64,000 nt of DNA from a virus. Shown one piece after another: positions 1 through 64,000 of this stretch; the first letter of the stretch is position 1; each line of letters begins with the position of its first letter. Made by a program: the position numbers and the translations under genes. The notes below the pieces were generated by a model. It did not search any database and was not told the origin of the DNA. It was given only the letters and a program-made list of their open reading frames with translations. Location: positions 1-64,000 of the IMG/VR virus record IMGVR_UViG_3300032053_005312. One strand, 5' to 3'.

Positions 1-181
1 GATTGTCTATAAGTTGAGGCGAAGGAAAGGGGAAGAAGGGATCGACAACCACGGGATTCGGGTAGTTATGATGTGGCTTATTGCCAATATCGACTATCTG
101 AAAGAAAGATACTTGGAAGAAGGATACGGTAAACGCCATCGGAAAATAACAGCCGGTTGGTATCCAAGTATAGATGATTGA
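1..181 (+). CDS. C-terminal end of an unknown protein (5' truncated by window)
   Basis: An open frame starting at base 2 runs from the window edge to TGA at 179-181, giving about 59 residues rich in Arg, Lys and Glu. No start is visible, so only the C-terminus is present. I see no family motif. It ends 4 nt before the first tRNA, in line with the tight spacing seen elsewhere. Confidence 0.5.
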   Translation, partial: IVYKLRRRKGEEGIDNHGIRVVMMWLIANIDYLKERYLEEGYGKRHRKITAGWYPSIDD

Positions 182-185
182 ATAT

Positions 186-275
186 TGTGAGATACGCTAG
201 TTGGTAAGCGGCGAAGCTGTTAACTTCGTGCAATCCGTCTTGAACGGTACGCAGGTTCGACCCCTGCTCTCACAG
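186..275 (+). tRNA. tRNA with GTT (Asn) anticodon but a class II long variable arm
   Basis: Acceptor TGTGAGA pairs with TCTCACA; T arm GCAGG-TTCGACC-CCTGC; anticodon arm CGAAG-CTGTTAA-CTTCG gives GTT. The variable region is 22 nt and contains a CCGT/ACGG stem, normal only for Ser, Leu or Tyr tRNAs. The discriminator is G. A standard Asn(GTT) tRNA also exists at 799, so the true identity of this one is uncertain. Confidence 0.8.
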
Positions 276-277
276 CT

Positions 278-368
278 TTCTATTCCCGAACGGGAATAGA
301 ACGATCCCGAACGGGAATAATTTGATGTTTTTGGCAACAGAATAGTCAAATTATTCCCGAACGGGAAT
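278..368 (+). repeat. Three short palindromes between tRNA genes
   Basis: Three copies of a CCCG-AA-CGGG core palindrome lie in 90 bp. Copy 1 (278-301) has 11-bp arms TTCTATTCCCG and CGGGAATAGAA. Copy 2 is near 305-318 and copy 3 is 353-368. The right half of copy 2 and the left half of copy 3 also pair over 14 bp (312-325 with 346-359), so alternative hairpins compete. No T-run follows. Confidence 0.8.
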
Positions 369-372
369 GAAA

Positions 373-446
373 CGGGGTGTGGGCTAAAGGTGAGCCGCCT
401 GATTTGGGATCAGGACATCGAGTGAGTTCGATTCTCACCGCCCCGA
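373..446 (+). tRNA. tRNA-Pro(TGG)
   Basis: Acceptor CGGGGTG/CGCCCCG with one G-T pair, anticodon arm CCTGA-TTTGGGA-TCAGG, T arm GTGAG-TTCGATT-CTCAC, discriminator A. Confidence 0.93.
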
Positions 447-453
447 CTTGGTT

Positions 454-472
454 TGTTCTTTGACAATTTGGT
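454..472 (+). promoter_or_regulatory. boxA-like antitermination motif
   Basis: TGTTCTTTGACAA resembles the NusB/NusE boxA element of rRNA leaders. A near-identical copy sits in the same tRNA region at 4476-4496. The shared core is TCTTTGACAATTTGGT. It also contains TTGACA, but no -10 follows at promoter spacing. The role is inferred from resemblance and repetition only. Confidence 0.35.
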
Positions 473-482
473 GGCAAAAAAT

Positions 483-553
483 GGGGTCGTGGTGAAACGG
501 GATCACGTCTGCTTTGCAAGCAGAAATTAAGGGTTCGATTCCCTTCGGCTCCA
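483..553 (+). tRNA. tRNA-Ala(TGC)
   Basis: Acceptor GGGGTCG/CGGCTCC, anticodon arm TCTGC-TTTGCAA-GCAGA, T arm AAGGG-TTCGATT-CCCTT, discriminator A. Confidence 0.92.
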
Positions 554-560
554 CTAATTG

Positions 561-634
561 CGGCATATGTTGTAGTGGTTTCTGCAAGCCGTCCTGATAA
601 GACGGAAGTTCTGGTTCGATTCCAGGTATGCCGA
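561..634 (+). tRNA. tRNA-Ile(GAT)
   Basis: Acceptor CGGCATA/TATGCCG, anticodon arm CCGTC-CTGATAA-GACGG, T arm TCTGG-TTCGATT-CCAGG, discriminator A. Confidence 0.92.
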
Positions 635-644
635 CTGAAAGAAT

Positions 645-712
645 GGGGTAGCCTACGGGTAGGCGTTGTCACTTGCAATGACGACTAAGGGGTTCGACTC
701 CCCTCTGCTCCA
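645..712 (+). tRNA. tRNA-Ala(TGC), short D arm
   Basis: Acceptor GGGGTAG/CTGCTCC, anticodon arm TGTCA-CTTGCAA-TGACG, T arm AGGGG-TTCGACT-CCCCT. It is only 68 nt because the D arm is compressed (CCTA-CGGG-TAGG). It is a second Ala(TGC) gene, different in sequence from the one at 483. Confidence 0.8.
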
Positions 713-720
713 CTGAATAT

Positions 721-791
721 AGGTGTGTGGTGTAGCGGTAGCACGCTGATCTCCAAAATCATCGGTGAGGGTTCGACTCCTTCCACACCTG
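721..791 (+). tRNA. tRNA-Trp(CCA)
   Basis: Acceptor AGGTGTG/CACACCT, anticodon loop CTCCAAA, T arm GAGGG-TTCGACT-CCTTC, discriminator G. It pairs functionally with the TrpRS gene at 3226. Confidence 0.92.
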
Positions 792-798
792 CTTAGAT

Positions 799-871
799 TC
801 CCTTGTAGCTCAATTGGTAGAGCGCCAAGCTGTTAACTTGGATGTTCTAGGTTCGAGTCCTAGCGAGGGAG
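799..871 (+). tRNA. tRNA-Asn(GTT)
   Basis: Acceptor TCCCTTG/CGAGGGA, anticodon arm CCAAG-CTGTTAA-CTTGG, normal short variable loop, discriminator G. It is followed by a 9-bp hairpin (AGGTTCGAG/CTCGAACCT) that looks like a duplicated T-arm segment. Confidence 0.94.
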
Positions 872-908
872 TAGGTTCGAGTCAAAAAATAAGCTCGAAC
901 CTTACTAT

Positions 909-938
909 TATAAGGCATGGAGGAATCTATGCCTTATA
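909..938 (+). promoter_or_regulatory. RBS-in-loop hairpin at an HNH start
   Basis: TATAAGGCAT and ATGCCTTATA form a perfect 10-bp stem around the loop GGAGGAATCT, which holds the Shine-Dalgarno sequence. The start ATG (929) opens the right arm. Closing of the stem should hide the start codon; this is inference from sequence. Confidence 0.6.
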
Positions 939-1291
939 AAGATAAAGAAACACAGTTGAATTCACAATCGAATCATTATCAAAACAACAAAGATCAGTAT
1001 CGTGAGCGAGATCGAAAAAGAAAAGCCACAATACAACTTTGGTTGTTAGAGTATAAAAATGGTTTGGAGTGCATCAAATGTGGAGAAAGTCATCCGGCTG
1101 CATTGACGTTTCATCATCGTGATCCTTCAATGAAAACATTGAACATTTCCACAATGGTCAGTAACCGGGCGACTAAAGAAAAGATACTAGAGGAAATTGA
1201 GAAATGCGATTTGCTTTGTGCAAGCTGTCACTCAAAAGTGCATTTTGCAGAAAGTTCACCGTGGGCCGATATGTTTCCTGTAGTGTGGTAA
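929..1291 (+). CDS. HNH endonuclease (free-standing homing type)
   Basis: Start chosen at ATG 929, 6 nt after GGAGG; an upstream ATG at 917 overlaps that SD. The N-terminus is basic and polar, followed by an HNH-zinc module: CxxC (CIKC), the ALTFHHRDP block, then LCASCHSKVH. The family makes nicks or double-strand breaks and usually acts in homing. It shares the CxxC - FHH.DP - KC..LC..CH layout with the HNH proteins at 6489, 11599 and 26560. tRNA-Gln begins 4 nt after its stop. Confidence 0.85.
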   Translation: MPYKDKETQLNSQSNHYQNNKDQYRERDRKRKATIQLWLLEYKNGLECIKCGESHPAALTFHHRDPSMKTLNISTMVSNRATKEKILEEIEKCDLLCASCHSKVHFAESSPWADMFPVVW

Positions 1292-1295
1292 TTAT

Positions 1296-1371
1296 TGCCG
1301 GGTATTCGGTGTTGGTATCCGTTCTCTGCCTTTGAAGCAGAAGGTCGGTGGTTCGATTCCACCCCCGGCAG
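1296..1371 (+). tRNA. tRNA-Gln(TTG)
   Basis: Acceptor TGCCGGG/CCCGGCA, anticodon arm TCTGC-CTTTGAA-GCAGA, T arm GGTGG-TTCGATT-CCACC, discriminator G. A near-identical but damaged copy with CTG anticodon lies at 9778. Confidence 0.9.
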
Positions 1372-1374
1372 CTA

Positions 1375-1621
1375 GAGAGTGTAGTGTGAATAGCCGCAGA
1401 GGTAAATTCACAAAAGTTGAAGGAAGTGCAAAGCTAAAACTGCAAGTAACAGTTGCAAAAGCTATAAAAACCGTGAGCGGCTGTAAGGGCCGACAGGCTT
1501 GGAGACAATAACTTTGCATGGAGATCAATGAGTAGTGTTTCGAGATAAGCGGTAGGCAGCACAGAGGCTATAGCATTTGCAACCGGAGCCTCCAGTTTAG
1601 GTTCGAGTCCTAACGCTCTCA
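1375..1621 (+). ncRNA. Elongated tRNA-like locus (247 nt), identity unresolved
   Basis: Acceptor halves GAGAGTG and CGCTCTC match perfectly apart from one G-T pair. A good T arm (TTAGG-TTCGAGT-CCTAA) and a D-like arm (GTGAA/TTCAC) are present. Between them lies about 150 nt containing hairpins TGCAAAG/CTTTGCA and AACTG/CAGTT. An anticodon-like stem GAGGC/GCCTC carries a 19-nt loop. It could be a tRNA with an intron, a tRNA-derived RNA or a remnant. I found no clear group I intron core. Confidence 0.4.
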
Positions 1622-1633
1622 TTTGTTAGTTAC

Positions 1634-1706
1634 GGTTCCGTGGTGTAGTGGTACTGCATACCTCCCTGTCACGGAGAAGGTACGAGTTCGATCCTCGTCG
1701 GAACCG
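1634..1706 (+). tRNA. tRNA-Asp(GTC)
   Basis: Acceptor GGTTCCG/CGGAACC, anticodon loop CTGTCAC with one mismatch at the stem base, T arm ACGAG-TTCGATC-CTCGT, discriminator G. Confidence 0.92.
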
Positions 1707-1708
1707 CT

Positions 1709-1780
1709 GTGATTGAAGCCAAACGGTGCGGCGTCTCTTTGTGAAAGAGATAATAGTGGGTTCGACTCCCATCAATCACC
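1709..1780 (+). tRNA. tRNA-His(GTG)
   Basis: Acceptor GTGATTG/CAATCAC, anticodon arm TCTCT-TTGTGAA-AGAGA, discriminator C. The base before the acceptor is T, so the His-specific G-1 is not encoded, unlike the second His tRNA at 4827. Confidence 0.92.
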
Positions 1781-1793
1781 CTGTTAGTTTTAC

Positions 1794-1866
1794 GGGCGTG
1801 GAGTTCGGTTGGTAGAACATTCCCCTGTCACGGGAAAGGCTGCGGGTTCAACTCCCGTCACGCTCG
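1794..1866 (+). tRNA. tRNA-Asp(GTC), second gene
   Basis: Acceptor GGGCGTG/CACGCTC, anticodon arm TTCCC-CTGTCAC-GGGAA, T loop TTCAACT, discriminator G. The body differs from the Asp gene at 1634. Confidence 0.92.
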
Positions 1867-1893
1867 CTTTGAAAATTGAACCCGTGCTAAATT

Positions 1894-1964
1894 GTCCTCA
1901 AGGTGTTACGGAAGCATCCGATCTTGGTAAGATCGTGGCGAAGGTTCAACTCCTTCTGGGGACT
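1894..1964 (+). tRNA. tRNA-Thr(GGT)
   Basis: Acceptor GTCCTCA/TGGGGAC, anticodon arm CGATC-TTGGTAA-GATCG, T arm GAAGG-TTCAACT-CCTTC, discriminator T. Confidence 0.92.
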
Positions 1965-2030
1965 TATGTTCATCAGGTCCGCTAACTTGGTGAACAGAAA
2001 GGTTGCGGCGAGTTTAGCGGCTCGTTTGAG

Positions 2031-2102
2031 GTTGTGTTCGTCTAGTGGTCTAGGATGCCGTCGTTGAAGACGGAGACATGGGTTCAAATCCCATACACAA
2101 TC
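2031..2102 (+). tRNA. tRNA with 6-nt anticodon loop, isotype undetermined
   Basis: Acceptor GTTGTGT/ACACAAT, T arm ATGGG-TTCAAAT-CCCAT and a Glu-like D arm. The anticodon stem CCGTC/GACGG is a perfect 5 bp but encloses only GTTGAA (6 nt), so the anticodon cannot be read with certainty. It may be damaged. Confidence 0.65.
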
Positions 2103-2119
2103 TCGCAACTGAATTTTAT

Positions 2120-2198
2120 GGCCGTGGAAACGAAAGCTCCGTGGTGGGGCATCAGACTGCAAATCTGACGTTAAGAGGTTCGACTCCTCCTGCGGCCT
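2120..2198 (+). tRNA. tRNA-Cys(GCA)
   Basis: Acceptor GGCCGTG/TGCGGCC, anticodon arm TCAGA-CTGCAAA-TCTGA, T arm GAGG-TTCGACT-CCTC, discriminator T. The D region is longer than usual. Confidence 0.88.
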
Positions 2199-2206
2199 CT
2201 GAATAT

Positions 2207-2276
2207 GGCCCATCCTGCGGATCAGGTGTTGAGTTTACGAAACTTGATTACGAAGGTTCGACTCCTTCATGGGCTA
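2207..2276 (+). tRNA. tRNA-Arg(ACG)
   Basis: Acceptor GGCCCAT/ATGGGCT, anticodon arm TGAGT-TTACGAA-ACTTG, T arm GAAGG-TTCGACT-CCTTC. The D arm CCTGCGGATCAGG is shared with the Arg(CCG) gene at 17613. Confidence 0.88.
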
Positions 2277-2280
2277 CTAT

Positions 2281-2351
2281 GGGCGTTTGGTGAAATGGTA
2301 TCACGCTTGGCTTACATCCAATAGTCAGAAGTTCGATTCTTCTAATGCCTA
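2281..2351 (+). tRNA. tRNA-Val(TAC)
   Basis: Acceptor GGGCGTT/AATGCCT, anticodon loop CTTACAT, T arm AGAAG-TTCGATT-CTTCT, discriminator A. Confidence 0.9.
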
Positions 2352-2404
2352 CTAAAAAGAATTACATTGTGATGAATTTTCGATGCCAGAGCATATAATA
2401 TGTT

Positions 2405-2968
2405 ATGGAAAAAAAATACATCATAATGTCCGGTCAGAAACGTGCAGCGATTGAGTTAACTTGTGAATTTTGTAAAGAGTTATTTTTGACTCGACAAGGT
2501 GGTAAGTTAAAGCGATTTTGTAGTTCTGATTGTTGGAATAAAGCAAAAGTAAATAATGCCCAAGTTGAAGTGACTTGTGCGTTTTGCAGCAAGACTTTCT
2601 TGAAAAAGAAATCTTTGCTCAAAAATTCCAAAAGTGGATTGAGATTTTGCAATGCGACCTGCAAATGCAATGCTCAGAAATTAGGAGGCATAACTGAAAT
2701 TATGCCTTTTCATTATGGCGCAGGAGACGGGAGGTATTCTTGCAGAAACATAATTCAAGAGGGTTCAGAATGCGTTGATTGCAAAGAGAATAGATTGTAT
2801 TACTTGGTTATTCATCATGTCGATGGCGATAGGAGCAATAATGATGTAATCAATTTAGAAATAGTTTGTGCAAAATGCCATACAAAAAGACATTTGAAAA
2901 ATGTTGATGGCAAATGGATTTTTTGCACAAGTGTTTTAACTCCTCGCAATATGTTGAGTTATTTATAA
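2405..2968 (+). CDS. HNH endonuclease with two N-terminal zinc fingers
   Basis: 187 residues. Two CxxC...CxxxC zinc fingers (near residues 20-43 and 57-85) precede an HNH module with VIHHVDGDRSNN and IVCAKCHTKRH. The layout fits a DNA-binding homing endonuclease. ATG 2405 is the first start; ATG 2429 is an alternative, and neither has a strong SD. A TATAAT lies at 2394-2399. tRNA-Glu begins 1 nt after its stop. The gene is more AT-rich than its neighbours, suggesting recent transfer. Confidence 0.82.
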   Translation: MEKKYIIMSGQKRAAIELTCEFCKELFLTRQGGKLKRFCSSDCWNKAKVNNAQVEVTCAFCSKTFLKKKSLLKNSKSGLRFCNATCKCNAQKLGGITEIMPFHYGAGDGRYSCRNIIQEGSECVDCKENRLYYLVIHHVDGDRSNNDVINLEIVCAKCHTKRHLKNVDGKWIFCTSVLTPRNMLSYL

Positions 2969-2969
2969 T

Positions 2970-3041
2970 GGCCCATTCGTCTACTGGCTAGGACCGCTGT
3001 TTTTCAGGCAGCAGAAGACGGATCGAAACCGTCATGGGTCA
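2970..3041 (+). tRNA. tRNA-Glu(TTC)
   Basis: Acceptor GGCCCAT/ATGGGTC, anticodon arm GCTGT-TTTTCAG-GCAGC, T arm GACGG-ATCGAAA-CCGTC (T54 replaced by A), discriminator A. Confidence 0.88.
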
Positions 3042-3054
3042 CTTAGTTGTTGGA

Positions 3055-3121
3055 TAAATTAGTGTAACGGTAGCACGCTCCCGTGGAGGGAGAAGATTGG
3101 TTCGATTCCAATACTCATTTA
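3055..3121 (+). pseudogene. Degenerate tRNA remnant
   Basis: It keeps a T arm (ATTGG-TTCGATT-CCAAT) and a D-like segment (GTAACGGTAGCAC), but the acceptor TAAATTAG/CTCATTTA has a mismatch. The anticodon arm is CTCCC-GTGGA-GGGAG with a 5-nt loop. No usable anticodon can be assigned. Confidence 0.5.
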
Positions 3122-3122
3122 T

Positions 3123-3195
3123 GCCGCTTTGAGCAGAGTGGGATTGCGCCTGTCTTGTAAACAGGAATGAGTGAGTTCGATTCTCACAGGCGGCT
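3123..3195 (+). tRNA. tRNA-Thr(TGT)
   Basis: Acceptor GCCGCTT/AGGCGGC, anticodon arm CCTGT-CTTGTAA-ACAGG, T arm GTGAG-TTCGATT-CTCAC, discriminator T. Confidence 0.92.
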
Positions 3196-3225
3196 CTGAA
3201 TACTTTAACCTTTTGGAGAAATACT

Positions 3226-3973
3226 ATGGTGTGTCTTTGGCTCGAAACTGTGCGGATTTAGACCAACAGGTAGGTTACACCTGGGGCATTACTTCTCGGT
3301 GATTCAACCGGGACAATCTGGGTGTACTGTACTGGTGGCAAACTATCATGCACCGGAGGTAAAGAATCTGGAAGTATCCGTGAACGCCTTACGGCAATAC
3401 GGTGTCCAGACCATAGTGATTCAGAAGGACGTGTTCGACGCTGAGTTGTTCTTCCGACTATTGACGCTCGCTAAAATGGGCGACTTGAGCCGGATGACAC
3501 AATTCAAGTCAACAGAAGAGGACGATAGGACTGGTCAATTGCTGACTTACCCTGTTCTCATGGCGCATGATGTTGCGGGTTACTCCGAAGTCATTGTGGG
3601 TCTGGACCAGAAGCAGCATTTGGAATATGCCAGAAAGCTGTTGAGAAAATACAACAGCGTATATGGCACGACACATCCGATCCCGATAGCCAATATCGTG
3701 GTGGGACGTGTCAAAGATTTGCGTGACCCGACGAAGAAGATGTCGAAGTCATCACCGCAAGGATGTTTATTCCTTGATGATACGGTTGATGATATTCAAC
3801 AAAAGATTCGGAAGGCGACCGCAGATGAAGAGGGCCTGAATAACTTGAAGTTTTTGTATGGGGAGTTTGTAAGAGAAACGCCTCCAGCAAGCAATCAAGA
3901 ACTGAAAGAGAAGCTGGCCGATAGTTTGGTGAAATGCTTTGCAAGCTGTAGTGGCACAGCATCCGGCTCTTAA
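3226..3973 (+). CDS. trpS: Tryptophanyl-tRNA synthetase, frame-disrupted and 3' truncated
   Basis: The protein has RPTG and HLGHY (class I HIGH region), MTQFK, LLTYPVLMA, GLDQKQHLE and KKMSKS, so TrpRS is secure. The best start is ATG 3226 after GGAGA, but that frame ends ATT TAG A at 3256-3262. The synthetase frame is +1 and has no ATG, GTG or TTG before the HIGH motif; GTG 3299 would delete HIGH. The 3' end runs into tRNA-Lys, with the stop TAA inside its anticodon loop, so about 50 C-terminal residues are missing. It is either a decaying gene, a sequence error, or expressed by +1 frameshifting. Confidence 0.8.
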
Positions 3974-4008
3974 CTGGAAGGTTCAGGGTTCAAGTCCCTG
4001 GCGAAGCA
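3936..4008 (+). tRNA. tRNA-Lys(CTT)
   Basis: Acceptor GCTTTGC/GCGAAGC, anticodon arm TCCGG-CTCTTAA-CTGGA, T arm CAGGG-TTCAAGT-CCCTG, discriminator A. It overlaps the last 38 nt of the TrpRS frame. Confidence 0.9.
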
Positions 4009-4013
4009 CTCAT

Positions 4014-4096
4014 GCAGGTATGGCAGAACGGTTTATGCTCCTGACTCTTAATCAGGGATCGCAAGATCAACGTAGGTTCGACTCCTACTGCCTGCA
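4014..4096 (+). tRNA. tRNA with CTT (Lys) anticodon and class II variable arm
   Basis: Acceptor GCAGGTA/TGCCTGC, anticodon arm CCTGA-CTCTTAA-TCAGG. The variable arm GATC-GCAA-GATC plus AAC is 15 nt with a GNRA tetraloop. T arm GTAGG-TTCGACT-CCTAC, discriminator A. The body is Ser/Leu/Tyr-like but the anticodon reads Lys; compare the GTT tRNA at 186. Confidence 0.8.
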
Positions 4097-4104
4097 CTAT
4101 TTAC

Positions 4105-4176
4105 GGCGTGTTCGACTTCTGGTGAGGTCATCTGCCTTTCAAGCAGATTAGATGGGATCGAAACCCATACACGTCA
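4105..4176 (+). tRNA. tRNA-Glu(TTC), second gene
   Basis: Acceptor GGCGTGT/ACACGTC, anticodon arm TCTGC-CTTTCAA-GCAGA, T loop ATCGAAA as in the Glu gene at 2970, discriminator A. Confidence 0.9.
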
Positions 4177-4177
4177 C

Positions 4178-4390
4178 TTGTTGGTGGAAGAGTTCATATA
4201 CAGTTGCCCAATACTATTTGCCTTCTACGCAAATATAGGGCTACCAGGGACATATGAAGTTCAACTGAAAAACTGGAATATCGGCCACCCGAAACCAACA
4301 AAGCAGAAAAGAGATCGACAGCAAGGCTCCGTCAGCCAAAAATGATGGCGGCAGTCATGGTAATATAAACCATGACTCGAAATCGTGTAT
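4178..4390 (+). ncRNA. Structured non-coding segment, unknown
   Basis: There is no plausible gene here. Outer arms TTGTTGGT/ACCAACAA and TTCATAT/ATATGAA enclose GCCC/GGGC and the hairpin TATTTGC-CTTCTAC-GCAAATA, whose 7-nt loop resembles an anticodon loop. Further downstream AGTCATGGT-AATATAA-ACCATGACT forms a 9-bp hairpin. The nesting suggests a folded RNA, but I cannot assign a family. Confidence 0.35.
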
Positions 4391-4475
4391 GTCGGCTACC
4401 TTTTCAAACAACGGTTAGAGGGTTTGTACTCGACGCCGTGGATTGCCAATCTTGGGTGGGCGGCATTCCGAAGGC

Positions 4476-4496
4476 TGGTCTTTGACAATTTGGTAG
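4476..4496 (+). promoter_or_regulatory. boxA-like motif, second copy
   Basis: GGTCTTTGACAATTTGGTAG repeats the motif at 454-472 and lies just upstream of the elongated tRNA-like locus at 4515. Confidence 0.35.
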
Positions 4497-4514
4497 TTAA
4501 ATTAAGGCCAAGAA

Positions 4515-4649
4515 GTGCCTGTGGTGTAAGTTGGTCGGCAGCATCGTGGAAACACGAAACACTACATTGCACGTTAATCACATTTTCCGGCAAGACCGGC
4601 TCTGTGATTAGCGTATAATGCCAATAGAGGTCGATTCCTCTCAGGCACA
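4515..4649 (+). ncRNA. Elongated tRNA-like locus (135 nt) with a long central hairpin
   Basis: Acceptor GTGCCTG/CAGGCAC is perfect. The T arm AGAGG-TCGATT-CCTCT has a 6-nt loop. A D-like segment GTGTAAGTTGG and a TCGTG-GAAA-CACGA hairpin follow the 5' acceptor. The place of the anticodon arm is taken by a 17-bp hairpin (about 4565-4620) with one mismatch and two G-U pairs. No anticodon can be read. Confidence 0.4.
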
Positions 4650-4679
4650 CTTCCCGGTCCAGAAATGGATCGGATTTTG

Positions 4680-4819
4680 GACTTGTCGTTCGTCTAAAAT
4701 ACGTTTTGACGTATCTCAGGACGCCTGCACCGCCAATGCCGTTCGGCGGTTGATGATGTGATTGGTTGGGTTGGAACTTCTCAAGCCAGGAAGCGCAAGC
4801 TGAACTTGCACGACAAGTC
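4680..4819 (+). ncRNA. Structured non-coding segment upstream of tRNA-His
   Basis: GACTTGTCGT (4680) and ACGACAAGTC (4810) form a 10-bp closing stem around about 120 nt. Internal stems are ATACGT/ACGTAT, CCGCC/GGCGG and GCAAG/CTTGC. I see no coding frame. This arrangement suggests a folded RNA of unknown role. Confidence 0.35.
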
Positions 4820-4826
4820 TCTTTAT

Positions 4827-4899
4827 GGTGGTCGTAGTGTAGTGGTCTGCACGACTGATTGTGGATCAGTAAGTGGGAGTTCGATCCTCCTCGATCACC
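4827..4899 (+). tRNA. tRNA-His(GTG) with encoded G-1
   Basis: Acceptor GTGGTCG/CGATCAC with an extra G (4827) opposite discriminator C, the tRNA-His hallmark. Anticodon arm ACTGA-TTGTGGA-TCAGT, T arm GGGAG-TTCGATC-CTCCT. Confidence 0.92.
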
Positions 4900-5001
4900 C
4901 CTGATATTTTTCAAATCGGCCACTCTTTTAAGTCGGCATTGATCGACTACGAGATTTGGATATACTCATCTCGTCCCAAACTTCACCAGGAAAGAGAAAT
5001 T

Positions 5002-5808
5002 ATGGACTCAAAATACACTGTTGGCCAAAAGGTGCTTTTCGCCAATCAAGACGCTATCATTCGCAAGCTCGAAGAGAGCGACGGAAAATTCAAGTATTAC
5101 TGCGAAGTGGGCGGCGTCCCACTGACCATGTGGATTCCCGAAGATTCTCTGGATGTTGGAAATCCATCCGGCCCGCCGTCAGTATTCTTCAATCGAAGAA
5201 TGCCACACTTGTTGATTGTGGATAACTTCTACAAAGACCCGGATGATGTGCGAGCCTTTGCCCTGGAGCAAGAGTTCAAGCCGAACTTGCGAAACTACAA
5301 GGGCGAAAGAACCGATGAACGATTCCTGTGGCCGTTCCTCAAAGAAGAATTTGAGCGACTATTGGGCCGTCCGATTGTTGACTGGCTGAACCAGCCTTGC
5401 AACGGTTGTTTCCAGATTACTGGCTTCAATGATCCGTTGGTGTGGCACTCCGACTTGCAGAGTTATGCCGCTGCGGTATATTTGACGCCAGATGCCCCGG
5501 TAAGTGCTGGGACTAGCTTCTGGAAAGATACGAATCATGGAAGCCGTCGTCCACCAAATCACCCGCTTGAGTTCGACCGATTTGCTTCAGATGAAGCACG
5601 AGCTTTGGCGGCGAATGAGATTTACAGCGAATACAATATCCTTCACCCGGATAATTGGGAACTGGTTGATAAAGTTGGAGCCGTATATAACCGGCTTGCA
5701 ATTTGGGATGCTCAAATGATCCATTCGGCAAGTTCCTACGAAGGCATGGTAAGTGGCGATGCTGATAAAGCCCGACTTGTCCAATTGTTCTTCTTTACCG
5801 TAAGGTGA
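5002..5808 (+). CDS. DUF6445-like putative 2OG-Fe(II) oxygenase-fold protein
   Basis: 268 residues from ATG 5002 after an AGGAAAGAG region. The N-terminal 60 residues look like a small beta domain. The core starts at PHLLIVDNFYKDP (68-80), typical of DUF6445. A possible iron triad is H149-x-D151 (VWHSD) and H241 (DAQMIHSA), followed by RLVQLFFF. The substrate is unknown; phage members may modify small molecules or nucleic acid, but nothing here decides that. It is the first gene after the tRNA block and is followed 5 nt later by a small gene. Confidence 0.65.
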   Translation: MDSKYTVGQKVLFANQDAIIRKLEESDGKFKYYCEVGGVPLTMWIPEDSLDVGNPSGPPSVFFNRRMPHLLIVDNFYKDPDDVRAFALEQEFKPNLRNYKGERTDERFLWPFLKEEFERLLGRPIVDWLNQPCNGCFQITGFNDPLVWHSDLQSYAAAVYLTPDAPVSAGTSFWKDTNHGSRRPPNHPLEFDRFASDEARALAANEIYSEYNILHPDNWELVDKVGAVYNRLAIWDAQMIHSASSYEGMVSGDADKARLVQLFFFTVR

Positions 5809-5813
5809 ACAAA

Positions 5814-6095
5814 ATGTCTTTCCGGTTGAGCAAAAAAGTCTCTCTCGAAGAGGGCGACAAAATACGAGTTTCAGGTGGTCCATACTTTCTCGCTCAATCT
5901 GGAAAAAAGATCAGCATGGGCGAGCATGGAGTTGGAACATTTGCTGGAGCAGAAGAAAACGGAGAAGCGATATACGTTAAGTTTGATCGCATGTCTGCTC
6001 CAAGATTCGTCTATATTGGGCCGGAGCGTTTGTCAGAATCAACTGGTACAACGCTCCGGCCCCATAAGATTGTCAAGCTGCGAAAGAAGGTGTGA
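5814..6095 (+). CDS. Small unknown phage protein
   Basis: 93 residues. ATG 5814 is chosen because AAGGTGA lies just upstream and overlaps the previous stop. It is rich in beta-prone residues with many Gly and ends in a basic tail (KIVKLRKKV). No family is recognised. It lies between the DUF6445 gene and the next small gene in an apparent operon. Confidence 0.6.
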   Translation: MSFRLSKKVSLEEGDKIRVSGGPYFLAQSGKKISMGEHGVGTFAGAEENGEAIYVKFDRMSAPRFVYIGPERLSESTGTTLRPHKIVKLRKKV

Positions 6096-6097
6096 CC

Positions 6098-6427
6098 ATG
6101 TGGTATATTCTTGATGACAAAAATGAACCAATTCCAGCCGACACGTTGGTTGCAGCCCGGTTCCTGGAAGATATTAAGCGACGAATTGTCGCTTACAACG
6201 ACATGCCTGACGGCAGCTTGTTGTCTACGGTGTTCTTGTGTTTAGATCACGGCATGGGTCGGTCAGACAGTCCTGTGGTTTTTGAGTCGATGTGGTTTGG
6301 TGGTCCGCATGACGGTCATCAGCGTCGGTACAAAACTTGGGACGAAGCCAAAGAAGGTCATGCCGATATGCTGGAGGCATATATGGAATATCAAAGACAT
6401 AATGCGGAACAATTGGCGAAGATGTAA
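6098..6427 (+). CDS. Conserved phage protein of unknown function
   Basis: 109 residues from ATG 6098, with AAGGTGTG upstream. The pattern STVFLCLDHGMG...PVVFESMWFGG...YKTWDEAKEGH is one I recognise from many tailed-phage hypothetical proteins, where it is short, single-domain and unassigned. It is co-directional with the two preceding genes. Confidence 0.65.
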   Translation: MWYILDDKNEPIPADTLVAARFLEDIKRRIVAYNDMPDGSLLSTVFLCLDHGMGRSDSPVVFESMWFGGPHDGHQRRYKTWDEAKEGHADMLEAYMEYQRHNAEQLAKM

Positions 6428-6488
6428 ATTTTTGGAACTCGATCTGTATATAATGGCATAAGCTGTTATACTTTGGGAGCGAGTTCAA

Positions 6489-7049
6489 ATGAATTATAAA
6501 CAAAAATGGCGACAAAAAGCCAGACGCCTTTTGGCAGAAGCATTTGGTGGAAAGTGTGCTGTTTGCGGTTATGACAAAAGCATTGCCGCTTTGGATTATC
6601 ATCATGTGAATCCAGGAGAGAAAGACCACTCCTTATACAAAGCTATGCGAAATGGATATGCTTGGTCTAAGATTGTGGAAGAAGCTAGGAAATGCGCTCT
6701 TGTGTGCTGTAGATGCCACAGAGAAATACATGCAGGCATTACAGAGCTTCCAGAAAACTATACTAGATTCAATGAAGAATATTCTGATCTCATAAAAATT
6801 AAAAAGAAAGAATTTGATAGTTGTCCAGTTTGCAACAAAATGAAAAACTTATTGAATTCTTTTTGCTCGGTTGAATGTTCTCAAAAGAATCAACAGAGGT
6901 TTTCAATAACGAAATCCGAACTTGAAAAGTTGGTAGCTGAATTTTCTTACGAAGAAATTGGTAGAAGGTTTGGCGTTAGTGGTAACGCAATAAAGAAAAG
7001 ATGCAAGTCTTTTGGTATTGTTCTTGCTCCTAGAAAAATGCGGGTGTAA
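6489..7049 (+). CDS. HNH endonuclease with zinc finger and C-terminal HTH
   Basis: 186 residues. The HNH-zinc core is CAVC, ALDYHHVNP and LVCCRCHREIH (about residues 23-80). It is followed by a second Cys cluster (CPVC...CSVEC) and a helix-turn-helix-like end (YEEIGRRFGVSGNAIKKR). This cutter-plus-reader architecture fits site-specific homing. A TATAAT is present at 6449-6454. Its last 10 nt overlap the 5' end of a Gly tRNA relic that has lost its anticodon arm. Confidence 0.82.
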   Translation: MNYKQKWRQKARRLLAEAFGGKCAVCGYDKSIAALDYHHVNPGEKDHSLYKAMRNGYAWSKIVEEARKCALVCCRCHREIHAGITELPENYTRFNEEYSDLIKIKKKEFDSCPVCNKMKNLLNSFCSVECSQKNQQRFSITKSELEKLVAEFSYEEIGRRFGVSGNAIKKRCKSFGIVLAPRKMRV

Positions 7050-7091
7050 CTCAGTGGCTAGAGTGCTGGGTTCGAGTCCCATCACCCGCTC
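7040..7091 (+). pseudogene. tRNA-Gly relic lacking the anticodon arm
   Basis: GCGGGTG/CACCCGC acceptor, D arm TAACTCAGTGGCTAGAGT and T loop TTCGAGT match the intact Gly(TCC) gene at 17856, but the anticodon arm is deleted, leaving 52 nt. It abuts and overlaps the HNH gene. Confidence 0.75.
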
Positions 7092-7095
7092 TGAT

Positions 7096-7167
7096 GCGAC
7101 TATGGTGTAGAGGTTGTCACGCTTGTTTGCCAAGCAAGAAGACAGGGTTCGAGTCCCTGTAGTCGCT
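7096..7167 (+). tRNA. tRNA-Gly(GCC)
   Basis: Acceptor GCGACTA/TAGTCGC, anticodon arm CTTGT-TTGCCAA-GCAAG, T arm CAGGG-TTCGAGT-CCCTG, discriminator T. Confidence 0.93.
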
Positions 7168-7172
7168 CTTTT

Positions 7173-7243
7173 GCAGATATGATGTAGTGGTAGCCTTCGA
7201 CTTTCCCAAAGTCGCTGTGTGAGTTCGATTCTCACTATCTGCT
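7173..7243 (+). tRNA. tRNA-Gly(CCC)
   Basis: Acceptor GCAGATA/TATCTGC, anticodon arm CGACT-TTCCCAA-AGTCG, T arm GTGAG-TTCGATT-CTCAC, discriminator T. Confidence 0.92.
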
Positions 7244-7254
7244 CTGTTCGATAT

Positions 7255-7393
7255 GCGTCTTTAGTGTAACTGTTAGAGCCGACCGACCTGAAAGGCCACC
7301 GGGCAACCGAGTTCTTCAGGCACGACAAGTGATAGCGGTTGAAGCACGTCGCCTGCGAAGGCGATAGTCTAGGTGCGAATCCTGGAAGACGCT
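7255..7393 (+). ncRNA. Elongated tRNA-like locus (139 nt), possible Arg(GCG)
   Basis: Acceptor GCGTCTT/AAGACGC is perfect; D arm and T arm (CTAGG-TGCGAAT-CCTGG) are present. An anticodon-like arm TCGCC-TGCGAA-GGCGA has a 6-nt loop. About 65 nt, including a CAACCG/CGGTTG stem, are inserted between D and anticodon arms. Confidence 0.45.
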
Positions 7394-7409
7394 CTTATAA
7401 TGCAAGTAT

Positions 7410-7480
7410 GGCCCATTCGTCTAATGGCAGGACGTAACCCTCTCACGGTTAAAACATGAGTTCGATTCTCATATGGGTCA
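7410..7480 (+). tRNA. tRNA-Glu(CTC)
   Basis: Acceptor GGCCCAT/ATGGGTC, anticodon arm TAACC-CTCTCAC-GGTTA, T arm ATGAG-TTCGATT-CTCAT, discriminator A. Confidence 0.92.
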
Positions 7481-7486
7481 CTGTTG

Positions 7487-7544
7487 GTTGGGATTACATT
7501 CCATTATCAGGAGGAGGTCGCTGGTCCGATTCCAGCACCCGGCA
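7487..7544 (+). pseudogene. tRNA relic (58 nt)
   Basis: A T arm GCTGG-TCCGATT-CCAGC and acceptor GTTGGGA/ACCCGGC (one mismatch) survive, but there is no room for normal D and anticodon arms. The next gene starts 2 nt later. Confidence 0.5.
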
Positions 7545-7546
7545 CT

Positions 7547-8428
7547 ATGATTTGCGTGTACTTAGTAAATGAAGAACCAGCTTATATTGGGATGTTGTCC
7601 CTCAGCCTTAAAATGCTGCGACAGCACAACCATAATGTGTCAGTTATTGTTTACTATATCCAAGACGGCAAAAGGGATTCACGAAATATCCCACTCACTG
7701 AGATAACGAGAGCCTTGAATAAGTTACCGAACGATTATGCGTCGTTCAGTAAACTCTGCGAAGAACTCAATGTCGAAATTCGAGTTCGCAAGCCAAAACA
7801 AGAAGAAGCATATTACTCACTGCATCGTTTGCTGTTGCAGGAGATCGAAGAAGAGACAGTGCTTCTGTTAGATGGCGACACCTTTATCTTCGGCAATATT
7901 GAGGAATTTCCTACGATATATGCTGGATACGATTTTGTCGCCACACCGAATTCTTGGGGCATGGTCAACCTGGTTCCTGGTTTAGACCCCAGCTTCAAGT
8001 CGTTCAACTCCGGCGTGGTGTTGTGTCAGAACGGCATATTCAAGCGTTGGATGAATACAATCGGCGATTACTGTCAGAGATTATATGACGGTCGCCACCC
8101 ACAGTCTGAATGGTTGTGGAGTGTAAGTTTAGAGTGTGCTGGCCGAGAAGAGTTAGCAGCGAGTTTGTTTGTTTTAGACAACGGTTTGAAGTACAGATAC
8201 TTCGAGGATCAGCATGTGCAAATGGGGAGTTACGATGGTAACGCCCGCATATTGCACACGCTAAGTCCTAGTTGGCATTCGTTGTACAACGAATGCTTCA
8301 AACCACAACGGCGAATGCTTTTTAAGCCACGCTTAAAAAATGATGCAGATGCCAGTCGTGAAGCAGATGATGATCTTGATTATCCACCAAAGGCCGATGG
8401 CAATACCGCCAACGCCCAAGCCGAATAA
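7547..8428 (+). CDS. Glycosyltransferase, GT8-like
   Basis: 293 residues from ATG 7547; upstream in-frame codons lie within the tRNA relic. The Rossmann-like N-terminus (MICVYLVNEEPAYIG) is followed by LLLDGDTFIFG, whose DGD is the DxD metal/nucleotide-sugar motif, and by SFNSGVVLCQNG, typical of GT8 enzymes. It probably moves a sugar from a nucleotide-sugar to host envelope, phage DNA or a phage protein; the acceptor is unknown. The last 30 residues are low-complexity and acidic and overlap a minus-strand gene. Confidence 0.7.
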   Translation: MICVYLVNEEPAYIGMLSLSLKMLRQHNHNVSVIVYYIQDGKRDSRNIPLTEITRALNKLPNDYASFSKLCEELNVEIRVRKPKQEEAYYSLHRLLLQEIEEETVLLLDGDTFIFGNIEEFPTIYAGYDFVATPNSWGMVNLVPGLDPSFKSFNSGVVLCQNGIFKRWMNTIGDYCQRLYDGRHPQSEWLWSVSLECAGREELAASLFVLDNGLKYRYFEDQHVQMGSYDGNARILHTLSPSWHSLYNECFKPQRRMLFKPRLKNDADASREADDDLDYPPKADGNTANAQAE

Positions 8429-8476
8429 CCAAGTTTTGAATGATTTAAGTTTAGAAATGAACTTGTCCTTGTCCAT
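8333..8476 (-). CDS. Small single-span membrane protein
   Basis: 47 residues starting at 8476 on the minus strand. AAGGAGG lies 6 nt upstream, one of the strongest SDs in the window. A basic N-terminus (MDKDKFISKLKSFKTW) precedes a long hydrophobic stretch to the C-terminus. It follows the repeat-rich minus-strand gene and overlaps the 3' end of the glycosyltransferase by 96 nt. The hydrophobic tail and size would fit a holin-like or accessory membrane peptide, but that is only a guess. Confidence 0.6.
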   Translation of the reverse strand: MDKDKFISKLKSFKTWLFGLGVGGIAIGLWWIIKIIICFTTGICIIF

Positions 8477-8548
8477 GTGTACCTCCTTGAATACGATAAG
8501 GTATATATGCAACAATTACGATGATTTTCAGGCTCTACTACAAGGCTA

Positions 8549-9358
8549 TTAAGAAGTGGTGTAGACAAATTCGCCAGTTGTGGGATTGTAGTAGCAAGGA
8601 TGGAACCCAGTCAATGCGGCAAAATTTGCGCCGCCAAGACGTACAGGTTTAACTGTGAATGTGTTGGCGTTGATTTGATTTAACTCAGCACCAGTAGCGT
8701 TTAATATAATTGAGTTGGCGGCTTGATTGGTATAACCAGCGTAAAAGCCAATGGCCACTGCTGAAGCACCTTGTGAGGTTAATCCAGCGTTGTAACCGAG
8801 TGCCACTGCGGTATTGCCTTGACTGGTTCTGCCAGCATTGAGACCAACTGCTACACTAAAAGCACCTTGTGTGGTTTGCCCAGCAGTGTAACCAATGGCC
8901 ACTGATTCGGTGCCTTGCGAGGTTAGACCAGCGTAAAAGCCAATGGCCACTGCGGATTCGCCTTGGTTTGTATTTCCAGCAACGACACCGACAGCCACTG
9001 CATTGGCACCTTGGCTGATATTTCCAGCACCACCACCAACAGCCACTCCATAAGCACCTTGATTTTGATTCCCGGCATTAACGCCAATAGCTACGGCAGC
9101 ACCGGCTTGATTGGTTTCGCCAGCAACGACACCAATTGCCACTGCATTAGTTCCTTGCGTGGTTAGACCAGCATTCGCACCAATGGCCACCGCACCCGAA
9201 CCTTGTGTGGTTTGCCCAGCAGTGTAACCAATGGCCACTGATTCGGTGCCTTGTGTGGTTAGACCAGCATTCGCACCAATTGCTATTTGTGTTGGCCCAC
9301 TGGCTCCATTTGTGTTGGCCACTGGCCAAGTTGATGTCCGACGAATAAGGCTTCCCAT
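8549..9358 (-). CDS. Repeat-rich fibre/adhesin-like protein (AIG..AG repeats)
   Basis: 269 residues. ATG 9358 has AAGGAG 6 nt upstream. Residues 26-217 are twelve perfect-length 16-residue repeats with consensus AIGxxAGxTxQGxxAV, resembling the beta-roll head repeats of trimeric YadA-type adhesins and phage virion proteins. A unique N-terminus (MGSLIRRTSTWP) and a C-terminal domain ending in YYNPTTGEFVYTTS flank them. It is probably a trimeric surface fibre or decoration protein. It is one of few minus-strand genes here, with the small membrane protein downstream. Confidence 0.7.
   Translation of the reverse strand: MGSLIRRTSTWPVANTNGASGPTQIAIGANAGLTTQGTESVAIGYTAGQTTQGSGAVAIGANAGLTTQGTNAVAIGVVAGETNQAGAAVAIGVNAGNQNQGAYGVAVGGGAGNISQGANAVAVGVVAGNTNQGESAVAIGFYAGLTSQGTESVAIGYTAGQTTQGAFSVAVGLNAGRTSQGNTAVALGYNAGLTSQGASAVAIGFYAGYTNQAANSIILNATGAELNQINANTFTVKPVRLGGANFAALTGFHPCYYNPTTGEFVYTTS
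8708..9283 (-). repeat. Twelve 48-bp tandem coding repeats
   Basis: The repeats encode the 16-residue AIGxxAG units of the fibre-like gene. Some units are nearly identical (for example the AIGYTAGQTTQG and AIGFYAGLTSQG types recur), indicating duplication of unit blocks. Confidence 0.85.
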
Positions 9359-9532
9359 AATACTCCTTTATTATTGTTTCTGATGGTAGAAATAATTACC
9401 ACTTCAGTGCTTTGTCTCATGGTATTTAGTAGAGTTTAATCAAAAAACTTCGAGGCCAATCAAAGTTTGATATTGTTTCTCAATGAAGCAACATGAAGCA
9501 ACATGAACAAATGCTAGTTGGGTTAGTGTTTT
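9359..9532 (+). other. Intergenic region with short direct repeats
   Basis: It holds the leader of the minus-strand fibre gene and, near 9483-9510, repeated GAAGCAACAT units. No gene or RNA is recognised. Confidence 0.5.
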
Positions 9533-9603
9533 GCCTCATTGGTCTAATGGTATGACATTTCTTTCGTAAAGAAGTAGCGGGGGTTCAATTCCCTCATGAG
9601 GCT
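9533..9603 (+). tRNA. tRNA-Thr(CGT)
   Basis: Acceptor GCCTCAT/ATGAGGC, anticodon arm TTTCT-TTCGTAA-AGAAG, T arm GGGGG-TTCAATT-CCCTC, discriminator T. Confidence 0.9.
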
Positions 9604-9611
9604 TTTTATAT

Positions 9612-9680
9612 TGCTATGGTGCTGGGACACAGTTGCCCCTCATAAGGGCGACATGGTGGGTTCGATTCCCACCTTAGCAA
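9612..9680 (+). tRNA. tRNA-Met(CAT)
   Basis: Acceptor TGCTATG/CTTAGCA with one T-T mismatch, anticodon arm TGCCC-CTCATAA-GGGCG, T arm GTGGG-TTCGATT-CCCAC. A CAT anticodon could also be lysidine-modified Ile, but MetRS is encoded at 38410. Confidence 0.85.
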
Positions 9681-9777
9681 CTTGGTTCAAATGCCGACAG
9701 GATTACATTTATCGGGCGATGAGCCGAAAGGCCATCTTTCACAAAAAGTTTCTTGTCAATATTTGTTGAGCCATTAT

Positions 9778-9849
9778 TGCCGGGTATTCGGTGTTGGTAT
9801 CCGTTCTCTGCCTCTGAAGCAGAAGGTCGTAGGATTCCTCCCCCGGCAG
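9778..9849 (+). pseudogene. tRNA-Gln(CTG) duplicate with collapsed T arm
   Basis: It is nearly identical to Gln(TTG) at 1296 from the acceptor to the anticodon stem, including flanking ATTAT, but the anticodon is CTG. The T arm is 4 nt shorter and lacks the TTCGA loop. It is likely non-functional unless the indel is a sequencing error. Confidence 0.6.
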
Positions 9850-9862
9850 CTTAAATAGATTC

Positions 9863-10495
9863 ATGAAATCACAATACAATGAAGAAGAAATCATTCTGAG
9901 ATATGCAGCCCAGCCTGCAAGGTTCCTGGAAATTGGCGCATATGATGGCGTATTTCTCAGCAATACTTATTGCTTATTGGAAAGAGGTTGGAAAGGCGTG
10001 ATGGTTGAGCCATCTCCTGAAGCCTTTTTGAAGTTGAGAGATAATCTCAAACAATTTCAAGACAATATTCAATTGGTGAATTGTGCCATAAGTAACAAAC
10101 ATGGATTAACGAAATTTTTTGAATGTGACGAGTCATCGACAAATTACATAAAGTCGGTTTCAACTGTGATGCCATCGCACGTTCAATGGTGGGGTTCACA
10201 GAACTCATACCCTAAACCACGGTTTAGAGAATTTCATGTAGCAACTGTTCCTTTGATTGATGTTTTGAATCAATTTGGATATGACTTTGGCTTCGTGAAT
10301 ATCGACGTAGAATCGGCCAATCAAATGGTATTGAGTCAATTGCCGATTTCCAAGATGCCAACTTTGCAGTTGGTTTGCGTAGAGAAAGATCACCACAGCG
10401 ACAGATATGATAAGTACCTGCCAGGGTTTGAGTTGGCTGGAGAGACGCCTGCAAACTTGATATATTCCCGCAAAAAACGTAAGCTGTTTCTGTGA
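9863..10495 (+). CDS. FkbM-family methyltransferase
   Basis: 210 residues. SAM-binding motif I is FLEIGAYDGVFLSNT, then VMVEPSPEAF (acidic residue after strand 2), NCAISNKHG and FVNIDVESANQMVL, the FkbM pattern. Family members O-methylate sugars or other small substrates; the substrate is unknown here. ATG 9863 follows the Gln tRNA duplicate. A second methyltransferase-like gene follows 20 nt later, and another FkbM gene is at 25614. Confidence 0.75.
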   Translation: MKSQYNEEEIILRYAAQPARFLEIGAYDGVFLSNTYCLLERGWKGVMVEPSPEAFLKLRDNLKQFQDNIQLVNCAISNKHGLTKFFECDESSTNYIKSVSTVMPSHVQWWGSQNSYPKPRFREFHVATVPLIDVLNQFGYDFGFVNIDVESANQMVLSQLPISKMPTLQLVCVEKDHHSDRYDKYLPGFELAGETPANLIYSRKKRKLFL

Positions 10496-10515
10496 TTTCA
10501 TACTATAAATAGCTT

Positions 10516-11121
10516 ATGTTAAAATACCATTTTTCCATTAACATGGATTTATTCTGGCAAGACTTGGTTAGTCGAATTGTTCAATTGGGACATGATCGAG
10601 ATCAAGTTGTGCATGGCTCAATGCCTGAAAAAACATTAAGTCGTTTGTCTAGCATCTTGTCGGGAAATGGATTGCAAATCGGTGGGTTCGTTGGCGTGAG
10701 TCATTGCTATTTGGCGGCATCACTGCGAGGCAAGGGTTCCATATGTACTATCGACCCTAACTTGACCCATCGGGGGATTCAGAATCCCTTTCTAGTTGCA
10801 TCCAAGATGGCTTCTGAGTTCAAGTTATCGAAAAACTCAATGCTGATATGCGGATACAGTCTCGAACAGATGCGTTTATTTGCGGTTATGGGAGTAAAAT
10901 TTGATTTCATCATTTTAGATGGCAATCATGACTTCCAGACGGTGATTGACGAGATCGAATGTGCCACGCCGATATTGAAATCAGGTGGATATTTGGTCTT
11001 GGATGACATTGACAATTGGGATGGTCCAAAAAAGGTTTACAACAGCGTTCCAGCAGGGTATAATCGGGTCGAACTGGATTCGAGGGCTGGACTTTTGCAG
11101 AAAATGGAGAAAATGGGGTAA
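10516..11121 (+). CDS. Class I SAM-dependent methyltransferase-like protein
   Basis: 201 residues. GGFVGVSHCYLA replaces the usual glycine-rich motif I. CTIDPN and FIILDGNHDFQTVIDEI follow, then LKSGGYLVLDDI, as in the Methyltransf_24 group. The atypical motif I leaves activity uncertain. ATG 10516 is the first start; ATG 10543 is an alternative. It probably acts with the upstream FkbM enzyme on glycans or nucleotides. Confidence 0.65.
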   Translation: MLKYHFSINMDLFWQDLVSRIVQLGHDRDQVVHGSMPEKTLSRLSSILSGNGLQIGGFVGVSHCYLAASLRGKGSICTIDPNLTHRGIQNPFLVASKMASEFKLSKNSMLICGYSLEQMRLFAVMGVKFDFIILDGNHDFQTVIDEIECATPILKSGGYLVLDDIDNWDGPKKVYNSVPAGYNRVELDSRAGLLQKMEKMG

Positions 11122-11134
11122 ATGCGTCAGAGCA

Positions 11135-11190
11135 TCCTTTGAGAAGTGAAGAGAGTCTTGCTGTACTTTCGCAGCACTTTTTTCAAAGGA
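11135..11190 (+). promoter_or_regulatory. Leader hairpin hiding an SD
   Basis: TCCTTTGA (11135-11142) pairs perfectly with TCAAAGGA (11183-11190), which contains the SD of the gene at 11198. Between them TGCTG/CAGCA forms an inner hairpin. The leader could switch translation on and off; this is inference. Confidence 0.4.
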
Positions 11191-11197
11191 GATTCAG

Positions 11198-11557
11198 ATG
11201 AAGATTTACCAAGTTGGACCAGACGTTCCTTACGATTTGCCTGGGGAGGACGACCAGCAGTTCGAGTGGGTAGTGTTCTGGTATGAGGACGGTGGATACG
11301 ATGGTTCGGGTGAAGCAGTTGGACTGTGCAAGGATGACGGACTGCTTTACATCAAGGACTTGGGACACTGTTCTTGCTATGGGCCAATGGACGGCGGGTT
11401 GGAATCCGGCGACAAGTTAACCGTAGAGAAGTTTTTGGAAGATAAGGACGACATTCATTCCTATGATGCACGGAAGGAAATCAAGGATAAGGTGTCGGAA
11501 TTGCTACCTTCGTGGAAGGCTCCGGTCTTTCTCGAAAAGTTCAACTTCCTTAACTGA
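11198..11557 (+). CDS. Unknown acidic phage protein
   Basis: 119 residues, start supported by AAGGAG 8 nt upstream. Acidic, with Gly/Tyr-rich segments (WYEDGGYDGSGEAVGLCKDDG and CSCYGPMDGG). A conserved-looking GHCSCYGP patch suggests a binding loop, but no family is recognised. Its SD lies in a possible regulatory hairpin. Confidence 0.6.
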   Translation: MKIYQVGPDVPYDLPGEDDQQFEWVVFWYEDGGYDGSGEAVGLCKDDGLLYIKDLGHCSCYGPMDGGLESGDKLTVEKFLEDKDDIHSYDARKEIKDKVSELLPSWKAPVFLEKFNFLN

Positions 11558-11570
11558 AATTTTGGGACAT

Positions 11571-11613
11571 TTTTTGTAGGTTCAAACTCTATTAGGGAAT
11601 GAACCTACAAAAA
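11571..11613 (+). promoter_or_regulatory. RBS-in-loop hairpin at an HNH start
   Basis: TTTTTGTAGGTTCA (11571-11584) pairs perfectly over 14 bp with TGAACCTACAAAAA (11600-11613). The 15-nt loop holds AGGGA and the A of the ATG start. It is the same design as at 909-938 for another HNH gene. Confidence 0.6.
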
Positions 11614-11976
11614 TGCGTCTCGTGCGGACAAGAGTTTCCTCCTGAAAGTTTTCCTGCGGCTGGCACTGTCAACGGTAAATTTTACAGGAGGCGAAAATGT
11701 CAGGCTTGTTATATTGCAGTAAAGCGTAATCGTCGTCATAAATTACAAGAGTGGCTGGAGCTATATAAGTCTAGCTGTTCTTGTGAGCAGTGCGGCGAGT
11801 CCGATTTTCGTGTGTTGGACTTCCATCATCCGAATGGCGACAAAGAATTTGAAGTTGCCAATATGGTTAATGGGTTTTCGACAGAACGAATCTTGAGTGA
11901 AATCAAGAAGTGTAAGTGTTGGTGCGTTAAGTGCCATCGCATCTTCCACTATGAAGAAAGAAACAACAGGGTGTAG
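11599..11976 (+). CDS. HNH endonuclease with N-terminal zinc finger
   Basis: 125 residues. An N-terminal CVSC...CQAC zinc finger is followed by a basic linker and an HNH core: CEQC, LDFHHPNGDKEF, IKKCKCWCVKCHRIFHYEE. It is homologous to the HNH proteins at 929 and 26560. The stop TAG lies inside the 5' end of tRNA-Pro (10-nt overlap). The start region is folded into a perfect 14-bp hairpin. Confidence 0.85.
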   Translation: MNLQKCVSCGQEFPPESFPAAGTVNGKFYRRRKCQACYIAVKRNRRHKLQEWLELYKSSCSCEQCGESDFRVLDFHHPNGDKEFEVANMVNGFSTERILSEIKKCKCWCVKCHRIFHYEERNNRV

Positions 11977-12040
11977 CTCAGTCTGGTAGAGCGCTTGCTT
12001 TGGGAGCAAGAAGTCGCATGTTCAACTCATGTCACCCTGA
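11967..12040 (+). tRNA. tRNA-Pro(TGG), second gene
   Basis: Acceptor CAGGGTG/CACCCTG, anticodon arm CTTGC-TTTGGGA-GCAAG, T arm GCATG-TTCAACT-CATGT, discriminator A. It overlaps the HNH stop codon. Confidence 0.92.
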
Positions 12041-12143
12041 CTTTCGCCTAAGACAACCAGTGCTGGTCTTGGATGACGTAAAATGCTGAAATTCTGCGGG
12101 GACTGATAAGGAAAACTAAAGAAGCTGGTCGAGGCGATCTATC

Positions 12144-12413
12144 ATGAAGTTCAAACGTCGTAAAACCGACAAGGGATTCCTGTATATCTTCTGGTGTCCA
12201 GGTTGTCTAACAAACCATACATTTGATGTGCGGGATGGCGAATGGGAATTCGATGGTGATTGGGAAAATCCAACTTTCTCACCATCATTGAATCTCATTC
12301 CTCAAGGCGGTCGATGCCACTTGTTTGTCAAGAAAGGCATCATTGAGTTCTTAGGCGATTGCAAGCATCATTTGTGCAATCAAAATGTACCAATGGTGGA
12401 ATTGCCTGAATAA
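12144..12413 (+). CDS. DUF6527-like phage protein
   Basis: 89 residues. FWCPGC..NHTFDV, GEWEFDGDWENPTFSPSL, CHLFVKKGIIEFLGDCKHHLCNQNVPMVELPE follow the DUF6527 pattern common in phages; the Cys and His residues suggest metal binding. Function unknown. It lies between tRNA-Pro and tRNA-Ala(GGC), with its stop 2 nt from the latter. Confidence 0.72.
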   Translation: MKFKRRKTDKGFLYIFWCPGCLTNHTFDVRDGEWEFDGDWENPTFSPSLNLIPQGGRCHLFVKKGIIEFLGDCKHHLCNQNVPMVELPE

Positions 12414-12414
12414 T

Positions 12415-12487
12415 GGGGTCGTAGCTCAGTTGGGAGAGCGTTTCGCTGGCAGCGAAGAGGTCAGGGGTTCAACTCCCCTCGGCTCCA
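12415..12487 (+). tRNA. tRNA-Ala(GGC)
   Basis: Acceptor GGGGTCG/CGGCTCC, anticodon arm TTTCG-CTGGCAG-CGAAG, T arm AGGGG-TTCAACT-CCCCT, discriminator A. Confidence 0.93.
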
Positions 12488-12494
12488 CTACCTC

Positions 12495-12683
12495 TGGTTG
12501 TTTTACGACCGGAAGGCTGAATCAACAGTGTATCGGTCGTATTACGACTGATGGGGTTTCGGATCAGACCGGCTTTGGATTAAGCTAACCCGCAGGGCGT
12601 AGCCTCGTGCAACATCTGTCCCGGCAAAACCGTTCTTCGGGTGCCTAGCGAGGGCTGTAGTGAGTGTCAGTCACCCACCCTGG
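12495..12683 (+). ncRNA. Possible structured non-coding RNA
   Basis: There is no credible gene between two tRNAs, but several stems are visible: TACGACC/GGTCGTA, GGGTT/AACCC, GGGTG/CACCC. It ends at a terminator hairpin (12684-12710). The combination of nested stems and its own terminator suggests a discrete RNA. I do not recognise tmRNA, RNase P RNA or a known riboswitch. Confidence 0.4.
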
Positions 12684-12710
12684 GGAATCAACGAGTTGTT
12701 CCGAATTTTT
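12684..12710 (+). terminator. Rho-independent terminator
   Basis: GGAA-T-CAAC/GTTG-TTCC forms an 8-bp stem with a bulged T, followed by GAATTTTT. Confidence 0.6.
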
Positions 12711-12712
12711 AT

Positions 12713-12783
12713 GGTCGATTGGTGAAACGGTATCACGCTACTTTGACGTAGTAGACTCAGAAGTTCGACTCTTCTATCGACCA
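12713..12783 (+). tRNA. tRNA-Val(GAC)
   Basis: Acceptor GGTCGAT/ATCGACC, anticodon arm CTACT-TTGACGT-AGTAG, T arm AGAAG-TTCGACT-CTTCT, discriminator A. Confidence 0.92.
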
Positions 12784-12788
12784 CTATC

Positions 12789-13127
12789 TTGAACACGACA
12801 TGGCTACTCACAATTCCAGCATTCATCGTCTTCTGTGCCGGTGCTTATTGCACATATACTAAAGGCATCCGGGAGTCGTGGGTGTATTTGCCTGCCTATA
12901 TTGGCCTGTCGCTCATTTCTTCGTTTATTTGGGTTGTCGTCGCTCGCCGACTTGACACGACAAATAACCTTCTCTTGTTCTCTTTGGTTTGGGATGTATT
13001 GATGGTCTTGGCGTATTACGCTGGACCTCTCATCTTCAAAGGCGAGAACCTAAGCTGGCAGGCTTATGCCGCCGCCGCCCTAACCGTAACCGGCATATGT
13101 TGGTTCAAAATCGCCACGGGCGATTAG
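12789..13127 (+). CDS. Small four-helix membrane protein, DMT-like
   Basis: 112 residues with four hydrophobic segments (about 5-20, 33-52, 60-80, 90-110), a size and layout like half-size drug/metabolite transporters. The only early start is TTG 12789, with no clear SD 5 nt after a tRNA, so the N-terminus is uncertain. Its role in the host membrane is unknown. Confidence 0.5.
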   Translation: MNTTWLLTIPAFIVFCAGAYCTYTKGIRESWVYLPAYIGLSLISSFIWVVVARRLDTTNNLLLFSLVWDVLMVLAYYAGPLIFKGENLSWQAYAAAALTVTGICWFKIATGD

Positions 13128-13158
13128 TTTGTAATTGTCACCATCAAAGGATTCTGGT

Positions 13159-13431
13159 ATGAATACCGCTGACAAATGCGAAGCCGTCATTCGACGTATC
13201 GTTGAACTGGCGAATGCAGGGAAGCCTGTTACATTTGAAGAAGATTGGGGAGGCAATTCGTTGACCATTAACGTGGGGTCAGGACACACCCATGTCGGTT
13301 ACGACGATGCTCCATTTGATCTTCTTGTCGATAATCTCTACAATACGCTTCACGGCGGTCCAGGTTTGTCTTGGGCCGGTCCTGGCCCTGACGATGAAGC
13401 TAATCCAAATCCCGGCCAAGTAGTTTCTTAG
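13159..13431 (+). CDS. Unknown phage protein
   Basis: 90 residues; ATG 13159 preferred because AAAGGA lies upstream. The sequence starts with a helix (TADKCEAVIRRIVELANAGK), then ITINVG-like beta strands and a Gly/Pro-rich tail. No family is recognised. It is co-directional with the alpha-CTD-like gene. Confidence 0.55.
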   Translation: MNTADKCEAVIRRIVELANAGKPVTFEEDWGGNSLTINVGSGHTHVGYDDAPFDLLVDNLYNTLHGGPGLSWAGPGPDDEANPNPGQVVS

Positions 13432-13439
13432 GTGACAAA

Positions 13440-13772
13440 ATGCTTCCTGGCAATATTGATATTCAAAGAATGATCCGCAGGGAAGCGGCAAAAGGAATGG
13501 CGGTAGCCGAGTTGGAATATCTCGGTCTGTCTATGCGAGTCATCAATACACTCGAAGAGAAGGTCGGCATTGTCTATATCAAACAATTGATCGACAAAAC
13601 CGAACAAGAGCTTCTCGATATTAAGCAACTCGGATCAGGCGCAGTAAAACAAATCATTGCGGCTTTGAAACGATTTCCAGAGCTTGAAAGCGAGCGGAAG
13701 CGTTGGCATACTGGCTCGGAACGAACTGAGTATTACAAGACCCGAATCAATATAAGTGCCATTTTTGCGTGA
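13440..13772 (+). CDS. RNA polymerase alpha-CTD-like HhH protein
   Basis: 110 residues. Residues about 25-75 match the alpha-subunit C-terminal domain: LGLSMRVINTLEE, KQLIDKTEQELLDIKQLG and AVKQIIAALK, the LS.R..N.L - TE.ELL.I..LG pattern. In bacteria this domain binds UP elements and activators. A free-standing phage copy might compete for or bridge to promoters; that is inference. The N-terminal arginine-rich helix and C-terminal tail are unique. ATG 13440 follows TTAGGTGAC. Confidence 0.7.
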   Translation: MLPGNIDIQRMIRREAAKGMAVAELEYLGLSMRVINTLEEKVGIVYIKQLIDKTEQELLDIKQLGSGAVKQIIAALKRFPELESERKRWHTGSERTEYYKTRINISAIFA

Positions 13773-13782
13773 AGGGCAAATC

Positions 13783-14199
13783 ATGAAGTTATACTTGACC
13801 GTTGGTGGCGAAATCTGTGCTGGTCAAGAAAACGATGAGTCACACGAAGACGAACACATTGAGTGGAGACTGCGTGAATGCAGGAACACTCGTGACTTTC
13901 GAGTGGCGGTATGGTATCAAGAACAAATAGAGATTGATTTTTCAGCTAATGTCGGCTCTACTGTGTGGGTCGTTTATGTTCGTTATGGAACCGGAGACAG
14001 CTTCGGCCACACAAACGGTATTCTTGGCGTTTACGAACACCAGGGTCAGGCTGAAAAAGTCAAGCAGTCTGTGTATGACGACACTTACGAAAATTACAAA
14101 TTTTGGCAAGGTTACTTTGAAAACTTTGAATCATGCGAAGTAGAAAGCATGGTTGTTCAAGGCAACCCTTTGTGGGACGTAGTTAAGCTGGATCGCTAA
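13783..14199 (+). CDS. Unknown acidic phage protein
   Basis: 138 residues from ATG 13783 (GAAGGGC upstream). Many acidic and aromatic residues; contains WVVYVRYGTGDSFGHTNG, a pattern I associate with small phage proteins of unknown role. It ends 1 nt before the SSB gene start, suggesting co-translation. Confidence 0.55.
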   Translation: MKLYLTVGGEICAGQENDESHEDEHIEWRLRECRNTRDFRVAVWYQEQIEIDFSANVGSTVWVVYVRYGTGDSFGHTNGILGVYEHQGQAEKVKQSVYDDTYENYKFWQGYFENFESCEVESMVVQGNPLWDVVKLDR

Positions 14200-14200
14200 C

Positions 14201-15046
14201 ATGGCAGTCAATCTTGGTCCCCTTGGTCCCCTTGGTCCCCTCGGTCCCTCTGGCCATCCAGGTTTACTTGGTCCTGTTGGAGTTGATCCAAGTTGGTATC
14301 AACCTTGCGGTGGGGCCGAAGATGGCGGTTTCACAATTCGCATTTGCCCGCCGCTGAAGGGAAAGAAGTTTTGTCTGCGAACTCGCAATCATCGAGTTGG
14401 CAATAAAACATTTCAATGTCACAAAGAAGTCGTTGACAATAAGTGGCAAGGCGAATGTGCCATTTGCGATCAATACAATGCCTTTTGGCTGCTGTTTTAC
14501 GGGGGCTGGTATCAAGAACAAATCTTGTCACTAACTCGCCAGCCTCGTTTTTTTCCAGGCAGCATTGAAGACTTCAGGCGTGAAGTCAATATGATTAAGC
14601 CTAACGAGCGATATTACTTCAACATTATCGTTCGTGACGAAGAAGAACGTGGCGTTGTTAAATGGTCCTGTGGCAAGACCATATATACCAAAATCCTTGA
14701 AGGCATTGTGGGAAACGAAAGTAACCCAAATGTGCCTCGGCTTGGTGATATAACCGATCCTAAAAAGGGATATGATCTGCATATCCGAAAGATTGTAAAG
14801 AATGGCGGTGGCTCTCACGGGTGGCCCGATTATTCTGCTTCTCAGTTCTTGCCATCTACTCCGCTGGGCAAACCTAAACAAATCAAATTGTGGTTATCGC
14901 AATTGCATGATTTGTCTGCTTTGCGTATATTGTCTTCTAAGGAGAGCATGGAATCTGCTCTCGAAGACGTGTTTGGGTATCTCGGTGCTGTGAACCCAAA
15001 ACAAAAATATCGCTCTCTGACTGACCCATTTGAACCAGCGTGGTAA
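14201..15046 (+). CDS. gp32-like single-stranded DNA-binding protein
   Basis: 281 residues. After a 9-bp-repeat N-terminus (LGP repeats) comes a gp32-type core: TIRICPPLKGKKFCLRTRNH, a zinc-like H..C..C group (QCHK...CAIC), YYFNIIVRDEEERGVVKW, SCGKTIYTKILEGI, then DPKKGYDLHIRK and SQFLPSTPLG. T4 gp32-like proteins coat ssDNA in replication and recombination. The collagen-like Gly/Pro repeat at the N-terminus replaces the usual basic B domain and is unusual. The next gene is RNase HI, consistent with a replication module. Confidence 0.7.
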   Translation: MAVNLGPLGPLGPLGPSGHPGLLGPVGVDPSWYQPCGGAEDGGFTIRICPPLKGKKFCLRTRNHRVGNKTFQCHKEVVDNKWQGECAICDQYNAFWLLFYGGWYQEQILSLTRQPRFFPGSIEDFRREVNMIKPNERYYFNIIVRDEEERGVVKWSCGKTIYTKILEGIVGNESNPNVPRLGDITDPKKGYDLHIRKIVKNGGGSHGWPDYSASQFLPSTPLGKPKQIKLWLSQLHDLSALRILSSKESMESALEDVFGYLGAVNPKQKYRSLTDPFEPAW

Positions 15047-15056
15047 TAGATAACAT

Positions 15057-15470
15057 ATGCTCCCTAGCAAGCTAAAACTCTTTTTTGATGGGTCATGCGA
15101 GCCAAAGAACCCCGGTGGAATAGCTGGGTATGGATGGCGTCTAGTTGACATGGATGGCAACGAGGTCGGGACAGACCGTGGTGAGGTCTGCCGGGGTCCG
15201 GGAGCAACAAACAATATCGCAGAATGGGCAGGCGTAACGAATGGATTGCGTTACCTAAAAGAAAAAGAATGGCAAGGCACGCTGGAAATATTCGGCGACT
15301 CTCAACTTGTCATTCGACAATTACTTGGTGAATACAAGGTTCGCAAAGATACCTTAATCCCTTATCACCAAGAGTGCATGGGTCTTTTGAAAGACCTTCA
15401 GTGGAAGGCAACCTGGATTCCACGGGAACAAAACGAAGAATGCGACAGACTTTCTAAACATGGAGATTGA
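15057..15470 (+). CDS. rnhA: Ribonuclease HI
   Basis: 137 residues. Catalytic carboxylates are D11 (FFDGSCEPKNPGG), E56 (NNIAEWAGV), D81 (FGDSQLVIRQL) and D130 near the end. It degrades the RNA strand of RNA-DNA hybrids, for example Okazaki primers. Length is that of a minimal RNase HI. It lies 10 nt after the SSB gene, so a shared replication role is likely. Confidence 0.9.
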   Translation: MLPSKLKLFFDGSCEPKNPGGIAGYGWRLVDMDGNEVGTDRGEVCRGPGATNNIAEWAGVTNGLRYLKEKEWQGTLEIFGDSQLVIRQLLGEYKVRKDTLIPYHQECMGLLKDLQWKATWIPREQNEECDRLSKHGD

Positions 15471-15482
15471 TCGAGCTATATC

Positions 15483-15523
15483 CTTCCCATATAATTTGAT
15501 ATTCCAGCTTCAAATATGGGGAG
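15483..15523 (+). promoter_or_regulatory. -10 element and SD-pairing hairpin before the M16 protease
   Basis: CTTCCCATAT (15483) pairs with ATATGGGGAG (15514), which holds the SD of the next gene; one mismatch. TATAAT (15490-15495) lies in the left arm. Its loop TTCCAGCTTCAA resembles the hairpin loop at 46762. Confidence 0.4.
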
Positions 15524-15529
15524 ATCAAT

Positions 15530-16777
15530 ATGCAGGTCAATTATCGTGTTTCAGCATCGGGCTATCCTGTTTACCATGTTCAAATGAAAGATGCCTCGGT
15601 CTGCGAGGCACATATCGTGTCTAACTGTGGGTCTTCCCACGAAGATGCTGATTCTTGGGGCGTGGCACACTTCCTTGAGCATATGTGCTTCCAAGGAACT
15701 CCCACCAAGAATAAACACCAAGTAAGCCGTGAACAGTCCTTGATTGGTTCGTACAACGCATACACCAATCACTTCAATACTGTTTATCACTTTGATGCAC
15801 TTAACGAAGACTTTGAGAAGGGATTTGGTCTTCTCAAAGAGTCCGTTTTTGATGCTTGTTTTCCTGAAAAGGAATTCGAGAAGGAAAAGAGCGTTATTGT
15901 CGAAGAGTGGAGGATGTATGACAATTATCCATCTGAACACTTTTCTAATTATGTGATTTCAAAATGCTTTGGTGCCGATGAAGGCCACCCAATCATTGGC
16001 ACAGTAGAATCTATTCGGGGAATGAATCCCGAAAAGCTGCATAGATTCAGAAATAAGTGGTACGGCAAAAACAATATCTTTGTTGTTATTGTCGGTAACT
16101 TGGATTTTGAAAAGGTGATGGAAGTCGTTGACAAAACACTCCCGCCAGCACCAGAAGTAGAAACCAGCCCTGTATGTTTGAACGGCTTCTTTGCAGATCA
16201 ACCGAAGTACAACTTTGAAACTGATCGTTTTGAACAAGCTGTGTTTGGCATGGTTCGTAAGTGGTCATCCCCAAAAGAGGTTTACAAGAACCGCTATATT
16301 GCGAGCTTTTTTTCCTCTGCTTTGTCCAATTATATGCACGAGTATATTCGAGACGACCTTGGCTTGTGCTATGGTGTCTGGAGCAGTCGCTTCCGTCACT
16401 TTGACAATTCCAATTTGATGATCTCGATGCTCACCAATAATGGATATTTGGAGAAGGCCGAAACTGAACTTGCGAATTTGTTTGCCAAGATTAAATCAGA
16501 AGGCTTTCCGAATGAAGTCTTTGAGATCGCCAAAAAGAGTTTGACTTATAATCAAGTCAAAACGCTTGATAACGTCGGCGGCATCGCTGGTTCGGTGGTC
16601 AATGGCGTACTCAGTTCAGTTGATAAGGATTGGTTCCTGACCGAAGGACAAAAGGGCATGGACCCTGTTTGGCTCAAGTCTGTGGCCGCACAACTGACCC
16701 AGGAAGACCTGAAGGAATTTGCTAACACTTGGCTCGGCGACTTCACCAAGTTCGCTATGGTTTCGACCAAGAAGTAA
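15530..16777 (+). CDS. M16-family zinc metalloprotease
   Basis: 415 residues. The inverted zinc motif is H47-F-L-E50-H51 (VAHFLEHMCF), with the third ligand expected in the SVIVEEWRMYDN helix near 120. Length equals one M16B subunit (about 420), and the second half has the usual inactive-domain features (RDDLGLCYGV). It may process phage or host peptides; phage M16 proteases are not common. GGGGAG SD lies before ATG 15530. Confidence 0.85.
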   Translation: MQVNYRVSASGYPVYHVQMKDASVCEAHIVSNCGSSHEDADSWGVAHFLEHMCFQGTPTKNKHQVSREQSLIGSYNAYTNHFNTVYHFDALNEDFEKGFGLLKESVFDACFPEKEFEKEKSVIVEEWRMYDNYPSEHFSNYVISKCFGADEGHPIIGTVESIRGMNPEKLHRFRNKWYGKNNIFVVIVGNLDFEKVMEVVDKTLPPAPEVETSPVCLNGFFADQPKYNFETDRFEQAVFGMVRKWSSPKEVYKNRYIASFFSSALSNYMHEYIRDDLGLCYGVWSSRFRHFDNSNLMISMLTNNGYLEKAETELANLFAKIKSEGFPNEVFEIAKKSLTYNQVKTLDNVGGIAGSVVNGVLSSVDKDWFLTEGQKGMDPVWLKSVAAQLTQEDLKEFANTWLGDFTKFAMVSTKK

Positions 16778-16781
16778 ATGC

Positions 16782-16810
16782 TTTACAGGCTAGTTGATTT
16801 GTGGTACTAT
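16782..16810 (+). promoter_or_regulatory. Promoter TTTACA-N17-TACTAT
   Basis: It matches the recurring phage promoter (extended GTGG before the -10). It lies 24 nt before the next start codon. Confidence 0.6.
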
Positions 16811-16833
16811 CAGATGTAAGGAACGGAGATACC

Positions 16834-17382
16834 ATGAAGTACGTCGAAGCATTCTCACTGGAACACCCGGCTCAATATCGAGGCGGGCCTCTAGGCAATA
16901 TTGTCCCAGGAGAAAACAGTTTGTTCCTGGGCGGTGGCATCACGGGCTGCTTTGATTGGCAGGCCGAAATGTGTCGCCTATTGAAAGATGTGGACGACCT
17001 CGTGGTACTCAATCCTCGGCGTAAGAACTGGCCGATGAATGATCCTAATGATCCTAACGACCCTAACGACCCTAACGACCCTAACGACCCTAACGCCACT
17101 GACAAGCAGATCAGGTGGGAATACGAACATCTTCAGACGGCGAACATGATTATGTTCTGGTTCGCCCCTGAGACGCTGTGTCCCATCACTCTGTTTGAAT
17201 ATGGCAAGTGGTTGGTTCGCAACAAGCCACTGTTCGTCGGTTGTGATCCGCAATACAAGCGGCTTCTCGACGTGCAGGTTCAGACTGCTCTGGAGCGACC
17301 TTTCCAGAAAGTCTATACGAGTCTTGAAGAAGTGGCAGATAGCATTCTGCTGCATCTCGACAGATACACGGAGACTGAGTGA
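16834..17382 (+). CDS. Nucleoside 2-deoxyribosyltransferase-like protein with NDP repeats
   Basis: 182 residues from ATG 16834 (GGAG upstream). SLFLGGGITGCFDWQAEM, VVLNPRR, ANMIMFWFAPETLCPITLFEYGKW fit the Nuc_deoxyri_tr2 group of the SLOG-like fold, which handles nucleotides or nucleosides. Six Asn-Asp-Pro units from a 9-bp tandem repeat (17038-17091) interrupt the domain before QIRWEYEHL. Repeat number may vary between isolates. Confidence 0.65.
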   Translation: MKYVEAFSLEHPAQYRGGPLGNIVPGENSLFLGGGITGCFDWQAEMCRLLKDVDDLVVLNPRRKNWPMNDPNDPNDPNDPNDPNDPNATDKQIRWEYEHLQTANMIMFWFAPETLCPITLFEYGKWLVRNKPLFVGCDPQYKRLLDVQVQTALERPFQKVYTSLEEVADSILLHLDRYTETE

Positions 17383-17384
17383 CC

Positions 17385-17603
17385 ATGCTAGTTACGACTA
17401 TTGAAGCGGTCTTCAATCCACAACTATGGCAAGAGTTGTGGCGTGAAGTCATGAAGGACGAAGTGCCGGGTTCAAAAGCCTACCTCAAGGCTGAATACTA
17501 TATGGGGCAAGCAATTGCTTTATATGGAGCCGAAACGCTCATTAAGGAACACAATGAGCGAGAAAAGATTTTCGATAAGCCTTTTGAACTTCTTGGTAAA
17601 TAG
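17385..17603 (+). CDS. Small unknown helical protein
   Basis: 72 residues; ATG 17385 overlaps the upstream TGA region. Mostly helical, with AYLKAEYYMGQAIALYG. No family recognised. Co-directional with the nucleotide-enzyme gene and followed by four tRNAs. Confidence 0.5.
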   Translation: MLVTTIEAVFNPQLWQELWREVMKDEVPGSKAYLKAEYYMGQAIALYGAETLIKEHNEREKIFDKPFELLGK

Positions 17604-17612
17604 ATAAGATAT

Positions 17613-17683
17613 GTCTCGGCCTGCGGATCAGGCGTTGGGCCTCCGAAGCCCGAATGAAAAAGGTTCAACTCCTTTCCGGGATA
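17613..17683 (+). tRNA. tRNA-Arg(CCG)
   Basis: Acceptor GTCTCGG/CCGGGAT, anticodon arm TGGGC-CTCCGAA-GCCCG, T arm AAAGG-TTCAACT-CCTTT, discriminator A. Confidence 0.9.
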
Positions 17684-17688
17684 CTTTT

Positions 17689-17756
17689 GCCCCAGCCGTC
17701 GAACGGTGCCAGCACTTCTAAGGCAGGCTTAGTAGGTTTAACTCCTACCTGGGGTA
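17689..17756 (+). tRNA. tRNA-Arg(TCT), weak anticodon stem
   Basis: Acceptor GCCCCAG/CTGGGGT, T arm GTAGG-TTTAACT-CCTAC, anticodon loop CTTCTAA. The anticodon stem CAGCA/GGCAG has two mismatches and the gene is only 68 nt, so function is uncertain. Confidence 0.65.
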
Positions 17757-17778
17757 CTTGGTTGACCCATTTTAAGAA

Positions 17779-17851
17779 GCGGAATGCGCATAATGGCTGT
17801 TGCCCCTGATTTCCAATCAGGTCTGAATGGGTTCGATTCCCATATTCCGCA
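17779..17851 (+). tRNA. tRNA-Gly(TCC)
   Basis: Acceptor GCGGAAT/ATTCCGC, anticodon arm CCTGA-TTTCCAA-TCAGG, T arm ATGGG-TTCGATT-CCCAT, discriminator A. Confidence 0.92.
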
Positions 17852-17855
17852 CTAT

Positions 17856-17927
17856 GCGGGTGTAACTCAATGGTAGAGTACCTGCCTTCCAAGCAGGTTG
17901 TTGTGGGTTCGAGTCCCATCGCCCGCT
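17856..17927 (+). tRNA. tRNA-Gly(TCC), second gene
   Basis: Acceptor GCGGGTG/CGCCCGC, anticodon arm CCTGC-CTTCCAA-GCAGG, T arm GTGGG-TTCGAGT-CCCAT. It is the intact relative of the relic at 7040. Confidence 0.93.
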
Positions 17928-17932
17928 CTTAG

Positions 17933-18616
17933 CTAGTTGTCCAAAAACTCCGGCACGTCAACCGTGTGCGGCACCGGACTGAAAGAATCTCTCCAATGGA
18001 CAGAATCTTCTAGTCCTTTGTCACGCAAAGCGTTAGCCAATTCAATTTCTGTTTTGGTTCTGGATGTTTCTGTTCTCCAAATAACTGCTGAGTAGTCGCC
18101 ACTCCCATTGGAATTACGAAGGATCATGTCTGGAATTTGGCTTGGGCTGACTTTAATCTCGCCAAATTTTGTTTTCACAAAACAATCATGATCTCTTATG
18201 ATGATTTTGGTTGGAGTTCCGAGTTCCGATGTCATATTGTTCTGGTTGGTGCCTATAATGGAATTCGCTCCACCAAGAACTGCGTTGACACCAAGTCCTG
18301 TTCCAATTGTTCTTGCCATATATGGGAACAAACTTCCCCAAGGGATTCCAGACCCTAACAATAAACCAATGGCCGCAGCACCGAGAGCGCCATACTTCAA
18401 CATTGTTTTGTTTTTGTCCCACCATTTTCTGGCCCAAGATTTTTCTTTTGGAGGAACTGTTGGGACTTGGATGCTTTTAGGCATTGGAGGGACTTGTGTG
18501 GCGACTTGGCGATTCACAACTTTGTCATCTAAAGCGTTTTGCTCTGCTTCCACCAAGCATCTGATTCCAATTTCTATATTGCGTCTATTTGTAAACTCTT
18601 TGAATGATGTGTTCAT
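17933..18616 (-). CDS. Unknown membrane-anchored protein
   Basis: 227 residues, minus strand, with only a weak SD (AGGCG). A charged N-terminal helix, a Pro-rich linker, then a hydrophobic Gly/Ala segment (LGAAAIGLLLGSG) that probably spans or enters the membrane, and a C-terminal domain resembling a small restriction-like or DUF domain (IRDHDCFVKTKFGEIKVSP). No family assigned. Ends 5 nt from tRNA-Gly. Confidence 0.55.
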   Translation of the reverse strand: MNTSFKEFTNRRNIEIGIRCLVEAEQNALDDKVVNRQVATQVPPMPKSIQVPTVPPKEKSWARKWWDKNKTMLKYGALGAAAIGLLLGSGIPWGSLFPYMARTIGTGLGVNAVLGGANSIIGTNQNNMTSELGTPTKIIIRDHDCFVKTKFGEIKVSPSQIPDMILRNSNGSGDYSAVIWRTETSRTKTEIELANALRDKGLEDSVHWRDSFSPVPHTVDVPEFLDN

Positions 18617-18702
18617 TTACGCCTAATCTTTTATCCATTGGTGGAAATCTAACATTTTGTGCTGCTATTATATAGAATTAAAAAGAAATATTTGGGTGTT
18701 TC

Positions 18703-19086
18703 ATGAAACAAGAAACTGAAGACAAGATAGTTGCAGAGTTCCCGGAATACTTTCCTGATTTCCGTGGCGATCCAACTAAGACCTGTCTTGCGTGGGGACT
18801 TGCTGTCGGCGAAGGATGGAGTAACTTGTTCCATCAGTTGTGTCGTGATATAAAAGCGACCAACCCGCCTGAAGGCTTCAAGTTCGAGCAGGTCAAGGAA
18901 AAATTCGGTGGCTTGCGAGTGTATGCTTCTGGCGGCACGAGCGAGATCGGCAAATTGATTGATGCCGCCGAAAATGATTCCTATACGATCTGCGAAAATT
19001 GTGGAACTAAGGAAGGCGTGAAGTCCGAGGGCGCTTGGATTACTACCTTGTGTGGCAATTGTCGTGGGACGATCAAAGCCGTATGA
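18703..19086 (+). CDS. Conserved phage protein with zinc-ribbon-like tail
   Basis: 127 residues. CLAWGLAVGEGWSNLFHQLC, QVKEKFGGLRVYASGG, CENCGTKEGV and TTLCGNCRG form a pattern common in phage proteins of unknown function. The two CxxC pairs probably bind zinc. It is followed 6 nt later by tRNA-Thr(TGT). Confidence 0.65.
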   Translation: MKQETEDKIVAEFPEYFPDFRGDPTKTCLAWGLAVGEGWSNLFHQLCRDIKATNPPEGFKFEQVKEKFGGLRVYASGGTSEIGKLIDAAENDSYTICENCGTKEGVKSEGAWITTLCGNCRGTIKAV

Positions 19087-19092
19087 GTAAAT

Positions 19093-19164
19093 GCCGGTGT
19101 AACTCAGTGGTAGAGTAGTTGTTTTGTAAACAACCTGTCGGGGGTTCGATTCCCTTCACCGGCT
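19093..19164 (+). tRNA. tRNA-Thr(TGT), second gene
   Basis: Acceptor GCCGGTG/CACCGGC, anticodon arm GTTGT-TTTGTAA-ACAAC, T arm with TTCGATT loop, discriminator T. Confidence 0.92.
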
Positions 19165-19215
19165 CTTTTTGACAAGCCTGAATTTGTGACCTATGCTTCA
19201 AGCAGGAGGCCACAA

Positions 19216-19416
19216 ATGCAAGTGATCTGTGCTTGGTGTAAAAAAGACATGGGGCAAAAGGAACCGTTGGAAGAGAATTTGATCTCTCACGGTATTTGCC
19301 CCATCTGTGTTGCTGCTATTGAGGCAGAAATACATACTCTTCAGGATACTTGCCCTGTGGGTTATTGCGATCCACAATCGGCAGAAATGGTACACCCGAC
19401 TTTCCAAATATCGTGA
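19216..19416 (+). CDS. Small zinc-ribbon protein
   Basis: 66 residues; ATG 19216 has AGGAGG 8 nt upstream. CAWCKKDMG and SHGICPICVAA form the C..C...H.IC..C pattern seen at the C-termini of some sensor kinases and in small phage proteins. Its last 100 nt overlap the convergent lipoprotein gene. Confidence 0.55.
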   Translation: MQVICAWCKKDMGQKEPLEENLISHGICPICVAAIEAEIHTLQDTCPVGYCDPQSAEMVHPTFQIS

Positions 19417-20221
19417 AGTCGCCGCTCTTAGCGTGTACTCGACTGCCATAGGAACCGTTAATGGTATTCATGAACGCCCTCAGTTCCGTGGCAGCGATCT
19501 TTCCATCTCCGTTCGGGTCGATGGCACTACTTTTCTCCGCCATAGCATTGAATATCTTTGCCATGATGTTTCCTTGAACATATGCAGCGCTTGTCTCATT
19601 GGCCGATGAACTGGCAAACATGGTTATGAGTTCTTGTTGACGAGGCGACAAACTTCCAATATCAGGAAGCCCAGCACTCGCATAACAACTCAGTTGCCAC
19701 CAGAATATTTTCTGATTGTTCTTTTCGGCAATATCAGCGATGACCTTGAGGACTTCTGATCTGCGTCCCAAGTTGTCTACACTCCCACCAGGGAAGCCGT
19801 GGCCAATAGTGAACAATATCAATGTGTCGCCCGGCGTAGCATCAGTCTTGATATACTGGTTCAAATATTGCGACAATGTTTCAATGGAGTACATTCTTTC
19901 AACGGTTTCTGGATCGGCCATTTGGAAGCCCATATACCGACCGTCTACGAAGTGGTTGCCGACAACCTTGATGTTTAGACCCTTCTCAGAAGCCTTCTGA
20001 GCAGCTTTAATGGCTAGATCGGCATCACCGTCAGCCATGTGTTCTCTGGAGTGCTTGATGCACAGCAGGCGAATCTTGGGGGTTGGTGTTTCGGCACCGT
20101 AGTACCGAGTTGGCACCGTGGTCTGTTGAGTTGAAGAATTGACATTGCCACAGCCGACAATGCCGACAATGCCGAATATAAATACAAGCGGAAGTATCCA
20201 CCCGAATAGGCGTCGATCCAT
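19316..20221 (-). CDS. Caspase-like lipoprotein with EF-hand
   Basis: 301 residues from ATG 20221 (GAGG upstream; longer starts at 20242 lack the SD). The signal peptide ends in a lipobox IVGC with C24, so the protein should be a lipoprotein. A clan CD-type dyad is visible: H141 in TLILFTIGHGFPGG and C179 in WWQLSCYASAG. Residues 235-246 form an exact EF-hand loop (D-x-N-x-D-G-x-I-x-x-x-E), suggesting calcium control. The target is unknown; a secreted or surface-bound phage protease would be unusual. Confidence 0.65.
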   Translation of the reverse strand: MDRRLFGWILPLVFIFGIVGIVGCGNVNSSTQQTTVPTRYYGAETPTPKIRLLCIKHSREHMADGDADLAIKAAQKASEKGLNIKVVGNHFVDGRYMGFQMADPETVERMYSIETLSQYLNQYIKTDATPGDTLILFTIGHGFPGGSVDNLGRRSEVLKVIADIAEKNNQKIFWWQLSCYASAGLPDIGSLSPRQQELITMFASSSANETSAAYVQGNIMAKIFNAMAEKSSAIDPNGDGKIAATELRAFMNTINGSYGSRVHAKSGDFTIFGKSGVPFLPIVDRNNPQGKYPEEYVFLPQ

Positions 20222-20282
20222 CGTATACCTCATTTTGAACAATCCTTGTTGCTATATCTAGTTATGAAAGTGGGGACGATAA

Positions 20283-20675
20283 ATGGTAATCGTTGGAAGA
20301 ATATCCTTGGTCGATCACCCTACGGCTGTTCACCTACAAGTTGGCACGATTCAGGGCAAAACCGTTGTCGTGGGTCGCCACTATGACGAAGGCACCTTTG
20401 GATTTTTCATTCCAAATGGGGCGATTGTGCCGGACAAGCTGGCTGACGAGATGTGGGTGAAGGGCAAATTGTCCGGCAAAAACAAGGATCGAGTCAAAGC
20501 CAGGGAGATGCACGGCGTTTTTTCCGAAGGACTGTTTTACGGCAGTCGGTACTTTGTGGTAGAATTTGGTGAAAAGGTCTACATCGACAGCCCACGCTGG
20601 AACCCTGCCTGGGTTGAGGGTCAAGATGTGGCGAACGAAGTGGGGGTTCTTGAAAGTGGCCCGCCATCAACTTAA
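20283..20675 (+). CDS. Stand-alone OB-like domain of DRB0094-type RNA ligases
   Basis: 130 residues. FFIPNGAIVPDKLADEMW...GKLSGKNKDRVKAREMHGVFSEGLFYG resembles the N-terminal region of Rnl5 (Deinococcus DRB0094) ligases, around the LSG..G.RVKA.R..GV.S.GL pattern. The ligase catalytic domain with its KxDG lysine is absent. It may bind RNA or be a relic of a full ligase. ATG 20283 has no strong SD. Confidence 0.55.
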   Translation: MVIVGRISLVDHPTAVHLQVGTIQGKTVVVGRHYDEGTFGFFIPNGAIVPDKLADEMWVKGKLSGKNKDRVKAREMHGVFSEGLFYGSRYFVVEFGEKVYIDSPRWNPAWVEGQDVANEVGVLESGPPST

Positions 20676-20718
20676 AATACTGAGTCAGTAGTTCATACAT
20701 AAGGAGTATCGCTTCAAT

Positions 20719-21057
20719 ATGAGTGAAACAATAACGCTCCCGGAGCCAAAAGAGAAAGTCGATAACAAGACTGATAACAAGACTAAGCGTCAACCACCAT
20801 ATAACGTCATTCTGATGAATGACGACGATCACACGGTCGAATATGTTGTGACGTTGTGCCAAAAAATCTTTGGCTTCCCAATAGAAAAGGGTCTGTTGAA
20901 AGCTAAAGAGGTCCACGAAAAGGGTCGGTCTATTTTGTGGACTGGCGCTCTCGAATTGGCCGAGTTGAAGCAAGAACAAATTCACGCTGTTGGTAAAGAC
21001 CCGCAGATTAACCGCTGCAAGGGTAGTATGACTGCGGTATTGGAACCGGCAGCGTAA
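20719..21057 (+). CDS. clpS: ClpS N-degron adaptor
   Basis: 112 residues. PPYNVILMNDDDHTVEYVV is the ClpS signature, followed by KEVHEKGRSILWTGALELAE and the C-terminus CKGSMTAVLEPA. ClpS hands N-degron substrates to ClpAP. A phage copy could redirect host proteolysis. The CKGSM ending recalls planctomycete ClpS proteins, the best host hint in the window. An SD-like AAGGAG precedes ATG 20719. Confidence 0.88.
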   Translation: MSETITLPEPKEKVDNKTDNKTKRQPPYNVILMNDDDHTVEYVVTLCQKIFGFPIEKGLLKAKEVHEKGRSILWTGALELAELKQEQIHAVGKDPQINRCKGSMTAVLEPAA

Positions 21058-21067
21058 CAGGAGAACA

Positions 21068-21532
21068 ATGAGAGGAATATTGGTTTCGCTGGCCGTCGTA
21101 TTCGGTTTTATAATCGTGGTCGCCCTCGTGCATCAAAAGCCAAGCGAGCCACAGCAGATTGCTGTTATATCAACAGAATCACCCCTTCCCGCTCCCACCC
21201 AGGTTGAGCCTCAAGCAAAAATAGATAATCCTCCGGCAAGCATGAAGATGCCGGAACCAATGGTAATCACGTCATATAAAGATGTGAATCGCATTCCAGA
21301 TGCAGGTCTTCGCACCTTCGTTCGCCGCAAGGCAGATTTTCGTCACGATAATGTTCTCTTCTTTGAGTGGAAGGGTATTTCTGGCGACAAGATGATTGGT
21401 GAGGTTAAAGACAAAAAATACACGATCACTTTACATCCTGCATATACTGTCATGTTTGGACAAGAAGTTGTGCATCGGCAGATATTTGTGATTCCAGCTT
21501 CGTATCCTTACGTTTGCGAAGTCGCCAAGTGA
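21068..21532 (+). CDS. Unknown protein with N-terminal membrane anchor
   Basis: 154 residues. Residues 4-22 are a hydrophobic signal anchor; a Pro-rich linker leads to a C-terminal beta-rich domain (VLFFEWKGISGDKMIGEV). SD AGGAG before ATG 21068. It is probably exported or periplasm-facing. No family is recognised. It lies 10 nt after clpS. Confidence 0.55.
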   Translation: MRGILVSLAVVFGFIIVVALVHQKPSEPQQIAVISTESPLPAPTQVEPQAKIDNPPASMKMPEPMVITSYKDVNRIPDAGLRTFVRRKADFRHDNVLFFEWKGISGDKMIGEVKDKKYTITLHPAYTVMFGQEVVHRQIFVIPASYPYVCEVAK

Positions 21533-21554
21533 GTGCATGTCTATACTGTAGATC

Positions 21555-21788
21555 ATGAACCTTTGGCTTAAACTCGCCGTCGCAAGAAGGATTGCAGCGG
21601 AACTACAAATCAAGTATTGTGGCGTTCCTTACGGCGATGACTCCGAGCCTATCGAAGACGAGATGATTGAACATCTCTGGAGTCATCCAGAATTCGATGA
21701 AGATATGTGGCTCAACGTCCATTGGGACGATTTTGAGTGCGTCTGCTGGGTCCAGGTTGGAGTCGGCCTTGAACTCGTTCCGAGATAA
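21555..21788 (+). CDS. Small unknown acidic protein
   Basis: 77 residues with acidic and Trp-rich sequence (EFDEDMWLNVHWDDFECVCWVQVG). No family recognised. First of three tightly packed small genes; the next starts 2 nt after its stop. Confidence 0.5.
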   Translation: MNLWLKLAVARRIAAELQIKYCGVPYGDDSEPIEDEMIEHLWSHPEFDEDMWLNVHWDDFECVCWVQVGVGLELVPR

Positions 21789-21790
21789 AC

Positions 21791-22051
21791 ATGGCAAGAA
21801 TCAGTAAAATCATTTGGATTAAAGATGATGACGGGACGATTTCTTTGGACACAATTCCTGGCATGACTCGCCAGGATATATTCCAAGCATCCCTTATCAT
21901 AACTGACAAAGGCCGCATTCTGAAAAATCGTCTCGGCCCGGACAATCAGATAATTCCATCGTTCGATCTCGTGAAGCAAGCTGTCAAGCCGCCCAAGAAA
22001 TCCAAATATCGTTCGATATACGATTCAATGGATATGAATGCCGATCTATGA
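21791..22051 (+). CDS. Small unknown protein
   Basis: 86 residues; starts 2 nt after the previous stop. A beta-rich N-terminus (ISKIIWIKDDDGTISLD) and a basic C-terminal part (KPPKKSKYRS). No family recognised. Confidence 0.5.
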   Translation: MARISKIIWIKDDDGTISLDTIPGMTRQDIFQASLIITDKGRILKNRLGPDNQIIPSFDLVKQAVKPPKKSKYRSIYDSMDMNADL

Positions 22052-22299
22052 GCGATTCAATTTGGCTGGAAGCATCAGTTAAATTCCTCAAGACTTCATG
22101 GGAAGAAGTCCAAGACGGCGATGTGGTATATTACCAAATCATTCGGCGTCATCACGACAACAATGCCCACGGGCCATTTATCGTTGTCGATAAAACCCGT
22201 GGCAGATTGCGGAATGGAAATGGGGTTGAACTGAATTTCAATTCTGATAATCTGCAACTGTTGAAGTTCGACCTTGTGTCCATATTGATGGGCGATTAG
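22048..22299 (+). CDS. Small unknown protein ending inside a tRNA
   Basis: 83 residues; ATGA overlap with the previous gene. The stop TAG (22297-22299) lies in the 5' part of tRNA-Val, a 10-nt overlap. The sequence has a beta-rich middle (GDVVYYQIIRRH, GPFIVVDKTRG). No family recognised. Confidence 0.5.
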   Translation: MSDSIWLEASVKFLKTSWEEVQDGDVVYYQIIRRHHDNNAHGPFIVVDKTRGRLRNGNGVELNFNSDNLQLLKFDLVSILMGD

Positions 22300-22362
22300 C
22301 TCAGTTGGTTAGATCGCCTGCTTTACACGCAGGAAGTCGGGGTTCGAGTCCCTCATCGCCTA
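22290..22362 (+). tRNA. tRNA-Val(TAC), second gene
   Basis: Acceptor GGGCGAT/ATCGCCT, anticodon arm CCTGC-TTTACAC-GCAGG, T loop TTCGAGT, discriminator A. Confidence 0.92.
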
Positions 22363-22368
22363 CTCGAA

Positions 22369-22397
22369 TTTACAAGTCATCAATTTCGTGGTATAGT
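22369..22397 (+). promoter_or_regulatory. Promoter TTTACA-N17-TATAGT
   Basis: Extended -10 (CGTGG then TATAGT), spacer exactly 17. ATG of the next gene is 10 nt downstream, so the transcript would be nearly leaderless. Confidence 0.6.
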
Positions 22398-22406
22398 TCC
22401 ATCACT

Positions 22407-22868
22407 ATGGCACAGAAACTTTTTATTCCGAATCTCGGAACGCTGATGATTTTGGCTGAAGATTGGACTTTCAAGCTCTATTTTGAGCGAAGAAATGACA
22501 CCATGATTCAGGCGTTCGGCGGCAAGAAAAGTCGTTGGTGGTGGGGCGATAAGCTCAGTGCCGATGATTTCGAGGATGGAAAAATTCCTCCTATTGAATA
22601 CGAGAAGGCCATGTCCGAAAAAGAGTTAGGCGAAGCCTACCAATCCTTCCGGGCCACCAATGCTGAAGACAAGCCGTTTATTCGAGTCACCCTGCTGAAA
22701 GGCACTCAACTCAAGGTTGACCGAATCTATATTCGCCGAGGCAGGGAATCATTCAGTTCTGTGACATTTCGTACAACCAAAATTTGTCCTGAAAAGCGCT
22801 TTGCAAGCAAGCGATTTTGGGCTAAACTTCGTGAGGCAAATGAGATCGTTGCCGATGTTATTGGGTAG
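22407..22868 (+). CDS. Unknown phage protein
   Basis: 153 residues. Beta-rich, with WTFKLYFERRNDTMIQ, a Trp-rich KKSRWWWGDK patch and RVTLLKGTQLKVDRIYIRRG. No family recognised, though the LKVDRIYIRRG style recalls small phage beta proteins. It has its own promoter immediately upstream. Confidence 0.55.
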   Translation: MAQKLFIPNLGTLMILAEDWTFKLYFERRNDTMIQAFGGKKSRWWWGDKLSADDFEDGKIPPIEYEKAMSEKELGEAYQSFRATNAEDKPFIRVTLLKGTQLKVDRIYIRRGRESFSSVTFRTTKICPEKRFASKRFWAKLREANEIVADVIG

Positions 22869-22918
22869 TTCGCCCAAGCTATAAGCAACATTCCAAATTG
22901 GAGACGGGAGATTTGGTT

Positions 22919-23038
22919 ATGCGACTAAAATCTCCAGAACGTGTCGATGAAATGGTGCGATTGCTCCTACAATATAAGCAGGAGGTTTGGCCGAAACCGA
23001 CAACGGATGGTCAACATAGGCACTCAAGCCTCAACTGA
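22919..23038 (+). CDS. Very small gene (39 residues)
   Basis: ATG 22919 follows GGAG; the ORF ends 3 nt before tRNA-Gln. The peptide begins MRLKSPERVDEMVRLLLQYK and looks amphipathic and helical. Support is SD plus snug fit between neighbours; no family recognised. Confidence 0.4.
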   Translation: MRLKSPERVDEMVRLLLQYKQEVWPKPTTDGQHRHSSLN

Positions 23039-23041
23039 TAT

Positions 23042-23112
23042 TGCCCGATGGTGTAATGGTAGCACAATTGACTTTGACTCAATTAGACCAAGTTCGAGTC
23101 TTGGTTGGGCAA
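23042..23112 (+). tRNA. tRNA-Gln(TTG), second gene
   Basis: Acceptor TGCCCGA/TTGGGCA, anticodon arm ATTGA-CTTTGAC-TCAAT, T arm CCAAG-TTCGAGT-CTTGG, discriminator A. Confidence 0.9.
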
Positions 23113-23114
23113 CT

Positions 23115-23279
23115 ATGGCAAGATCACTACAAAAAGATCAAAGCATCACTCAAAAAAATGATGCCAGCAGCATTGGGAACAAGCGTCGGAAGGCTCGGAA
23201 GGCCAAGACGAATTCCAATAAACGTGACCGTCAATTTCTAAACAAAGACCTAAAGGAACAGATCATGAGCTTGTGCTAA
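23115..23279 (+). CDS. Small basic protein
   Basis: 54 residues starting 2 nt after tRNA-Gln. Central part is Lys/Arg-rich (NKRRKARKAKTNSNKR), which suggests nucleic-acid or ribosome binding. It precedes the ribosome recycling factor gene by 22 nt. No family recognised. Confidence 0.45.
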   Translation: MARSLQKDQSITQKNDASSIGNKRRKARKAKTNSNKRDRQFLNKDLKEQIMSLC

Positions 23280-23301
23280 CTTAAACGAAGCCCGGTCCTC
23301 G

Positions 23302-23772
23302 ATGGACAAGGCATTTGAATTTTTCCGTGACCAAATGCGAGGCATCAGGCATGGAGAAATCTCCACTGGCCTCATCGACACAATCCGGGTGGAAGCATAC
23401 GAGCAGCGATTGCCGCTCAAGCAACTGGCCTGGACAGCACCAGATAAAAATAACCGAATCCTAGTGTCACCGTATGACACAGCTTTATTGGGAGCGATTG
23501 ATCGTGCCATTAGAGCAGAAGGGTTCAACTCCTATGTTTTCTCCAAAACCCAGGTGGTAGTCAATTGTCCGGTTCGTAGTGGCGAAGATACAGAACGGGT
23601 GATCCAACAGATCAATAAGCTGGCCGAAGAAGCCAGAGTTGTGATTAGGAATATCCGAAAGAAGATTCGCCAAAAAGCCGAAGAGGATATAGACAAGCCG
23701 CTTCAAAAGTTGACGGATGAAAAGATCAAAGAAATCAATGATCTCGTTGACTATAAGGTGAAGTGCTTATGA
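23302..23772 (+). CDS. frr: Ribosome recycling factor
   Basis: 156 residues, slightly shorter than cellular RRF (about 185). MRGIRHGEISTGLIDTIRVEAY and RLPLKQLA match the N-terminal helix and beta domain; EEARVVIRNIRKKIRQKAEED and LQKLTDEKIKEIND match the C-terminal helices, including the conserved R-x-x-R region. RRF splits post-termination ribosomes with EF-G. Phage RRF is rare and fits the other termination genes here. The next gene overlaps its end by 4 nt. Confidence 0.85.
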   Translation: MDKAFEFFRDQMRGIRHGEISTGLIDTIRVEAYEQRLPLKQLAWTAPDKNNRILVSPYDTALLGAIDRAIRAEGFNSYVFSKTQVVVNCPVRSGEDTERVIQQINKLAEEARVVIRNIRKKIRQKAEEDIDKPLQKLTDEKIKEINDLVDYKVKCL

Positions 23773-24200
23773 CGCATCCGAATATGATCCCGGTCAGTTG
23801 TTCCAACATAGATGAGATGCGTCTGCTGGCACAACAGATGCGTGCTTTGTGTCTCGTGGACCCCGATAAAGTCGAAGGATATACGGCCTCGACTACTAAG
23901 GAAGAATGCGACAAGCGTTCTTTGGATGTTCAGGCAGACATAATCGCAAGTGGTCATTTGCGATTCATTCACTATCCACCAGATGGTCGTATTGTGAATG
24001 TTGTTTACACGCTATTGGAACCTGAGAGTGGCGAAAAGGAATGGAACCTTTCCATGAGCCATGCCACTCTTGCTGGGCCGAGGCGAGTTGAAGACGATCT
24101 TGCCAAGATGATTTGCGAAGCGTTCTTGGATGACTTCTACCAAGAAGTTGATCCCAAGGCGTATTGGAAAAACGTGAGGCATTTCGTCAAGGCTGCATGA
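23769..24200 (+). CDS. Unknown protein coupled to RRF
   Basis: 143 residues; ATG 23769 overlaps the RRF stop and AAGGTGA lies upstream, so co-translation is likely. Contains EMRLLAQQMRALCLVDP and a C-terminal helical region (DLAKMICEAFLDDFYQEVDP). No family recognised. Confidence 0.55.
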   Translation: MTHPNMIPVSCSNIDEMRLLAQQMRALCLVDPDKVEGYTASTTKEECDKRSLDVQADIIASGHLRFIHYPPDGRIVNVVYTLLEPESGEKEWNLSMSHATLAGPRRVEDDLAKMICEAFLDDFYQEVDPKAYWKNVRHFVKAA

Positions 24201-24308
24201 AAACATGATGGTTGGTTTTGGTTTGCGTCAATATTATTTATGTTGACTGCTAAACCAGGGATAGGAACCGATGATAAACTCTGTAGTGTAAGCAACACGC
24301 CATTCAAT

Positions 24309-24509
24309 GGTCCTCGTGCCGTAATTGGATGGAAATGCTTGGTAAATCCAATAGGCCACCAGTTTGCTGGGTTCTATGGGCTAGTCCGAGAGAGAGCGAG
24401 TCAAAGGGTGGTATTCCCTGTACGCAAATTGACAACGCCTACGGGATTAACGACCGGGGCCGATAGTCTAGCAGTCCTTCGGCAGTGGGTTTGACCCCCA
24501 CAGGGACCA
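24309..24509 (+). ncRNA. Elongated tRNA-like locus (201 nt), weakest of the group
   Basis: 3' end has T arm GTGGG-TTTGACC-CCCAC and acceptor AGGGACC. The best 5' partner is GGTCCTC (24309), with one mismatch and one G-T. In between are stems ATTGGAT/ATCCAAT, ACCAG/CTGGG and GCCGA/TCGGC. The region 24201-24536 has no convincing gene. It may be an inserted tRNA or an unrelated folded RNA. Confidence 0.3.
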
Positions 24510-24536
24510 ACCATCATGCCTTTTAGAAAGCAGAAC

Positions 24537-24644
24537 ATGAAGTTCGCCATACTGATCCTTGTGGTGTCGATTTCAGGATGTGTCACACTCGATCCACACA
24601 AGATGCCTCCGCTGCATCTTGTGGCAAAACAGAAGGCTAAATGA
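24537..24644 (+). CDS. Tiny lipoprotein (35 residues)
   Basis: MKFAILILVVSISGC gives a signal peptide with lipobox SISGC; the mature part is only about 20 residues. Its stop overlaps the next start (ATGA). Size and lipobox recall Rz1-type spanin lipoproteins, but no partner is evident, so that is only a possibility. Confidence 0.5.
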   Translation: MKFAILILVVSISGCVTLDPHKMPPLHLVAKQKAK

Positions 24645-24844
24645 ACATTTATAAACCTATTCGTGATGGTCCAGACAGAAAGAAATTTCTCGTTTGGAAC
24701 TACTTGGAGAATCTAATGCCAACAATCTCATTGAGATTAGCTTGGATGCCCCCTGGCCACCGGAAAACCGAGATCAGGGTCAATGATTTGAGTGGTTCTT
24801 GGCACTGGCAGGCTGTCAGGAGTGGGGATTCTGTCATAGAATAG
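24641..24844 (+). CDS. Small unknown protein
   Basis: 67 residues, translationally coupled to the tiny lipoprotein by ATGA. No hydrophobic segment or known motif. Basic and Trp-containing. Confidence 0.4.
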   Translation: MNIYKPIRDGPDRKKFLVWNYLENLMPTISLRLAWMPPGHRKTEIRVNDLSGSWHWQAVRSGDSVIE

Positions 24845-24927
24845 CCGAACTAAGGTTCGCTCAAAGGGAGCGGACACGAATAAGGCGAATAAAGGCAGAG
24901 CGGGACCACAGATTATCTGCTAACTTT

Positions 24928-24997
24928 GTTCCGTCCGTTGGATTGCGGCGTCGAGTTTCCTAAACTTGATAAATTGGTTCGATTCCAATACGGAATA
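24928..24997 (+). tRNA. tRNA-Arg(CCT)
   Basis: Acceptor GTTCCGT/ACGGAAT, anticodon arm CGAGT-TTCCTAA-ACTTG, T arm ATTGG-TTCGATT-CCAAT, discriminator A. Confidence 0.88.
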
Positions 24998-25027
24998 CTT
25001 TGGTGTTTGTTGTCAGAAAGGATTGCC

Positions 25028-25267
25028 ATGAAATATTGCACTTACGTTAGATCCCAAGGCATCCTTGGTTGGTTGCATGGCTGGTTCTTAGTCGGTATTT
25101 CCGACGAACAACGAACATCTGGATATGTGACCGAGTTCGCTTATTTTGGCATCAAGGTGCTGTTGCTTGAAATGGAACCACCACTAACACCTAAATTTCA
25201 CTTCGTTCCCAAGGGAGCGAAGATCATGGGATCAGGAACCGTATCGGTATACAGGATTTGGAAATGA
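25028..25267 (+). CDS. Small unknown protein
   Basis: 79 residues; ATG 25028 has AAAGGA upstream. Hydrophobic middle (GWLHGWFLVGIS) but not a clear membrane span. Overlaps the next lipoprotein gene by ATGA. Confidence 0.45.
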   Translation: MKYCTYVRSQGILGWLHGWFLVGISDEQRTSGYVTEFAYFGIKVLLLEMEPPLTPKFHFVPKGAKIMGSGTVSVYRIWK

Positions 25268-25467
25268 ATAAGTGGCTTATATTTGCTCTATTTTGTTTGT
25301 TGTTATTGGGATGCAGACACAAGCCGACCAAGGTGACGAATCCGACTCCGGGCGGCATTATTGTCGTAGACCAAGAAGGCAACGAATCAGAGTTCCTTCC
25401 TTTGACTGAAGATGAGTTTAAGAAACTCCAAGTCCGGGCGAAGGATTCAAAGCAAAACAGTAGATAA
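25264..25467 (+). CDS. Small lipoprotein
   Basis: 67 residues. MNKWLIFALFCLLLLGC has a hydrophobic core and lipobox LLGC; the mature part contains an acidic stretch (QEGNESEFLPLTEDE). Probably an outer-membrane or membrane-anchored lipoprotein. Coupled to the previous gene. Confidence 0.6.
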   Translation: MNKWLIFALFCLLLLGCRHKPTKVTNPTPGGIIVVDQEGNESEFLPLTEDEFKKLQVRAKDSKQNSR

Positions 25468-25508
25468 TTACCTGCGGCTCTTTTTCGCAAGAGAAATAGC
25501 CTTTGCAC

Positions 25509-25611
25509 GGTCGGGTAACTCAGCGGCAGAGTCATCAGTGAATCCGGGTGGTTTTATAGTTGCCATTGCGGAAAGTTGATGAGGTCGCAGGTTCGAGTCC
25601 TGCCCCGGCCA
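25509..25611 (+). ncRNA. Elongated tRNA-like locus (103 nt), possible Phe(GAA)
   Basis: Acceptor GGTCGGG/CCCGGCC, D arm and T arm GCAGG-TTCGAGT-CCTGC are good. The anticodon stem CATCA/TGATG encloses 39 nt instead of 7, beginning GTGAA, which would give a GAA anticodon if about 32 nt were removed. An inner TCCG/CGGA helix is present. No other Phe tRNA was found. Confidence 0.45.
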
Positions 25612-25613
25612 CT

Positions 25614-26240
25614 ATGAATGAGTTCGAGGGTTTAGTTTCAGTCAAAGATGAAGTAGTCGATGGGGTGGGAGATTGGCTTTGGCCACAGTCCGATCTACAC
25701 GGCTTCAAAGCATTGACTGCTAACTGGCGGGAAGAACACAGATGGACCTACTTAGAACACATCAAGAAATTCGACGTTGTGGTTCAAGCAGGCGGGCATT
25801 GCGGATTATGGCCCCGATTATTGGCTGGACTTTTCAACAGAGTATACACCTTCGAGCCAGACGCAATGAATTTTCATTGTCTTGTGCATAATTGCCAGCG
25901 AGACAATATATTCAAGATAAATGCGGCACTTGGCGCAGAGTGTAAATTCGTCGCTCTTTCAAAGTTCAAAGAGCCAGACAATACTGGAACCCATTTCATT
26001 GAAGGCGTTGGCAGCATTCCAATGCTGACAGTGGATTCCTTCAACTTTGATGCTTGCGATTTCTTGCAGATTGACGTTGAGCGATACGAATTAAACGTCT
26101 TGAAGGGAGCCAAGAAGACCTTGGCGAAATTCAAGCCTGTGTTGTCGATAGAAAGAACCAACGAAGAAATAGAGGCGTTCCTGAATCAGTTTGCCTACAC
26201 CAGAGGTAGAACTGCTGAGATGGACACGATATACTACTAA
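25614..26240 (+). CDS. FkbM-family methyltransferase
   Basis: 208 residues from ATG 25614. VVVQAGGHCGLWPRLLA (motif I with Gly-His), VYTFEPDAMNF, and CDFLQIDVERYELNVLKGAKKTL with KPVLSIE are diagnostic FkbM motifs. Probable O-methylation of a glycan or nucleotide sugar. It begins 2 nt after the elongated tRNA-like locus. Confidence 0.78.
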   Translation: MNEFEGLVSVKDEVVDGVGDWLWPQSDLHGFKALTANWREEHRWTYLEHIKKFDVVVQAGGHCGLWPRLLAGLFNRVYTFEPDAMNFHCLVHNCQRDNIFKINAALGAECKFVALSKFKEPDNTGTHFIEGVGSIPMLTVDSFNFDACDFLQIDVERYELNVLKGAKKTLAKFKPVLSIERTNEEIEAFLNQFAYTRGRTAEMDTIYY

Positions 26241-26241
26241 C

Positions 26242-26526
26242 ATGGAAATTGGCGGCTACGATCTGATATTCAAAACAGAAGACCCGAAGGGTTTGGTTCA
26301 ACGAATAATGGAATTCGTGAACTGGCCGGAAGGTATAATTGAACAAGATGAAGGCGATGACTTCTTCTGGTACAAGGATTCTGATTCAAAACGTGGTTGG
26401 GACATGGAAGGAGCCGTGCCATCACTTGAAAATACGATGGTTTATTTTCTGCCACGAAAAGAAGAATTGACAGTAGTTGTTGATAAAGAAATGGCATTGG
26501 CCATTCGAGAAAATTTCGGATTATAA
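26242..26526 (+). CDS. Unknown small protein
   Basis: 94 residues; starts 1 nt after the previous stop. Acidic, with DDFFWYKDSDSKRGWD. No family recognised. Its stop lies inside a perfect 25-bp palindrome. Confidence 0.5.
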   Translation: MEIGGYDLIFKTEDPKGLVQRIMEFVNWPEGIIEQDEGDDFFWYKDSDSKRGWDMEGAVPSLENTMVYFLPRKEELTVVVDKEMALAIRENFGL

Positions 26527-26561
26527 CAACAAATTGTTGTTATAAGGCATACATACCTTAT
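26521..26561 (+). promoter_or_regulatory. Overlapping hairpins between a gene end and an HNH start
   Basis: TTATAACAACAA-A-TTGTTGTTATAA is a perfect palindrome (26521-26545). Its right end ATAAGG (26542-26547) can instead pair with CCTTAT (26556-26561), which carries the AT of the HNH start codon. The two folds exclude each other. Confidence 0.6.
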
Positions 26562-26949
26562 GCGAACGAGAAACAACGAGTTGAATCGCACTCATCAACA
26601 GCGATGGTATGCTCAAAATAAAGAGCTTCAAATACAAAGAAACAATGCCAATCGAGAAAAAAAGCTGACGTGGTTCATTGAATATAAAAGGAATTTGAAG
26701 TGCGAGTTGTGTCCTGAATCCCATATAGCGGCTTTGGATTTTCATCATTGTGATCCAAAGAAGAAAAGAGCGGGCATTAACAGACTGATAAATAACAACA
26801 ATAGTTTAGAGGTCATACAAGAAGAAATACAAAAGTGCAGGGTGTTATGCAGTAATTGTCATCGCAAACTACACTACGAAGAAAAGACGGGAGCATGGTG
26901 TAACGGTAGCACACGGGATTTATACCCCCGGCCTAAAGGTGAAGCCTGA
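26560..26949 (+). CDS. HNH endonuclease reading into a tRNA-like gene
   Basis: 129 residues. CELC, ALDFHHCDPKKKRAGI, IQKCRVLCSNCHRKLHYEE give a complete HNH core ending near residue 108; the rest is read through the 5' 61 nt of the tRNA-like locus and is probably fortuitous. Homologous to the HNH at 929 and shares its ATAAGGCAT upstream motif. Its start region is in alternative hairpins. Confidence 0.85.
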   Translation: MRTRNNELNRTHQQRWYAQNKELQIQRNNANREKKLTWFIEYKRNLKCELCPESHIAALDFHHCDPKKKRAGINRLINNNNSLEVIQEEIQKCRVLCSNCHRKLHYEEKTGAWCNGSTRDLYPRPKGEA

Positions 26950-26986
26950 TTAGCTTCAAGAGAAGGTTCGATTCCTTCTGCTCCTA
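26889..26986 (+). ncRNA. Elongated tRNA-like locus (98 nt), tRNA-Ile(GAT)-like
   Basis: Acceptor GGGAGCA/TGCTCCT, D arm GTGTAACGGTAGCAC, anticodon arm GAAGC-CTGATTA-GCTTC, T arm GAAGG-TTCGATT-CCTTC are all intact. About 27 nt, including GGG-ATTTATA-CCC, are inserted between D and anticodon arms. If they were removed a normal Ile(GAT) tRNA would result. Confidence 0.55.
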
Positions 26987-26999
26987 CTATGTGATTGCA

Positions 27000-27287
27000 A
27001 TGGGCAAGAACAACAAATACCACAAATTCCCTCCCCGCAAGCAGGTTCCTGTCGGCGGGGTTTGTCTTTTGTGTGAATGCAACAGACAAGTGCGAATGGC
27101 AGCACGACCCTTTGTTAAGGGCAAGGCAATTTCTAATGCCCTGGGCTTTCCTGCACCGATGCCATTGATTTGTCCAGGGATGATATTCAAAGGCGTCAAT
27201 AACTTGACAGGCGAAGAGGAATCGTTCAAAGTACATTGTGTATTGATTCTGAATCCAGAACGTAGTTCAGTAGAAAGAATAAAATGA
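27000..27287 (+). CDS. Unknown protein upstream of GluRS
   Basis: 95 residues from ATG 27000. Basic N-terminus (MGKNNKYHKFPPRKQ), a CxxC (CLLC), then a hydrophobic Pro-rich part. ATGA overlap couples it to the GluRS gene. No family recognised. Confidence 0.5.
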   Translation: MGKNNKYHKFPPRKQVPVGGVCLLCECNRQVRMAARPFVKGKAISNALGFPAPMPLICPGMIFKGVNNLTGEEESFKVHCVLILNPERSSVERIK

Positions 27288-28192
27288 ACATCACACGCAT
27301 TGCTCCGTCGCCGACCGGCGATATGCACATTGGCACTGCCAGAACTGCATATTTCAACTGGCTCGCAGCACGGGCCAGCGGTGGCAAGTTCATTCTTCGG
27401 GTGGACGACACCGATCAGAAGCGAAACGATCCAGCCTATACAGAAGTCATTCTGTCCACTATGAAGTGGCTGGGTCTGGACTACGATGAGATCGTATTCC
27501 AGAGTTCCAGATTCGACACATACAAGGCCGCAGCGGGCTTGTTGATCCATGAAGGCTGGGCTGTTCCGAAAGATGGGGCCACGGTCTTCAATTTGAAGAA
27601 GGACCATGTGTTCCCTTCTCATTGGAAGGACGAAATCAAGGGCGACATCAAGATTAGTGCCGACGACATATCTCATATGGATGGGATGGTTCTCATTAAG
27701 TCTGATGGAAGTCCATCTTATAATTTTTGTTCAATTGTTGATGATTTGCATATGGGGGTTAACCTAATCATCCGTGGAGTAGATCACATAACAAACACAG
27801 CAAAGCAGGTGATGCTTTGGGATGTTCTCAACAGCGGACAGACGCTACCAAGATTTGCCCACCTTGGTCTTATTTGCATTGATGGAAAGCCTATGTCCAA
27901 AAGAGACGGGGCATCGAGCATGTTGAATTACATGAACGCCGGATATGATGCCGACGCCATGTTGAATTTTCTTGCACGGCTTGGCTGGGGACCAACAAAG
28001 GATGATAAGTCCACAACCCTCTTACCGAGAGATAAGATGCTTGAAATGTTTCTAACTTCGGGTAAGATGAGAAGCCAGCCAGCTAGTTTTGATTCTGGCA
28101 AATTAGAGTCGTTTGACCGCAAATACAAGGCCCGTAAGGGTACTTGGCGAACGGGCGACAAGTTGATTCCTGACACCAACAAAGAGGAATAG
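27284..28192 (+). CDS. gltX: Glutamyl-tRNA synthetase, catalytic core only
   Basis: 302 residues. RIAPSPTGDMHIGTARTA is the class I HIGH region, VDDTDQ and YNFCSIVDD follow, and KPMSKRDGA is the KMSKS loop. Full GluRS has about 470-500 residues; the C-terminal anticodon-binding domain is missing, so it resembles GluQ-RS in size. Three Glu tRNAs are encoded in the window, so charging these is a reasonable guess. Confidence 0.85.
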   Translation: MNITRIAPSPTGDMHIGTARTAYFNWLAARASGGKFILRVDDTDQKRNDPAYTEVILSTMKWLGLDYDEIVFQSSRFDTYKAAAGLLIHEGWAVPKDGATVFNLKKDHVFPSHWKDEIKGDIKISADDISHMDGMVLIKSDGSPSYNFCSIVDDLHMGVNLIIRGVDHITNTAKQVMLWDVLNSGQTLPRFAHLGLICIDGKPMSKRDGASSMLNYMNAGYDADAMLNFLARLGWGPTKDDKSTTLLPRDKMLEMFLTSGKMRSQPASFDSGKLESFDRKYKARKGTWRTGDKLIPDTNKEE

Positions 28193-28194
28193 GC

Positions 28195-28479
28195 ATGAAC
28201 GAGGGAACTAAACTTGACATTGAACTGGCAAAAGACAAGGCGTGCGAGCAATTCGTGCGTCGTTGTCGATATGCCATTTGCATTGAGAAGATCGACAACG
28301 GTGGTCTACATGCTGGTGCGCCGATGTACTTCTACTGCAAGGACTGTGGCATTCCTACGGAAGTCTTGCCCGAAGACTATCTGTTCCCGCCACTGCGTCA
28401 GTGCAGCCAATGCCAAGGTCTTCATCAACAAGGCTGGATGGAACATGCCAAGTCTATGGCGAAGGACGATGATCTATAG
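28195..28479 (+). CDS. Small zinc-ribbon protein
   Basis: 94 residues, 2 nt after GluRS. N-terminal helical part, then CKDCGIPTEVLPEDYLFPPLRQCSQC, a pair of CxxC knuckles likely to bind one zinc. Function unknown; possibly co-expressed with GluRS. Confidence 0.55.
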   Translation: MNEGTKLDIELAKDKACEQFVRRCRYAICIEKIDNGGLHAGAPMYFYCKDCGIPTEVLPEDYLFPPLRQCSQCQGLHQQGWMEHAKSMAKDDDL

Positions 28480-28505
28480 GATCGAATGAATATCCCAGGG
28501 ATACG

Positions 28506-28559
28506 TTATACCCCGGACATACTTTCGGTGCTTGACCGATAGTAAGTTCGGGGTATAAT
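28506..28559 (+). promoter_or_regulatory. Promoter inside a long inverted repeat
   Basis: TTGACC-N16-TATAAT (28532-28559). Arms TTATACCCCG (28506) and CGGGGTATAA (28549) pair perfectly, and the inner bases also pair (ACTTTCGGT with ACCGATAGT, one mismatch). The right arm includes the -10, so the repeat could be an operator. Confidence 0.5.
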
Positions 28560-28567
28560 TATTTACT

Positions 28568-28801
28568 ATGGATAATGAACAAGTTGCAGAGACAGAAAAG
28601 AAACCTCTGACACTCAAAGATATATGCCTTGGAGTGTTTGGCGTATTCATCATTCTGGCAATATTTGCCTTGCCTATTATGTTCCTGATGAATTTCCTTT
28701 TACCAGTTTTCGGTGTAGATCGGCAGATTGACTACCAGCATTCGTTGGCGTTTGCGGTTCTTCTGTTTTGCATGGGGCGATGCTTCAGCCCAGCCAAGTG
28801 A
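28568..28801 (+). CDS. Small two-helix membrane protein
   Basis: 77 residues with hydrophobic segments near 20-45 and 57-73. Probably a small inner-membrane protein. It has its own promoter within the palindrome upstream. No family recognised. Confidence 0.5.
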   Translation: MDNEQVAETEKKPLTLKDICLGVFGVFIILAIFALPIMFLMNFLLPVFGVDRQIDYQHSLAFAVLLFCMGRCFSPAK

Positions 28802-28802
28802 T

Positions 28803-28831
28803 TTTACAACTGAAGCAAATCAGGGTATAAT
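28803..28831 (+). promoter_or_regulatory. Promoter TTTACA-N17-TATAAT
   Basis: A perfect -10 preceded by CAGGG, spacer 17, same family as the promoters at 22369 and 45817. It drives the L7/L12-like gene, whose ATG is 9 nt downstream. Confidence 0.65.
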
Positions 28832-28840
28832 CCGGCTGTC

Positions 28841-29210
28841 ATGAAAAAAAACCGATGCCTACAAATTCTTGCATTTGTTGGTTGAAAAGTATCCGAGCGA
28901 TGCGGCTCCGATGCTGATTGACATCATTGTGGACTATTTGCTGTTTCCGAAGGGCGACGGCACCAGCCCTCAACTTGTTGGCATTGACCAAAAAGTTGCC
29001 GAAATGATGGCCGATCCGGGTCGCAAGATTGAAGCCGTCAAATACGTTCGAGATGAACTTAAATGTGGTCTTAAAGAAGCCAAGGACTACGTTGAGCAAC
29101 GAGTGTGGCCCGCTGGCGTCGGTCCTCAAAGTGAAAAGGCTTTAGAACTACAATCCCGATATGTGCAATCGGTTTTGGACAAAATTCGTGTTGATTATAA
29201 TGTAGGGTGA
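28841..29210 (+). CDS. L7/L12 C-terminal-domain-like protein with A8 frame offset
   Basis: The frame ending at 29210 contains RKIEAVKYVRDELKCGLKEAKDYVE, matching the L7/L12 CTD helix that binds translational GTPases. The N-terminal part is unrelated to L7/L12. ATG 28841 is followed by eight A; seven would put MKKTDAYKFLHLLVEKYP in frame. As written, the ATG frame ends at TGA 28883. TTG 28869 is the only in-frame start. RNA slippage on A8, +1 frameshifting or a sequence error are possible. Confidence 0.7.
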
Positions 29211-29216
29211 TATTGC

Positions 29217-29780
29217 ATGGCTGGATCGTTAGAAAGATTCGACTTCCAAGGTCGAAGTCTTGTGCGTGATGTATTCATTGAAACTGGCACCTACCTGGGC
29301 CAGTCTTCGGAGAATGCGTCTCGTGCGGGGTTCAAACACGTCCATACCATCGAAGTCTCCGACAGGATATTTGCACTGGCTCAAGAGCGATTTGCAGGCC
29401 GGTCAGACGTGACGGCACATCATGGCTCCAGTCCTAGTGTGCTGCCAAGCCTGTGTGATCCTAAGTTGTCAACTGTGTTTTATCTGGACGGCCATTACCA
29501 AGGTGGGCCGCTTGATGAAAATGATCCGTTGGTGGGTGAATGTCCTCTGATATTGGAGTTGGATATTATTCGAGCGGTGGCCTGGGAAACTCCACCAATC
29601 ATCATTATTGATGACTCGAAGATATTCACTATTGCGGCTGAAAGTCGTGATGACTATTTGAAAAACTGTCACCTTGATCCGGTCTTTTGGCCAAGTTATC
29701 AACAGGTGATTGATGCGTTGGGACCGGCCTATACGGTCTACGAAGAAGATGATAGGCTGTACTGCATACCTGGGGAGTGA
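29217..29780 (+). CDS. SAM methyltransferase-like protein
   Basis: 187 residues. FIETGTYLGQSSENA replaces motif I, HTIEVSDRIFALAQERF is strand 2 with Glu, TVFYLDGHYQGG and IIIIDDSKIF complete the fold. Reminiscent of small phage methyltransferases that act on unknown substrates. It starts 6 nt after the L7/L12-like gene. Confidence 0.55.
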   Translation: MAGSLERFDFQGRSLVRDVFIETGTYLGQSSENASRAGFKHVHTIEVSDRIFALAQERFAGRSDVTAHHGSSPSVLPSLCDPKLSTVFYLDGHYQGGPLDENDPLVGECPLILELDIIRAVAWETPPIIIIDDSKIFTIAAESRDDYLKNCHLDPVFWPSYQQVIDALGPAYTVYEEDDRLYCIPGE

Positions 29781-29781
29781 C

Positions 29782-30127
29782 ATGGACCAGAACTGGAAGA
29801 AGTTTCTCAAGTGGCAATGGTCGGAAATCAAGAAGTATTTCGGACTACGAGTCCTGGGTGGATAGTCTCGGCTACCATGCTGGCAATGGCAACGGTACAG
29901 CACTGCTCCAAGAGTGGGTGAAGTACAAGAGCCATAACAAGAATGCCAAGCTGATTTGCATCGACCTGACCCCTCGTGCAAACCATCAGGTCAAGGAACG
30001 TGAAGATATTCTCCAGGTCGGTGGATTCTCGGACAACGTATTCAACGTGATCGCAAGGTTCGTTGAAGGTGGCTGGTCGAAGGATTTTTGGGTCAAGGAG
30101 ATTGAAAGCGTTCAACTGGATACTTAA
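29782..30127 (+). pseudogene. Ro60/TROVE-type vWA domain remnant
   Basis: The C-terminal frame reads SDYESWVDSLGYHAGNGNG...KLICIDLTPRANHQVKER and ILQVGGFSDNVFNVIARFV, the end of a TROVE-vWA protein (Ro60 family, RNA quality control). ATG 29782 opens MDQNWKKFLKWQW in another frame and hits TAG at 29848; the vWA frame is +1 to it. The RNA-binding TROVE domain is absent. Likely a degraded fragment, barring a sequence error. Confidence 0.6.
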
Positions 30128-30150
30128 AATATATCCAGCTAGGTTTGGCT

Positions 30151-30184
30151 GGGGACCGGGTTGCTGGTCCTCGGCCTGCTTTTT
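30151..30184 (+). terminator. Putative Rho-independent terminator
   Basis: GGGGACC/GGTCCTC forms a 7-bp stem with G-T pairs; a T-run at 30180-30184 follows 7 nt later, just before the next tRNA-like locus. Confidence 0.45.
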
Positions 30185-30306
30185 GGCGGGTAGCTCAATG
30201 GTAGAGCAAAAGTAAAAACAAATCTAAGCGATATTTGGGCTTCGGCCATGCAGTTTGGATTACATTATCCAACTTTAGGTTGTGTGTTCGATTCACACCC
30301 CGCCAG
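30184..30306 (+). ncRNA. Elongated tRNA-like locus (123 nt)
   Basis: Acceptor TGGCGGG/CCCGCCA, D arm GCTCAATGGTAGAGC and T arm GTGTG-TTCGATT-CACAC are intact. About 46 nt, including a GGC-TTCG-GCC hairpin, precede an anticodon-like stem TTGGA/TCCAA with an 8-nt loop TTACATTA. Isotype cannot be fixed. Confidence 0.5.
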
Positions 30307-30338
30307 CTTTTCCAGCAAACTTTATTTTCAGGTGATAT

Positions 30339-30461
30339 ATGGCTAAAGGTAATAACGCACAGAAGAACGACAAGAAAGACAAAAAGCAATCCAAGAATGC
30401 CAAGAAGACAACAGCTACGGCAAGTCAGCCCGCTGTTATTGGCAAGTCCAAGGGTAAGTAA
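30339..30461 (+). CDS. Very small basic protein
   Basis: 40 residues, SD AGGTGA before ATG 30339. Lys/Asn-rich (QKNDKKDKKQSKNAKK), suggesting nucleic-acid binding. Its TAA overlaps the next ATG by one base. Confidence 0.5.
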   Translation: MAKGNNAQKNDKKDKKQSKNAKKTTATASQPAVIGKSKGK

Positions 30462-30766
30462 TGCCGAAAAGGACAAAACATCCTGACGGCTCTGTGTGTC
30501 TTGACGGAATTCGTAGCACTCGTCGCAACAAGCAAGTTTGTTGCGACGATTTTTACTTCCGCACTGCAACTTGTGTTTACGACATAAGGTATCAGTGGTA
30601 TAATCGCCAGAAGACTTGGGGCATTCCTGTTTGTGATGGCGGGAGCAGCTTCATTGCCATAACCTTCTGTCCACACTGCGGAGTCAAATGTGATCCACGT
30701 CAAAGAAGACAAACTCCGTTCAGTCCTGGCAACAATGACAGGGACCAGAGCCGAAGGCTTGCTTAG
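30461..30766 (+). CDS. Small Cys-rich protein
   Basis: 101 residues. Two groups of Cys (VCLDG...VCCDDF, FCPHCGVKC) suggest zinc binding. Its last 77 nt overlap the HD-domain gene in another frame. No family recognised. Confidence 0.5.
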   Translation: MPKRTKHPDGSVCLDGIRSTRRNKQVCCDDFYFRTATCVYDIRYQWYNRQKTWGIPVCDGGSSFIAITFCPHCGVKCDPRQRRQTPFSPGNNDRDQSRRLA

Positions 30767-31541
30767 GTTCCACGACGATCACATCAGCGAAATTCTTTCA
30801 GCCAAAGGCTCATCAGGCGGCAATCATCAAGCCTGGAGCGGCGGTCTTCACGACCATCTTGTGCATTGCTTTGTGTTAGCACAAGACCTCTATAAGCTCT
30901 TTCACGAGCGTATCGGCCCTGGTCCTCATGCCGGGCAAGACATCTATGGCGTACACGATTCACGCCCAATCCCGTTTTCTCTCGAAAGCGCCCTCGTGGT
31001 GCTTTATTTTCATGATATAGAGAAAATATTCAAATACGGAAACAAACCACATCGGTATCCTGAGCGTCTCATCGAAGCGAAGGACGCATGGTATCTTGGT
31101 ATTTTGCCAACCAAATACGGCATCGTATTTGACGATCAAGAATACAACGCATTGAAGTACGCCCACGGCGAAGGCGACGACCATCGTAAAGATCAAAGAG
31201 TCGCCAGCCCCTTGGCGGGTTTCATTCATGCCATAGATTATCTATCGGCACGAGTCCTGTGGCAGATCAAAGACTTCGATTACGGTCTGGTCCCCAGGGA
31301 GCCAGTATTGCCATCAGCCATTCAGAGTCTCCATTCCACTTGCTGCAAGGCAGTGGGCAAGCGTGTTAAGTACACCGGCACCAATGGCGATGAATACGAC
31401 AAAATCAATCACGGCCTGTATGTCGAGGGCGAAGGAATCTTCGTCATCTTCTCCGTCAGCCTGAATCGAGCGATGGTTCAGCACGATGATCGCACCACTA
31501 TTTGCGTTGATCCCATTACCGTTGAAATTCTCGGTGACTAA
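30690..31541 (+). CDS. HD-domain phosphohydrolase-like protein
   Basis: 283 residues from GTG 30690 (GGAG 8 nt upstream; ATG 30735 is an alternative). Metal-binding HD motif: GLHDHLVHCFVLAQDLYK, VVLYFHDIEKIFKY, then HGEGDDHR and HAIDYLS. HD enzymes cut phosphate esters of nucleotides or cyclic nucleotides; the substrate is unknown. The next gene starts on its stop codon (TAATG). Confidence 0.7.
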   Translation: MIHVKEDKLRSVLATMTGTRAEGLLRFHDDHISEILSAKGSSGGNHQAWSGGLHDHLVHCFVLAQDLYKLFHERIGPGPHAGQDIYGVHDSRPIPFSLESALVVLYFHDIEKIFKYGNKPHRYPERLIEAKDAWYLGILPTKYGIVFDDQEYNALKYAHGEGDDHRKDQRVASPLAGFIHAIDYLSARVLWQIKDFDYGLVPREPVLPSAIQSLHSTCCKAVGKRVKYTGTNGDEYDKINHGLYVEGEGIFVIFSVSLNRAMVQHDDRTTICVDPITVEILGD

Positions 31542-31876
31542 TGTTTAAGATCAAGCATGATTCCTTCGTGTACATTGATGACGCAAAACGTATTGGCGAA
31601 TGTCGCTATGACGTTATTGCAACTATTGATTCACGATGGATTGTGGTGTTCACGGAATTGTTGAAGAATCCAGGGCCGAGTGTCACAAATGCCATCGAGT
31701 CTATTGTTCCACAATTTTGCCGATGCACTAGCCTCAAGCCAGAGGAAGTGATGTTTATTGAGCGATACCAAACGCATCCAGATGATCTTGATGTGATAAA
31801 CTATCAGCCCGATGGCACAACGAGTTGGAGTAGGCTTCCAGAGGATCAAGCTCGTCCAATCTTGGAGTTACTATGA
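31541..31876 (+). CDS. Unknown protein coupled to the HD gene
   Basis: 111 residues; ATG overlaps the HD gene stop. Acidic with FIERYQTHPDDLDVINYQ near the C-terminus. No family recognised. Ends with TGA inside the next ATG. Confidence 0.5.
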   Translation: MFKIKHDSFVYIDDAKRIGECRYDVIATIDSRWIVVFTELLKNPGPSVTNAIESIVPQFCRCTSLKPEEVMFIERYQTHPDDLDVINYQPDGTTSWSRLPEDQARPILELL

Positions 31877-32067
31877 TACCGCTGCCGGTAATAAAAGTGG
31901 ACTATCCTTTGTCTGTGGTCCCGGCGTGGTGCCGGATGCCTATTGAATGCCACCAGGATGGCATTGGTGGTTGTTGGGGAATCTATCATGGGGAAGTGGC
32001 AAAATATGGCGAATCGCATTGCCAAACTTGCGAGTATAAAGCCGCAACTACAAATGGTCGAAAGTAA
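31873..32067 (+). CDS. Small Cys-containing protein
   Basis: 64 residues; ATGA overlap with the previous gene. CHQDGIGGCWGIYHGE and CQTC suggest metal binding. It overlaps the next gene by 80 nt in another frame, so one of the two starts may be wrong. Confidence 0.4.
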   Translation: MIPLPVIKVDYPLSVVPAWCRMPIECHQDGIGGCWGIYHGEVAKYGESHCQTCEYKAATTNGRK

Positions 32068-32785
32068 TTTTTCCCCCATGTACAACGAAGGGGTGACGGT
32101 TATTGCACAGCCGCCCACTCGCCGTATTGTTCAAATCAATATGGAGTATCGTGGTGAAGAAGGCGAAGAACCGGGATACAACGGAAACTTCTTCCTGAGT
32201 TTTCCCTTGATGTATTTTCGTATTCAATACAAAAGATACTTTGAGAAAAATAAAGAGCAATTTTCTGCATCATCGCTGCACGTCATTTTTGCTGTTGCCG
32301 ACAACAAAAGCAAAGCATTCATTCCACCACTGCCAAATGTTGATGACTTGATGCGAGTTTGTATCGAGTTGCCAAAGAAGCGATTTTCAAATGTCGATGA
32401 TCTCTACAAGGCAGCAATTGATTGCTTCTGGTCAACAGACTTCAATGACGGAATGACCATCGCTTTATATCAATATGATTGCGACTCCTTGTTGGGCAAC
32501 CATCGTAAATGGCAAAATAAAACAAAGAAACAGCCCATCTGGATTCCAAACGGTCGTAGCTTGAAGCCGATTGAAAATTTCGACAAAAAGTTCTTCTATG
32601 GATCGTCCTTCAAAAAGGACATTCAACCAGAAGACGAATACGATTCTGTTCAAGAACGATGGCAGCGAGCTGGAGCAGATGAAAGCCATCACCGCACGAA
32701 GGTTACTGCTGATTTACAACCAAGAGTTGTGCCATCTGTCCTCAGCGTGGTGAATCTGGTTTACAACCAGCAAAAATCGTGGTAG
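31988..32785 (+). CDS. Unknown phage protein
   Basis: 265 residues from ATG 31988 (GGGGAA upstream). Mid-part has YNGNFFLSFPLMYFRIQYKRY, a beta-rich segment; a basic C-terminal tail. No family recognised. Confidence 0.55.
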   Translation: MGKWQNMANRIAKLASIKPQLQMVESNFSPMYNEGVTVIAQPPTRRIVQINMEYRGEEGEEPGYNGNFFLSFPLMYFRIQYKRYFEKNKEQFSASSLHVIFAVADNKSKAFIPPLPNVDDLMRVCIELPKKRFSNVDDLYKAAIDCFWSTDFNDGMTIALYQYDCDSLLGNHRKWQNKTKKQPIWIPNGRSLKPIENFDKKFFYGSSFKKDIQPEDEYDSVQERWQRAGADESHHRTKVTADLQPRVVPSVLSVVNLVYNQQKSW

Positions 32786-32788
32786 AAT
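32760..32788 (+). promoter_or_regulatory. Promoter TTTACA-N17-TAGAAT
   Basis: Extended -10 CGTGGTAGAAT with a 17-bp spacer; overlaps the end of the previous gene and precedes the gene at 32818. Confidence 0.65.
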
Positions 32789-32817
32789 CCCTGTAAGAAG
32801 GGAACAGAAAATGCAAA

Positions 32818-33345
32818 ATGCAAAAGCACAATGATCCAGAAGGTTGTAAGTGCGCCCGGTGTGCGGCTATTGCCAGAGGCATGACGCCGGATGAAGCTAC
32901 CGTCGCTCAAACTGAGTGGGAAAACAAGGCATTGGTTGAACGTGGATTTTATGTTCACTATGTCAGTGCTGATTCCTCTTCTCCGACAAACTTCAATGCC
33001 CATACACATGGTATGCAGGCATTTGACAATCATCTGGATTTTCAGCTTATTGTCCCTCTACCGCCAGAATCCGCTCACAATATAATTTGCACACTCGCCG
33101 AACGAGTGAAAGCTGGTGAGCGGTTTGTGTCAGGACAGAAGTTGGACAAGATCATTCGAGGGTTTGAAGTCAAGCTGGTCGAGGCTCCCGAAGACGACCG
33201 CAAGGTTCTTCGGATTGTATTGCCAGACCCGGATGGCAAATTGGAACCTGACGAAATCAACGAACAATACGCTGTCCAATACAAGGACGTTGAAGGGGTG
33301 AAGCTCCCGAAGCGTTCGTGGGTGGCTTACAAGCCAAAGCGATAA
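32818..33345 (+). CDS. Unknown protein, conserved-looking
   Basis: 175 residues. N-terminal CKCARCAAIARGMTP is a Cys knuckle; then FYVHYVSADSS...NAHTHG, ending in DPDGKLEPDEIN and a basic tail. ATG 32818 is used; an upstream ATG at 32811 is out of frame. The promoter at 32760 serves it. Confidence 0.55.
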   Translation: MQKHNDPEGCKCARCAAIARGMTPDEATVAQTEWENKALVERGFYVHYVSADSSSPTNFNAHTHGMQAFDNHLDFQLIVPLPPESAHNIICTLAERVKAGERFVSGQKLDKIIRGFEVKLVEAPEDDRKVLRIVLPDPDGKLEPDEINEQYAVQYKDVEGVKLPKRSWVAYKPKR

Positions 33346-33349
33346 AGCC

Positions 33350-33640
33350 ATGACAGAAGACCCTCGCAATGTTGGATGGGTGTGTCCCGACCATACGCCT
33401 AAGCCTGACCCGCAGTATTTCAACAATCCCTTTGAATGGTTTGTCGGAAAACATTGTAAATTGGGTTTTCCAACGGGTCGCACCGAGGCTCCATTCACTG
33501 AGTTCATGTGGGTTTATGTCACTGGTCAAGAGGAAGACTTCCTGGTTGGCAGGCTAAACAACGATCCTTTATTTGTCGAAGAATACACGGATGGTGATGG
33601 CGTTGCTTTTGAGCGTCATGAAATCTGTGCTGTTGAATAG
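33350..33640 (+). CDS. Unknown protein, DUF2314-like tail
   Basis: 96 residues. FMWVYVTGQEEDFLVGRLNNDPLF...GDGVAFERHEI resembles the DUF2314 pattern (MWV.V....G.L.N.P......G..V.F...EI). Role unknown. 4 nt after the previous gene. Confidence 0.5.
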   Translation: MTEDPRNVGWVCPDHTPKPDPQYFNNPFEWFVGKHCKLGFPTGRTEAPFTEFMWVYVTGQEEDFLVGRLNNDPLFVEEYTDGDGVAFERHEICAVE

Positions 33641-33648
33641 GACTGTTT

Positions 33649-34239
33649 ATGACTGCAATACTTGACTTTTACCGTGATGAGGCCGCTTGGGATAAAACCA
33701 AGGTGCCTAACCCTAGCGGCTACACACATTTTGACATTGTGCGGAATTGGTCGGACGCACAATGGGAAGTCGCACACGATTTCATTCAGTGGGTCTTTCC
33801 ACTCAAGGAAGAATCAGTATTTAATCCAGATGCTCCATTGTTGATTGACGAAGACATAGCGATCTTTCGGGCCGATGACGAATTGAAGCAAGCCTTGTTT
33901 CTTTCGTTTCATCGGTTCCTTCGTTTTTTGGGCCTTCGTTGTCGATACGATCAACCAACTAACAAATGGATCATAACTCCTGTAGCAGCCAATGAAAGTG
34001 GCATCGGTGACGAGTTCTTGACCAAAGCGGAAATTGAAAAGAAACAACAGGTATGGTCATATCCGAACCATAATTGGTTGAGGGTCACACGTTGCCTGCA
34101 CAGCTTGCGTCTCCTGGGCCTGGAGTATGCTGCTGATTCCTTTTTTGATTCACTGTGTAAGTTGTATGACGAGAACCGAGGCATCACGCCAGATACATTC
34201 AGGTATTGGCAAGATGCCGCACAAGGAGGATTAGAATGA
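33649..34239 (+). CDS. Opioid-growth-factor-receptor (OGFr) N-domain-like protein
   Basis: 196 residues. FYRDEAAWDK, FDIVRNWSDAQWEVAHDFIQWVFP, EESVFNPDAPLL, FRADDELKQALFLSFHRFLRFLGL and HNWLRVTRCLHSLRLLGLE match the OGFr_N helical domain, also found in bacteria and phages. Molecular function in bacteria is unknown; the domain may bind ligands or proteins. Confidence 0.75.
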   Translation: MTAILDFYRDEAAWDKTKVPNPSGYTHFDIVRNWSDAQWEVAHDFIQWVFPLKEESVFNPDAPLLIDEDIAIFRADDELKQALFLSFHRFLRFLGLRCRYDQPTNKWIITPVAANESGIGDEFLTKAEIEKKQQVWSYPNHNWLRVTRCLHSLRLLGLEYAADSFFDSLCKLYDENRGITPDTFRYWQDAAQGGLE

Positions 34240-34266
34240 CCTGCCAGAGCCACCGAGGTACTAAAC

Positions 34267-34812
34267 GTGCGAAGGTTAAATGACAGTCTGAAGTTCAATG
34301 AGGGTGAAGAACCTGAAAACGACATGCCGCACATTCACTACGCCACTGACGGCAAGGGCCGTTGGTGGAAGACTGAATACAAGCGGCAATGCCCTGAAGG
34401 CGTCTTCATGCGTGGTCGTTGTCAAGGCGTCGAAGGTCATTTGGGAGTTCACTGGAGCTTTAACGCTCAAGGTGGCTTCTGTTATGACGACAATGATAAT
34501 GACCCCAGCGAAGGTGGATGTTCTGGCAGTATCCCGCCAGACCACAAGAGCTATCGAACGCCATTGGAAATGTCGAGCCATTATCACATGAGTCACAGCA
34601 CTCATGCTGAAGTGGTTGATCCCGCTGAGATTGCTCGGTTGGAGGCCGACGACGTTGACGAAGGCGAATCAGTAAGTCGTCCGCTCGATATGTCAAAACT
34701 TTCTCCTGAATATGCTGCCGAGTTGCGGCGACGTTCAGAAGAATACAAAGAAAACAAACCCAAGAAGCCTTGGTGGGCATTCTGGCGTTCTGAAAAAACA
34801 AAGATCGACTAA
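34267..34812 (+). CDS. Unknown protein with His/Trp-rich core
   Basis: 181 residues from GTG 34267 (GAGG upstream; ATG 34324 is an alternative). MPHIHYATDGKGRWWKTEYKRQCPEGVFM...CQGVEGHLGVHWSFNAQG recalls small Cys/His metal-binding modules. The tail (KPKKPWWAFWRSEKTK) is basic and aromatic, perhaps a membrane or nucleic-acid tail. No family recognised. Confidence 0.5.
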   Translation: MRRLNDSLKFNEGEEPENDMPHIHYATDGKGRWWKTEYKRQCPEGVFMRGRCQGVEGHLGVHWSFNAQGGFCYDDNDNDPSEGGCSGSIPPDHKSYRTPLEMSSHYHMSHSTHAEVVDPAEIARLEADDVDEGESVSRPLDMSKLSPEYAAELRRRSEEYKENKPKKPWWAFWRSEKTKID

Positions 34813-34835
34813 CCGCCCTCAGAGAAAAGAACACA

Positions 34836-35288
34836 ATGTTTGACTTCTTCAAGAATACGTTCTTGAACCGTGGCCGATACAAGACGCACTCCGAGGCAGT
34901 CGTTGTGTCGTGCTTTTACAATCCTCAGAACAGCCCATACCGACTTCTGGCTTTCCAGAAGTGGTATCACAGCATCAAGCACTTGAACTATCGCATTATT
35001 GAGTGTTTGATGGGGCCTGATGCTAAGTCTCAACTCCCGGATGATCCCAATATCATCCAGGTGCAAACTGACTCTGTTCTATGGCACAAAGAGTCGCTAT
35101 TGAACAAGGTTATTGCAGAGCTTCCCGAAAAGTTCAAGTATGTCTTTTGGGTGGACGCCGACGTGTTGTTCACCAACGACAACTGGCTGGTCGATTCGGT
35201 GAAGGAACTCGAACGTGGTGCCAACATCTGGCTTCTACGAAGACATGGGTTCCGACATCATTTATATGTTCGGTCAGCCTCAATATGA
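34836..35288 (+). CDS. Glycosyltransferase-like protein, truncated
   Basis: 150 residues. VVVSCFYNPQNSPYRLLAFQKWYHSIKHLNYRIIECL, then KYVFWVDADVLFTNDNWL, with DAD as the DxD motif of GT-A enzymes. After ERGANIW the frame looks artificial (LLRRHGFRHHLY). A +1 shift would continue YEDMGSDIIYMFGQPQYEF to TAG near 35338. Likely a fragment, or frame-disrupted. Confidence 0.5.
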   Translation: MFDFFKNTFLNRGRYKTHSEAVVVSCFYNPQNSPYRLLAFQKWYHSIKHLNYRIIECLMGPDAKSQLPDDPNIIQVQTDSVLWHKESLLNKVIAELPEKFKYVFWVDADVLFTNDNWLVDSVKELERGANIWLLRRHGFRHHLYVRSASI

Positions 35289-35415
35289 ATTCCAAGTCGA
35301 TATTGAGGGCCATGAAGAACTTGATTGTGAATCGTGTTAGTCGAACAATGTCACTACGAACAACGACATTGAATGGTGTCGATCCATTCTTTCACCGTGG
35401 TTATGGAACCGAAAA

Positions 35416-35832
35416 ATGAAGACGGTAATTGAACAACTGGCCGATTTCATTAAGAACTCCGAGGACAGCCACACGAACAACTTGTGGTTGCAGGACGATA
35501 TAATGAAGGTATACGTCCGCAAAGGGCGGCACATGGTATATCCAGGTAAGCTCTCTACGACTCTGGATATTGCCGCCGTCGAAGTGGATGAAGACAAGCA
35601 AAGTCAGGGACATTGGACGGCTTTTCTCGATAAGGCCCACGAGATGAATCCGTGGGAGGCAACATATGTCGAGAATACGTTGAATCCTATTCTTGCTACA
35701 TCCCTCATTCGACATGGGTGGATGCCGGTTCCGGGTGCGTATCCAGAATCCTTCTTCATGCCGAAAGATTCGGCAAAGTATTTCGAGCAGCAGTTTTTAC
35801 AACAAAAGTTTTCCAGAAGAAATGCCTACTGA
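35416..35832 (+). CDS. Acetyltransferase-fold-like phage protein
   Basis: 138 residues. LWLQDDIMKVYVRKGRHMVY, STTLDIAAVEVDEDKQSQGHWTAFLDKAHE and AYPESFFMPK resemble small phage proteins with a GNAT-like fold, but no cofactor motif is certain. Overlaps the next ATG. Confidence 0.5.
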   Translation: MKTVIEQLADFIKNSEDSHTNNLWLQDDIMKVYVRKGRHMVYPGKLSTTLDIAAVEVDEDKQSQGHWTAFLDKAHEMNPWEATYVENTLNPILATSLIRHGWMPVPGAYPESFFMPKDSAKYFEQQFLQQKFSRRNAY

Positions 35833-36121
35833 AACAGCAACGTGCATGGGTTGTTTTGTGAATAACCCAAGAATATGGGATAATCAACATTTGGAGTCCT
35901 TGCGGACCAATCCGACAACCTTCAGTGCGATTGGCTTGACCGCCGATGAGAAATTGTGTCTCAAGCATTTGGCCGATGCGTGGAATTTGTTCGTCAATAT
36001 GGCCGCAAAGCATCCAGACGACGACAGTGAATTCCATACGGCAATACATGACGCACAAAAAATGATCGCTCTGCGGGTTGCTCGTCGAGTGGACACAGAC
36101 GTATGGAAGCAGCCAGAATGA
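35822..36121 (+). CDS. Small helical protein of unknown function
   Basis: 99 residues; ATG 35822 overlaps the previous stop. CMGC near the N-terminus, then a helical part LCLKHLADAWNLFVNM...FHTAIHDAQKMIALRVARRVDTDVW common in phage-encoded proteins. I cannot name the family. Its end overlaps the YpsA-like gene by 4 nt. Confidence 0.5.
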   Translation: MPTETATCMGCFVNNPRIWDNQHLESLRTNPTTFSAIGLTADEKLCLKHLADAWNLFVNMAAKHPDDDSEFHTAIHDAQKMIALRVARRVDTDVWKQPE

Positions 36122-36609
36122 AAGTAATATCCGGTGGGCAAACTGGAAGTGATGAAGCTGGTCTTCGAGCGGCGAAAGCGTGCGGTTTTGAAACTGGAGG
36201 ATGGTTGCCCCAAGGCTGTAAAACTCTTGATGGGACACGACCAGACCTATTGACAGAATACGGCATGAAAGAGCATAGTAGTTCTCTCTACCCGCCCAGG
36301 ACTGAGGCAAATGTCAAGGACAGTTGTGGCACCATAAGATTTGCTAGGACATTCTCTTCAGCCGGGGAAAAGTGTACTCTCCGTGCGATCAAGTGGTTTA
36401 ATCGTCCGTATTTGAACGTGGATATAAATAAGCCGATAGATAAACAGGAAGTATTGTCTTGGCTTAAAGAGCATGATATAAAGATTCTCAACATTGCTGG
36501 GAATTCTGAGGAAACCGCTCCCGGCATTGGCGATTTCGTCTTTAAGTATCTCATGGGTGTCTTTTCCGACGTAAAAAACGGGCTTGACAACATGACCCAT
36601 GCGGAGTAA
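36118..36609 (+). CDS. YpsA/molybdenum-carrier-like SLOG protein
   Basis: 163 residues from ATG 36118. KVISGGQTGSDEAGLRAAKACG gives the Gly-rich nucleotide-binding loop, with FETGGWLPQG, YPPRTEANVKDSCGTIRF and GEKCT, matching the cpYpsA/MoCo-carrier group of the SLOG superfamily. These bind nucleotide derivatives; the exact ligand is unknown. Confidence 0.75.
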   Translation: MKVISGGQTGSDEAGLRAAKACGFETGGWLPQGCKTLDGTRPDLLTEYGMKEHSSSLYPPRTEANVKDSCGTIRFARTFSSAGEKCTLRAIKWFNRPYLNVDINKPIDKQEVLSWLKEHDIKILNIAGNSEETAPGIGDFVFKYLMGVFSDVKNGLDNMTHAE

Positions 36610-36615
36610 AAACTG

Positions 36616-36918
36616 ATGTTGGACAAATTTACGACCCCTATCCAAAAGGAAGACCCGATGGCTGCAACTGCAACGACCCAGACCCAAATCCAAACTCAGT
36701 CTCAAAATGCTTGTCCCGTTCAGGGTGCAGTTGAGCAACTGAGCGCCACATCCGAAACTTGTGAAGGCACGGGATGCTGCGAGAACACTCTTTGCCAGGA
36801 GTCCCTCCGAGAGCGGGCTTATTTGCTGTGGGAGAAGGCTGGTTCCCCAATCGGCGATGGCGTGGATTTCTGGATCACCGCCGAGCAAGAACTGTTGGCC
36901 GATGCCACCGCTGAATAA
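36616..36918 (+). CDS. DUF2934-domain protein
   Basis: 100 residues; ATG 36616 has GGAG upstream, ATG 36658 is an alternative. A Thr/Gln-rich and Cys-containing N-terminus precedes RERAYLLWEKAGSPIGDGVDFWITAEQEL, the DUF2934 signature. Function unknown. Confidence 0.7.
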   Translation: MLDKFTTPIQKEDPMAATATTQTQIQTQSQNACPVQGAVEQLSATSETCEGTGCCENTLCQESLRERAYLLWEKAGSPIGDGVDFWITAEQELLADATAE

Positions 36919-36947
36919 ACCGGCCTGCCTTGATGGTTTGCTTCATA

Positions 36948-36987
36948 AACGCCACAACCACTGACAAAAATCAGTGGTTGTGGCGTT
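36948..36987 (+). terminator. Perfect 17-bp hairpin, terminator-like
   Basis: AACGCCACAACCACTGA and TCAGTGGTTGTGGCGTT pair without error around the loop CAAAAA. It lacks a T-run, so it may instead stop ribosomes or protect mRNA ends. Confidence 0.5.
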
Positions 36988-36996
36988 AGTACGGTT

Positions 36997-37254
36997 GTGT
37001 CAGGTCACGATCCAGAACTGCTGGCTTATGTCCTCAGTGTCACAGCAAAAGGCGTGCTGGTTTTTCACGATCACGATGAGGAATTTTTTCCGTGGTCGCT
37101 ACATAGGGCATGGGCAAGAATGATACTTTGGTTGAAGGACTTCACTATTACATTGACGGAAAAGGCAAGTGGGTATTTACCTCTTACTTTTTGCTCAATC
37201 GTGGGTATTGTTGTCACAACGGTTGTCTTAACTGTCCATATGGTGCTAACATGA
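36997..37254 (+). CDS. Doubtful small ORF
   Basis: 85 residues from GTG 36997. The first 45 residues (AYVLSVTAKGVLVFHDHDEEFFPWSL) look plausible, but the 3' half overlaps the stronger DUF5522-like gene in another frame. It may be a short gene with a wrong end. Confidence 0.3.
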   Translation: MSGHDPELLAYVLSVTAKGVLVFHDHDEEFFPWSLHRAWARMILWLKDFTITLTEKASGYLPLTFCSIVGIVVTTVVLTVHMVLT

Positions 37255-37410
37255 AAATCGAACCGGGCCAATATATCTGGAGATCGAAAGACACAGACTT
37301 TCCAGTAACGGTTATTGAGTCCATTGGCAAAGGCCCGGACGGGCGATTCTATGTAAAGATCGCTGATAGCAACACATCCGTTCCAGCCGATGAACTCATA
37401 AAGGTTCCGA

Positions 37411-37599
<189 letters not shown>

Positions 37600-37611
37600 G
37601 ATATATAAAGC

Positions 37612-38028
37612 ATGAAAAGGATATGCACATTTAATGAATTCATGGTCTTGAAGGAAGATGATCGGCGAACTGGTAGCAAAACAGGGCTATATCCTCTAGG
37701 ATATGGTGGAATTGGGTTATACCCCGATGCAGACATGATGACTCATTCTGCTGATGCGATCCTTTATGTCACAATAGACAACCGATTGTTCAAGAACGGA
37801 GATTCAGCCCCATTCAGCATTGCTCACTTGCCCGGCCACAAGCAATATGGCGACATGGCGAATTCAGGCGAGAATGAACCATATGACATTCGCCATCTTC
37901 CTGGCGATGTTGTTCCCCACAAGGACAGCCCATTGGGTGGCAAGTCCATACCGTTCAAGAGTTTTGTAAAGTTGGTAGAAAAGCCAAAAGAAATTTCCCC
38001 GCCCGATTCCCCGAACCTTCCCAGGTAG
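37612..38028 (+). CDS. Unknown phage protein
   Basis: 138 residues. Contains a Gly/Tyr-rich part (GLYPLGYGGIGLYPDADMM) and two related SIAHLPGHK / DIRHLPGDV segments, suggesting an internal repeat. No family recognised. Confidence 0.5.
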   Translation: MKRICTFNEFMVLKEDDRRTGSKTGLYPLGYGGIGLYPDADMMTHSADAILYVTIDNRLFKNGDSAPFSIAHLPGHKQYGDMANSGENEPYDIRHLPGDVVPHKDSPLGGKSIPFKSFVKLVEKPKEISPPDSPNLPR

Positions 38029-38041
38029 TTAGGGTCTTGTC

Positions 38042-38413
38042 ATGAAGCGTAATCCGATTGCCAACTATTGTAAACAACAAGTAGAGGGCTGGGACAAGCT
38101 GCCTGAGTTCATGAACTTCGCCCCTCTTGGGGAAGAGGACTTTTGTTGCAGTTTTCTTCGTCGTGCTGACGGGATTCAAATGTTGGCGTCAGTGAAAGAC
38201 CTAAACTCCCTCAATACCATCCACATCTCTTTGGCTCCGATTCGAGATTGCCGCAAAGACTGGACTGATGAAGAACATAGTGGACACATATTCGATGTGG
38301 CGTTTGAAGTAGTCGAGTCGTTTTTCCCCGGTCGAAGGTTTGCACGACAGCCCGATGATCTCCGCAGACCCCAAGTGAAGCATTACTTCGCCATTCTGGA
38401 GGCCAATGAATGA
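38042..38413 (+). CDS. Unknown protein coupled to MetRS
   Basis: 123 residues. Compact, with FPGRRFARQPDDLRRPQVKHYFAIL at the C-terminus. ATGA overlap with the metG start suggests co-translation. No family recognised. Confidence 0.5.
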   Translation: MKRNPIANYCKQQVEGWDKLPEFMNFAPLGEEDFCCSFLRRADGIQMLASVKDLNSLNTIHISLAPIRDCRKDWTDEEHSGHIFDVAFEVVESFFPGRRFARQPDDLRRPQVKHYFAILEANE

Positions 38414-40056
38414 ACGAGTTCCACATTTCAGAAAAAGACAACAACACCACGTTCGTCACCACGGCGATTGATTATCCGAATGCTATGCCGCATATTGGTA
38501 CAGCTTTCGAGAAGATCGGTGCAGACGTGTACGCCCGGTTCCGTCGATTCCAGGGTCGTGATGTATATTTCACGATGGGCAATGACGAGAACACGGTGAA
38601 AGTGCTTAAAGCGGCGAAGGCTGTGGACAAGCATCCTCAGCCATATGTCGATGAAATGGCCGAAGCGTTTAAGGCTGTGTGGAAAGAACTCAATATTTCC
38701 TTTGACGATTTCATTCAGACCAGCGAAGATCGGCATCTGTTGGGCGTTCAGAGATTTCTGCGTGCTGTTAATGCTGCTGGATATATCGAGAAGCGACCAT
38801 ACAAGGCTCTCTATTGTGAGGGCTGTGAAGAGTTCAAGAGTCCAAATAGCTTGGACCATGCAAAGCGATGCCCGAACCATACTGGCACACCGTTGGTGGA
38901 GCGGGAGGAAGAGAATTACTTCTTTCTTCTATCTGCATTCAAGCAGCGTGTGGCTGATTTGATTTATCCTACTCCATTCCTCACTGCTTTCCTGAGTATC
39001 GAGCCAGAGTCTCGTTACAACGAAGTCACCAAGTTCATCAACACGGAACTGACGGATATTTCCATCAGTCGCCGCAATGAAGGCTGGGGCATTCCAATTC
39101 CTTGGGATGATACACAGGCCACCTATGTCTGGTTCGACGCTTTGTTGAACTATTTGACCGTGATTGGTTTCGGGAACGATTGGGAGAAATTCCAAAAGTA
39201 TTGGCCTGCTGAAGTTCACTTCATCGGCAAGGACATTACTCGGTTCCACTGTGCATTGTTCCCGGCAATGTGCATGGCATACAACGAAGGCTGTGATAAG
39301 TTGGGTGAACCTCAATACAAGTTGAAGGCTTTCCCTCAGCGTGTATTCGCCCACGGATTCGTGAATCAAAAGAAGGGAAGTCAGGTTGTCAAGATTTCCA
39401 AGAGCGGAGATTCAATCCAACCTGGAGAACTGATTGAGCAGTTCGGGTCGGATGCGTATAGATATTACTTCTTGTCGAAGTTCAACTACGATACGGACGG
39501 CGAATATAGCCTGGACCACTTCAGAGAAGTGTATAACGCTGACCTCGCCAACTCTTTGGGCAACCTCGTGAGTCGTACTGTAGGAATGTCGATGCAGTAT
39601 TTCGACGGGAAGATTCCACCGATGGCCGCAGAAGGCCAGACTTGGCTTGATGAGAAGACGGCGTTGGAATACGAGCAATTTATTGTGGATTGTTGTTCGT
39701 ATCGGCACGCTCTTGAATTGACGTGGAAGATCATCTTCAACGCCAACAAGCTGATCGAGGATTCCAAGCCGTGGGAGTTGGTTAAGTTGCCCGGCAACAC
39801 CTGCGGTCAGGTGTTGGGCCAACTTGTGGGCAGTCTGAGAATCATCAGTCTGTTGATCCGACCGTTCACTCCAGCGGTGGCCGAGAAGATTTACACGACG
39901 TTCCAGTGGGCTGAAGGTTGGAATGAACTCGATTGGGAGTTCGTCAAGAAGTTGTCTGAAAACAACTTCCTGGGACTCGAAAACGGTATTGCCATCAATA
40001 GGAATGTTTTAGATAATGCCGGAAAGTTTCCAGTGTTGTTTCCGAGGGCCAAATGA
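38410..40056 (+). CDS. metG: Methionyl-tRNA synthetase
   Basis: 548 residues. AIDYPNAMPHIGTAFEKI holds the class I HIGH motif, CEGCEEF and CPNHTG the zinc knuckle, and VVKISKSGDSI the KMSKS loop, followed by SDAYRYYFLSKF and an alpha-helical anticodon-binding part. Length is complete for a MetRS without a C-terminal extension. tRNA-Met at 9612 is the likely partner, and FolD at 58776 could feed formylation. Confidence 0.93.
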   Translation: MNEFHISEKDNNTTFVTTAIDYPNAMPHIGTAFEKIGADVYARFRRFQGRDVYFTMGNDENTVKVLKAAKAVDKHPQPYVDEMAEAFKAVWKELNISFDDFIQTSEDRHLLGVQRFLRAVNAAGYIEKRPYKALYCEGCEEFKSPNSLDHAKRCPNHTGTPLVEREEENYFFLLSAFKQRVADLIYPTPFLTAFLSIEPESRYNEVTKFINTELTDISISRRNEGWGIPIPWDDTQATYVWFDALLNYLTVIGFGNDWEKFQKYWPAEVHFIGKDITRFHCALFPAMCMAYNEGCDKLGEPQYKLKAFPQRVFAHGFVNQKKGSQVVKISKSGDSIQPGELIEQFGSDAYRYYFLSKFNYDTDGEYSLDHFREVYNADLANSLGNLVSRTVGMSMQYFDGKIPPMAAEGQTWLDEKTALEYEQFIVDCCSYRHALELTWKIIFNANKLIEDSKPWELVKLPGNTCGQVLGQLVGSLRIISLLIRPFTPAVAEKIYTTFQWAEGWNELDWEFVKKLSENNFLGLENGIAINRNVLDNAGKFPVLFPRAK

Positions 40057-40241
40057 GCAGATTGATGTTGGTTCTAGGATTAGTCATTGGGTTTTGGGCG
40101 GGCCATTGGTTCGCCCGAACTTCATGGCATCAACGATGGTATGCTCAGTGGTATGAGGGGTTTCTCAACGGCGCTGTTGTTGCAGCAATACTGGTGGGCA
40201 TCTACTTCATTGTCATAAGAAATTGGAAACAATCTTCTTAG
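40053..40241 (+). CDS. Small two-helix membrane protein
   Basis: 62 residues; ATGA overlap with metG. Hydrophobic segments near 4-20 and 36-54 with a Trp-rich loop. Its stop overlaps the first base of the degenerate tRNA at 40241. Confidence 0.5.
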   Translation: MSRLMLVLGLVIGFWAGHWFARTSWHQRWYAQWYEGFLNGAVVAAILVGIYFIVIRNWKQSS

Positions 40242-40316
40242 GGGTTGCACGGTGAGTCCAATCGGTAAGGCGCAAGTCGCTCCGATTAACTGAGGGTTCG
40301 ATTCCCTCCAACTCCA
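40241..40316 (+). tRNA. Degenerate tRNA, isotype uncertain (possibly Arg CCG)
   Basis: Acceptor GGGGTTG/CAACTCC and T arm GAGGG-TTCGATT-CCCTC are good. The central part does not fold normally: AATCGG/CCGATT pairs across the D and anticodon regions. Loop CTCCGAT would give CCG, with a weak stem. The next gene starts 2 nt later. Confidence 0.5.
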
Positions 40317-40318
40317 CT

Positions 40319-40603
40319 ATGAATGAAAAACCAGCCGATGGCGTCCGAGGCTTCTTTCTCTACAGTCCGTTTTCGCATCGACACTTCTTCCGTGTTTACG
40401 GAGAAGTCGATCCGACGACGGGCCATAAGACGTTCACCGATTACAAGGTGTGCGCCGAAGATATAGAAGTCACGATTGAAGCGAATGGGTTGTCCCTGTA
40501 TGAAGGGGACGAAGATAAAAACCGCCTTGATTGGTCCAGCCGTGTCTTAGGAAGAGATGGCAAAGACCACTTGGATGTGCGAACACCAAAAAAGGAACAG
40601 TAA
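40319..40603 (+). CDS. Unknown protein
   Basis: 94 residues. FFLYSPFSHRHFFRVYGEVDP, then FTDYKVCAEDIEVTIEANGLSLYE. Beta-rich. No family recognised. Starts 2 nt after the degenerate tRNA. Confidence 0.5.
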   Translation: MNEKPADGVRGFFLYSPFSHRHFFRVYGEVDPTTGHKTFTDYKVCAEDIEVTIEANGLSLYEGDEDKNRLDWSSRVLGRDGKDHLDVRTPKKEQ

Positions 40604-40683
40604 TGGGACGGCCCGTAGAATTTTCTTGATACGATCACTCCTTTATTGTGTCTGAAAAGATATAATGAACCAAGGAGTAAATC

Positions 40684-40896
40684 ATGGATAAAGAATACGC
40701 AAAAGCTATTTCCAACTTCGAGCAAGCGGGAGCGCACCTGGGAAACTTCGCCAACCTATTGTTCACATATCACAAATCGCTATGTGAATCCGGCTTCCAG
40801 AGAGACGAAGCATTGGAATTGGTGAGGGAACTCCAAACGACCTTATTTGCACAGGCTTTCAACTTCGGACCACAGAAGCAAGATGATGACGACTAA
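40684..40896 (+). CDS. Small helical protein
   Basis: 70 residues; AAGGAG 8 nt before ATG 40684 and TATAAT at 40661-40666. Helical with an acidic end (QKQDDDD). No family recognised; style fits a small phage regulatory or scaffold protein. Confidence 0.55.
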   Translation: MDKEYAKAISNFEQAGAHLGNFANLLFTYHKSLCESGFQRDEALELVRELQTTLFAQAFNFGPQKQDDDD

Positions 40897-40929
40897 AGTA
40901 ATCATTGTTAAGCCAGAAAGACTTGCAGG

Positions 40930-40958
40930 ATCGGTCGCAGAGAAATCTGGCGACCGAT
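40930..40958 (+). terminator. Hairpin, weak terminator
   Basis: ATCGGTCGC and GCGACCGAT form a perfect 9-bp stem with an 11-nt loop, followed by TTTC. Confidence 0.4.
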
Positions 40959-41002
40959 TTCGTTATCCATGCAGATGACTTCCTTGCGGAACTGGAGCGA
41001 AC

Positions 41003-41260
41003 ATGAGTGATTGCGAAGTGGCCCAATTCAGCAGAATGGCCATCCCTTTGATGAGGAGGATATATCCTCAGCTTATTGCCAACCAGATATACAGTGTTCA
41101 GCCATTGGCTTGCCCAACTGGTTTAGTGCATTATTTGCGATATAAATATTCTGAGAACAAAGGCAGCACCATCAATACCGATGGTTGGATCATCAAGTCC
41201 AAGAAGAAAAAGATTTGGCGTGACATCAACGATCCGTGGGAGCCTTCTAGCAATGGCTGA
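41003..41260 (+). CDS. Short protein resembling a capsid-protein segment
   Basis: 85 residues. IPLMRRIYPQLIANQIYSVQPLACPTGLVHYLRYKY resembles the conserved segment of T4 gp23-like major capsid proteins (RR.FP.LIA..I..VQPM..PTG....R..Y). The rest of the capsid protein is missing. It may be a fragment or a repurposed module. Confidence 0.45.
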   Translation: MSDCEVAQFSRMAIPLMRRIYPQLIANQIYSVQPLACPTGLVHYLRYKYSENKGSTINTDGWIIKSKKKKIWRDINDPWEPSSNG

Positions 41261-41483
41261 GAATATATGGTATCGTATTCGCAAGCATCTTGGGATGTTG
41301 TCCTATGAGGAAAGTCGCATTGAATCGAGTGAGCAGGTAAAGAACTCGATCAGGGCGCAAATGATACATCCCGATGACGTTAATTGGTCTGATGGAATCA
41401 AGACCGAGAATATTCCCAAAAAAGATAAACTGCGGCCCAGGTCGATTCTCGAAGATTGGGGAGTAACCCAAGATTCGGGCTGA
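41253..41483 (+). CDS. Small unknown protein
   Basis: 76 residues; starts inside the previous gene by 8 nt. Charged, with MLSYEESRIESSEQVKNSIR and a DDVNWSDG patch. No family recognised. Confidence 0.45.
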   Translation: MAENIWYRIRKHLGMLSYEESRIESSEQVKNSIRAQMIHPDDVNWSDGIKTENIPKKDKLRPRSILEDWGVTQDSG

Positions 41484-41527
41484 ACCTTTTGGCAGCGGCG
41501 ATCTCTAGTAGTGTAAGGAGAAACATC

Positions 41528-41932
41528 ATGGCAGTAAAGCAAGTTATCGTTTGGCGACACGATTTAGGTTGTCGAGTTGGCAAGAAGATGTCGCAAGCGG
41601 GTCATGCTGCTTTGGCCGACTTGTCGAACACGATTCGTGACAATGTTGATGCCGAAGGTAATGTATCGTTCAAGCTGTCGCCTGCACAGTTTGAGTGGTA
41701 TTTGACGAACTTCCGTAAGATCGTTCTCCGTGTTGACAGTGAGGCCGACCTGTTGCTTCTGTACCATCTGGCGCAGGAAGTGGGGTTGCCGACTGAACTC
41801 ATCATCGACAGTGGTTTGACGGAATGGGATCAGCCCACAAAGACTTGCATCGCTATCGGGCCAGCAGAAGATGCCGAGATTGACGAGATCACTGGTGAGC
41901 GTGGCCCTTTGGGAAGATTGAAGTTGATGTGA
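41528..41932 (+). CDS. pth2: Peptidyl-tRNA hydrolase, PTH2 family
   Basis: 134 residues; ATG 41528 has AAGGAG 11 nt upstream. VWRHDLGCRVGKKMSQAGHAA is the PTH2 N-terminal signature; IVLRVDSEADLLLLYHLAQE, GLPTELIIDSGLTEW and CIAIGPAEDAEIDEITG complete the domain. PTH2, mainly archaeal and eukaryotic, frees peptides from stalled peptidyl-tRNA. A phage copy would recycle tRNAs lost by drop-off. Confidence 0.88.
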   Translation: MAVKQVIVWRHDLGCRVGKKMSQAGHAALADLSNTIRDNVDAEGNVSFKLSPAQFEWYLTNFRKIVLRVDSEADLLLLYHLAQEVGLPTELIIDSGLTEWDQPTKTCIAIGPAEDAEIDEITGERGPLGRLKLM

Positions 41933-41974
41933 CCTTTACTGATTGGTGGTTTTTGTGGTGTATAATACAATACC

Positions 41975-42484
41975 ATGATTGCAACCATCATAATTGCCGC
42001 AGCAACTTTTTTCACCCTGATGGCCTTGACGTATTGCTGTCTACGTTTATGGTCGGCACGGAATGCTTTACAACATAAACTTTCCGTGGTAGAATCAACC
42101 GTAGCAGAGCAGCATCTTGCCCTTAGTGCATACGAGGATCGGCTGAGTAAAGTCGAGGCTGTTCAAGAAGAAGAATTGACGCAAGATCAGGCTGAATACA
42201 GAGATCAGCTACAGGCACAATACGCTGCCCTGTTCAAGCAGATCGAAGACAAAATGAAAAACGATCTGAAGACGGCGAGAACCGAAACTTCAGATTTGGT
42301 GAAGAAGAGTCGTGCGGAATTCGACAAAAAGTTGAAGGACGAGTTCAAGAAAGCCTGTGAACAGATCAAGTTTAGCGAAATCGAATACAAACGAACCATC
42401 ACCAAAAAGCGGAAAGAATTCAGTCGCAAAAATGCAAAGAACGCCAAACCTCAGAGGATATGGCGATACATAGATGAAGAGTAG
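41975..42484 (+). CDS. Membrane-anchored coiled-coil protein
   Basis: 169 residues. An N-terminal hydrophobic segment (ATIIIAAATFFTLMALTYCCL) is followed by a long charged helical region, probably a coiled coil, with a basic C-terminus (SRKNAKNAKPQRIW). A TATAAT lies at 41961. A match to the phage promoter lies inside the gene at 42067-42095. Confidence 0.6.
   Translation: MIATIIIAAATFFTLMALTYCCLRLWSARNALQHKLSVVESTVAEQHLALSAYEDRLSKVEAVQEEELTQDQAEYRDQLQAQYAALFKQIEDKMKNDLKTARTETSDLVKKSRAEFDKKLKDEFKKACEQIKFSEIEYKRTITKKRKEFSRKNAKNAKPQRIWRYIDEE
42067..42095 (+). promoter_or_regulatory. Intragenic match to the phage promoter
   Basis: TTTACA-N17-TAGAAT with CGTGG before the -10, identical in form to the intergenic promoters, but inside the coiled-coil gene. 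May be internal or chance. Confidence 0.35.
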
Positions 42485-42551
42485 CCCTTTGAACGCAGAG
42501 GAAAAAATGGGTCCGTAGATACACGAAAGGAACCATCAACCGGAGGTCAGT

Positions 42552-43160
42552 ATGTCATTAGCACAGAGAAAAGTCTTAGTTTTGAACAAGTCGTGGACTG
42601 CCATTGGCGTCGTCACGTTGGAAAAGGCACTAAAGAAAGTCGCCGGAACCTACAAAGACGGTACGCCGAAGGCACGCATCATCGACGCACTTCATGACTT
42701 TGCTATGCTGACCTGGGATGATTGGGCAAAACTCCGTCCAGGGGAAGACGAGCCAGCAATGCGTTCTGTGAACGCAGTGTTTCGTATTCCTGAAGTTATC
42801 CAGTACACTCGATACGACAAGCTGCCTACACAGAAGGTCCACTACAACCGTAGGACCATCTACCGGCGTGACGGTAACGTCTGCCAGTATTGTGGAAAGC
42901 AGAAGCCGGGTAGCGAGTTGTCATTGGACCACGTTATCCCACGTTGCCAGGGTGGTTTGACCACCTGGGAAAACATTGTCGTGGCTTGTACCGACTGCAA
43001 CGCAAAGAAGGCTGGCCGGACTCCGAAAGAAGCCAATATGAGGTTGCTCTCTGTGCCTAAGAAGCCGAAGCACAACTTCTTCCCTGGTGATGTTCGGGTG
43101 AAGTCTTGGGAGCAATTCCTTGGCGAAGCGTACTGGCTCACAGAGCTAGAACATGACTAG
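42552..43160 (+). CDS. HNH endonuclease
   Basis: 202 residues; SD GGAGG before ATG 42552. VLVLNKSWTAIGVVTLEKAL begins the protein as in a known bacterial/phage HNH group; the core is CQYCGKQKPGSELSLDHVIPRCQGGLTTWENIV with CTDCNAKK. Probably DNA nicking or cleavage in recombination or packaging rather than tRNA-associated homing. A strong terminator follows. Confidence 0.85.
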   Translation: MSLAQRKVLVLNKSWTAIGVVTLEKALKKVAGTYKDGTPKARIIDALHDFAMLTWDDWAKLRPGEDEPAMRSVNAVFRIPEVIQYTRYDKLPTQKVHYNRRTIYRRDGNVCQYCGKQKPGSELSLDHVIPRCQGGLTTWENIVVACTDCNAKKAGRTPKEANMRLLSVPKKPKHNFFPGDVRVKSWEQFLGEAYWLTELEHD

Positions 43161-43184
43161 CTGTCTACGGATTGCTAAACGATA

Positions 43185-43222
43185 GCCTCTGGCGTGTGGC
43201 GACATGCGCCAGAGGCTTTTTT
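43185..43222 (+). terminator. Rho-independent terminator
   Basis: GCCTCTGGCG and CGCCAGAGGC form a perfect 10-bp stem, followed by TTTTTT. Confidence 0.9.
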
Positions 43223-43239
43223 ATTCTTCATGGTGCGAC

Positions 43240-43641
43240 ATGGAATTATCACCCTCTGTTCAAAAACTTATAGCTATCCGCACCAAGCTGGAAGAGGAAC
43301 GGCATCAATTTGCCATCAAGCACGGCTTCGCCTTCAAGCGGGCGCAAAACTTCAAAGATTGCGTCGTGATCCGTTGGAAAACATCAACTAAGAAGCACAA
43401 GATCAACCATCCTCGCATTGAGGAATATGTCAAAATAAGTCATGAACTTTCCGACAAGCACAATTTGTGGGTTGAAGATTACCCATTCCTCGAAACCGGA
43501 CTCCTATTGTTGAAGATTGGCATTTACGTCTTCTATTCATGGGACTACCAATCTTGGGCCATCCCAAATGAAAACAAGGAAATTCAGGACTACGTTCTGA
43601 GCAATTTACCCAAATGGGCCAAAGTGAGTGTGAAGAAATGA
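43240..43641 (+). CDS. Unknown protein coupled to ArgRS
   Basis: 133 residues from ATG 43240. Basic middle (KTSTKKHKINHPRIEEY) and an aromatic C-terminal half. ATGA overlap links it to argS. No family recognised. Confidence 0.5.
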   Translation: MELSPSVQKLIAIRTKLEEERHQFAIKHGFAFKRAQNFKDCVVIRWKTSTKKHKINHPRIEEYVKISHELSDKHNLWVEDYPFLETGLLLLKIGIYVFYSWDYQSWAIPNENKEIQDYVLSNLPKWAKVSVKK

Positions 43642-44930
43642 TTCGCCCTATCCCGCTATCTCATGGCGTTGGGTTTTTCTCAATGCAGCAATTGCCTCAA
43701 TTTGCAGGCAAGTACCGTGAGGAAAATGTCGGTCGCTACTGGAACTACTACGTCACTCCAGAGTGCCAGGAATGGCCCGAAGCTGTGACGTATAAGGGTC
43801 CGTATGTAATCGACGGGTTCTCCCCAAACCTCAACAAGAGTCTGCACGTCGGGCATCTACGTCAATTGGCTTTGGCCAAGTCTTTGGAGAGCATTATGAA
43901 CTATGCTCAACAAAAGCCTAATGCCAAGTTCGTGTCCCTATTGGGAGCGTCACAAGGCGTCTTTCAATACGCCACCGAGCAACTGAATGGATGGTTCGAT
44001 TTTCTGAACTTCCATCCAGAGTTGCACTACGACGTATTGATGCCACGAGATCAGGAGATCGTTCCTCGTTACAAAACCAAGGTGCCGGTCAAAGACTCTA
44101 TTTCGACCGACATTAACGGCAACCCTTTCGAGCATGAGGAAGAATGTGAAGTATGGGATGGCCCCAATGGGCCTGTAATCGTCGTTCGTTGGGATGGGCG
44201 TCCTTTGTATGCCTTCCAAGACATTGCCTTCTCGAAGGTTGTGGGGCCGACGCATTACATCACTGGCACTGAGCAACAGGAGCATTTCGCAAACCTGGGG
44301 CTGGGCGACAAGCACTTGCCTATGGGCCTTGTATTGGGCGCTGACGGCAAGAAGATGAAGTCTCGTACTGGCGATAGTGTCACGGCGAAAGAAGTGCTGG
44401 ATCAGATTGTGTCACAGCTTGATCCGACACCTGAACCGAACAAGCTGGCGTGGAATGTATTGGCATGGAACTTCCTTCATGTCGCTCGTTCCAAGAGTGT
44501 GAAATATACACCGCAAGAATGGACGAAGCCGGATGCTCCGGGCATGTATATTTCCTACACTTATGCTCGTTTGCAATCGGCCATGAGTCAGGTGCCATAT
44601 CGTGATCGCACGGCTCGGCATGTTGTTCGCATTACCGCAGCGGGTGTCAACGCAGTGTTTGATCCAGAGTACGATTTGACGCAAGGTGATGCCGAACTCA
44701 TTGGCTTTGCAAATCAACATGCTTATTTTTTGGCACGAAGCATTGAGTCGTTTGACCCAGCGATTTTGGCAAACTTCACTTACGATCTTGCAGCGAAATT
44801 AGGACAAGCGTATCATCTGGACAAAATCGTTGATGGTCGTTGGGGATTCAAGTATTCTGTATCGCAGGCGTTGACACACCTTCGTTTGTGCATGTGTCAA
44901 CTTGGCATGTTTCCTTTGGAGAAGATTTGA
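43638..44930 (+). CDS. argS: Arginyl-tRNA synthetase, shortened
   Basis: 430 residues versus about 550-580 for cellular ArgRS; the N-terminal additional domain is largely missing. FSPNLNKSLHVGHLRQLALA is the HIGH region, GPTHYITGTEQQEHF and MGLVLGADGKKMKSRTGDSV the KMSKS region. ISYTYARLQSA and FLARSIESF mark the anticodon-binding helical domain. Four Arg tRNAs (ACG, CCG, TCT, CCT) are encoded in the window. Confidence 0.9.
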   Translation: MIRPIPLSHGVGFFSMQQLPQFAGKYREENVGRYWNYYVTPECQEWPEAVTYKGPYVIDGFSPNLNKSLHVGHLRQLALAKSLESIMNYAQQKPNAKFVSLLGASQGVFQYATEQLNGWFDFLNFHPELHYDVLMPRDQEIVPRYKTKVPVKDSISTDINGNPFEHEEECEVWDGPNGPVIVVRWDGRPLYAFQDIAFSKVVGPTHYITGTEQQEHFANLGLGDKHLPMGLVLGADGKKMKSRTGDSVTAKEVLDQIVSQLDPTPEPNKLAWNVLAWNFLHVARSKSVKYTPQEWTKPDAPGMYISYTYARLQSAMSQVPYRDRTARHVVRITAAGVNAVFDPEYDLTQGDAELIGFANQHAYFLARSIESFDPAILANFTYDLAAKLGQAYHLDKIVDGRWGFKYSVSQALTHLRLCMCQLGMFPLEKI

Positions 44931-45262
44931 TGGATGCTCAACAACGAGAGGCCGATCAGCGAGTCATCGCTTCTGAAAGGAAGATGACGGATGCCGAGTT
45001 TCTTGAAACCATGTCAAGAACGGACTCGTTGATTGACCATGAGCCTGATACCACCTGTGGCATGTGCCATCACCAATTCGTGATGGCACAGGTCGCTCGT
45101 GATATGATCGTTGCAGGCGAGACGGAAGACGTAATCAAGAAGTGGTCTGAGGAAGCCGAACGTCGTTGGCGTTCATCGAAATTTGTCCAGCTTTGGGACG
45201 AAGCTGTTGCTGCCGATAAAGACCCTAATGCGGTCTTCGAGGAACGTGGTTGGGAGCCTTAA
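44930..45262 (+). CDS. Unknown helical protein
   Basis: 110 residues; ATG overlaps the argS stop. CGMCHHQF in the middle is a possible metal site; otherwise helical and acidic. No family recognised. Confidence 0.5.
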   Translation: MDAQQREADQRVIASERKMTDAEFLETMSRTDSLIDHEPDTTCGMCHHQFVMAQVARDMIVAGETEDVIKKWSEEAERRWRSSKFVQLWDEAVAADKDPNAVFEERGWEP

Positions 45263-45263
45263 A

Positions 45264-45815
45264 ATGTCAGAACATGGAATCGTCAAAGATGGTTGTTGGG
45301 TGCCTTTGCCCCCAATCATGACTGTTGAATCCTTGTTGGCTTATGGATTTAGAGAATGGCCTGTCGGCCAACATGACAAGCATGATCGGCATTGGCAATT
45401 TTGCAAGCGTGATGAAAAGGGCAAGAAGCTCTATGTGCAGGTGCGACTGTGGGCGTTCAGTAAATACAGCAATACTGAACGAACAGTTGAAGACTCATTC
45501 GATGCCGATGTTCAGTTTGACATGAATGGTCCCAAGACATTCAACGTCAATATGAGCGTCAATAATATGACGCCAGCACAGGTCGTTGAATGGTTCGAGA
45601 AAATGCACGACACAATGGGATGTACTCATTACGAGTTGTATTCCGACGACCGATACAACGAAGAAGGCGAACAGACTTCTTTCGACTGTGATAAATGTGG
45701 AAGATATTTGCCACCAGAAGAAGCTGTCGCACCGTTTCTTTGTCCTGGGTGCAAGTACGAAACAGAGAGTGGTTTTAAGCAAGTTGCCAGAAAGGTCAAA
45801 GTAAAGCGTAGATAG
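45264..45815 (+). CDS. Unknown protein with C-terminal zinc ribbon
   Basis: 183 residues, starting just after the previous gene. A beta-rich body and a C-terminal CDKCGRYLPPEEAVAPFLCPGC zinc ribbon with a basic tail (KVKVKRR). No family recognised. Confidence 0.55.
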   Translation: MSEHGIVKDGCWVPLPPIMTVESLLAYGFREWPVGQHDKHDRHWQFCKRDEKGKKLYVQVRLWAFSKYSNTERTVEDSFDADVQFDMNGPKTFNVNMSVNNMTPAQVVEWFEKMHDTMGCTHYELYSDDRYNEEGEQTSFDCDKCGRYLPPEEAVAPFLCPGCKYETESGFKQVARKVKVKRR

Positions 45816-45816
45816 C

Positions 45817-45845
45817 TTTACAATTTGGGCCTCTCGTGGTAGAAT
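45817..45845 (+). promoter_or_regulatory. Promoter TTTACA-N17-TAGAAT for the release factor gene
   Basis: CGTGG extended -10, spacer 17. CCTCT and AGAGG flank the -10 as a small inverted repeat. Placed 37 nt before ATG 45882. Confidence 0.7.
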
Positions 45846-45881
45846 GTAGAGGTCCAGCAAAATTTTTTGGAGTAGAGAGAG

Positions 45882-46686
45882 ATGAGAAATGTCAAAATCA
45901 TGAATCAAGGACACGGCGGCAAATCTTCGGCAACATCCTGTCTTTAGCGACTCTAAAGTTCTAATCTTAGAACTGCATGGCGGGGAAGGTGGCGAAGACT
46001 CGAAGTTGTTCGTCGCCGATTTACTTGAAACCTATCTCAAATACGCTTCCAACTGTGGATTAGGCTATGAAGTCCTGACAAAAGAACACGGTCACGCAAT
46101 TGCCAAGATCACAGGCAAAGGCGTCTGGAAAGCGTTTCAAAACGAACCCGGCAAACACGTTGTACAGCGTGTCCCACCCACAGAGCGTGGTGGGCGACGG
46201 CAAACCTCTATTGTGACGGTTTCTGTCATGCCGCTGCCTCCTGAGAACACTCAGGAGCCGCTTCGTGAAAAAGACCTGGACATTATCTTTCAGACGGGCA
46301 AGCAGAAGGCAGGCGGTCAAAACGTCAATAAGGTGGCGTCAGCCGTCCGCATGAAGCATAAGCCGACTGGAATGATGGTGTTCATCAACGGTAGAGATCA
46401 GAAGCAAAATCTCGATGAGGCGTTGCGCATTTTGACCTTCAAGGTCAATGAGCAAAAGCGGCTCAAGATCGAGGGCGAATACGATCAATCCCGTAAGACG
46501 CAGATGATGAGCGGCGGTGATCGAATTGGTGGTAGAGGCGATAAAATTCGCACCTACAACTTCATTCAGTCTCGTGTCGTGGATCACAGGCTTGGTCGCA
46601 AAACGGCAAACATCAAAGAGGTCATGAAGGGTAATTTCTCCATCCTGTTCAATGATGGAGAAATGTCTGGCAGTGACGACGAATAA
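45882..46686 (+). CDS. prfA: RF1-like peptide chain release factor with apparent +1 frameshift
   Basis: ATG 45882 has GGAG upstream and its own promoter. The zero frame has 21 codons and ends CTT TAG C (45942-45948). A +1 shift there enters SDSKVLILELHGGEGGEDSKLF, the RF domain 2 start. No in-frame start exists upstream of this. HVVQRVPPTERGGR contains PPT, a PxT motif of UAG/UAA-reading RF1; AGGQNVNK holds GGQ. Domain 1 (about 100 residues) is absent. Frame change could be programmed, as in prfB, or a sequence error. Confidence 0.82.
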
Positions 46687-46706
46687 CTCGATTTTGCTTA
46701 ATCGAG

Positions 46707-46742
46707 GGCCAGCATCTTCTTTTGGGGGTGCTGGCCTTTTTT
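46707..46742 (+). terminator. Rho-independent terminator
   Basis: GGCCAGCATC pairs with GGTGCTGGCC, followed by TTTTTT. It follows the release factor gene. Confidence 0.85.
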
Positions 46743-46753
46743 GTTCGCCCGTA

Positions 46754-46782
46754 CTCCTTTGTTATATCCAGCTTCAAAGGAG
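46754..46782 (+). promoter_or_regulatory. SD-sequestering hairpin
   Basis: CTCCTTTG (46754) and CAAAGGAG (46775) form 8 bp around a 13-nt loop; the right arm is the SD of the next gene. Loop TTATATCCAGCTT resembles that at 15493-15513. Confidence 0.45.
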
Positions 46783-46788
46783 CATATT

Positions 46789-47076
46789 ATGTGGCTTGAA
46801 TTAGGCAAAGAACGACCGGGTGGTGTCCCACAGAACAATCCACGAATTTGGGTCAATACAGACCATATCGTGCGTGTAGAATTCATTCAGGAAGGTGCGG
46901 TATTGACCGCTACAGTCATCTCTACGAAGCCGGGCGGTTCAGATCGCACGATATTCAAAGGTGATGACGCAGAACGATTAAGACTGGCTTTGAATATGGA
47001 GCGTTCGTGGCAACCACTGCTCGACTATGAAAAGCCAGCAGAGCCAGAAAAGGCTGTCAAAAAACCAAAGAAATAA
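46789..47076 (+). CDS. Small unknown protein
   Basis: 95 residues; ATG 46789 follows AAAGGAG. NNPRIWVNTDHIVRVEFIQE is a beta pattern typical of small regulatory or DNA-binding-like beta proteins; the C-terminus is Pro/Lys-rich. No family recognised. Confidence 0.5.
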   Translation: MWLELGKERPGGVPQNNPRIWVNTDHIVRVEFIQEGAVLTATVISTKPGGSDRTIFKGDDAERLRLALNMERSWQPLLDYEKPAEPEKAVKKPKK

Positions 47077-47121
47077 GCGAACCCGGTTTGCTTATTTCCT
47101 GTCAAGTAAACGGAGGGAAAA

Positions 47122-48048
47122 ATGGCAAACGTAATTAAAGAACTGTACGACAAGAGATTGACAAATCTCGGCGGTCATCGCTGGATTCCAGACAACATGC
47201 ACTACATCACAATGATGGGTAGTGTGGCCTATGGTGTTTCAAACGATACGTCCGACACGGACATTTATTCCTTTTGCATTCCACCAAAGGAAGAATTGTT
47301 TCCGCATCTTCGTGGCGAAATCGTAGGCTTTGGCGATGCCGTACACGCCAATAATAGATTCACCAATTACCAAGAACACCACATCAAAGATGTCGGTGCC
47401 GAGAAAGAATATGACCTCAACATTTACAATATTGTTGACTTCTTTCAGTTGGTGATGGAAAACAACCCTAACATGATTGACTCTTTGTTTACGCCTCAAT
47501 GGTGCGTATTGCATAGCACCAGAGTCGGCCAGATGGTGCGAGAGCAGAGGAAGATATTCCTTCATTTAGGAAGCTGGAATACTTTCAAAGGCTACGCCTA
47601 TTCACAGCTAAAGAAGTGTGGGTCAAAGAAGCGAACCGGGAAGCGAAAGCAAGTGGTAGACGAAATGGGCTTCGACCCTAAATTCGCTTACCATATTGTG
47701 AGAAATCTGAATGAAATCGAACAGATTCTCACAGAGGGCGATCTGGACCTACAGCGAAATAGAGAACAATTGAAGGCTATTCGCCGTGGGGAATGGTCGC
47801 TCGAACAGATAGAAGAATATTTCGAGCGGAAAGAACTTGAGCTAGAAACTCTGTATAATGAGAATAAAGCCGGTTTACCTTGGGGGCCTAAACACGATGG
47901 TTTGCAAGAGAAAGTTAAACAACTTCTCTTTCAGTGCCTCGAAGAACACTATGGATCGCTTGACAAATGTATTGTCAATCCAGATGCCGCAGTGATGGCT
48001 CTCCGGGAGGTTGGCGACGTTCTCGCAAAATACAGAAACCTTCTATGA
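47122..48048 (+). CDS. RlaP-like nucleotidyltransferase (DNA polymerase beta superfamily)
   Basis: 308 residues; SD GGAGGG before ATG 47122. MMGSVAYGVSNDTSDTDIY gives the GS...SDxDx metal motif of polymerase-beta-fold nucleotidyltransferases; YDLNIYNIVDFFQLVMENNPNMID and the helical C-terminus fit the RlaP family (PF10127) linked to RNA repair. Substrate not known; terminal nucleotide addition to damaged RNA is a likely activity. Confidence 0.78.
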   Translation: MANVIKELYDKRLTNLGGHRWIPDNMHYITMMGSVAYGVSNDTSDTDIYSFCIPPKEELFPHLRGEIVGFGDAVHANNRFTNYQEHHIKDVGAEKEYDLNIYNIVDFFQLVMENNPNMIDSLFTPQWCVLHSTRVGQMVREQRKIFLHLGSWNTFKGYAYSQLKKCGSKKRTGKRKQVVDEMGFDPKFAYHIVRNLNEIEQILTEGDLDLQRNREQLKAIRRGEWSLEQIEEYFERKELELETLYNENKAGLPWGPKHDGLQEKVKQLLFQCLEEHYGSLDKCIVNPDAAVMALREVGDVLAKYRNLL

Positions 48049-48683
48049 AATTCATTCCGACAGATGTTGAAAACTGCACGGTCGTCATGATGGATCGCTA
48101 TCATGACGACCGTGGTTTTTTTCAGGAACTCTACGAACAAGACAAATATACGCATGGCATTGAGTTATTGAATTGGCAACAAACCAATTGGTCCGTAAGC
48201 AACAAGAACGCATTGCGAGGAATCCATGTTGCTAATTATGCCAAGCTAGTCACATGCGTCTCAGGAAAAATATGGGACTTGGTAGTTGATCTTAGGACAA
48301 ACTCGCCAACTTTCTTAAAGTACGTCGGAGTCGAACTGACTCCTGATGAACCCAAACAAGTCTATGTGCCGCCAGGATGCGGACATGGGTTTGTATCTCT
48401 TGAAGACAACTCTTCTGTTGTCTATATGCAGACTGGTCGATATGCCCAAGATGGCGAATTGACGGTTATGTATAACGAACCCAATCTTGCCATTCAATGG
48501 CCCGGCGAAAACCACACTATATCAGAACGTGACAAAGGTGGTCAGCCGCTCTGGTCTTTTCAGATGTGTTTATCTGAAAAAATAGACTATAAAATGAATG
48601 ATGAGCTTCAATCTGTATGGGTCGCCTCTCTCCCTCCAGAAAACCAGGAAGAGTGGAACAAAAAATATCCTAAGTTAGAATAA
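48045..48683 (+). CDS. rfbC: dTDP-4-dehydrorhamnose 3,5-epimerase-like protein
   Basis: 212 residues; ATGA overlap with the previous gene. DDRGFFQELYEQ, QTNWSVSNKNALRGIHVA, GKIWDLVVDLR, and VYVPPGCGHGFVSLED with YMQTGRYA are RmlC cupin motifs. The enzyme epimerises a nucleotide sugar, so it may modify phage or host glycans with the glycosyltransferases nearby. Confidence 0.8.
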   Translation: MKFIPTDVENCTVVMMDRYHDDRGFFQELYEQDKYTHGIELLNWQQTNWSVSNKNALRGIHVANYAKLVTCVSGKIWDLVVDLRTNSPTFLKYVGVELTPDEPKQVYVPPGCGHGFVSLEDNSSVVYMQTGRYAQDGELTVMYNEPNLAIQWPGENHTISERDKGGQPLWSFQMCLSEKIDYKMNDELQSVWVASLPPENQEEWNKKYPKLE

Positions 48684-49578
48684 AGTCAACAAATTGAATT
48701 TCCAATACATCTCTTGGAAACTGTGTTCCTGCCGCTAGAGCTTTATTTTCACTTACTTTCCATTGTTCTTTGATTCGTCTTAGGACGGCAGGCTCGTGAG
48801 TGAAAAATAGCTCTACAGGATGTGTGACTAATTCTTCTTCAGATATGGTTAGTCCTGCCTCTTCGATTATCTTTCTATATTCCGTCATAGGATCGAGGAA
48901 GTTTCTAGTGCGGGTTTCTTTTAGTCCCATACTAAACAATTCATCTGTGTCGAACACAAGATGCAGATAAGCTCTATTTAGTTGCTTATAAAGGTGCGTG
49001 CCGTGGCGACTGGTCCAGGGATGGCATCGTAAATAAATGCGACCATTTGGAGCTTTGACCTCGTTTGCTTTGATGAGTATATTTTCATCTGCGTGGTCAA
49101 TGACATCATTGACCAGTATGACATCGTATGGGCCATTCTTTTTGATTTCGTCAAAATCAGTGCTGAATTGCAGGTTGACGGTATCTTCAAAGTGGCTCCA
49201 GTTTTGCTCGCTGGGATCATAGCCCATAGCCAATTTGACGCCGACGAGATTGGCAGCAACATAGGGAACATGCCCTTCACCGCAGCCGAAGTCTAGTAGC
49301 TTTTTATCGCTTAGATCGGTGCGAATAAAGTCATGTACGATTCCTGCTGCACGAGACAGCTTGTGATCCTCGTCTTCGCCGCAAATTAGGTCTTCAGGCA
49401 CCGCCAGAGGCCATTTCTCGGATTTAGCGAGCAATCGGAGGGTTGTGATCTCCGATAGCCTCTCACGCTCACCAACGGGCATTGGGGGCGATTTGAGTTC
49501 TTCTTCGAGTAACGAACGCATGAAGCCTGTCATGTGTTCAAGCGCCCGGAGGTATTCTTTGATTGTTTTTTGGTCCAT
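48670..49578 (-). CDS. SAM-dependent methyltransferase
   Basis: 302 residues from ATG 49578 (AGGTGG upstream). LLDFGCGEGHVPYVAANL is motif I, AMGYDPSEQ strand 2, GPYDVILVNDVIDHAD motif II and GRIYLRCHPW motif III. Target unknown; the C-terminal part (about 200-302) is family-specific. It converges on the epimerase gene with a 14-nt overlap. Confidence 0.75.
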   Translation of the reverse strand: MDQKTIKEYLRALEHMTGFMRSLLEEELKSPPMPVGERERLSEITTLRLLAKSEKWPLAVPEDLICGEDEDHKLSRAAGIVHDFIRTDLSDKKLLDFGCGEGHVPYVAANLVGVKLAMGYDPSEQNWSHFEDTVNLQFSTDFDEIKKNGPYDVILVNDVIDHADENILIKANEVKAPNGRIYLRCHPWTSRHGTHLYKQLNRAYLHLVFDTDELFSMGLKETRTRNFLDPMTEYRKIIEEAGLTISEEELVTHPVELFFTHEPAVLRRIKEQWKVSENKALAAGTQFPRDVLEIQFVDFILT

Positions 49579-49636
49579 GTTTCTTTCCACCTAAGACTCT
49601 ATTAGATGAGTGAACTTTGCGAAAATTGGAGCGTGC

Positions 49637-50170
49637 ATGAAAGATTTTGAACGGACATTGTTAATTGGGGTCGTATTTGATCTATCGACGTTGCACACCA
49701 ACGGTACTCGGAACTTGGATATTGTAAAGGATGTTCTTCTGAAGAATGTCTTGGATGTGAAGCCGTCATCGAAAATATATGTTTCTCATCCAAATTGGCA
49801 TACAATCCCACGGGATCAGGGGGAAAGCACATATTATGTGATCTCCTATCAAGAGCCGCCAAATTTCTATGTTGATTCTACTTTGAAAAACGCCGTCACA
49901 GTTGTTGGCGAGTATGTCGAAGATTGTGATAAGTATATGTTTTTGATTACAGATCGTTTTCAAGCACCACGCAACTATCAATATCGCAAGGGATTTTTGG
50001 CAAATAATATCAGAGGCTATAGTACGAAGATGTGTGTCTTTGGCATAGGAGATGGTTATGACAACATGAATCTCAAATCATTGGCCGAAGAATACGAGGC
50101 ACATTTTTCACACTTGTCAGACGCCGCCTCGCTGTCTGATGAACTTACCAAATTGTTGACGGGATACTAA
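49637..50170 (+). CDS. Unknown protein, possible vWA-like fold
   Basis: 177 residues. LLIGVVFDLSTLHTNGTRN resembles a vWA first strand with DxSxxx, and KYMFLITDRF and FGIGDGYDNMN fit later strands. Family unproven. Its TAA overlaps the next ATG. Confidence 0.5.
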   Translation: MKDFERTLLIGVVFDLSTLHTNGTRNLDIVKDVLLKNVLDVKPSSKIYVSHPNWHTIPRDQGESTYYVISYQEPPNFYVDSTLKNAVTVVGEYVEDCDKYMFLITDRFQAPRNYQYRKGFLANNIRGYSTKMCVFGIGDGYDNMNLKSLAEEYEAHFSHLSDAASLSDELTKLLTGY

Positions 50171-50955
50171 TGGAAAATCCAAAGATATTCGTAAAGCGAA
50201 CTGTAGAAAATAATCCTTTTTACATGGCCCCGGTGGAAATCATCATTCCATTTCATGGCGAACAGGCTCGTGTTGCCAAGTTGATGGAGAGTATATTTAC
50301 CACAGTGCATACCAACAGGTATTTGATTTCTCTAGTTGACGATGGTTCTCCGAACCAGACATTCATCAAAGATATAGACAAGAAGAAAATGCCTGGTGTG
50401 CGATGTTTTCGTACCGATGAAAACAAGGGATTCGGAGCAGCGGTAAATTTGGCACTCAAAACTCCGTGGAGCCAAAATATCACCTGGATCGCCATTATGC
50501 AGTCTGATGTTTTTGCAGAAGAAAACAATTGGCTCTCCAATATGGGAGAGACGATGAATCTACTCAAGAATAAAGGCGTAAAAATGGTGTCTCCAATGAC
50601 CAACAATCCAATGGTCGAGTCAAATATTTTGACTGGACGAAAAAGTGATCGTCGGCCTGATGCGATTTTGACAGAAGGCTATTTGCCGATGTATTGCGTA
50701 TTGGCTCATAGAGAATTGTTCAATAAAGTTGGGTCATTGAAAGAATGCCCGTATGCCGGAACCGAAGCTGAAGAATTCGCCGTGCGTATGCGATTGATGG
50801 GTTACAAACAGGCTGTGTGTGGCACCAGTTGGGTGAATCACTCTGGCGGCGCTACCCTTGCCAATTTCACTGAAAACATAAAGGTTCAGGAAATGTTGCG
50901 AAAGGTAAAAGAAGAGTTCGATCCAGGCCCTAAGAAAGAGGCCCAGGTTGGATAG
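50170..50955 (+). CDS. Family 2 glycosyltransferase
   Basis: 261 residues. EIIIPFHGEQARVAKLMESI, LVDDGSPNQTF, DENKGFGAAVNLAL and AIMQSDVFAEENNWL (SDV at the DxD position) are GT2 features. A TEAEEFAVRMRLMG catalytic region follows. Likely adds a sugar to a glycan or cell-wall polymer. TAATG overlap with the previous gene. Confidence 0.8.
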   Translation: MENPKIFVKRTVENNPFYMAPVEIIIPFHGEQARVAKLMESIFTTVHTNRYLISLVDDGSPNQTFIKDIDKKKMPGVRCFRTDENKGFGAAVNLALKTPWSQNITWIAIMQSDVFAEENNWLSNMGETMNLLKNKGVKMVSPMTNNPMVESNILTGRKSDRRPDAILTEGYLPMYCVLAHRELFNKVGSLKECPYAGTEAEEFAVRMRLMGYKQAVCGTSWVNHSGGATLANFTENIKVQEMLRKVKEEFDPGPKKEAQVG

Positions 50956-51003
50956 ATAATGGTGAAGTGATTAACTCTTCAACCTATTATGGAGGATATT
51001 CTC

Positions 51004-51159
51004 ATGAGATGCAAAAAGCCAGACGGCACATACACGACAACCAGTTGGTTGTACTTCTACCCTCAGTGCGGTAGAATTCTGCAAGCCCTTGGCATCTGCT
51101 CTGCTAAGGCAGGCGCATATGTTCCAGCTATTACGGTATGCACTCAGCGTTTGTACTAA
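51004..51159 (+). CDS. Small Cys-containing protein
   Basis: 51 residues; GGAGG before ATG 51004. Cys pattern (C..K, QCG, GICSA, VCT) but no family. Ends 26 nt before a strong terminator. Confidence 0.45.
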   Translation: MRCKKPDGTYTTTSWLYFYPQCGRILQALGICSAKAGAYVPAITVCTQRLY

Positions 51160-51185
51160 CGCTTGATTGTTGACCATATTTAGAG

Positions 51186-51220
51186 AGGTTGCCCGATTGA
51201 AAAGTCGGGCAACCTTTTTT
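51186..51220 (+). terminator. Rho-independent terminator
   Basis: AGGTTGCCCGA and TCGGGCAACCT pair over 11 bp; T6 follows. Sits between convergent gene groups. Confidence 0.88.
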
Positions 51221-51656
51221 ATTTGCCTTGCCAATTTTCACTGTGGTCGATCAGTTCTTTTGCGATTGCTTCATAGCAAGGACGATCAATGGTTCCTGCT
51301 GAGGGGCTATCGAATTCCATCACAAAGATTTGATGGACGACTTCGGTGATTTCCTTCAATCCTGGCGTGCCACGGATAGCCAGTTCACGCAAGATCATTC
51401 TGGCTTCAATATCATATTCGTCTTTTGGCACTACGCAGGGAACCAGATCAATCGGGTCATGTTCATACAGAATCCGTGTGAGCCAATCCAATGCGTTACC
51501 GAAGCGACACAGATCGTCTCTGTGTTCGAGATCATGGAGATGAAGCATCTCCATCCGTTGGTCTTGTGTGACTCCATTGCCTTTGCTGGTCTGAAAGATC
51601 AATCGCAGTCCCGCCATACGTTCTTTGGCAGCATTGTTCCATTCGGTGTATTTCAT
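51219..51656 (-). CDS. Unknown protein
   Basis: 145 residues, minus strand. RMEMLHLHDLEHRDDLCRFGNALDWL and DEYDIEARMILREL are helical parts. No family recognised. Starts within the next (upstream) methyltransferase gene. Confidence 0.5.
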   Translation of the reverse strand: MKYTEWNNAAKERMAGLRLIFQTSKGNGVTQDQRMEMLHLHDLEHRDDLCRFGNALDWLTRILYEHDPIDLVPCVVPKDEYDIEARMILRELAIRGTPGLKEITEVVHQIFVMEFDSPSAGTIDRPCYEAIAKELIDHSENWQGK

Positions 51657-52294
51657 ATTGCTCTGGTTATATGGGTGGCATAGCCAAAAATGTTGCTGAT
51701 GTAAGAGTGATGCCCAGGAGGGGATAAGTATACCATCTTGCCGCCGTGCTTTTCAACCAACTGAAGCAGTCTTCCTGGTGAGCGAAACACAGCGCCCCAC
51801 GTTTGGGCTTTGAGGTCATCTTGTTCGTATAGGGCTATTGCCCACTTGCCGTCCTGATGAGTAGGAATAAGCCTATCATCTAAATGGGAAAATTGGAGTG
51901 CATAAATGCCACCAACTTTTAGACTCTTGATGATCTTCTGAAGTTGAATCTCAAAGGCTTCATGACTCATGTGTATGCACACATTGTTTGAGAATACATA
52001 GTCGAACTTATTCTCAGGCAAGTCATCTTCAGGCAGAAATTGGCCGAGCGTATATGGCTTGACATTTTCAAGAGCGATTGGCGAAATATCAAGGGCATAT
52101 ACATTGCCGCCTTTTTGTTGGTAAAACTTGCTTGGGTTGCAAACGCCAACGCCGATAGCAAGAATAGTTTTACCAGCCAGAGAATCCGGGTCGATTCTCA
52201 AAACGCCTAGTTCAGTAGGCCCGTCACTACCCGTCAGACTGATGCAGTCTTGACGGGTGTGAACGTCGTTCCAAAAGTCTTGTATTTCGCTCAT
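51653..52294 (-). CDS. SAM-dependent methyltransferase
   Basis: 213 residues. LAIGVGVCNPSKFYQQ (motif I variant), VYALDISPIALEN, FDYVFSNNVCIHMSHEAF, and LKVGGIYALQFS fit the Methyltransf_11/25 pattern. Substrate unknown. Part of the minus-strand operon with the CinA-NMNAT gene. Confidence 0.72.
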   Translation of the reverse strand: MSEIQDFWNDVHTRQDCISLTGSDGPTELGVLRIDPDSLAGKTILAIGVGVCNPSKFYQQKGGNVYALDISPIALENVKPYTLGQFLPEDDLPENKFDYVFSNNVCIHMSHEAFEIQLQKIIKSLKVGGIYALQFSHLDDRLIPTHQDGKWAIALYEQDDLKAQTWGAVFRSPGRLLQLVEKHGGKMVYLSPPGHHSYISNIFGYATHITRAI

Positions 52295-52300
52295 GCTTTA

Positions 52301-53449
52301 TTAAGTCCGACTGAGACGAATTTTACTGCTCGACATATCAACCGGAGGCAAAATATCCGGTGGAATGATTTGGCCCATCTTCAAGAAGCGAGGGTCGATG
52401 CCGTCGAGTCCTTCTTCATGCGAAGCCCTTCCATCCATTATACGGTGGAAGACGATAAATTTGGCATCCTGGCGAATCAGGGTTGCCACTACTTCGTCAA
52501 TCTTGCCGTATTTCGGGTCGCTGATCCGCTTAAATGTATCCCAGCCTACCACGAAGGTTGCGCCGTAGAAATATTCGGCCTTCTGCATGAAGGTCGCCAG
52601 CGACGTAAAGTGAATGTCTCCACACCACGGATTGACTTTTTGCGATTCCAGATGAGCGATCCGCTCTCTGAGATTGGTGTAATTGAAGGCAGGCTTATCG
52701 ACATTGTGGACACACACTTCGAGATCGACTGGTTTTCCAGTAATCTCGAACACCTTGGCTGCAATGCCAGCATGTCCGGGGTGAAGTGGATGGAATGATC
52801 CAGCGAAAATAACTCGGTTCTCTGGACGGTCCATTCCAGCGGCGATACCAAGCGTGAGGGACTTCAACTGTCCGGTCAACAGCTTGAACATTTCCGGCGT
52901 GCCGGGGGTCATGACTTCTGTGACGTAATTATTCTCAAAAATGTCGATGGCTTCATCACGAAAGCCAGATGCAAACGCCAGCACACCGATTATAACACGG
53001 GCAACCAGAGTTTCTTCTTCGACTCGGTTGTGTCCACGACCAGTCAGGTCGATTTCGTAGGTTCGTGTGAATTCGCTGGTTTGAACAGCGATATAGGCGT
53101 GGTGTTCTCGTCCTTCACGCTCATGATCTTTGGCAAGCGAACAGGATGCGCCGATTCCGACAAGACTTTCGGCATTGTCCAGTCCAGAGTATTTGATGGC
53201 TTTCTGATATGCTGCCATTGCCAGATCACGAGCAGCGCCAGTGGAACAATATTTGTCGGGAGTTCCCTTCACAAAGTTGTCGAACGACTTCTGATCGTAT
53301 GGTACAATGGCTTCCAACACGGTGTTGGAACCTTGGCCATATCGGAGAAGTTCTCCGATGACTTCGGCCCCGCCCCCGGTGAGAGCAAGCACTGCTTTTT
53401 GCGGAGTTTGATGGATTCTCAAGACCAGATCACGTTCTGACAGCGACAT
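52301..53449 (-). CDS. CinA-like / NMNAT-like two-domain fusion
   Basis: 382 residues. Residues about 15-165 match the CinA C-terminal (PncC, NMN deamidase) domain: VLALTGGGAEVIGEL, GSNTVLEAIVPYD, CSTGAARDLAMAAY. Residues about 215-380 are a nucleotidylyltransferase: GSFHPLHPGHAGIA (HxGH) and SSSKIRLS at the end. A related CinA-plus-NMNAT layout occurs in plant proteins. NMN deamidation coupled with NAD synthesis is an inferred role. Confidence 0.75.
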   Translation of the reverse strand: MSLSERDLVLRIHQTPQKAVLALTGGGAEVIGELLRYGQGSNTVLEAIVPYDQKSFDNFVKGTPDKYCSTGAARDLAMAAYQKAIKYSGLDNAESLVGIGASCSLAKDHEREGREHHAYIAVQTSEFTRTYEIDLTGRGHNRVEEETLVARVIIGVLAFASGFRDEAIDIFENNYVTEVMTPGTPEMFKLLTGQLKSLTLGIAAGMDRPENRVIFAGSFHPLHPGHAGIAAKVFEITGKPVDLEVCVHNVDKPAFNYTNLRERIAHLESQKVNPWCGDIHFTSLATFMQKAEYFYGATFVVGWDTFKRISDPKYGKIDEVVATLIRQDAKFIVFHRIMDGRASHEEGLDGIDPRFLKMGQIIPPDILPPVDMSSSKIRLSRT

Positions 53450-53614
53450 TTTATGCTCCCGTAAAAAATTGGTTCATCAGATTGTACCACGGCATTTGTG
53501 GGGTGTAAAATGTGTGGTGTAAAACTTCAAACTGGTCTTGTGGCCTTTCGCAGCTTTCGGTAGAATCGGGCGAGTTTCATCCATCACGGCATCGTGACCA
53601 AAAGGAGTTAGCCG

Positions 53615-53815
53615 ATGTTAGTTCTGAGCAGAAAAAAAGACGAGTCGATTGTTATCGGGGAAAACATCCGAATCGTCGTCGTTGAAGTTCGTGGCGACAA
53701 AGTACGTTTGGGGATTGAAGCCCCAAGCGATATTCCTGTTCACCGACAGGAAGTCTATGACGCCATCCAAAACGAAAAGGGAAAAGGGGATATTGAGCTA
53801 GATGGCAAATCCTAG
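53615..53815 (+). CDS. csrA: CsrA-type RNA-binding regulator
   Basis: 66 residues. MLVLSRKKDESIVIGENIRI, VRGDKVRLGIEAP and DIPVHRQEVYDAI are full CsrA signatures. CsrA blocks or stabilises mRNAs at GGA motifs in leaders, many of which here (GGAGG hairpins) are in loops. SD AAGGAG lies before ATG 53615; TAGAAT at 53562. The next gene overlaps its end by 14 nt. Confidence 0.92.
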   Translation: MLVLSRKKDESIVIGENIRIVVVEVRGDKVRLGIEAPSDIPVHRQEVYDAIQNEKGKGDIELDGKS

Positions 53816-54047
53816 AATATGCCCTCATTGCCATGAAAATATTCCCACAGATCGAGATTTTACCTTTGATGAAAAGTTAAATCTCATCTGTGGGAAGTGT
53901 TGCAAAGTAGCCTTTCCGACAACTTCGGAAGCGGAACTTGCGTTTTCCCAGCCCGGCCTGAAACAGCCGTTAGCGTCTCAACCACACCAGACTTATATGC
54001 CGAGGCATAGGACTGGACCTCATCACGACGATATTCCAGAAGGATAA
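53802..54047 (+). CDS. Small zinc-ribbon protein
   Basis: 81 residues, overlapping csrA. CPHCHENIP and CGKCCKVA form two CxxC pairs; a His/Pro-rich tail follows. Function unknown, possibly co-expressed with csrA. Confidence 0.5.
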   Translation: MANPRICPHCHENIPTDRDFTFDEKLNLICGKCCKVAFPTTSEAELAFSQPGLKQPLASQPHQTYMPRHRTGPHHDDIPEG

Positions 54048-54049
54048 TC

Positions 54050-54718
54050 ATGGAGAAGACCTCGCTTATTGCCGAATTGGAGCGTATTTTCGGCGTTCTA
54101 AACCAAGCCTTATTTGGTGGTGAACTGGAGTCGGTAAGTTTCACTCTTCAACCCAAGAAGAAGGTTTCGTTGCGATGGATGCCTGATGTTGAGGGCATGA
54201 TTATCGGAGTGGATTTTTCCAAACTGGAATATGGAGAAATCCCTGGTGCCATGCTGCACGAGATGATTCACGTCTCAAATCAACAGAAGGGTTTGCCAGA
54301 CGTTACAACGAATCAATATCACAATAAGAACTTCCTTGAAGCTGCTCTGGAAGTTGGACTTGTGGTAATCAAGCACAAGACCCAAGGTTGGGCGATCACT
54401 TCGACCGTATATCCGAGAAACGTAGTTGAGCGAGTATACATCAAGCGGCCCAATAAAGATGCCATTCGGCGGCGAGACGATGCCTTTGATTCCGTTGATA
54501 TGGACAAGGCTATATTCAAAGCCGGACGTGCCGATATGCGGGATCGAGTCAGAAGTGAGAAGCCGACCAAGACGTATTTCCTCAAATATCAATGCAACTG
54601 CCTGCCACCGCACAACAGCATTCGATCAGGAAGAAGGCCAGATGGACCCAATGCTTTGAATATCCAGTGTCTAAACTGTCGCTCTCTGTTTGAGTGCGTC
54701 ACTGAACTAGACGAATAA
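54050..54718 (+). CDS. SprT-like metalloprotease
   Basis: 222 residues. MLHEMIHVSNQ is the HExxH zinc motif (H-E-M-I-H), with HNKNFLEAALEVGL downstream; a C-terminal Cys pair (YQCNC, CLNC) forms a zinc ribbon. SprT/Spartan-type proteases act on DNA-protein crosslinks in eukaryotes; the phage role is unknown. Confidence 0.75.
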   Translation: MEKTSLIAELERIFGVLNQALFGGELESVSFTLQPKKKVSLRWMPDVEGMIIGVDFSKLEYGEIPGAMLHEMIHVSNQQKGLPDVTTNQYHNKNFLEAALEVGLVVIKHKTQGWAITSTVYPRNVVERVYIKRPNKDAIRRRDDAFDSVDMDKAIFKAGRADMRDRVRSEKPTKTYFLKYQCNCLPPHNSIRSGRRPDGPNALNIQCLNCRSLFECVTELDE

Positions 54719-54727
54719 AGGATTTGT

Positions 54728-54985
54728 ATGGACAAAGAGACGCTGGCTGACCAGATTCAGAGCGTATTGAAGGAATGTCCGCATGTTCGGGGATATAAAC
54801 TTTCCGTGATGGAGCTTTCTAACTCGGTCGTAATCGGAGGAGCCGTCAGTTGTTTCTACCACAAGCAGATGGCACAAGAAGCCATTCGTATATTTCTCAA
54901 ACCTCTTGTGGAGAAAGGACTTATGTTGACGCTGATAAACGAGATCACCGTGAATTTGCCTCGTCCACGGGTCAACGACGAATAA
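54728..54985 (+). CDS. BON-domain-like protein
   Basis: 85 residues. HVRGYKLSVMELSNSVVIGGAVSCFYHKQMAQEAIRIFLKPL and INEITVNLP follow the BON alpha-beta pattern (Gly at the strand turn). BON domains bind membranes or ligands. It ends just before a promoter palindrome. Confidence 0.5.
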   Translation: MDKETLADQIQSVLKECPHVRGYKLSVMELSNSVVIGGAVSCFYHKQMAQEAIRIFLKPLVEKGLMLTLINEITVNLPRPRVNDE

Positions 54986-55000
54986 TCTTTTGCCTCCGAT

Positions 55001-55052
55001 TTTACAACAATCGGATTGCGTGGTAGAATCTTCCACGCAATCCGATTGTTGT
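55001..55052 (+). promoter_or_regulatory. Promoter whose -10 lies in the loop of a 20-bp palindrome
   Basis: TTTACA-N17-TAGAAT (55001-55029). ACAACAATCGGATTGCGTGG (55004) and CCACGCAATCCGATTGTTGT (55033) pair perfectly over 20 bp with TAGAATCTT as loop. The spacer sequence is thus repeated inverted after the -10. Operator, hairpin leader or insertion relic are possible. Confidence 0.7.
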
Positions 55053-55073
55053 TTCGAGAAGGGGAAGAAGCTC

Positions 55074-55736
55074 ATGGCCGTCAAGATCATATATCCTCCC
55101 CGGCCAAAGAGCAAGATGCTTCCCAAGGACTTGGGATACTACGAAAGCACTGGAAAATGGCTCGCTCAACGAAAGTTTCGTGGAAGTCGGGCCGTCATCA
55201 ATATCTCACCGGCATGTGAGATCACACTCGGCAATCGCCACGGCACTTCTTTTGCCCGTTTTTCTCTTGACCGCAAACACAAGGAAGAAATTCTGTCCGG
55301 CCTTCACCTTCAGAAAGGTGTCGAATATTGGCTGGATGGCGAACTGATGAATAAGGACGAAAATGCTACGAACGAGATCATCTTGTTCGATGTTCTTCAG
55401 GTCGGCAAATATTTATTCGGTTCCCCCAATCAAGTTGAGCGGCTGAAAATGCTCGACGATATTTGTGGGAGTCCGAAGGAATATTGTCCGAGTGGCATTG
55501 CTCTAAAGGTCACGCCTCGCATTTGGATGGCCGAGACGTTCGCTTCGGATTTCACAAAACGCTTTGAAGAGGCGTTGCCCATTGTTCAACTTGAAGGTTT
55601 GGTTCTTCGCAAGAAGACTTCAGCTTTGGATCATTTCGGTCATGCCGAATATGAAACAAACAATATCATCCGGTGTCGGAAGCCATTTGCATCTGAGACG
55701 CCGAAGTCGCAGCGTTCGGGTGGATATGAATTCTAG
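55074..55736 (+). CDS. Nucleotidyltransferase domain of an ATP-dependent ligase-like protein
   Basis: 220 residues from ATG 55074. QRKFRGSRAV holds the KxxG motif I lysine region, GVEYWLDGELMN motif III, IVQLEGLVLRKK motif IV and NNIIRCRK motif V. The OB domain of complete ligases is missing. It may seal nucleic acid with a partner or modify substrates by adenylation. Served by the promoter above. Confidence 0.65.
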   Translation: MAVKIIYPPRPKSKMLPKDLGYYESTGKWLAQRKFRGSRAVINISPACEITLGNRHGTSFARFSLDRKHKEEILSGLHLQKGVEYWLDGELMNKDENATNEIILFDVLQVGKYLFGSPNQVERLKMLDDICGSPKEYCPSGIALKVTPRIWMAETFASDFTKRFEEALPIVQLEGLVLRKKTSALDHFGHAEYETNNIIRCRKPFASETPKSQRSGGYEF

Positions 55737-55875
55737 TCTTGACACCCATGCCGATAAATCATACTCTGCCTCTGCCATTTTAAGGAGCGACGATTAAAGA
55801 AACATTGGCACGCACTAGAACCTACGATGGATCGTTTTTTTGACAGACCGACCGAACCCGAAGCAGGAGTGACTG

Positions 55876-57210
55876 ATGAATAAAAGTGAATCTTTCCCGA
55901 TGGATCGCATCCCGGAAGGCAGCAAGCATCTTTATGGTGCGTTGTTCGCCGTTCCGTTCGCTGCGGTGCGTACCCCGGACATTGACGAAGAAGAAACGTC
56001 AAAGTCGGAATACAAGTTCAGGAACCCCAGGCTCTTGACTGAGAAAGGGCAGAGTGAGTTGCTGGACAAGCGACTCTCGGCTGAACTTCGTGAGAGCATT
56101 AAGAACCGCACGTTGCTCAACCCGCTAGTGTGCAGATGGGTTCAAGAAGGGGATAACTACTATCCCCAACTGGTTGGTGGTGATCGCCGATACCGTGCAT
56201 TGGACTTCCTCATTCGCAAGAAAGAGATCGTCACCGATCCCAGCAGTCTGCAACTGAACGACAAGGGCGAATGGGTTTATACCCAATGCTCGGCTGACAA
56301 AGCCTATGCAATGATTCCTTGTCAAGTCTTCGCCGTCAACGACGACTTGCAAGCCTTGGCGCTGGCCTGGGCTGAGAACAAGGGCCGCATCAACCTGACT
56401 GAAGGCCACGAGATTGCCGAAGTCATGAAGTTGCGTAAGGTCGGGGCTTCAGACGAGAAGATTCTTGAAATCTTGCAGCAAGACGAGAAGTGGTTGGCCG
56501 AGTCCGATTCGTTGATCGCCAATCTCGATACTGATACACTCGCAGACTTGCTGGAAAACCGGATCGACCGGGAATCGGCTTGTGAGCTTTCCAGCATCGA
56601 AGACGAGCATGTTCGCACCAAGGTTCGTCTTGCGGCGAACGAAGCGTCCAAGGAAGCCTGTAATCGCAAGATTAAGCGCATCCAGAAGCAGATCGAGTCG
56701 GCGCTTGAACGCAAGGAAATCGCCGAAGGCTCTGTCGCCGATGCTGAATTCCAGCACGATGACGAAGCGGCAGAAGAAGCCAAGGGCGAATTGGTTAACG
56801 CCGAGAAGAAGGTCACTCGTTCTGTGAAGGAACGGGATGAAACCACTCCGGTCACGTCCTTGAGGGACGTGAAGAAGGCCGAAACCGATGCCGGGGCCAA
56901 GCCGCCAAAGGAACATCGAAACGACGAGGATCGACCTCTCCGCATTCTGTCCTCGAAGAAGATTCAGGATGCAGTCGATTATCTTGATGCTGTTATTGCC
57001 AATGGCGGAAAGTGTCTCGAAGGCACGTTCATCGGTGGGCCGGGTCTGGTGACGGCGTTGGGATTGGCGAGGAAATTCCTCAATAATAACGTCTTGGCGA
57101 ATGAGCCGGACTTCGGTTCGACCATCAAGCGGTACTTGGATGCTGCTCGTAAGATGAAGGCCGACCAGTCCCAGCCTGTCGAACGGGTTGAGACTGAAGA
57201 AGGCCAATAA
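55876..57210 (+). CDS. ParB/Srx-domain protein with long charged C-terminus
   Basis: 444 residues; GGAGTG before ATG 55876. LVGGDRRYRALDFLI is the ParB box (G-x-R-R), TLLNPLVCRWVQ and MIPCQVFAVNDDLQALALAWAENKGR match the N-terminal ParB fold. A following helical region with Lys/Glu and a C-terminal domain may mediate DNA binding or oligomerisation. Could act in partition or as a nuclease; which is open. Confidence 0.75.
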   Translation: MNKSESFPMDRIPEGSKHLYGALFAVPFAAVRTPDIDEEETSKSEYKFRNPRLLTEKGQSELLDKRLSAELRESIKNRTLLNPLVCRWVQEGDNYYPQLVGGDRRYRALDFLIRKKEIVTDPSSLQLNDKGEWVYTQCSADKAYAMIPCQVFAVNDDLQALALAWAENKGRINLTEGHEIAEVMKLRKVGASDEKILEILQQDEKWLAESDSLIANLDTDTLADLLENRIDRESACELSSIEDEHVRTKVRLAANEASKEACNRKIKRIQKQIESALERKEIAEGSVADAEFQHDDEAAEEAKGELVNAEKKVTRSVKERDETTPVTSLRDVKKAETDAGAKPPKEHRNDEDRPLRILSSKKIQDAVDYLDAVIANGGKCLEGTFIGGPGLVTALGLARKFLNNNVLANEPDFGSTIKRYLDAARKMKADQSQPVERVETEEGQ

Positions 57211-57261
57211 TCTTCCCTGGCAACGGGGAAGTGGTGGAGGGCGGCATCAGTCGCTCCTAAG

Positions 57262-57293
57262 CCCCGCCAAGAGAAATCTTGGCGGGGTTTTTT
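57262..57293 (+). terminator. Rho-independent terminator
   Basis: CCCCGCCAAG and CTTGGCGGGG with AGAAAT loop and T6. Strong. Confidence 0.92.
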
Positions 57294-57310
57294 ATTTGGC
57301 GGGCATAAAT

Positions 57311-57625
57311 ATGATAATGATACAAGCCTGCCCAAACTGCGGTCATGCCCTTCAGCGTGAATTGAAGGATGGCCTTACACATTGTTCCCATTGCAATCAA
57401 GTTTTTGATTCAAGCGATTTTAATCGTCTTTTATCAGCCGCTTGGCAAATACGCAGGGAGCATTTGTCGTTGGAACAACTTAAATGGCAATGTAAATTGG
57501 GAGACGATTATTCCATATTGATATACACATTTGTCAGTGACTATGGCTATGCCCACGATGAGTTAATCAAATTATTGCGAAAACTCGGCGTGGCAAATAA
57601 AGCGTATATCGACTTTTCGGCCTAG
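57311..57625 (+). CDS. Unknown protein with N-terminal zinc ribbon
   Basis: 104 residues. CPNCGHALQRELKDGLTHCSHC zinc ribbon, then a helical domain. No family recognised. Its position after a terminator suggests a separate transcript. Confidence 0.55.
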   Translation: MIMIQACPNCGHALQRELKDGLTHCSHCNQVFDSSDFNRLLSAAWQIRREHLSLEQLKWQCKLGDDYSILIYTFVSDYGYAHDELIKLLRKLGVANKAYIDFSA

Positions 57626-57645
57626 ATCGAGCATTGCGGCTTTGG

Positions 57646-57668
57646 TATCCTCTTATTTATGGAGGATA
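57646..57668 (+). promoter_or_regulatory. SD-sequestering hairpin before the HNH-kinase gene
   Basis: TATCCTC (57646) pairs with GAGGATA (57662) around a 9-nt loop; the right arm is the SD of ATG 57672. Confidence 0.5.
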
Positions 57669-57671
57669 AAT

Positions 57672-58763
57672 ATGAAGCCTTTTTCAGATTTGCGCAAACA
57701 ACAATTTGGTTTGCATGTCGTTCTTGAATATGTTGATCGAACACCTAGCGGACATGCTCGTTGGTTGACTGAATGTTTGAATTGCAAGTGTCGTTCTATT
57801 CGTCACGGAGTAAATATCAAAAGATGCTCTAAAGTTTCAGGAGGTTGTCGCAATTGTTCTGGTAAGCCAAAGGGGTACATGGGTCTACATCAATTATTTA
57901 CTCAATATAAATTACGTGCAAATAAAATAGGTCGTATTTTTAATTTGTCTATTGAACAATTTCAAACAGTTACATCAAGCAATTGTCATTATTGTGGTCG
58001 TGAGCCATATCAAATTAAAAACAGTGGTAACAAGAATCAAATTTCAACGTGGGGCATTTATCAATATAATGGAATTGATCGCAAGGACAATTCTAAGGGT
58101 TACATTATAGAAAACTGTCTTCCTTGTTGTGGAATTTGCAATCAGATGAAAGGCAGTATGTTGTATAAAGATTTTGTTGATTGGCTCGATGTTGCGTCCA
58201 CTTTTCGCAAAAATAGAAATGGTGATAAGGTGATGGCGGACATCGGCGTCGGATACAGGGTCAAAATTCAAATTTTATGCGGAATGATCGCAGCAGGAAA
58301 GTCATCTTATTGTAAATTAGCCGCCAAAAAAGGAATGTTGATTTTGAACGATGACGCAATCGTCAATATGCTCCATGCTGATGACTATACGCTTTATAGT
58401 ACCGATCTCAAGGTGTTGTATAAGTCTGTTGAAAATCACGTTATTGGAACCAGCCTTGCTATGGGCCGTTCAGTAATTGTTGATCGTGGACTCAATATGA
58501 GTCTTGCCGGTCGGCGTCGTTGGTTGGCCTTGGCTCAAAGTTTTGATGTGCCATGTGAAGCCATTCATTTCAAAAACGACGGACCAGAAGAACACGCTCG
58601 TCGTCGTACTCAATCTGATGGTCGAGGCCACACCTGGGAATATTGGCTTAGGGTTGCAGAGCTTCATAATTCCTTGTATATTCCACCTACTAAAGAAGAG
58701 GGCTTTGATGCCATCTACGATATTGGGTTTGATGAAATACAGCAAGGTAAAGTCATTCTTTAA
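57672..58763 (+). CDS. HNH endonuclease fused to a polynucleotide-kinase-like P-loop domain
   Basis: 363 residues. Residues 1-180: Cys-rich start (CLNCKC, CRNCSG), then HNH with CHYCGREP, NGIDRKDNSKGYIIENCLPCCGICN. From about residue 188 (MADIGVGYRVKIQILCGMIAAGKSS) a P-loop kinase follows, with GRSVIVDRGLN and RRRTQSDGRGHTW. An internal ATG at 58233 could start the kinase alone (AAGGTG upstream). The HNH seems to have inserted at the kinase 5' end. Confidence 0.78.
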   Translation: MKPFSDLRKQQFGLHVVLEYVDRTPSGHARWLTECLNCKCRSIRHGVNIKRCSKVSGGCRNCSGKPKGYMGLHQLFTQYKLRANKIGRIFNLSIEQFQTVTSSNCHYCGREPYQIKNSGNKNQISTWGIYQYNGIDRKDNSKGYIIENCLPCCGICNQMKGSMLYKDFVDWLDVASTFRKNRNGDKVMADIGVGYRVKIQILCGMIAAGKSSYCKLAAKKGMLILNDDAIVNMLHADDYTLYSTDLKVLYKSVENHVIGTSLAMGRSVIVDRGLNMSLAGRRRWLALAQSFDVPCEAIHFKNDGPEEHARRRTQSDGRGHTWEYWLRVAELHNSLYIPPTKEEGFDAIYDIGFDEIQQGKVIL

Positions 58764-58775
58764 GGGGACTTGTAA

Positions 58776-59648
58776 ATGGAGTGTAGGCTCATTGATGGCA
58801 ATGCCATTGCCGCCGATATTCGTAAAGAATTACGACAACGTGTGGCAGAATATAAAGCAACTACAGGTATCACCCCGACTTTAGTTGCTTTGATGGTGGG
58901 CAACAATCCAGCCAGTCAAATTTATGTCCAAAAGAAAATTGCTGCCTGTGATGAAGTTGGCATATTGGCATATCGAGTTGAATCAAATGAAGATGAGGAC
59001 GATCTCCGAACTCATATTCGGAGATTGAACAATGATGATTCGGTGCATGGATACATTCTTCAACTGCCATTGCCTCCAGGATGGAAACCCGATAGATATT
59101 TTTCTGACTTCAATCCGTATAAAGATGTGGATGTATTCCACCCGGAGAATGTAGGCTTGCTGGTTCAAGGGCGACCCAGGTTTAGACCTTGTACGCCACA
59201 CGGTATTCAGGTGATGCTCCATAGGAGCGGCATTAAAGTTGCGGGAAAGAAAGTGGTTGTCATCAATCGCAGCAATGTGGTTGGCAAACCTCTATCCTCA
59301 ATGCTTATTCAAGAGTGCGATGATTACGCCAATGCCACGGTCACAGTATGCCACGACCGCACGCCTCCTGATCTTCTCAAAAGCGTTACTCAAACAGCCG
59401 ATATTGTAATTGTCGCCGTGGGCAAACCGGGATTCCTGACTCCAGATATGATTCGACCGGGAGCGGTAGTGATTGATGTGGGCATTACACGAATTGGAAA
59501 CAAGGTAGTTGGAGATGTTGATTTTGAAAATGTCAGTAAAGTTGCTGGTGCTATATCTCCGGTCCCAGGTGGTTGTGGACCAATGACAGTTGCTATGTTA
59601 TTGGAAAATACTTTACAAGCTGCTAAATATCAAACAAAAAGCCATTGA
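58776..59648 (+). CDS. folD: FolD methylenetetrahydrofolate dehydrogenase/cyclohydrolase
   Basis: 290 residues. VGNNPASQIYVQKKIAACDEVGI (with catalytic Lys region), YILQLPLPPG, DVDVFHPENVG, VINRSNVVGKPLSSML and the signature PGGCGPMTVAMLLENTL. It interconverts folate one-carbon units, feeding thymidylate, purine and formyl-Met synthesis. Its 3' end, after LLENTL, has been altered; see the HNH gene that follows. Confidence 0.92.
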   Translation: MECRLIDGNAIAADIRKELRQRVAEYKATTGITPTLVALMVGNNPASQIYVQKKIAACDEVGILAYRVESNEDEDDLRTHIRRLNNDDSVHGYILQLPLPPGWKPDRYFSDFNPYKDVDVFHPENVGLLVQGRPRFRPCTPHGIQVMLHRSGIKVAGKKVVVINRSNVVGKPLSSMLIQECDDYANATVTVCHDRTPPDLLKSVTQTADIVIVAVGKPGFLTPDMIRPGAVVIDVGITRIGNKVVGDVDFENVSKVAGAISPVPGGCGPMTVAMLLENTLQAAKYQTKSH

Positions 59649-59664
59649 TCCGAATAGATACTGT

Positions 59665-60297
59665 ATGGGAACATACAAAAAAGATATTCGTCAAGAACGT
59701 AGAGATTTAGGTCTGTGCATTTACTGTGGAAATGATGCAAAAGGATTTCGTCGTTGTGAGTCTTGCAGAGAAAAATCAAACAAGGCAACCGCTCGTTGGC
59801 GAGATAAAAACAAAGAAGCTGGTTTGTGTATAAAGTGCGGCAAACCTACCTCAGAAGGTCATACTCGTTGTGAAGATTGCCTAGTTTCGCACAATGCTGT
59901 TTATTCACAGAGGAAACAGCGTGGAGTTTGTCTTTATTGTGGAAAGTCGTCTGATTATGGACATTGTGAAATTTGCTATCTGAAAAAACGAGCGACAAGA
60001 CATTTAGGAGATGCTTCTATGTGGATTTTGCTAAAAAAGATATTTGACGATCAACAAGGGATTTGTCCATATACGGGAATCGAATTACAGATTCGAGCGA
60101 ACACCGAATTAGATCATCGCATCCCCAGAAGCAAAGGTGGCACGGACGAGTTGTCGAATCTACAGTGGGTTTACGCTCCGGTGAACACAATGAAGTGGAA
60201 TATGACTGAAGGCGAATTTTTGGCGACTGTTGGAAAGGTTGCCGCCCACATGCTTTTGGAAAATACTTTGGCCGCAGCCCAGCTTCAAGGGCAGTAG
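59665..60297 (+). CDS. HNH endonuclease carrying a copy of the FolD C-terminus
   Basis: 210 residues from ATG 59665, which has no clear SD. Repeated CxxC zinc fingers (CIYC, CESC, CIKC, CEDC, CLYC, CEIC) precede an HNH core (TELDHRIPRSKGGTDELSNLQW). Its last residues AAHMLLENTLAAAQLQGQ repeat FolD VAMLLENTLQAAKYQTK, also at DNA level. This suggests insertion at the 3' end of folD with the old end displaced into the HNH gene. Confidence 0.8.
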   Translation: MGTYKKDIRQERRDLGLCIYCGNDAKGFRRCESCREKSNKATARWRDKNKEAGLCIKCGKPTSEGHTRCEDCLVSHNAVYSQRKQRGVCLYCGKSSDYGHCEICYLKKRATRHLGDASMWILLKKIFDDQQGICPYTGIELQIRANTELDHRIPRSKGGTDELSNLQWVYAPVNTMKWNMTEGEFLATVGKVAAHMLLENTLAAAQLQGQ

Positions 60298-60299
60298 GC

Positions 60300-60329
60300 T
60301 TTACAACCACAACTATTCGGTGGTATAAT
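60300..60329 (+). promoter_or_regulatory. Promoter TTTACA-N18-TATAAT for prs
   Basis: GGTGG before a consensus -10; spacer 18, the only 18 in the set. Overlaps the HNH stop region; GTG 60357 is 28 nt downstream. Confidence 0.7.
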
Positions 60330-60356
60330 TCTCTCACAGAAAAGGAGACTTTAACC

Positions 60357-61364
60357 GTGAACGATTTGCGTATTTTTGGCCTGGGATCGAGCGTTGAATA
60401 CACAGATCAAGTATGCAAGGCGTTATCGCTCAAGCGATCTGACCACAAAGAGACGTGGCAAGACGATGACGAGCCTTACGTCCTTTCCCAAGAGAATGTT
60501 CGGGGCTGTGACGTATTCATCGTGCAGAGTTTGTACTCCTGTCACAAAGAGCGGCTGGCAGATAAGTTCCTGAAGCTCCTGTTGTTCGCTCGTTCTCTTC
60601 GTGACGCATCGGCCCGGCGTATTACGCTTGTGTTGCCGTATTTCGCATTTCAACGTCAGGATCGAAAAACCGAGTCCAGAGCGCCGGTATACACCAAATA
60701 CATCCCTGAAATTGTCGAGGGCTTGCTTCGTCCCGACGACCGCATTTTGACTATTGATGCTCACAACCTGAGCGCATATCAGTCGGGCTTCCGGTTGATG
60801 CTCGATCACCTTGAGGCGAAACCAGTTGTCTGTGACTGGTTCAGCAATGCCGCTGCCCGACTTTGGCCCGAAGTCGATTTCGACAATCTCTGTTTTGCAT
60901 CACCCGATGAAGGTGGCGTCAAGCGTGTTGGTTTCTATCGAAAACGTGTTCAGTCTCAGATGAAAATCGAGATCAGCACGGCGTCAGTCTACAAAACCCA
61001 CGAGGGTAAGCAGATTGAGGCACATGGCGTGATGGGTAACGTCCAAGGCAAAGACGTGTTCCTGATTGACGACATGATCTCGTCTGGAACCACGTTGGTA
61101 AAAGCAACCGATGCCATTGAGAAGGAAGGCGGCAAAGTTCGGGGTGCTATCGCAACGCACGGTTTATTCGTCGGTAACGCCAATGAGCGTATAGGGTTAC
61201 TGCAAGAGCGTGGCATCAGGGTTATCGTCACCGATACTGTCCACACCAATAAGTTGGACCCAAAGTTGCAGAAGTCGTTGGTGGTTATTCCGACCGCTCC
61301 GCTAATCGGTGAAGCGATTCGGTGTATTCACAACGAAGAGTCTGTCAGCAAATTACTTTCCTAA
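60357..61364 (+). CDS. prs: Ribose-phosphate pyrophosphokinase (PRPP synthetase)
   Basis: 335 residues; GTG 60357 with AAGGAG upstream. RRITLVLPYFAFQRQDRK and VFLIDDMISSGTTL (PRPP loop) are PRPP synthetase motifs; the middle contains EGGVKRVGFYRKR. It would make PRPP for nucleotide and NAD synthesis. Homologues act in phage NAD+ reconstitution (NARP1, as Adps), an alternative role not provable here. Confidence 0.85.
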   Translation: MNDLRIFGLGSSVEYTDQVCKALSLKRSDHKETWQDDDEPYVLSQENVRGCDVFIVQSLYSCHKERLADKFLKLLLFARSLRDASARRITLVLPYFAFQRQDRKTESRAPVYTKYIPEIVEGLLRPDDRILTIDAHNLSAYQSGFRLMLDHLEAKPVVCDWFSNAAARLWPEVDFDNLCFASPDEGGVKRVGFYRKRVQSQMKIEISTASVYKTHEGKQIEAHGVMGNVQGKDVFLIDDMISSGTTLVKATDAIEKEGGKVRGAIATHGLFVGNANERIGLLQERGIRVIVTDTVHTNKLDPKLQKSLVVIPTAPLIGEAIRCIHNEESVSKLLS

Positions 61365-61372
61365 AAATCTGG

Positions 61373-61401
61373 TTGTCAAGACCAATACCCCCAAGTATAA
61401 T
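61373..61401 (+). promoter_or_regulatory. Promoter TTGTCA-N17-TATAAT
   Basis: A sigma70-like site with spacer 17 for the gene at GTG 61414. No GTGG extension. Confidence 0.55.
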
Positions 61402-61413
61402 CGGAGGCGCACA

Positions 61414-62007
61414 GTGGCTCTCAAGATTTGTCCTGCCTGTCAGAAGCAGGTTGGACCCAGGACAAAAAAATGTGATTGTGGACACCAGTTCGCAACAACC
61501 ACGGCGGCGGTTCCAGCTAGTGGACAGTCTATGTCACTTGACCCTTTGGACAAGCGCATCGCTGAGTCTGTTGGCAATGTCCGTGACATTATTTCCAGAG
61601 TCGAAAATCGCCCTGCCTCAGCAGTTCCAACCACAGTTCTCAACAATGAGGATGTAGATCAATCGCCTCGGCGCACAACGGTAGTACAGCAGCCAGTTCG
61701 ACCACAACGATTTTATGGTGGTGGCGGCGGCAAGATTGTTGCACCAGCGGGTGAGTGTCCATTTAAGCCCCAAGGATATAAAGACAAATGGCCTGATGGC
61801 CCAGCCTCAGATGAGGTTGTCCAGAATTGGGCTATAGACGTGTACAACTACGGCGAGGGTAGATACGCAATTGATGCGGTCATCTACTTCGCTCGTCACT
61901 TTTGGGACATTAACGGGCAAGAATATCGCAGGATTCGTGAACTGATTGTGAAGACGTTACAACCTTCACGTCCATCCGATCACGAATCCGGTGATGAAGT
62001 TGCTTAG
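61414..62007 (+). CDS. Unknown protein with N-terminal zinc ribbon
   Basis: 197 residues; GTG 61414 has GGAGG upstream. CPACQKQVGPRTKKCDCG zinc ribbon, a Pro/Val-rich linker, then a conserved-looking C-terminal helical domain (VVQNWAIDVYNYGEGRYAIDAV). No family recognised. Overlaps the second csrA by 4 nt. Confidence 0.55.
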   Translation: MALKICPACQKQVGPRTKKCDCGHQFATTTAAVPASGQSMSLDPLDKRIAESVGNVRDIISRVENRPASAVPTTVLNNEDVDQSPRRTTVVQQPVRPQRFYGGGGGKIVAPAGECPFKPQGYKDKWPDGPASDEVVQNWAIDVYNYGEGRYAIDAVIYFARHFWDINGQEYRRIRELIVKTLQPSRPSDHESGDEVA

Positions 62008-62228
62008 GCACTCTCAGCGGACAACTGTTCAACCGGAGAGCGAAGTGTTTCTACTTCAATGCCTTCGGTTGTCAGTTCAGACCGCAATACAGTGATTTCC
62101 TTGTCGGCTTCGATGCCAATGCGGACCTTATTGCGGTTATCAATACGGACGACAGTAATCCTAATGTCTTCCATATTTGGACCCTTGAGAATGATAGTTT
62201 CGTCTTTCTTACGACTTAGTACGAGCAT
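62004..62228 (-). CDS. csrA: CsrA-type RNA-binding regulator, second copy
   Basis: 74 residues from ATG 62228 (AAAGGAA upstream). MLVLSRKKDETIILKGPNME, RITVVRIDNRNKVRIGIEA and KEITVLRSEL fit CsrA, with a longer, divergent C-terminal tail. It differs clearly from the copy at 53615, so the two were not made by recent duplication. Confidence 0.9.
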   Translation of the reverse strand: MLVLSRKKDETIILKGPNMEDIRITVVRIDNRNKVRIGIEADKEITVLRSELTTEGIEVETLRSPVEQLSAESA

Positions 62229-62413
62229 GGTTATTCCTTTCTTAGCTTGTTTGCTTGCGTGCTGTACGCTGTATCCGTTATTAAGTGAGTGCGGATACAG
62301 ATTTTCTGTGAAAGGGTGAGAAATTTTGTCTGCGGCATCTTTACACTCAGGATATTTGACGTAATATCTGTGTAGAGGGACGAGTTTTCGGTATACGATA
62401 GTCAGCGTGATGC
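62229..62413 (+). other. Divergent control region between csrA and the DNA-binding-like gene
   Basis: It contains the hairpin CTGTATCCG/CGGATACAG (62269-62300), which lies in the csrA leader when read on the minus strand. TTTACA (62339) with TAATAT (16-bp spacer) is a possible + strand promoter. No gene is seen. Confidence 0.45.
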
Positions 62414-62456
62414 ACAGTCCCAGCACACGCCACCGACAAGAACCTGGGACTGTTTT
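62414..62456 (+). terminator. Attenuator-like hairpin in a gene leader
   Basis: ACAGTCCCAG (62414) pairs perfectly with CTGGGACTGT (62444) over 10 bp, followed by TTTT. It ends 12 nt before ATG 62469, so it may regulate rather than end transcription. Confidence 0.5.
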
Positions 62457-62468
62457 GGGAGAAATCCG

Positions 62469-62966
62469 ATGGCGCAAGTTACGAAGTACGACGATCAACT
62501 GGAAAGCAAGCTGAAAGAAGCCGAATTGCTCCAAGAGCAAATTGGCCTGTTGCAGCGTGTTCGAGAAATCGAACTGGAAATCACTGGTGGTGTGGTCGCA
62601 GTTGCCGCAGTTCCCACTGTGAGGACCACCGCTCCGGTGCAGGCTGCTGTTGCCGCTCCTACGGGCGAAGTCAAGCGTCGTGGTCGCCCGAAGGGAACGA
62701 CTAACGCAGCCAAGGCCGCAGGCGTTGCAACCGATGACGGCAAGTCGGTCGATCTTCCGACACTGTTGGAAACGATTGCCCAACAGGTCAATCGTCCTTT
62801 GCTGCTGGCAGATTTCGTCACGCTGGCTCGTGAAGCTGGCTACACGACCAAGGCCAAGGACTTCAGCAACATGGTCTATCAGTCCGTGCTGAAGCTGGTC
62901 AAGAAGGGGCTGTTCAAGAAGAACGAAGAGACTCGTGCATACGAGTACGTCGGCAAAGCAGCCTAA
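62469..62966 (+). CDS. DNA-binding-like protein with AT-hook and helical C-terminus
   Basis: 165 residues; GGGAG before ATG 62469. A coiled-coil N-terminus (ESKLKEAELLQEQIGLLQRV), an Ala/Val-rich linker, an AT-hook (RRGRPKGTTN) and a C-terminal winged-helix-like domain (LTIAQ..RPLLLADFVTLAREAGY). Possibly a nucleoid or transcription-control protein. Leader contains an attenuator-like hairpin. Confidence 0.55.
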   Translation: MAQVTKYDDQLESKLKEAELLQEQIGLLQRVREIELEITGGVVAVAAVPTVRTTAPVQAAVAAPTGEVKRRGRPKGTTNAAKAAGVATDDGKSVDLPTLLETIAQQVNRPLLLADFVTLAREAGYTTKAKDFSNMVYQSVLKLVKKGLFKKNEETRAYEYVGKAA

Positions 62967-62978
62967 CCGACAACGATG

Positions 62979-63007
62979 AAGGTCCGTGTGTGCGGACCTT
63001 TGATTTT
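62979..63007 (+). terminator. Rho-independent terminator
   Basis: AAGGTCCG and CGGACCTT with TGTGTG loop, followed by TGATTTT. Confidence 0.7.
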
Positions 63008-63017
63008 GGAGTTTTAC

Positions 63018-63046
63018 TTTACAACCCTACTGAAACAGGGTAACAT
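63018..63046 (+). promoter_or_regulatory. Promoter TTTACA-N17-TAACAT
   Basis: Same family; spacer 17 with ACCCT/AGGGT pairing inside the spacer. Precedes ATG 63064 with AAGGAG. Confidence 0.6.
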
Positions 63047-63063
63047 CCTCAAGGAGAAGTTTG

Positions 63064-63528
63064 ATGGCTACGACTGAACAACCGAAGGTCAACAAGACCG
63101 CTTTCGTTCGCAACGTCCTGAAGGAGATTGGCGCAATCACTGCCACTCCACCTGAAGGCTGGCGGCAGAAGGTCGAGGAGGCGCTGGCAAAGCAAAATTT
63201 GAACATGCACCAAGTCACCATCTACCAGATTCGTCAGAAGGCAATCAAGGAAGCGGCTGGCGCTCCTGCCGCCATAGACGATAAGAAAAAACAATTACTT
63301 GAAATGGCTCGTCGAGGCGATCCTAAACCTAGTCACATAAAGGGAAAGTCCAAGGGTCGCCCAAAGGCCCAGGCTACCGCCCCGATTGCTCCGGCTCCGG
63401 CTCCTGTCAATGGCAATGCCAATCTGACTGTCGCCGATCTGCAAGCGGTGCTGGAATTCGCCAAGAAGTTCGGTGGACTGGACGGGCTTACCGAAGCCGT
63501 CAGCACCATCAAGTCCTTCAAGAGCTAA
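63064..63528 (+). CDS. Small DNA-binding-like protein
   Basis: 154 residues. An N-terminal helix-turn-helix-like stretch (NVLKEIGAITATPPEGWRQKVEEALAKQ), a basic GKSKGRPKAQA AT-hook-like segment and a C-terminal helical domain. It resembles the gene at 62469 in having GRPK linkers. Function unknown. Confidence 0.55.
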   Translation: MATTEQPKVNKTAFVRNVLKEIGAITATPPEGWRQKVEEALAKQNLNMHQVTIYQIRQKAIKEAAGAPAAIDDKKKQLLEMARRGDPKPSHIKGKSKGRPKAQATAPIAPAPAPVNGNANLTVADLQAVLEFAKKFGGLDGLTEAVSTIKSFKS

Positions 63529-63556
63529 TTGCAAGCTGGCATGGCATGGGAAAACA

Positions 63557-63602
63557 CTAAGCGGGTATCCGAGATTCTTTATCGGATGCCCGTTTAGCTT
63601 TT
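63557..63602 (+). terminator. Rho-independent terminator
   Basis: CTAAGCGGGTATCCGA pairs with TCGGATGCCCGTTTAG over 16 bp with two wobble pairs; CTTTT follows. Confidence 0.85.
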
Positions 63603-63615
63603 ATGGAGAAACAAT

Positions 63616-64000
63616 ATGGAAAGTCCATTTTTGTTGCGTATTGTGGGCAACAAGATTGCTCCGGTCGCCATGAACCCTAATGTTCCCACACTTAGTTTTT
63701 GGTGTGAGCTTCATCGTTCGGCAGGTCAAGATCGCAGCCTTGCCGTAATCATGATTCCAGATAACTGGCATGATATGCTGGTTCAAGATGCCCATATGCA
63801 AATGGGAGCAATGGTCTTTGCTGCCTCTCAAGCCAAAGACTATTGGAACCACAAGTTTGGGCCATTATCCAAAAAAGAAATACATGATCGGGCGTGGTCG
63901 TCTGAGGCAGAATTACTTCATTATTTTGCTCGCACCGCTCCTGACTTCAAAGCCAACGACTACCAGAAGAAGATCATGGAAAAATACCAAAAGGGTATTG
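63616..64000 (+). CDS. Unknown protein, 3' end outside the window
   Basis: 128 residues to the edge from ATG 63616 (GGAGAA upstream). Contains DRSLAVIMIPDNWHDMLVQDAH and a DYWNHKFG segment. No family recognised; open at the window end. Confidence 0.55.
   Translation, partial: MESPFLLRIVGNKIAPVAMNPNVPTLSFWCELHRSAGQDRSLAVIMIPDNWHDMLVQDAHMQMGAMVFAASQAKDYWNHKFGPLSKKEIHDRAWSSEAELLHYFARTAPDFKANDYQKKIMEKYQKGI

What the first reader, a model, noticed from the sequence alone, without database searches (positions are those of the whole stretch)
58776..60297. HNH insertion at the folD 3' end leaves two copies of the FolD C-terminus
FolD ends VAMLLENTLQAAKYQTK; the HNH ends AAHMLLENTLAAAQLQ. DNA is also alike (ATGTTATTGGAAAATACTTT versus ATGCTTTTGGAAAATACTTT). 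The old folD end appears to have become the HNH C-terminus, while folD received a replacement end. This would keep folD working after insertion.
Basis: partly seen in the sequence, partly recalled or inferred. Interest (0 to 1): 0.7.

Follow-up and report, generated by a model that had tools for sequence, protein, structure and literature searches.

The report
Selfish endonuclease swaps its target's end
In a large phage, a selfish DNA-cutting gene sits at the end of the metabolic gene folD and appears to have brought a spare, differently spelled end for folD, so the target stays whole while its old end is left as a scrap on the invader; the same layout turned up at two other genes in other phages.

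Summary
A sister phage (L001, about 93% identical) has an uninterrupted folD whose last 15 codons and stop are the tail of the window's HNH ORF (46/48 nt). The window's folD matches the sister at 225/229 residues up to codon 229, then drops to 59% nucleotide identity over its last 60 codons. That end is AT-richer and closer to other phages' FolDs, so it is a foreign replacement, not a self-duplication. No HNH homologue found carries the LLENTL tail, and no intron family matches.

The pattern is wider than reported. The neighbouring kinase gene has a mirror-image insertion: an HNH on the kinase's start codon, then a replaced kinase 5' end. A survey of about 95 HNH loci found the same 3'-end architecture at thyX (L135) and at a SLOG-like gene (L098; uninterrupted relative L258).

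Best explanation: homing HNH elements that bring a diverged target-gene end during break repair, keeping the target intact and presumably uncuttable, and leaving the native end as a stub. Closest precedents are fungal mitochondrial mobile ORFs that form gene hybrids. I found no phage report in the searchable literature. Cleavage, homing and FolD activity are untested.

The parts
58776..59464 (+). native folD body (codons 1-229 and most of 230)
   Evidence: 225/229 residues identical to the uninterrupted folD of L001; identity breaks sharply at codon 230
59465..59648 (+). foreign replacement 3' end of folD (last 60 codons and stop)
   Evidence: 59% nt identity to L001's folD end against 96% just upstream; GC 0.39 against 0.46 for the body; better match to other phage FolD tails
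59665..60249 (+). HNH endonuclease, zinc-ribbon plus HNH (PF13395/PF01844, phrog_1035)
   Evidence: D150, H151, N165, N174 among the invariant columns of the homologue alignment
60250..60297 (+). stub: the displaced native folD 3' end, now read as the last 15 codons and stop of the HNH ORF (MLLENTLAAAQLQGQ*)
   Evidence: 46/48 nt identical to L001:3817-3864, the end of uninterrupted folD
60357..61364 (+). ribose-phosphate pyrophosphokinase (PRS), the native gene after folD
   Evidence: same neighbour in L001 and L010
57672..58232 (+). second HNH ORF, placed on the native RBS and start codon of the kinase gene (shares GGAGGATAA.TATGAAGC with L001)
   Evidence: absent from L001; HNH family hits
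58233..58400 (+). foreign replacement 5' end of the kinase gene (mirror-image case)
   Evidence: low nt identity to the L001 kinase 5' end up to about 58400, then about 97%; includes a 17-codon run with identical residues and about 8 silent differences
58401..58763 (+). native remainder of the P-loop kinase gene (PF13671, polynucleotide-kinase-like)

Best explanation
The window carries a free-standing HNH homing endonuclease that invaded the 3' part of folD. In the likely event, the HNH cut an uninterrupted folD somewhere in native codons 231-272. Repair copied a donor's diverged folD 3' end plus the HNH gene. The left exchange occurred by homology inside folD at codon 229/230, and the right side was rejoined just past the cut, leaving the native last 15 codons as a stub in frame with the HNH ORF. 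The outcome is a complete hybrid folD whose end differs enough in DNA to be presumably no longer cut, followed by the HNH gene. A mirror-image element replaced the 5' end of the adjacent kinase gene. Shown by sequence: the two copies, the sister's uninterrupted gene, the sharp breakpoints, the foreign nature of the new end, the mirror case, and the same layout at two other genes in other phages. Inferred: cleavage, homing, resistance of the new end, and activity of the hybrid FolD.
For: Uninterrupted folD in L001 and L010 with the same PRS neighbour. Stub identical to L001's folD end at 46/48 nt. Breakpoint at codon 230: 609/690 nt identical before against 106/180 after, Fisher p about 2e-17. 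Body and tail have different nearest relatives. Inserted stretch AT-richer. HNH intact and homologues lack the tail. Mirror-image HNH on the kinase start codon with a replaced kinase 5' end. Same architecture at thyX in L135 and at a SLOG-like gene in L098 with uninterrupted relative L258. folD is the only clearly real gene in the window pair with this kind of 3' drop. Same design documented in fungal mtDNA (PMC3630166; PMC4019555), and free-standing phage HEGs are known to co-convert flanks (PMC2988022).
Against: No donor phage carrying this HNH with this folD end was found. The right junction inside the recipient's own folD is not what simple two-sided homologous homing predicts. No cleavage site is known. 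In L098 the two ends are about equally close to the relative, so which is foreign is unresolved there. The thyX end type seen beside HNHs also occurs without an HNH, so it may partly reflect a clade. Single metagenomic contig without reads.
Confidence: 0.77

Rival explanations
1. Self-duplication: the phage's own folD end was duplicated when the HNH inserted, and the upstream copy then diverged.
For: The two copies share a 14-nt word and the conserved MLLENTL motif.
Against: A self-copy should be as close to L001's end as the stub is (96%). The upstream end is at 59% nt, includes 40 further diverged codons, has a sharp breakpoint, is AT-richer and sits nearer other phages' FolD tails.
Confidence: 0.05
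2. Two unrelated events: ordinary mosaic exchange of the folD 3' end with another phage, and an HNH that happened to land at the same place.
For: Phage genomes are mosaic; these two genomes differ by many insertions.
Against: The exchange ends where the HNH cassette begins, the same coupling occurs at the kinase next door (mirror image), and again at thyX and a SLOG-like gene in other phages.
Confidence: 0.08
3. Self-splicing or recoding: an intron, an intein or a translational bypass joins the native stub to FolD, so the two ends are alternatives.
For: The stub keeps the FolD reading frame and stop, so a joined product would make sense.
Against: No Rfam intron match in 57400-60500 even at E 5; the upstream folD already has a complete end and stop; no intein domains in the family hits; the stub is out of frame with the HNH in L135 and L098.
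Confidence: 0.04
4. The LLENTL tail is a working part of the HNH (for example a DNA-contact or folding helix), kept by selection.
For: It is in frame and only silently diverged from L001.
Against: Homologous HNHs end before it, other elements have the stub out of frame, and thyX elements L138-L140 have no detectable stub.
Confidence: 0.04
5. Assembly chimera of two phages.
For: The record is a 78.6-kb metagenomic fragment and reads are not available.
Against: Synteny with L001 runs on both sides for the whole window, both reading frames are preserved, and independent contigs show the same architecture.
Confidence: 0.03

Closest known systems
Mitochondrial mobile ORFs that form gene hybrids (Glomus atp6/atp9/cox2/nad3, PMC3630166; Allomyces atp6, Phlebia atp6/cox2 and Ophiostoma rps3, discussed in PMC4019555)
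   Same: An endonuclease ORF sits at a gene's 3' end; the gene carries a foreign, mostly silently diverged C-terminus and the native C-terminus lies downstream as a leftover.
   Different: Those are LAGLIDADG or GIY-YIG enzymes in fungal mitochondria; here HNH enzymes in phages, with a mirror-image 5' case and the stub fused to the HNH ORF.
Free-standing phage homing endonucleases (T4 seg/mob; intronless homing)
   Same: Intron-less endonuclease gene beside its presumed target gene, with co-conversion of flanking target sequence (PMC2988022).
   Different: In the cases reviewed the HEG lies between intact genes or splits its target (mobE in Aeh1 nrdA); no restored end with a leftover native stub appeared in the passages I read.
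ShiLan-type hidden HNH insertions in phage methylases (PMC11855218)
   Same: HNH element inside a phage gene without intron or intein.
   Different: The target is read through the insertion in another frame; no end is replaced or duplicated.
Engineered home-and-rescue gene drive (HomeR, PMC7968924)
   Same: A homing nuclease cassette carrying a re-coded 3' end of the gene it cuts.
   Different: Synthetic CRISPR system in Drosophila; an analogy of design only.

Membership tests
HNH endonuclease (PF13395/PF01844; phrog_1035) | HNH domain above curated cut-off with catalytic residues | tested here: met
   PF13395 27.8 bits (cut-off 22), PF01844 22.4 (cut-off 21.4); D150, H151, N165, N174 invariant in the homologue alignment
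Free-standing homing endonuclease | presence/absence polymorphism at an otherwise syntenic site | tested here: met
   absent in L001 and at L010's folD, present in the window, same flanks
Free-standing homing endonuclease | not inside an intron or intein | tested here: met
   no Rfam intron hit; no intein family hit
Free-standing homing endonuclease | cuts the allele lacking it and spreads in mixed infection | not testable with these tools
   needs biochemistry or crosses
Mobile ORF forming a gene hybrid (fungal mtDNA type) | foreign C-terminus on the target gene, native C-terminus downstream of the endonuclease ORF | tested here: met
Mobile ORF forming a gene hybrid (fungal mtDNA type) | LAGLIDADG or GIY-YIG enzyme in a fungal mitochondrial genome | tested here: not met
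   HNH enzyme in a phage; hence it works like, but is not a member of, that group
Group I/II intron | conserved ribozyme structure | tested here: not met
   no Rfam intron match at E up to 5 in 57400-60500
FolD (hybrid gene) | full-length profile match including the C-terminal PGGxGPMT region | tested here: met
   PF00763 and PF02882 full length; phrog_7320 residues 1-286, E 8.5e-93
FolD (hybrid gene) | enzyme activity | not testable with these tools
   needs expression and assay

The most novel reading that the evidence does not exclude
Phages harbour a general class of HNH homing elements that carry a spare, sequence-diverged 3' or 5' end of the gene they cut, acting as natural home-and-rescue drives that keep nucleotide and folate genes (folD, thyX, kinases) whole while making them resistant to re-cutting, and that leave displaced native stubs as a recognisable scar.
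Probability: 0.5. Interest if true: 0.8.

Novelty: new variant of a known kind. Interest (0 to 1): 0.62.

Why it matters
Selfish endonucleases in intron-less form are usually thought to live next to their target and leave it alone, or to split it. Here the element seems to enter a metabolic gene and pay for it by supplying a new end. If so, that explains how such elements can settle inside coding sequence without a splicing device, how they may immunise their host DNA, and how gene ends get exchanged between distantly related phages. It also gives an annotation rule: an HNH next to a gene whose end is repeated just beyond it. And it supplies natural counterparts to engineered home-and-rescue drives for testing.

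Tried and rejected
DNA-level search of phages for the inserted stretch gave only weak folD-tail matches and no donor. A pattern scan of viral contigs with the HNH protein alone found nothing, and the HNH was not found in the L001, L009 and L010 records. Survey hits dismissed: L157 and L028 (an ORF overlapping itself), L174/L175 (tandem HNH copies), L124 (paralogous zinc-finger-like genes), L104/L146/L125 (low complexity or weak), L108-L110 (paralogous neighbours). L120 (HNH fused behind about 420 codons of terminase, followed by a complete terminase) resembles the 5' mirror case but may be a tandem duplication, so it is not counted. A scan of the window against L001 for genes with diverged ends gave mostly spurious ORFs; only folD was a clear 3' case. 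No structure was predicted, since the question turns on sequence history.

Full report
Where it lies. The window is 64 kb of a 78.6-kb virus record. At 58776-59648 lies folD, at 59665-60297 an HNH endonuclease ORF, and at 60357-61364 a ribose-phosphate pyrophosphokinase, PRS.

The uninterrupted gene. A 340-kb phage contig (L001; IMGVR_UViG_3300020172_001601) is syntenic with the whole window at about 93% identity but lacks the HNH. Its folD runs straight into PRS and ends GPMTVAMLLENTLAAAQLQGQ. The last 48 nt, ATGCTTTTGGAAAATACTTTGG...CAGTAG (15 codons and stop), are 46/48 identical to the end of the window's HNH ORF, with both differences silent, and the intergenic sequence that follows is the same. 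A more distant phage, L010, also has uninterrupted folD before PRS. So the arrangement without HNH is most simply the older one, and the HNH's tail is the displaced native end of folD.

The replacement end. Codon by codon, the window's folD is 225/229 residues identical to L001's up to codon 229. At codon 230 (position 59465) identity falls abruptly to 106/180 nt, compared with 609/690 before it, Fisher p about 2e-17. The new end is AT-richer (GC 0.39 against 0.46). Its best relative among the viral folDs examined is L056 (43/55), to which the body is only 90/227 identical; L001 scores 38/57 on the tail and 225/229 on the body. The new end is therefore foreign, not a diverged self-copy. It keeps the PGGxGPMT motif, and the protein matches the FolD profiles over its full length, so a working enzyme is likely but unproven.

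The HNH. It matches HNH_4 and HNH in Pfam and phrog_1035, with the catalytic positions invariant among homologues. Homologues in other phages end at or just after the ...MTxxEFxxL... helix, and none has the LLENTL tail. No intron family matches the region. The HNH start lies 16 nt after the folD stop with no evident ribosome-binding site; translational coupling, as reviewed for T4 endonucleases (PMC2988022), is plausible but inferred.

The mirror image next door. Immediately upstream, the kinase gene of L001 begins GGAGGATAACTATGAAGCTGCAAG. In the window the same ribosome-binding site and start, GGAGGATAAATATGAAGC, now begin a second HNH ORF (57672 onward). After it comes a kinase 5' end that differs from L001's up to about 58400 and then is about 97% identical to it. 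Within the replaced part, a run of 17 residues is identical but carries about 8 silent differences. The native ATG position of the kinase reads GTC in the window, so the kinase must now start at the upstream in-frame GTG/ATG or be made as a fusion with the HNH. The two neighbouring elements thus show the same design in opposite directions.

The pattern elsewhere. I scanned about 95 HNH loci from phages and a few bacteria for protein-level repeats flanking the HNH. Two independent 3' cases stood out beside folD. In L135, thyX ends CKKIFCEQFPIISEALGGFMQDWCI, then comes the HNH, then a stub reading CKQIFNQQFPLISEALGWNETQT in a different frame. Among 84 thyX loci, ends fall into two types, SEALGG..EW.I and EALGW.NET-like. 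The six HNH-adjacent genes all have the first type, while L135's stub is of the second. L138-L140 have the same thyX-HNH pair but no detectable stub, suggesting that stubs erode. In L098, a SLOG-like gene ends ...GTLDALTKAEKLNKKIIIVSF, then the HNH, then a stub ...GTKDSIKKADKAGKKILIITF, then a nicotinamide-phosphoribosyltransferase-like gene. The syntenic relative L258 has one uninterrupted copy directly followed by that gene. The names SLOG-like, thyX and nicotinamide phosphoribosyltransferase are my reading of the sequences, not a profile search. Which of L098's two ends is foreign is not resolved. Because short stubs and 5' cases are invisible without a close relative, these counts are minimum values.

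How it probably works. The HNH cuts uninterrupted folD between codons 230 and 272. Repair from a donor copies the donor's folD end and the HNH gene, with the left exchange by homology inside folD and the right join just beyond the cut. The folD stub happens to be in frame with the HNH; in L135 and L098 it is not, so the fusion is probably incidental. The diverged end would no longer be recognised by the enzyme. Cleavage, homing and resistance are inference.

Comparison. The same architecture is documented in fungal mitochondria: Glomus atp6, atp9, cox2 and nad3, where a mobile endonuclease ORF carries a foreign C-terminus and the native one lies downstream (PMC3630166), and Allomyces, Phlebia and Ophiostoma cases discussed in PMC4019555. 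Those in Glomus are LAGLIDADG or GIY-YIG enzymes. Phage homing endonucleases are known to co-convert flanks or split genes (PMC2988022), and hidden HNH insertions in phage methylases are known (PMC11855218). Full-text searches turned up no report of replaced and leftover gene ends in phages, but the library covers only open-licence papers and I read only parts of the hits. The engineered HomeR drive uses the same trick on purpose (PMC7968924). I therefore rate it a new variant of a known kind.

Noticed in passing
window 57672-58763: Mirror-image element: HNH ORF on the native start codon of a P-loop kinase gene, followed in frame by a replaced kinase 5' end; no stop between them, so possibly made as one fusion protein.
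   Followed up: yes
window 1-27000: Array of 35 predicted tRNA genes with at least four small HNH ORFs (2405-2968, 6489-7049, 11599-11976, 26560-26949) lying between or against tRNAs in stretches absent from the sister phage.
   Followed up: partly
window 26560-26949: HNH ORF whose last residues (GAWCNGSTRDLYPRPKGEA) look like a translated tRNA, perhaps another end-of-gene fusion, here with a tRNA.
   Followed up: no
L120:1864-5814: HNH fused in frame behind about 420 codons of large terminase, followed by a complete terminase gene; the two copies are 91-94% identical only near the junction.
   Followed up: partly
L138, L139, L140 (thyX and HNH, about 2009-3342): thyX-HNH pairs without the native stub seen in L135, suggesting the stub is lost with time.
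   Followed up: partly
L177-L256: Phage thyX C-termini fall into two types; the SEALGG..EW.I type occurs with and without an adjacent HNH, so some may be scars of lost HNH elements.
   Followed up: partly
L009: A related phage lacks both folD and the kinase between the conserved zinc-ribbon gene and PRS, so the whole two-gene block is dispensable or mobile.
   Followed up: no
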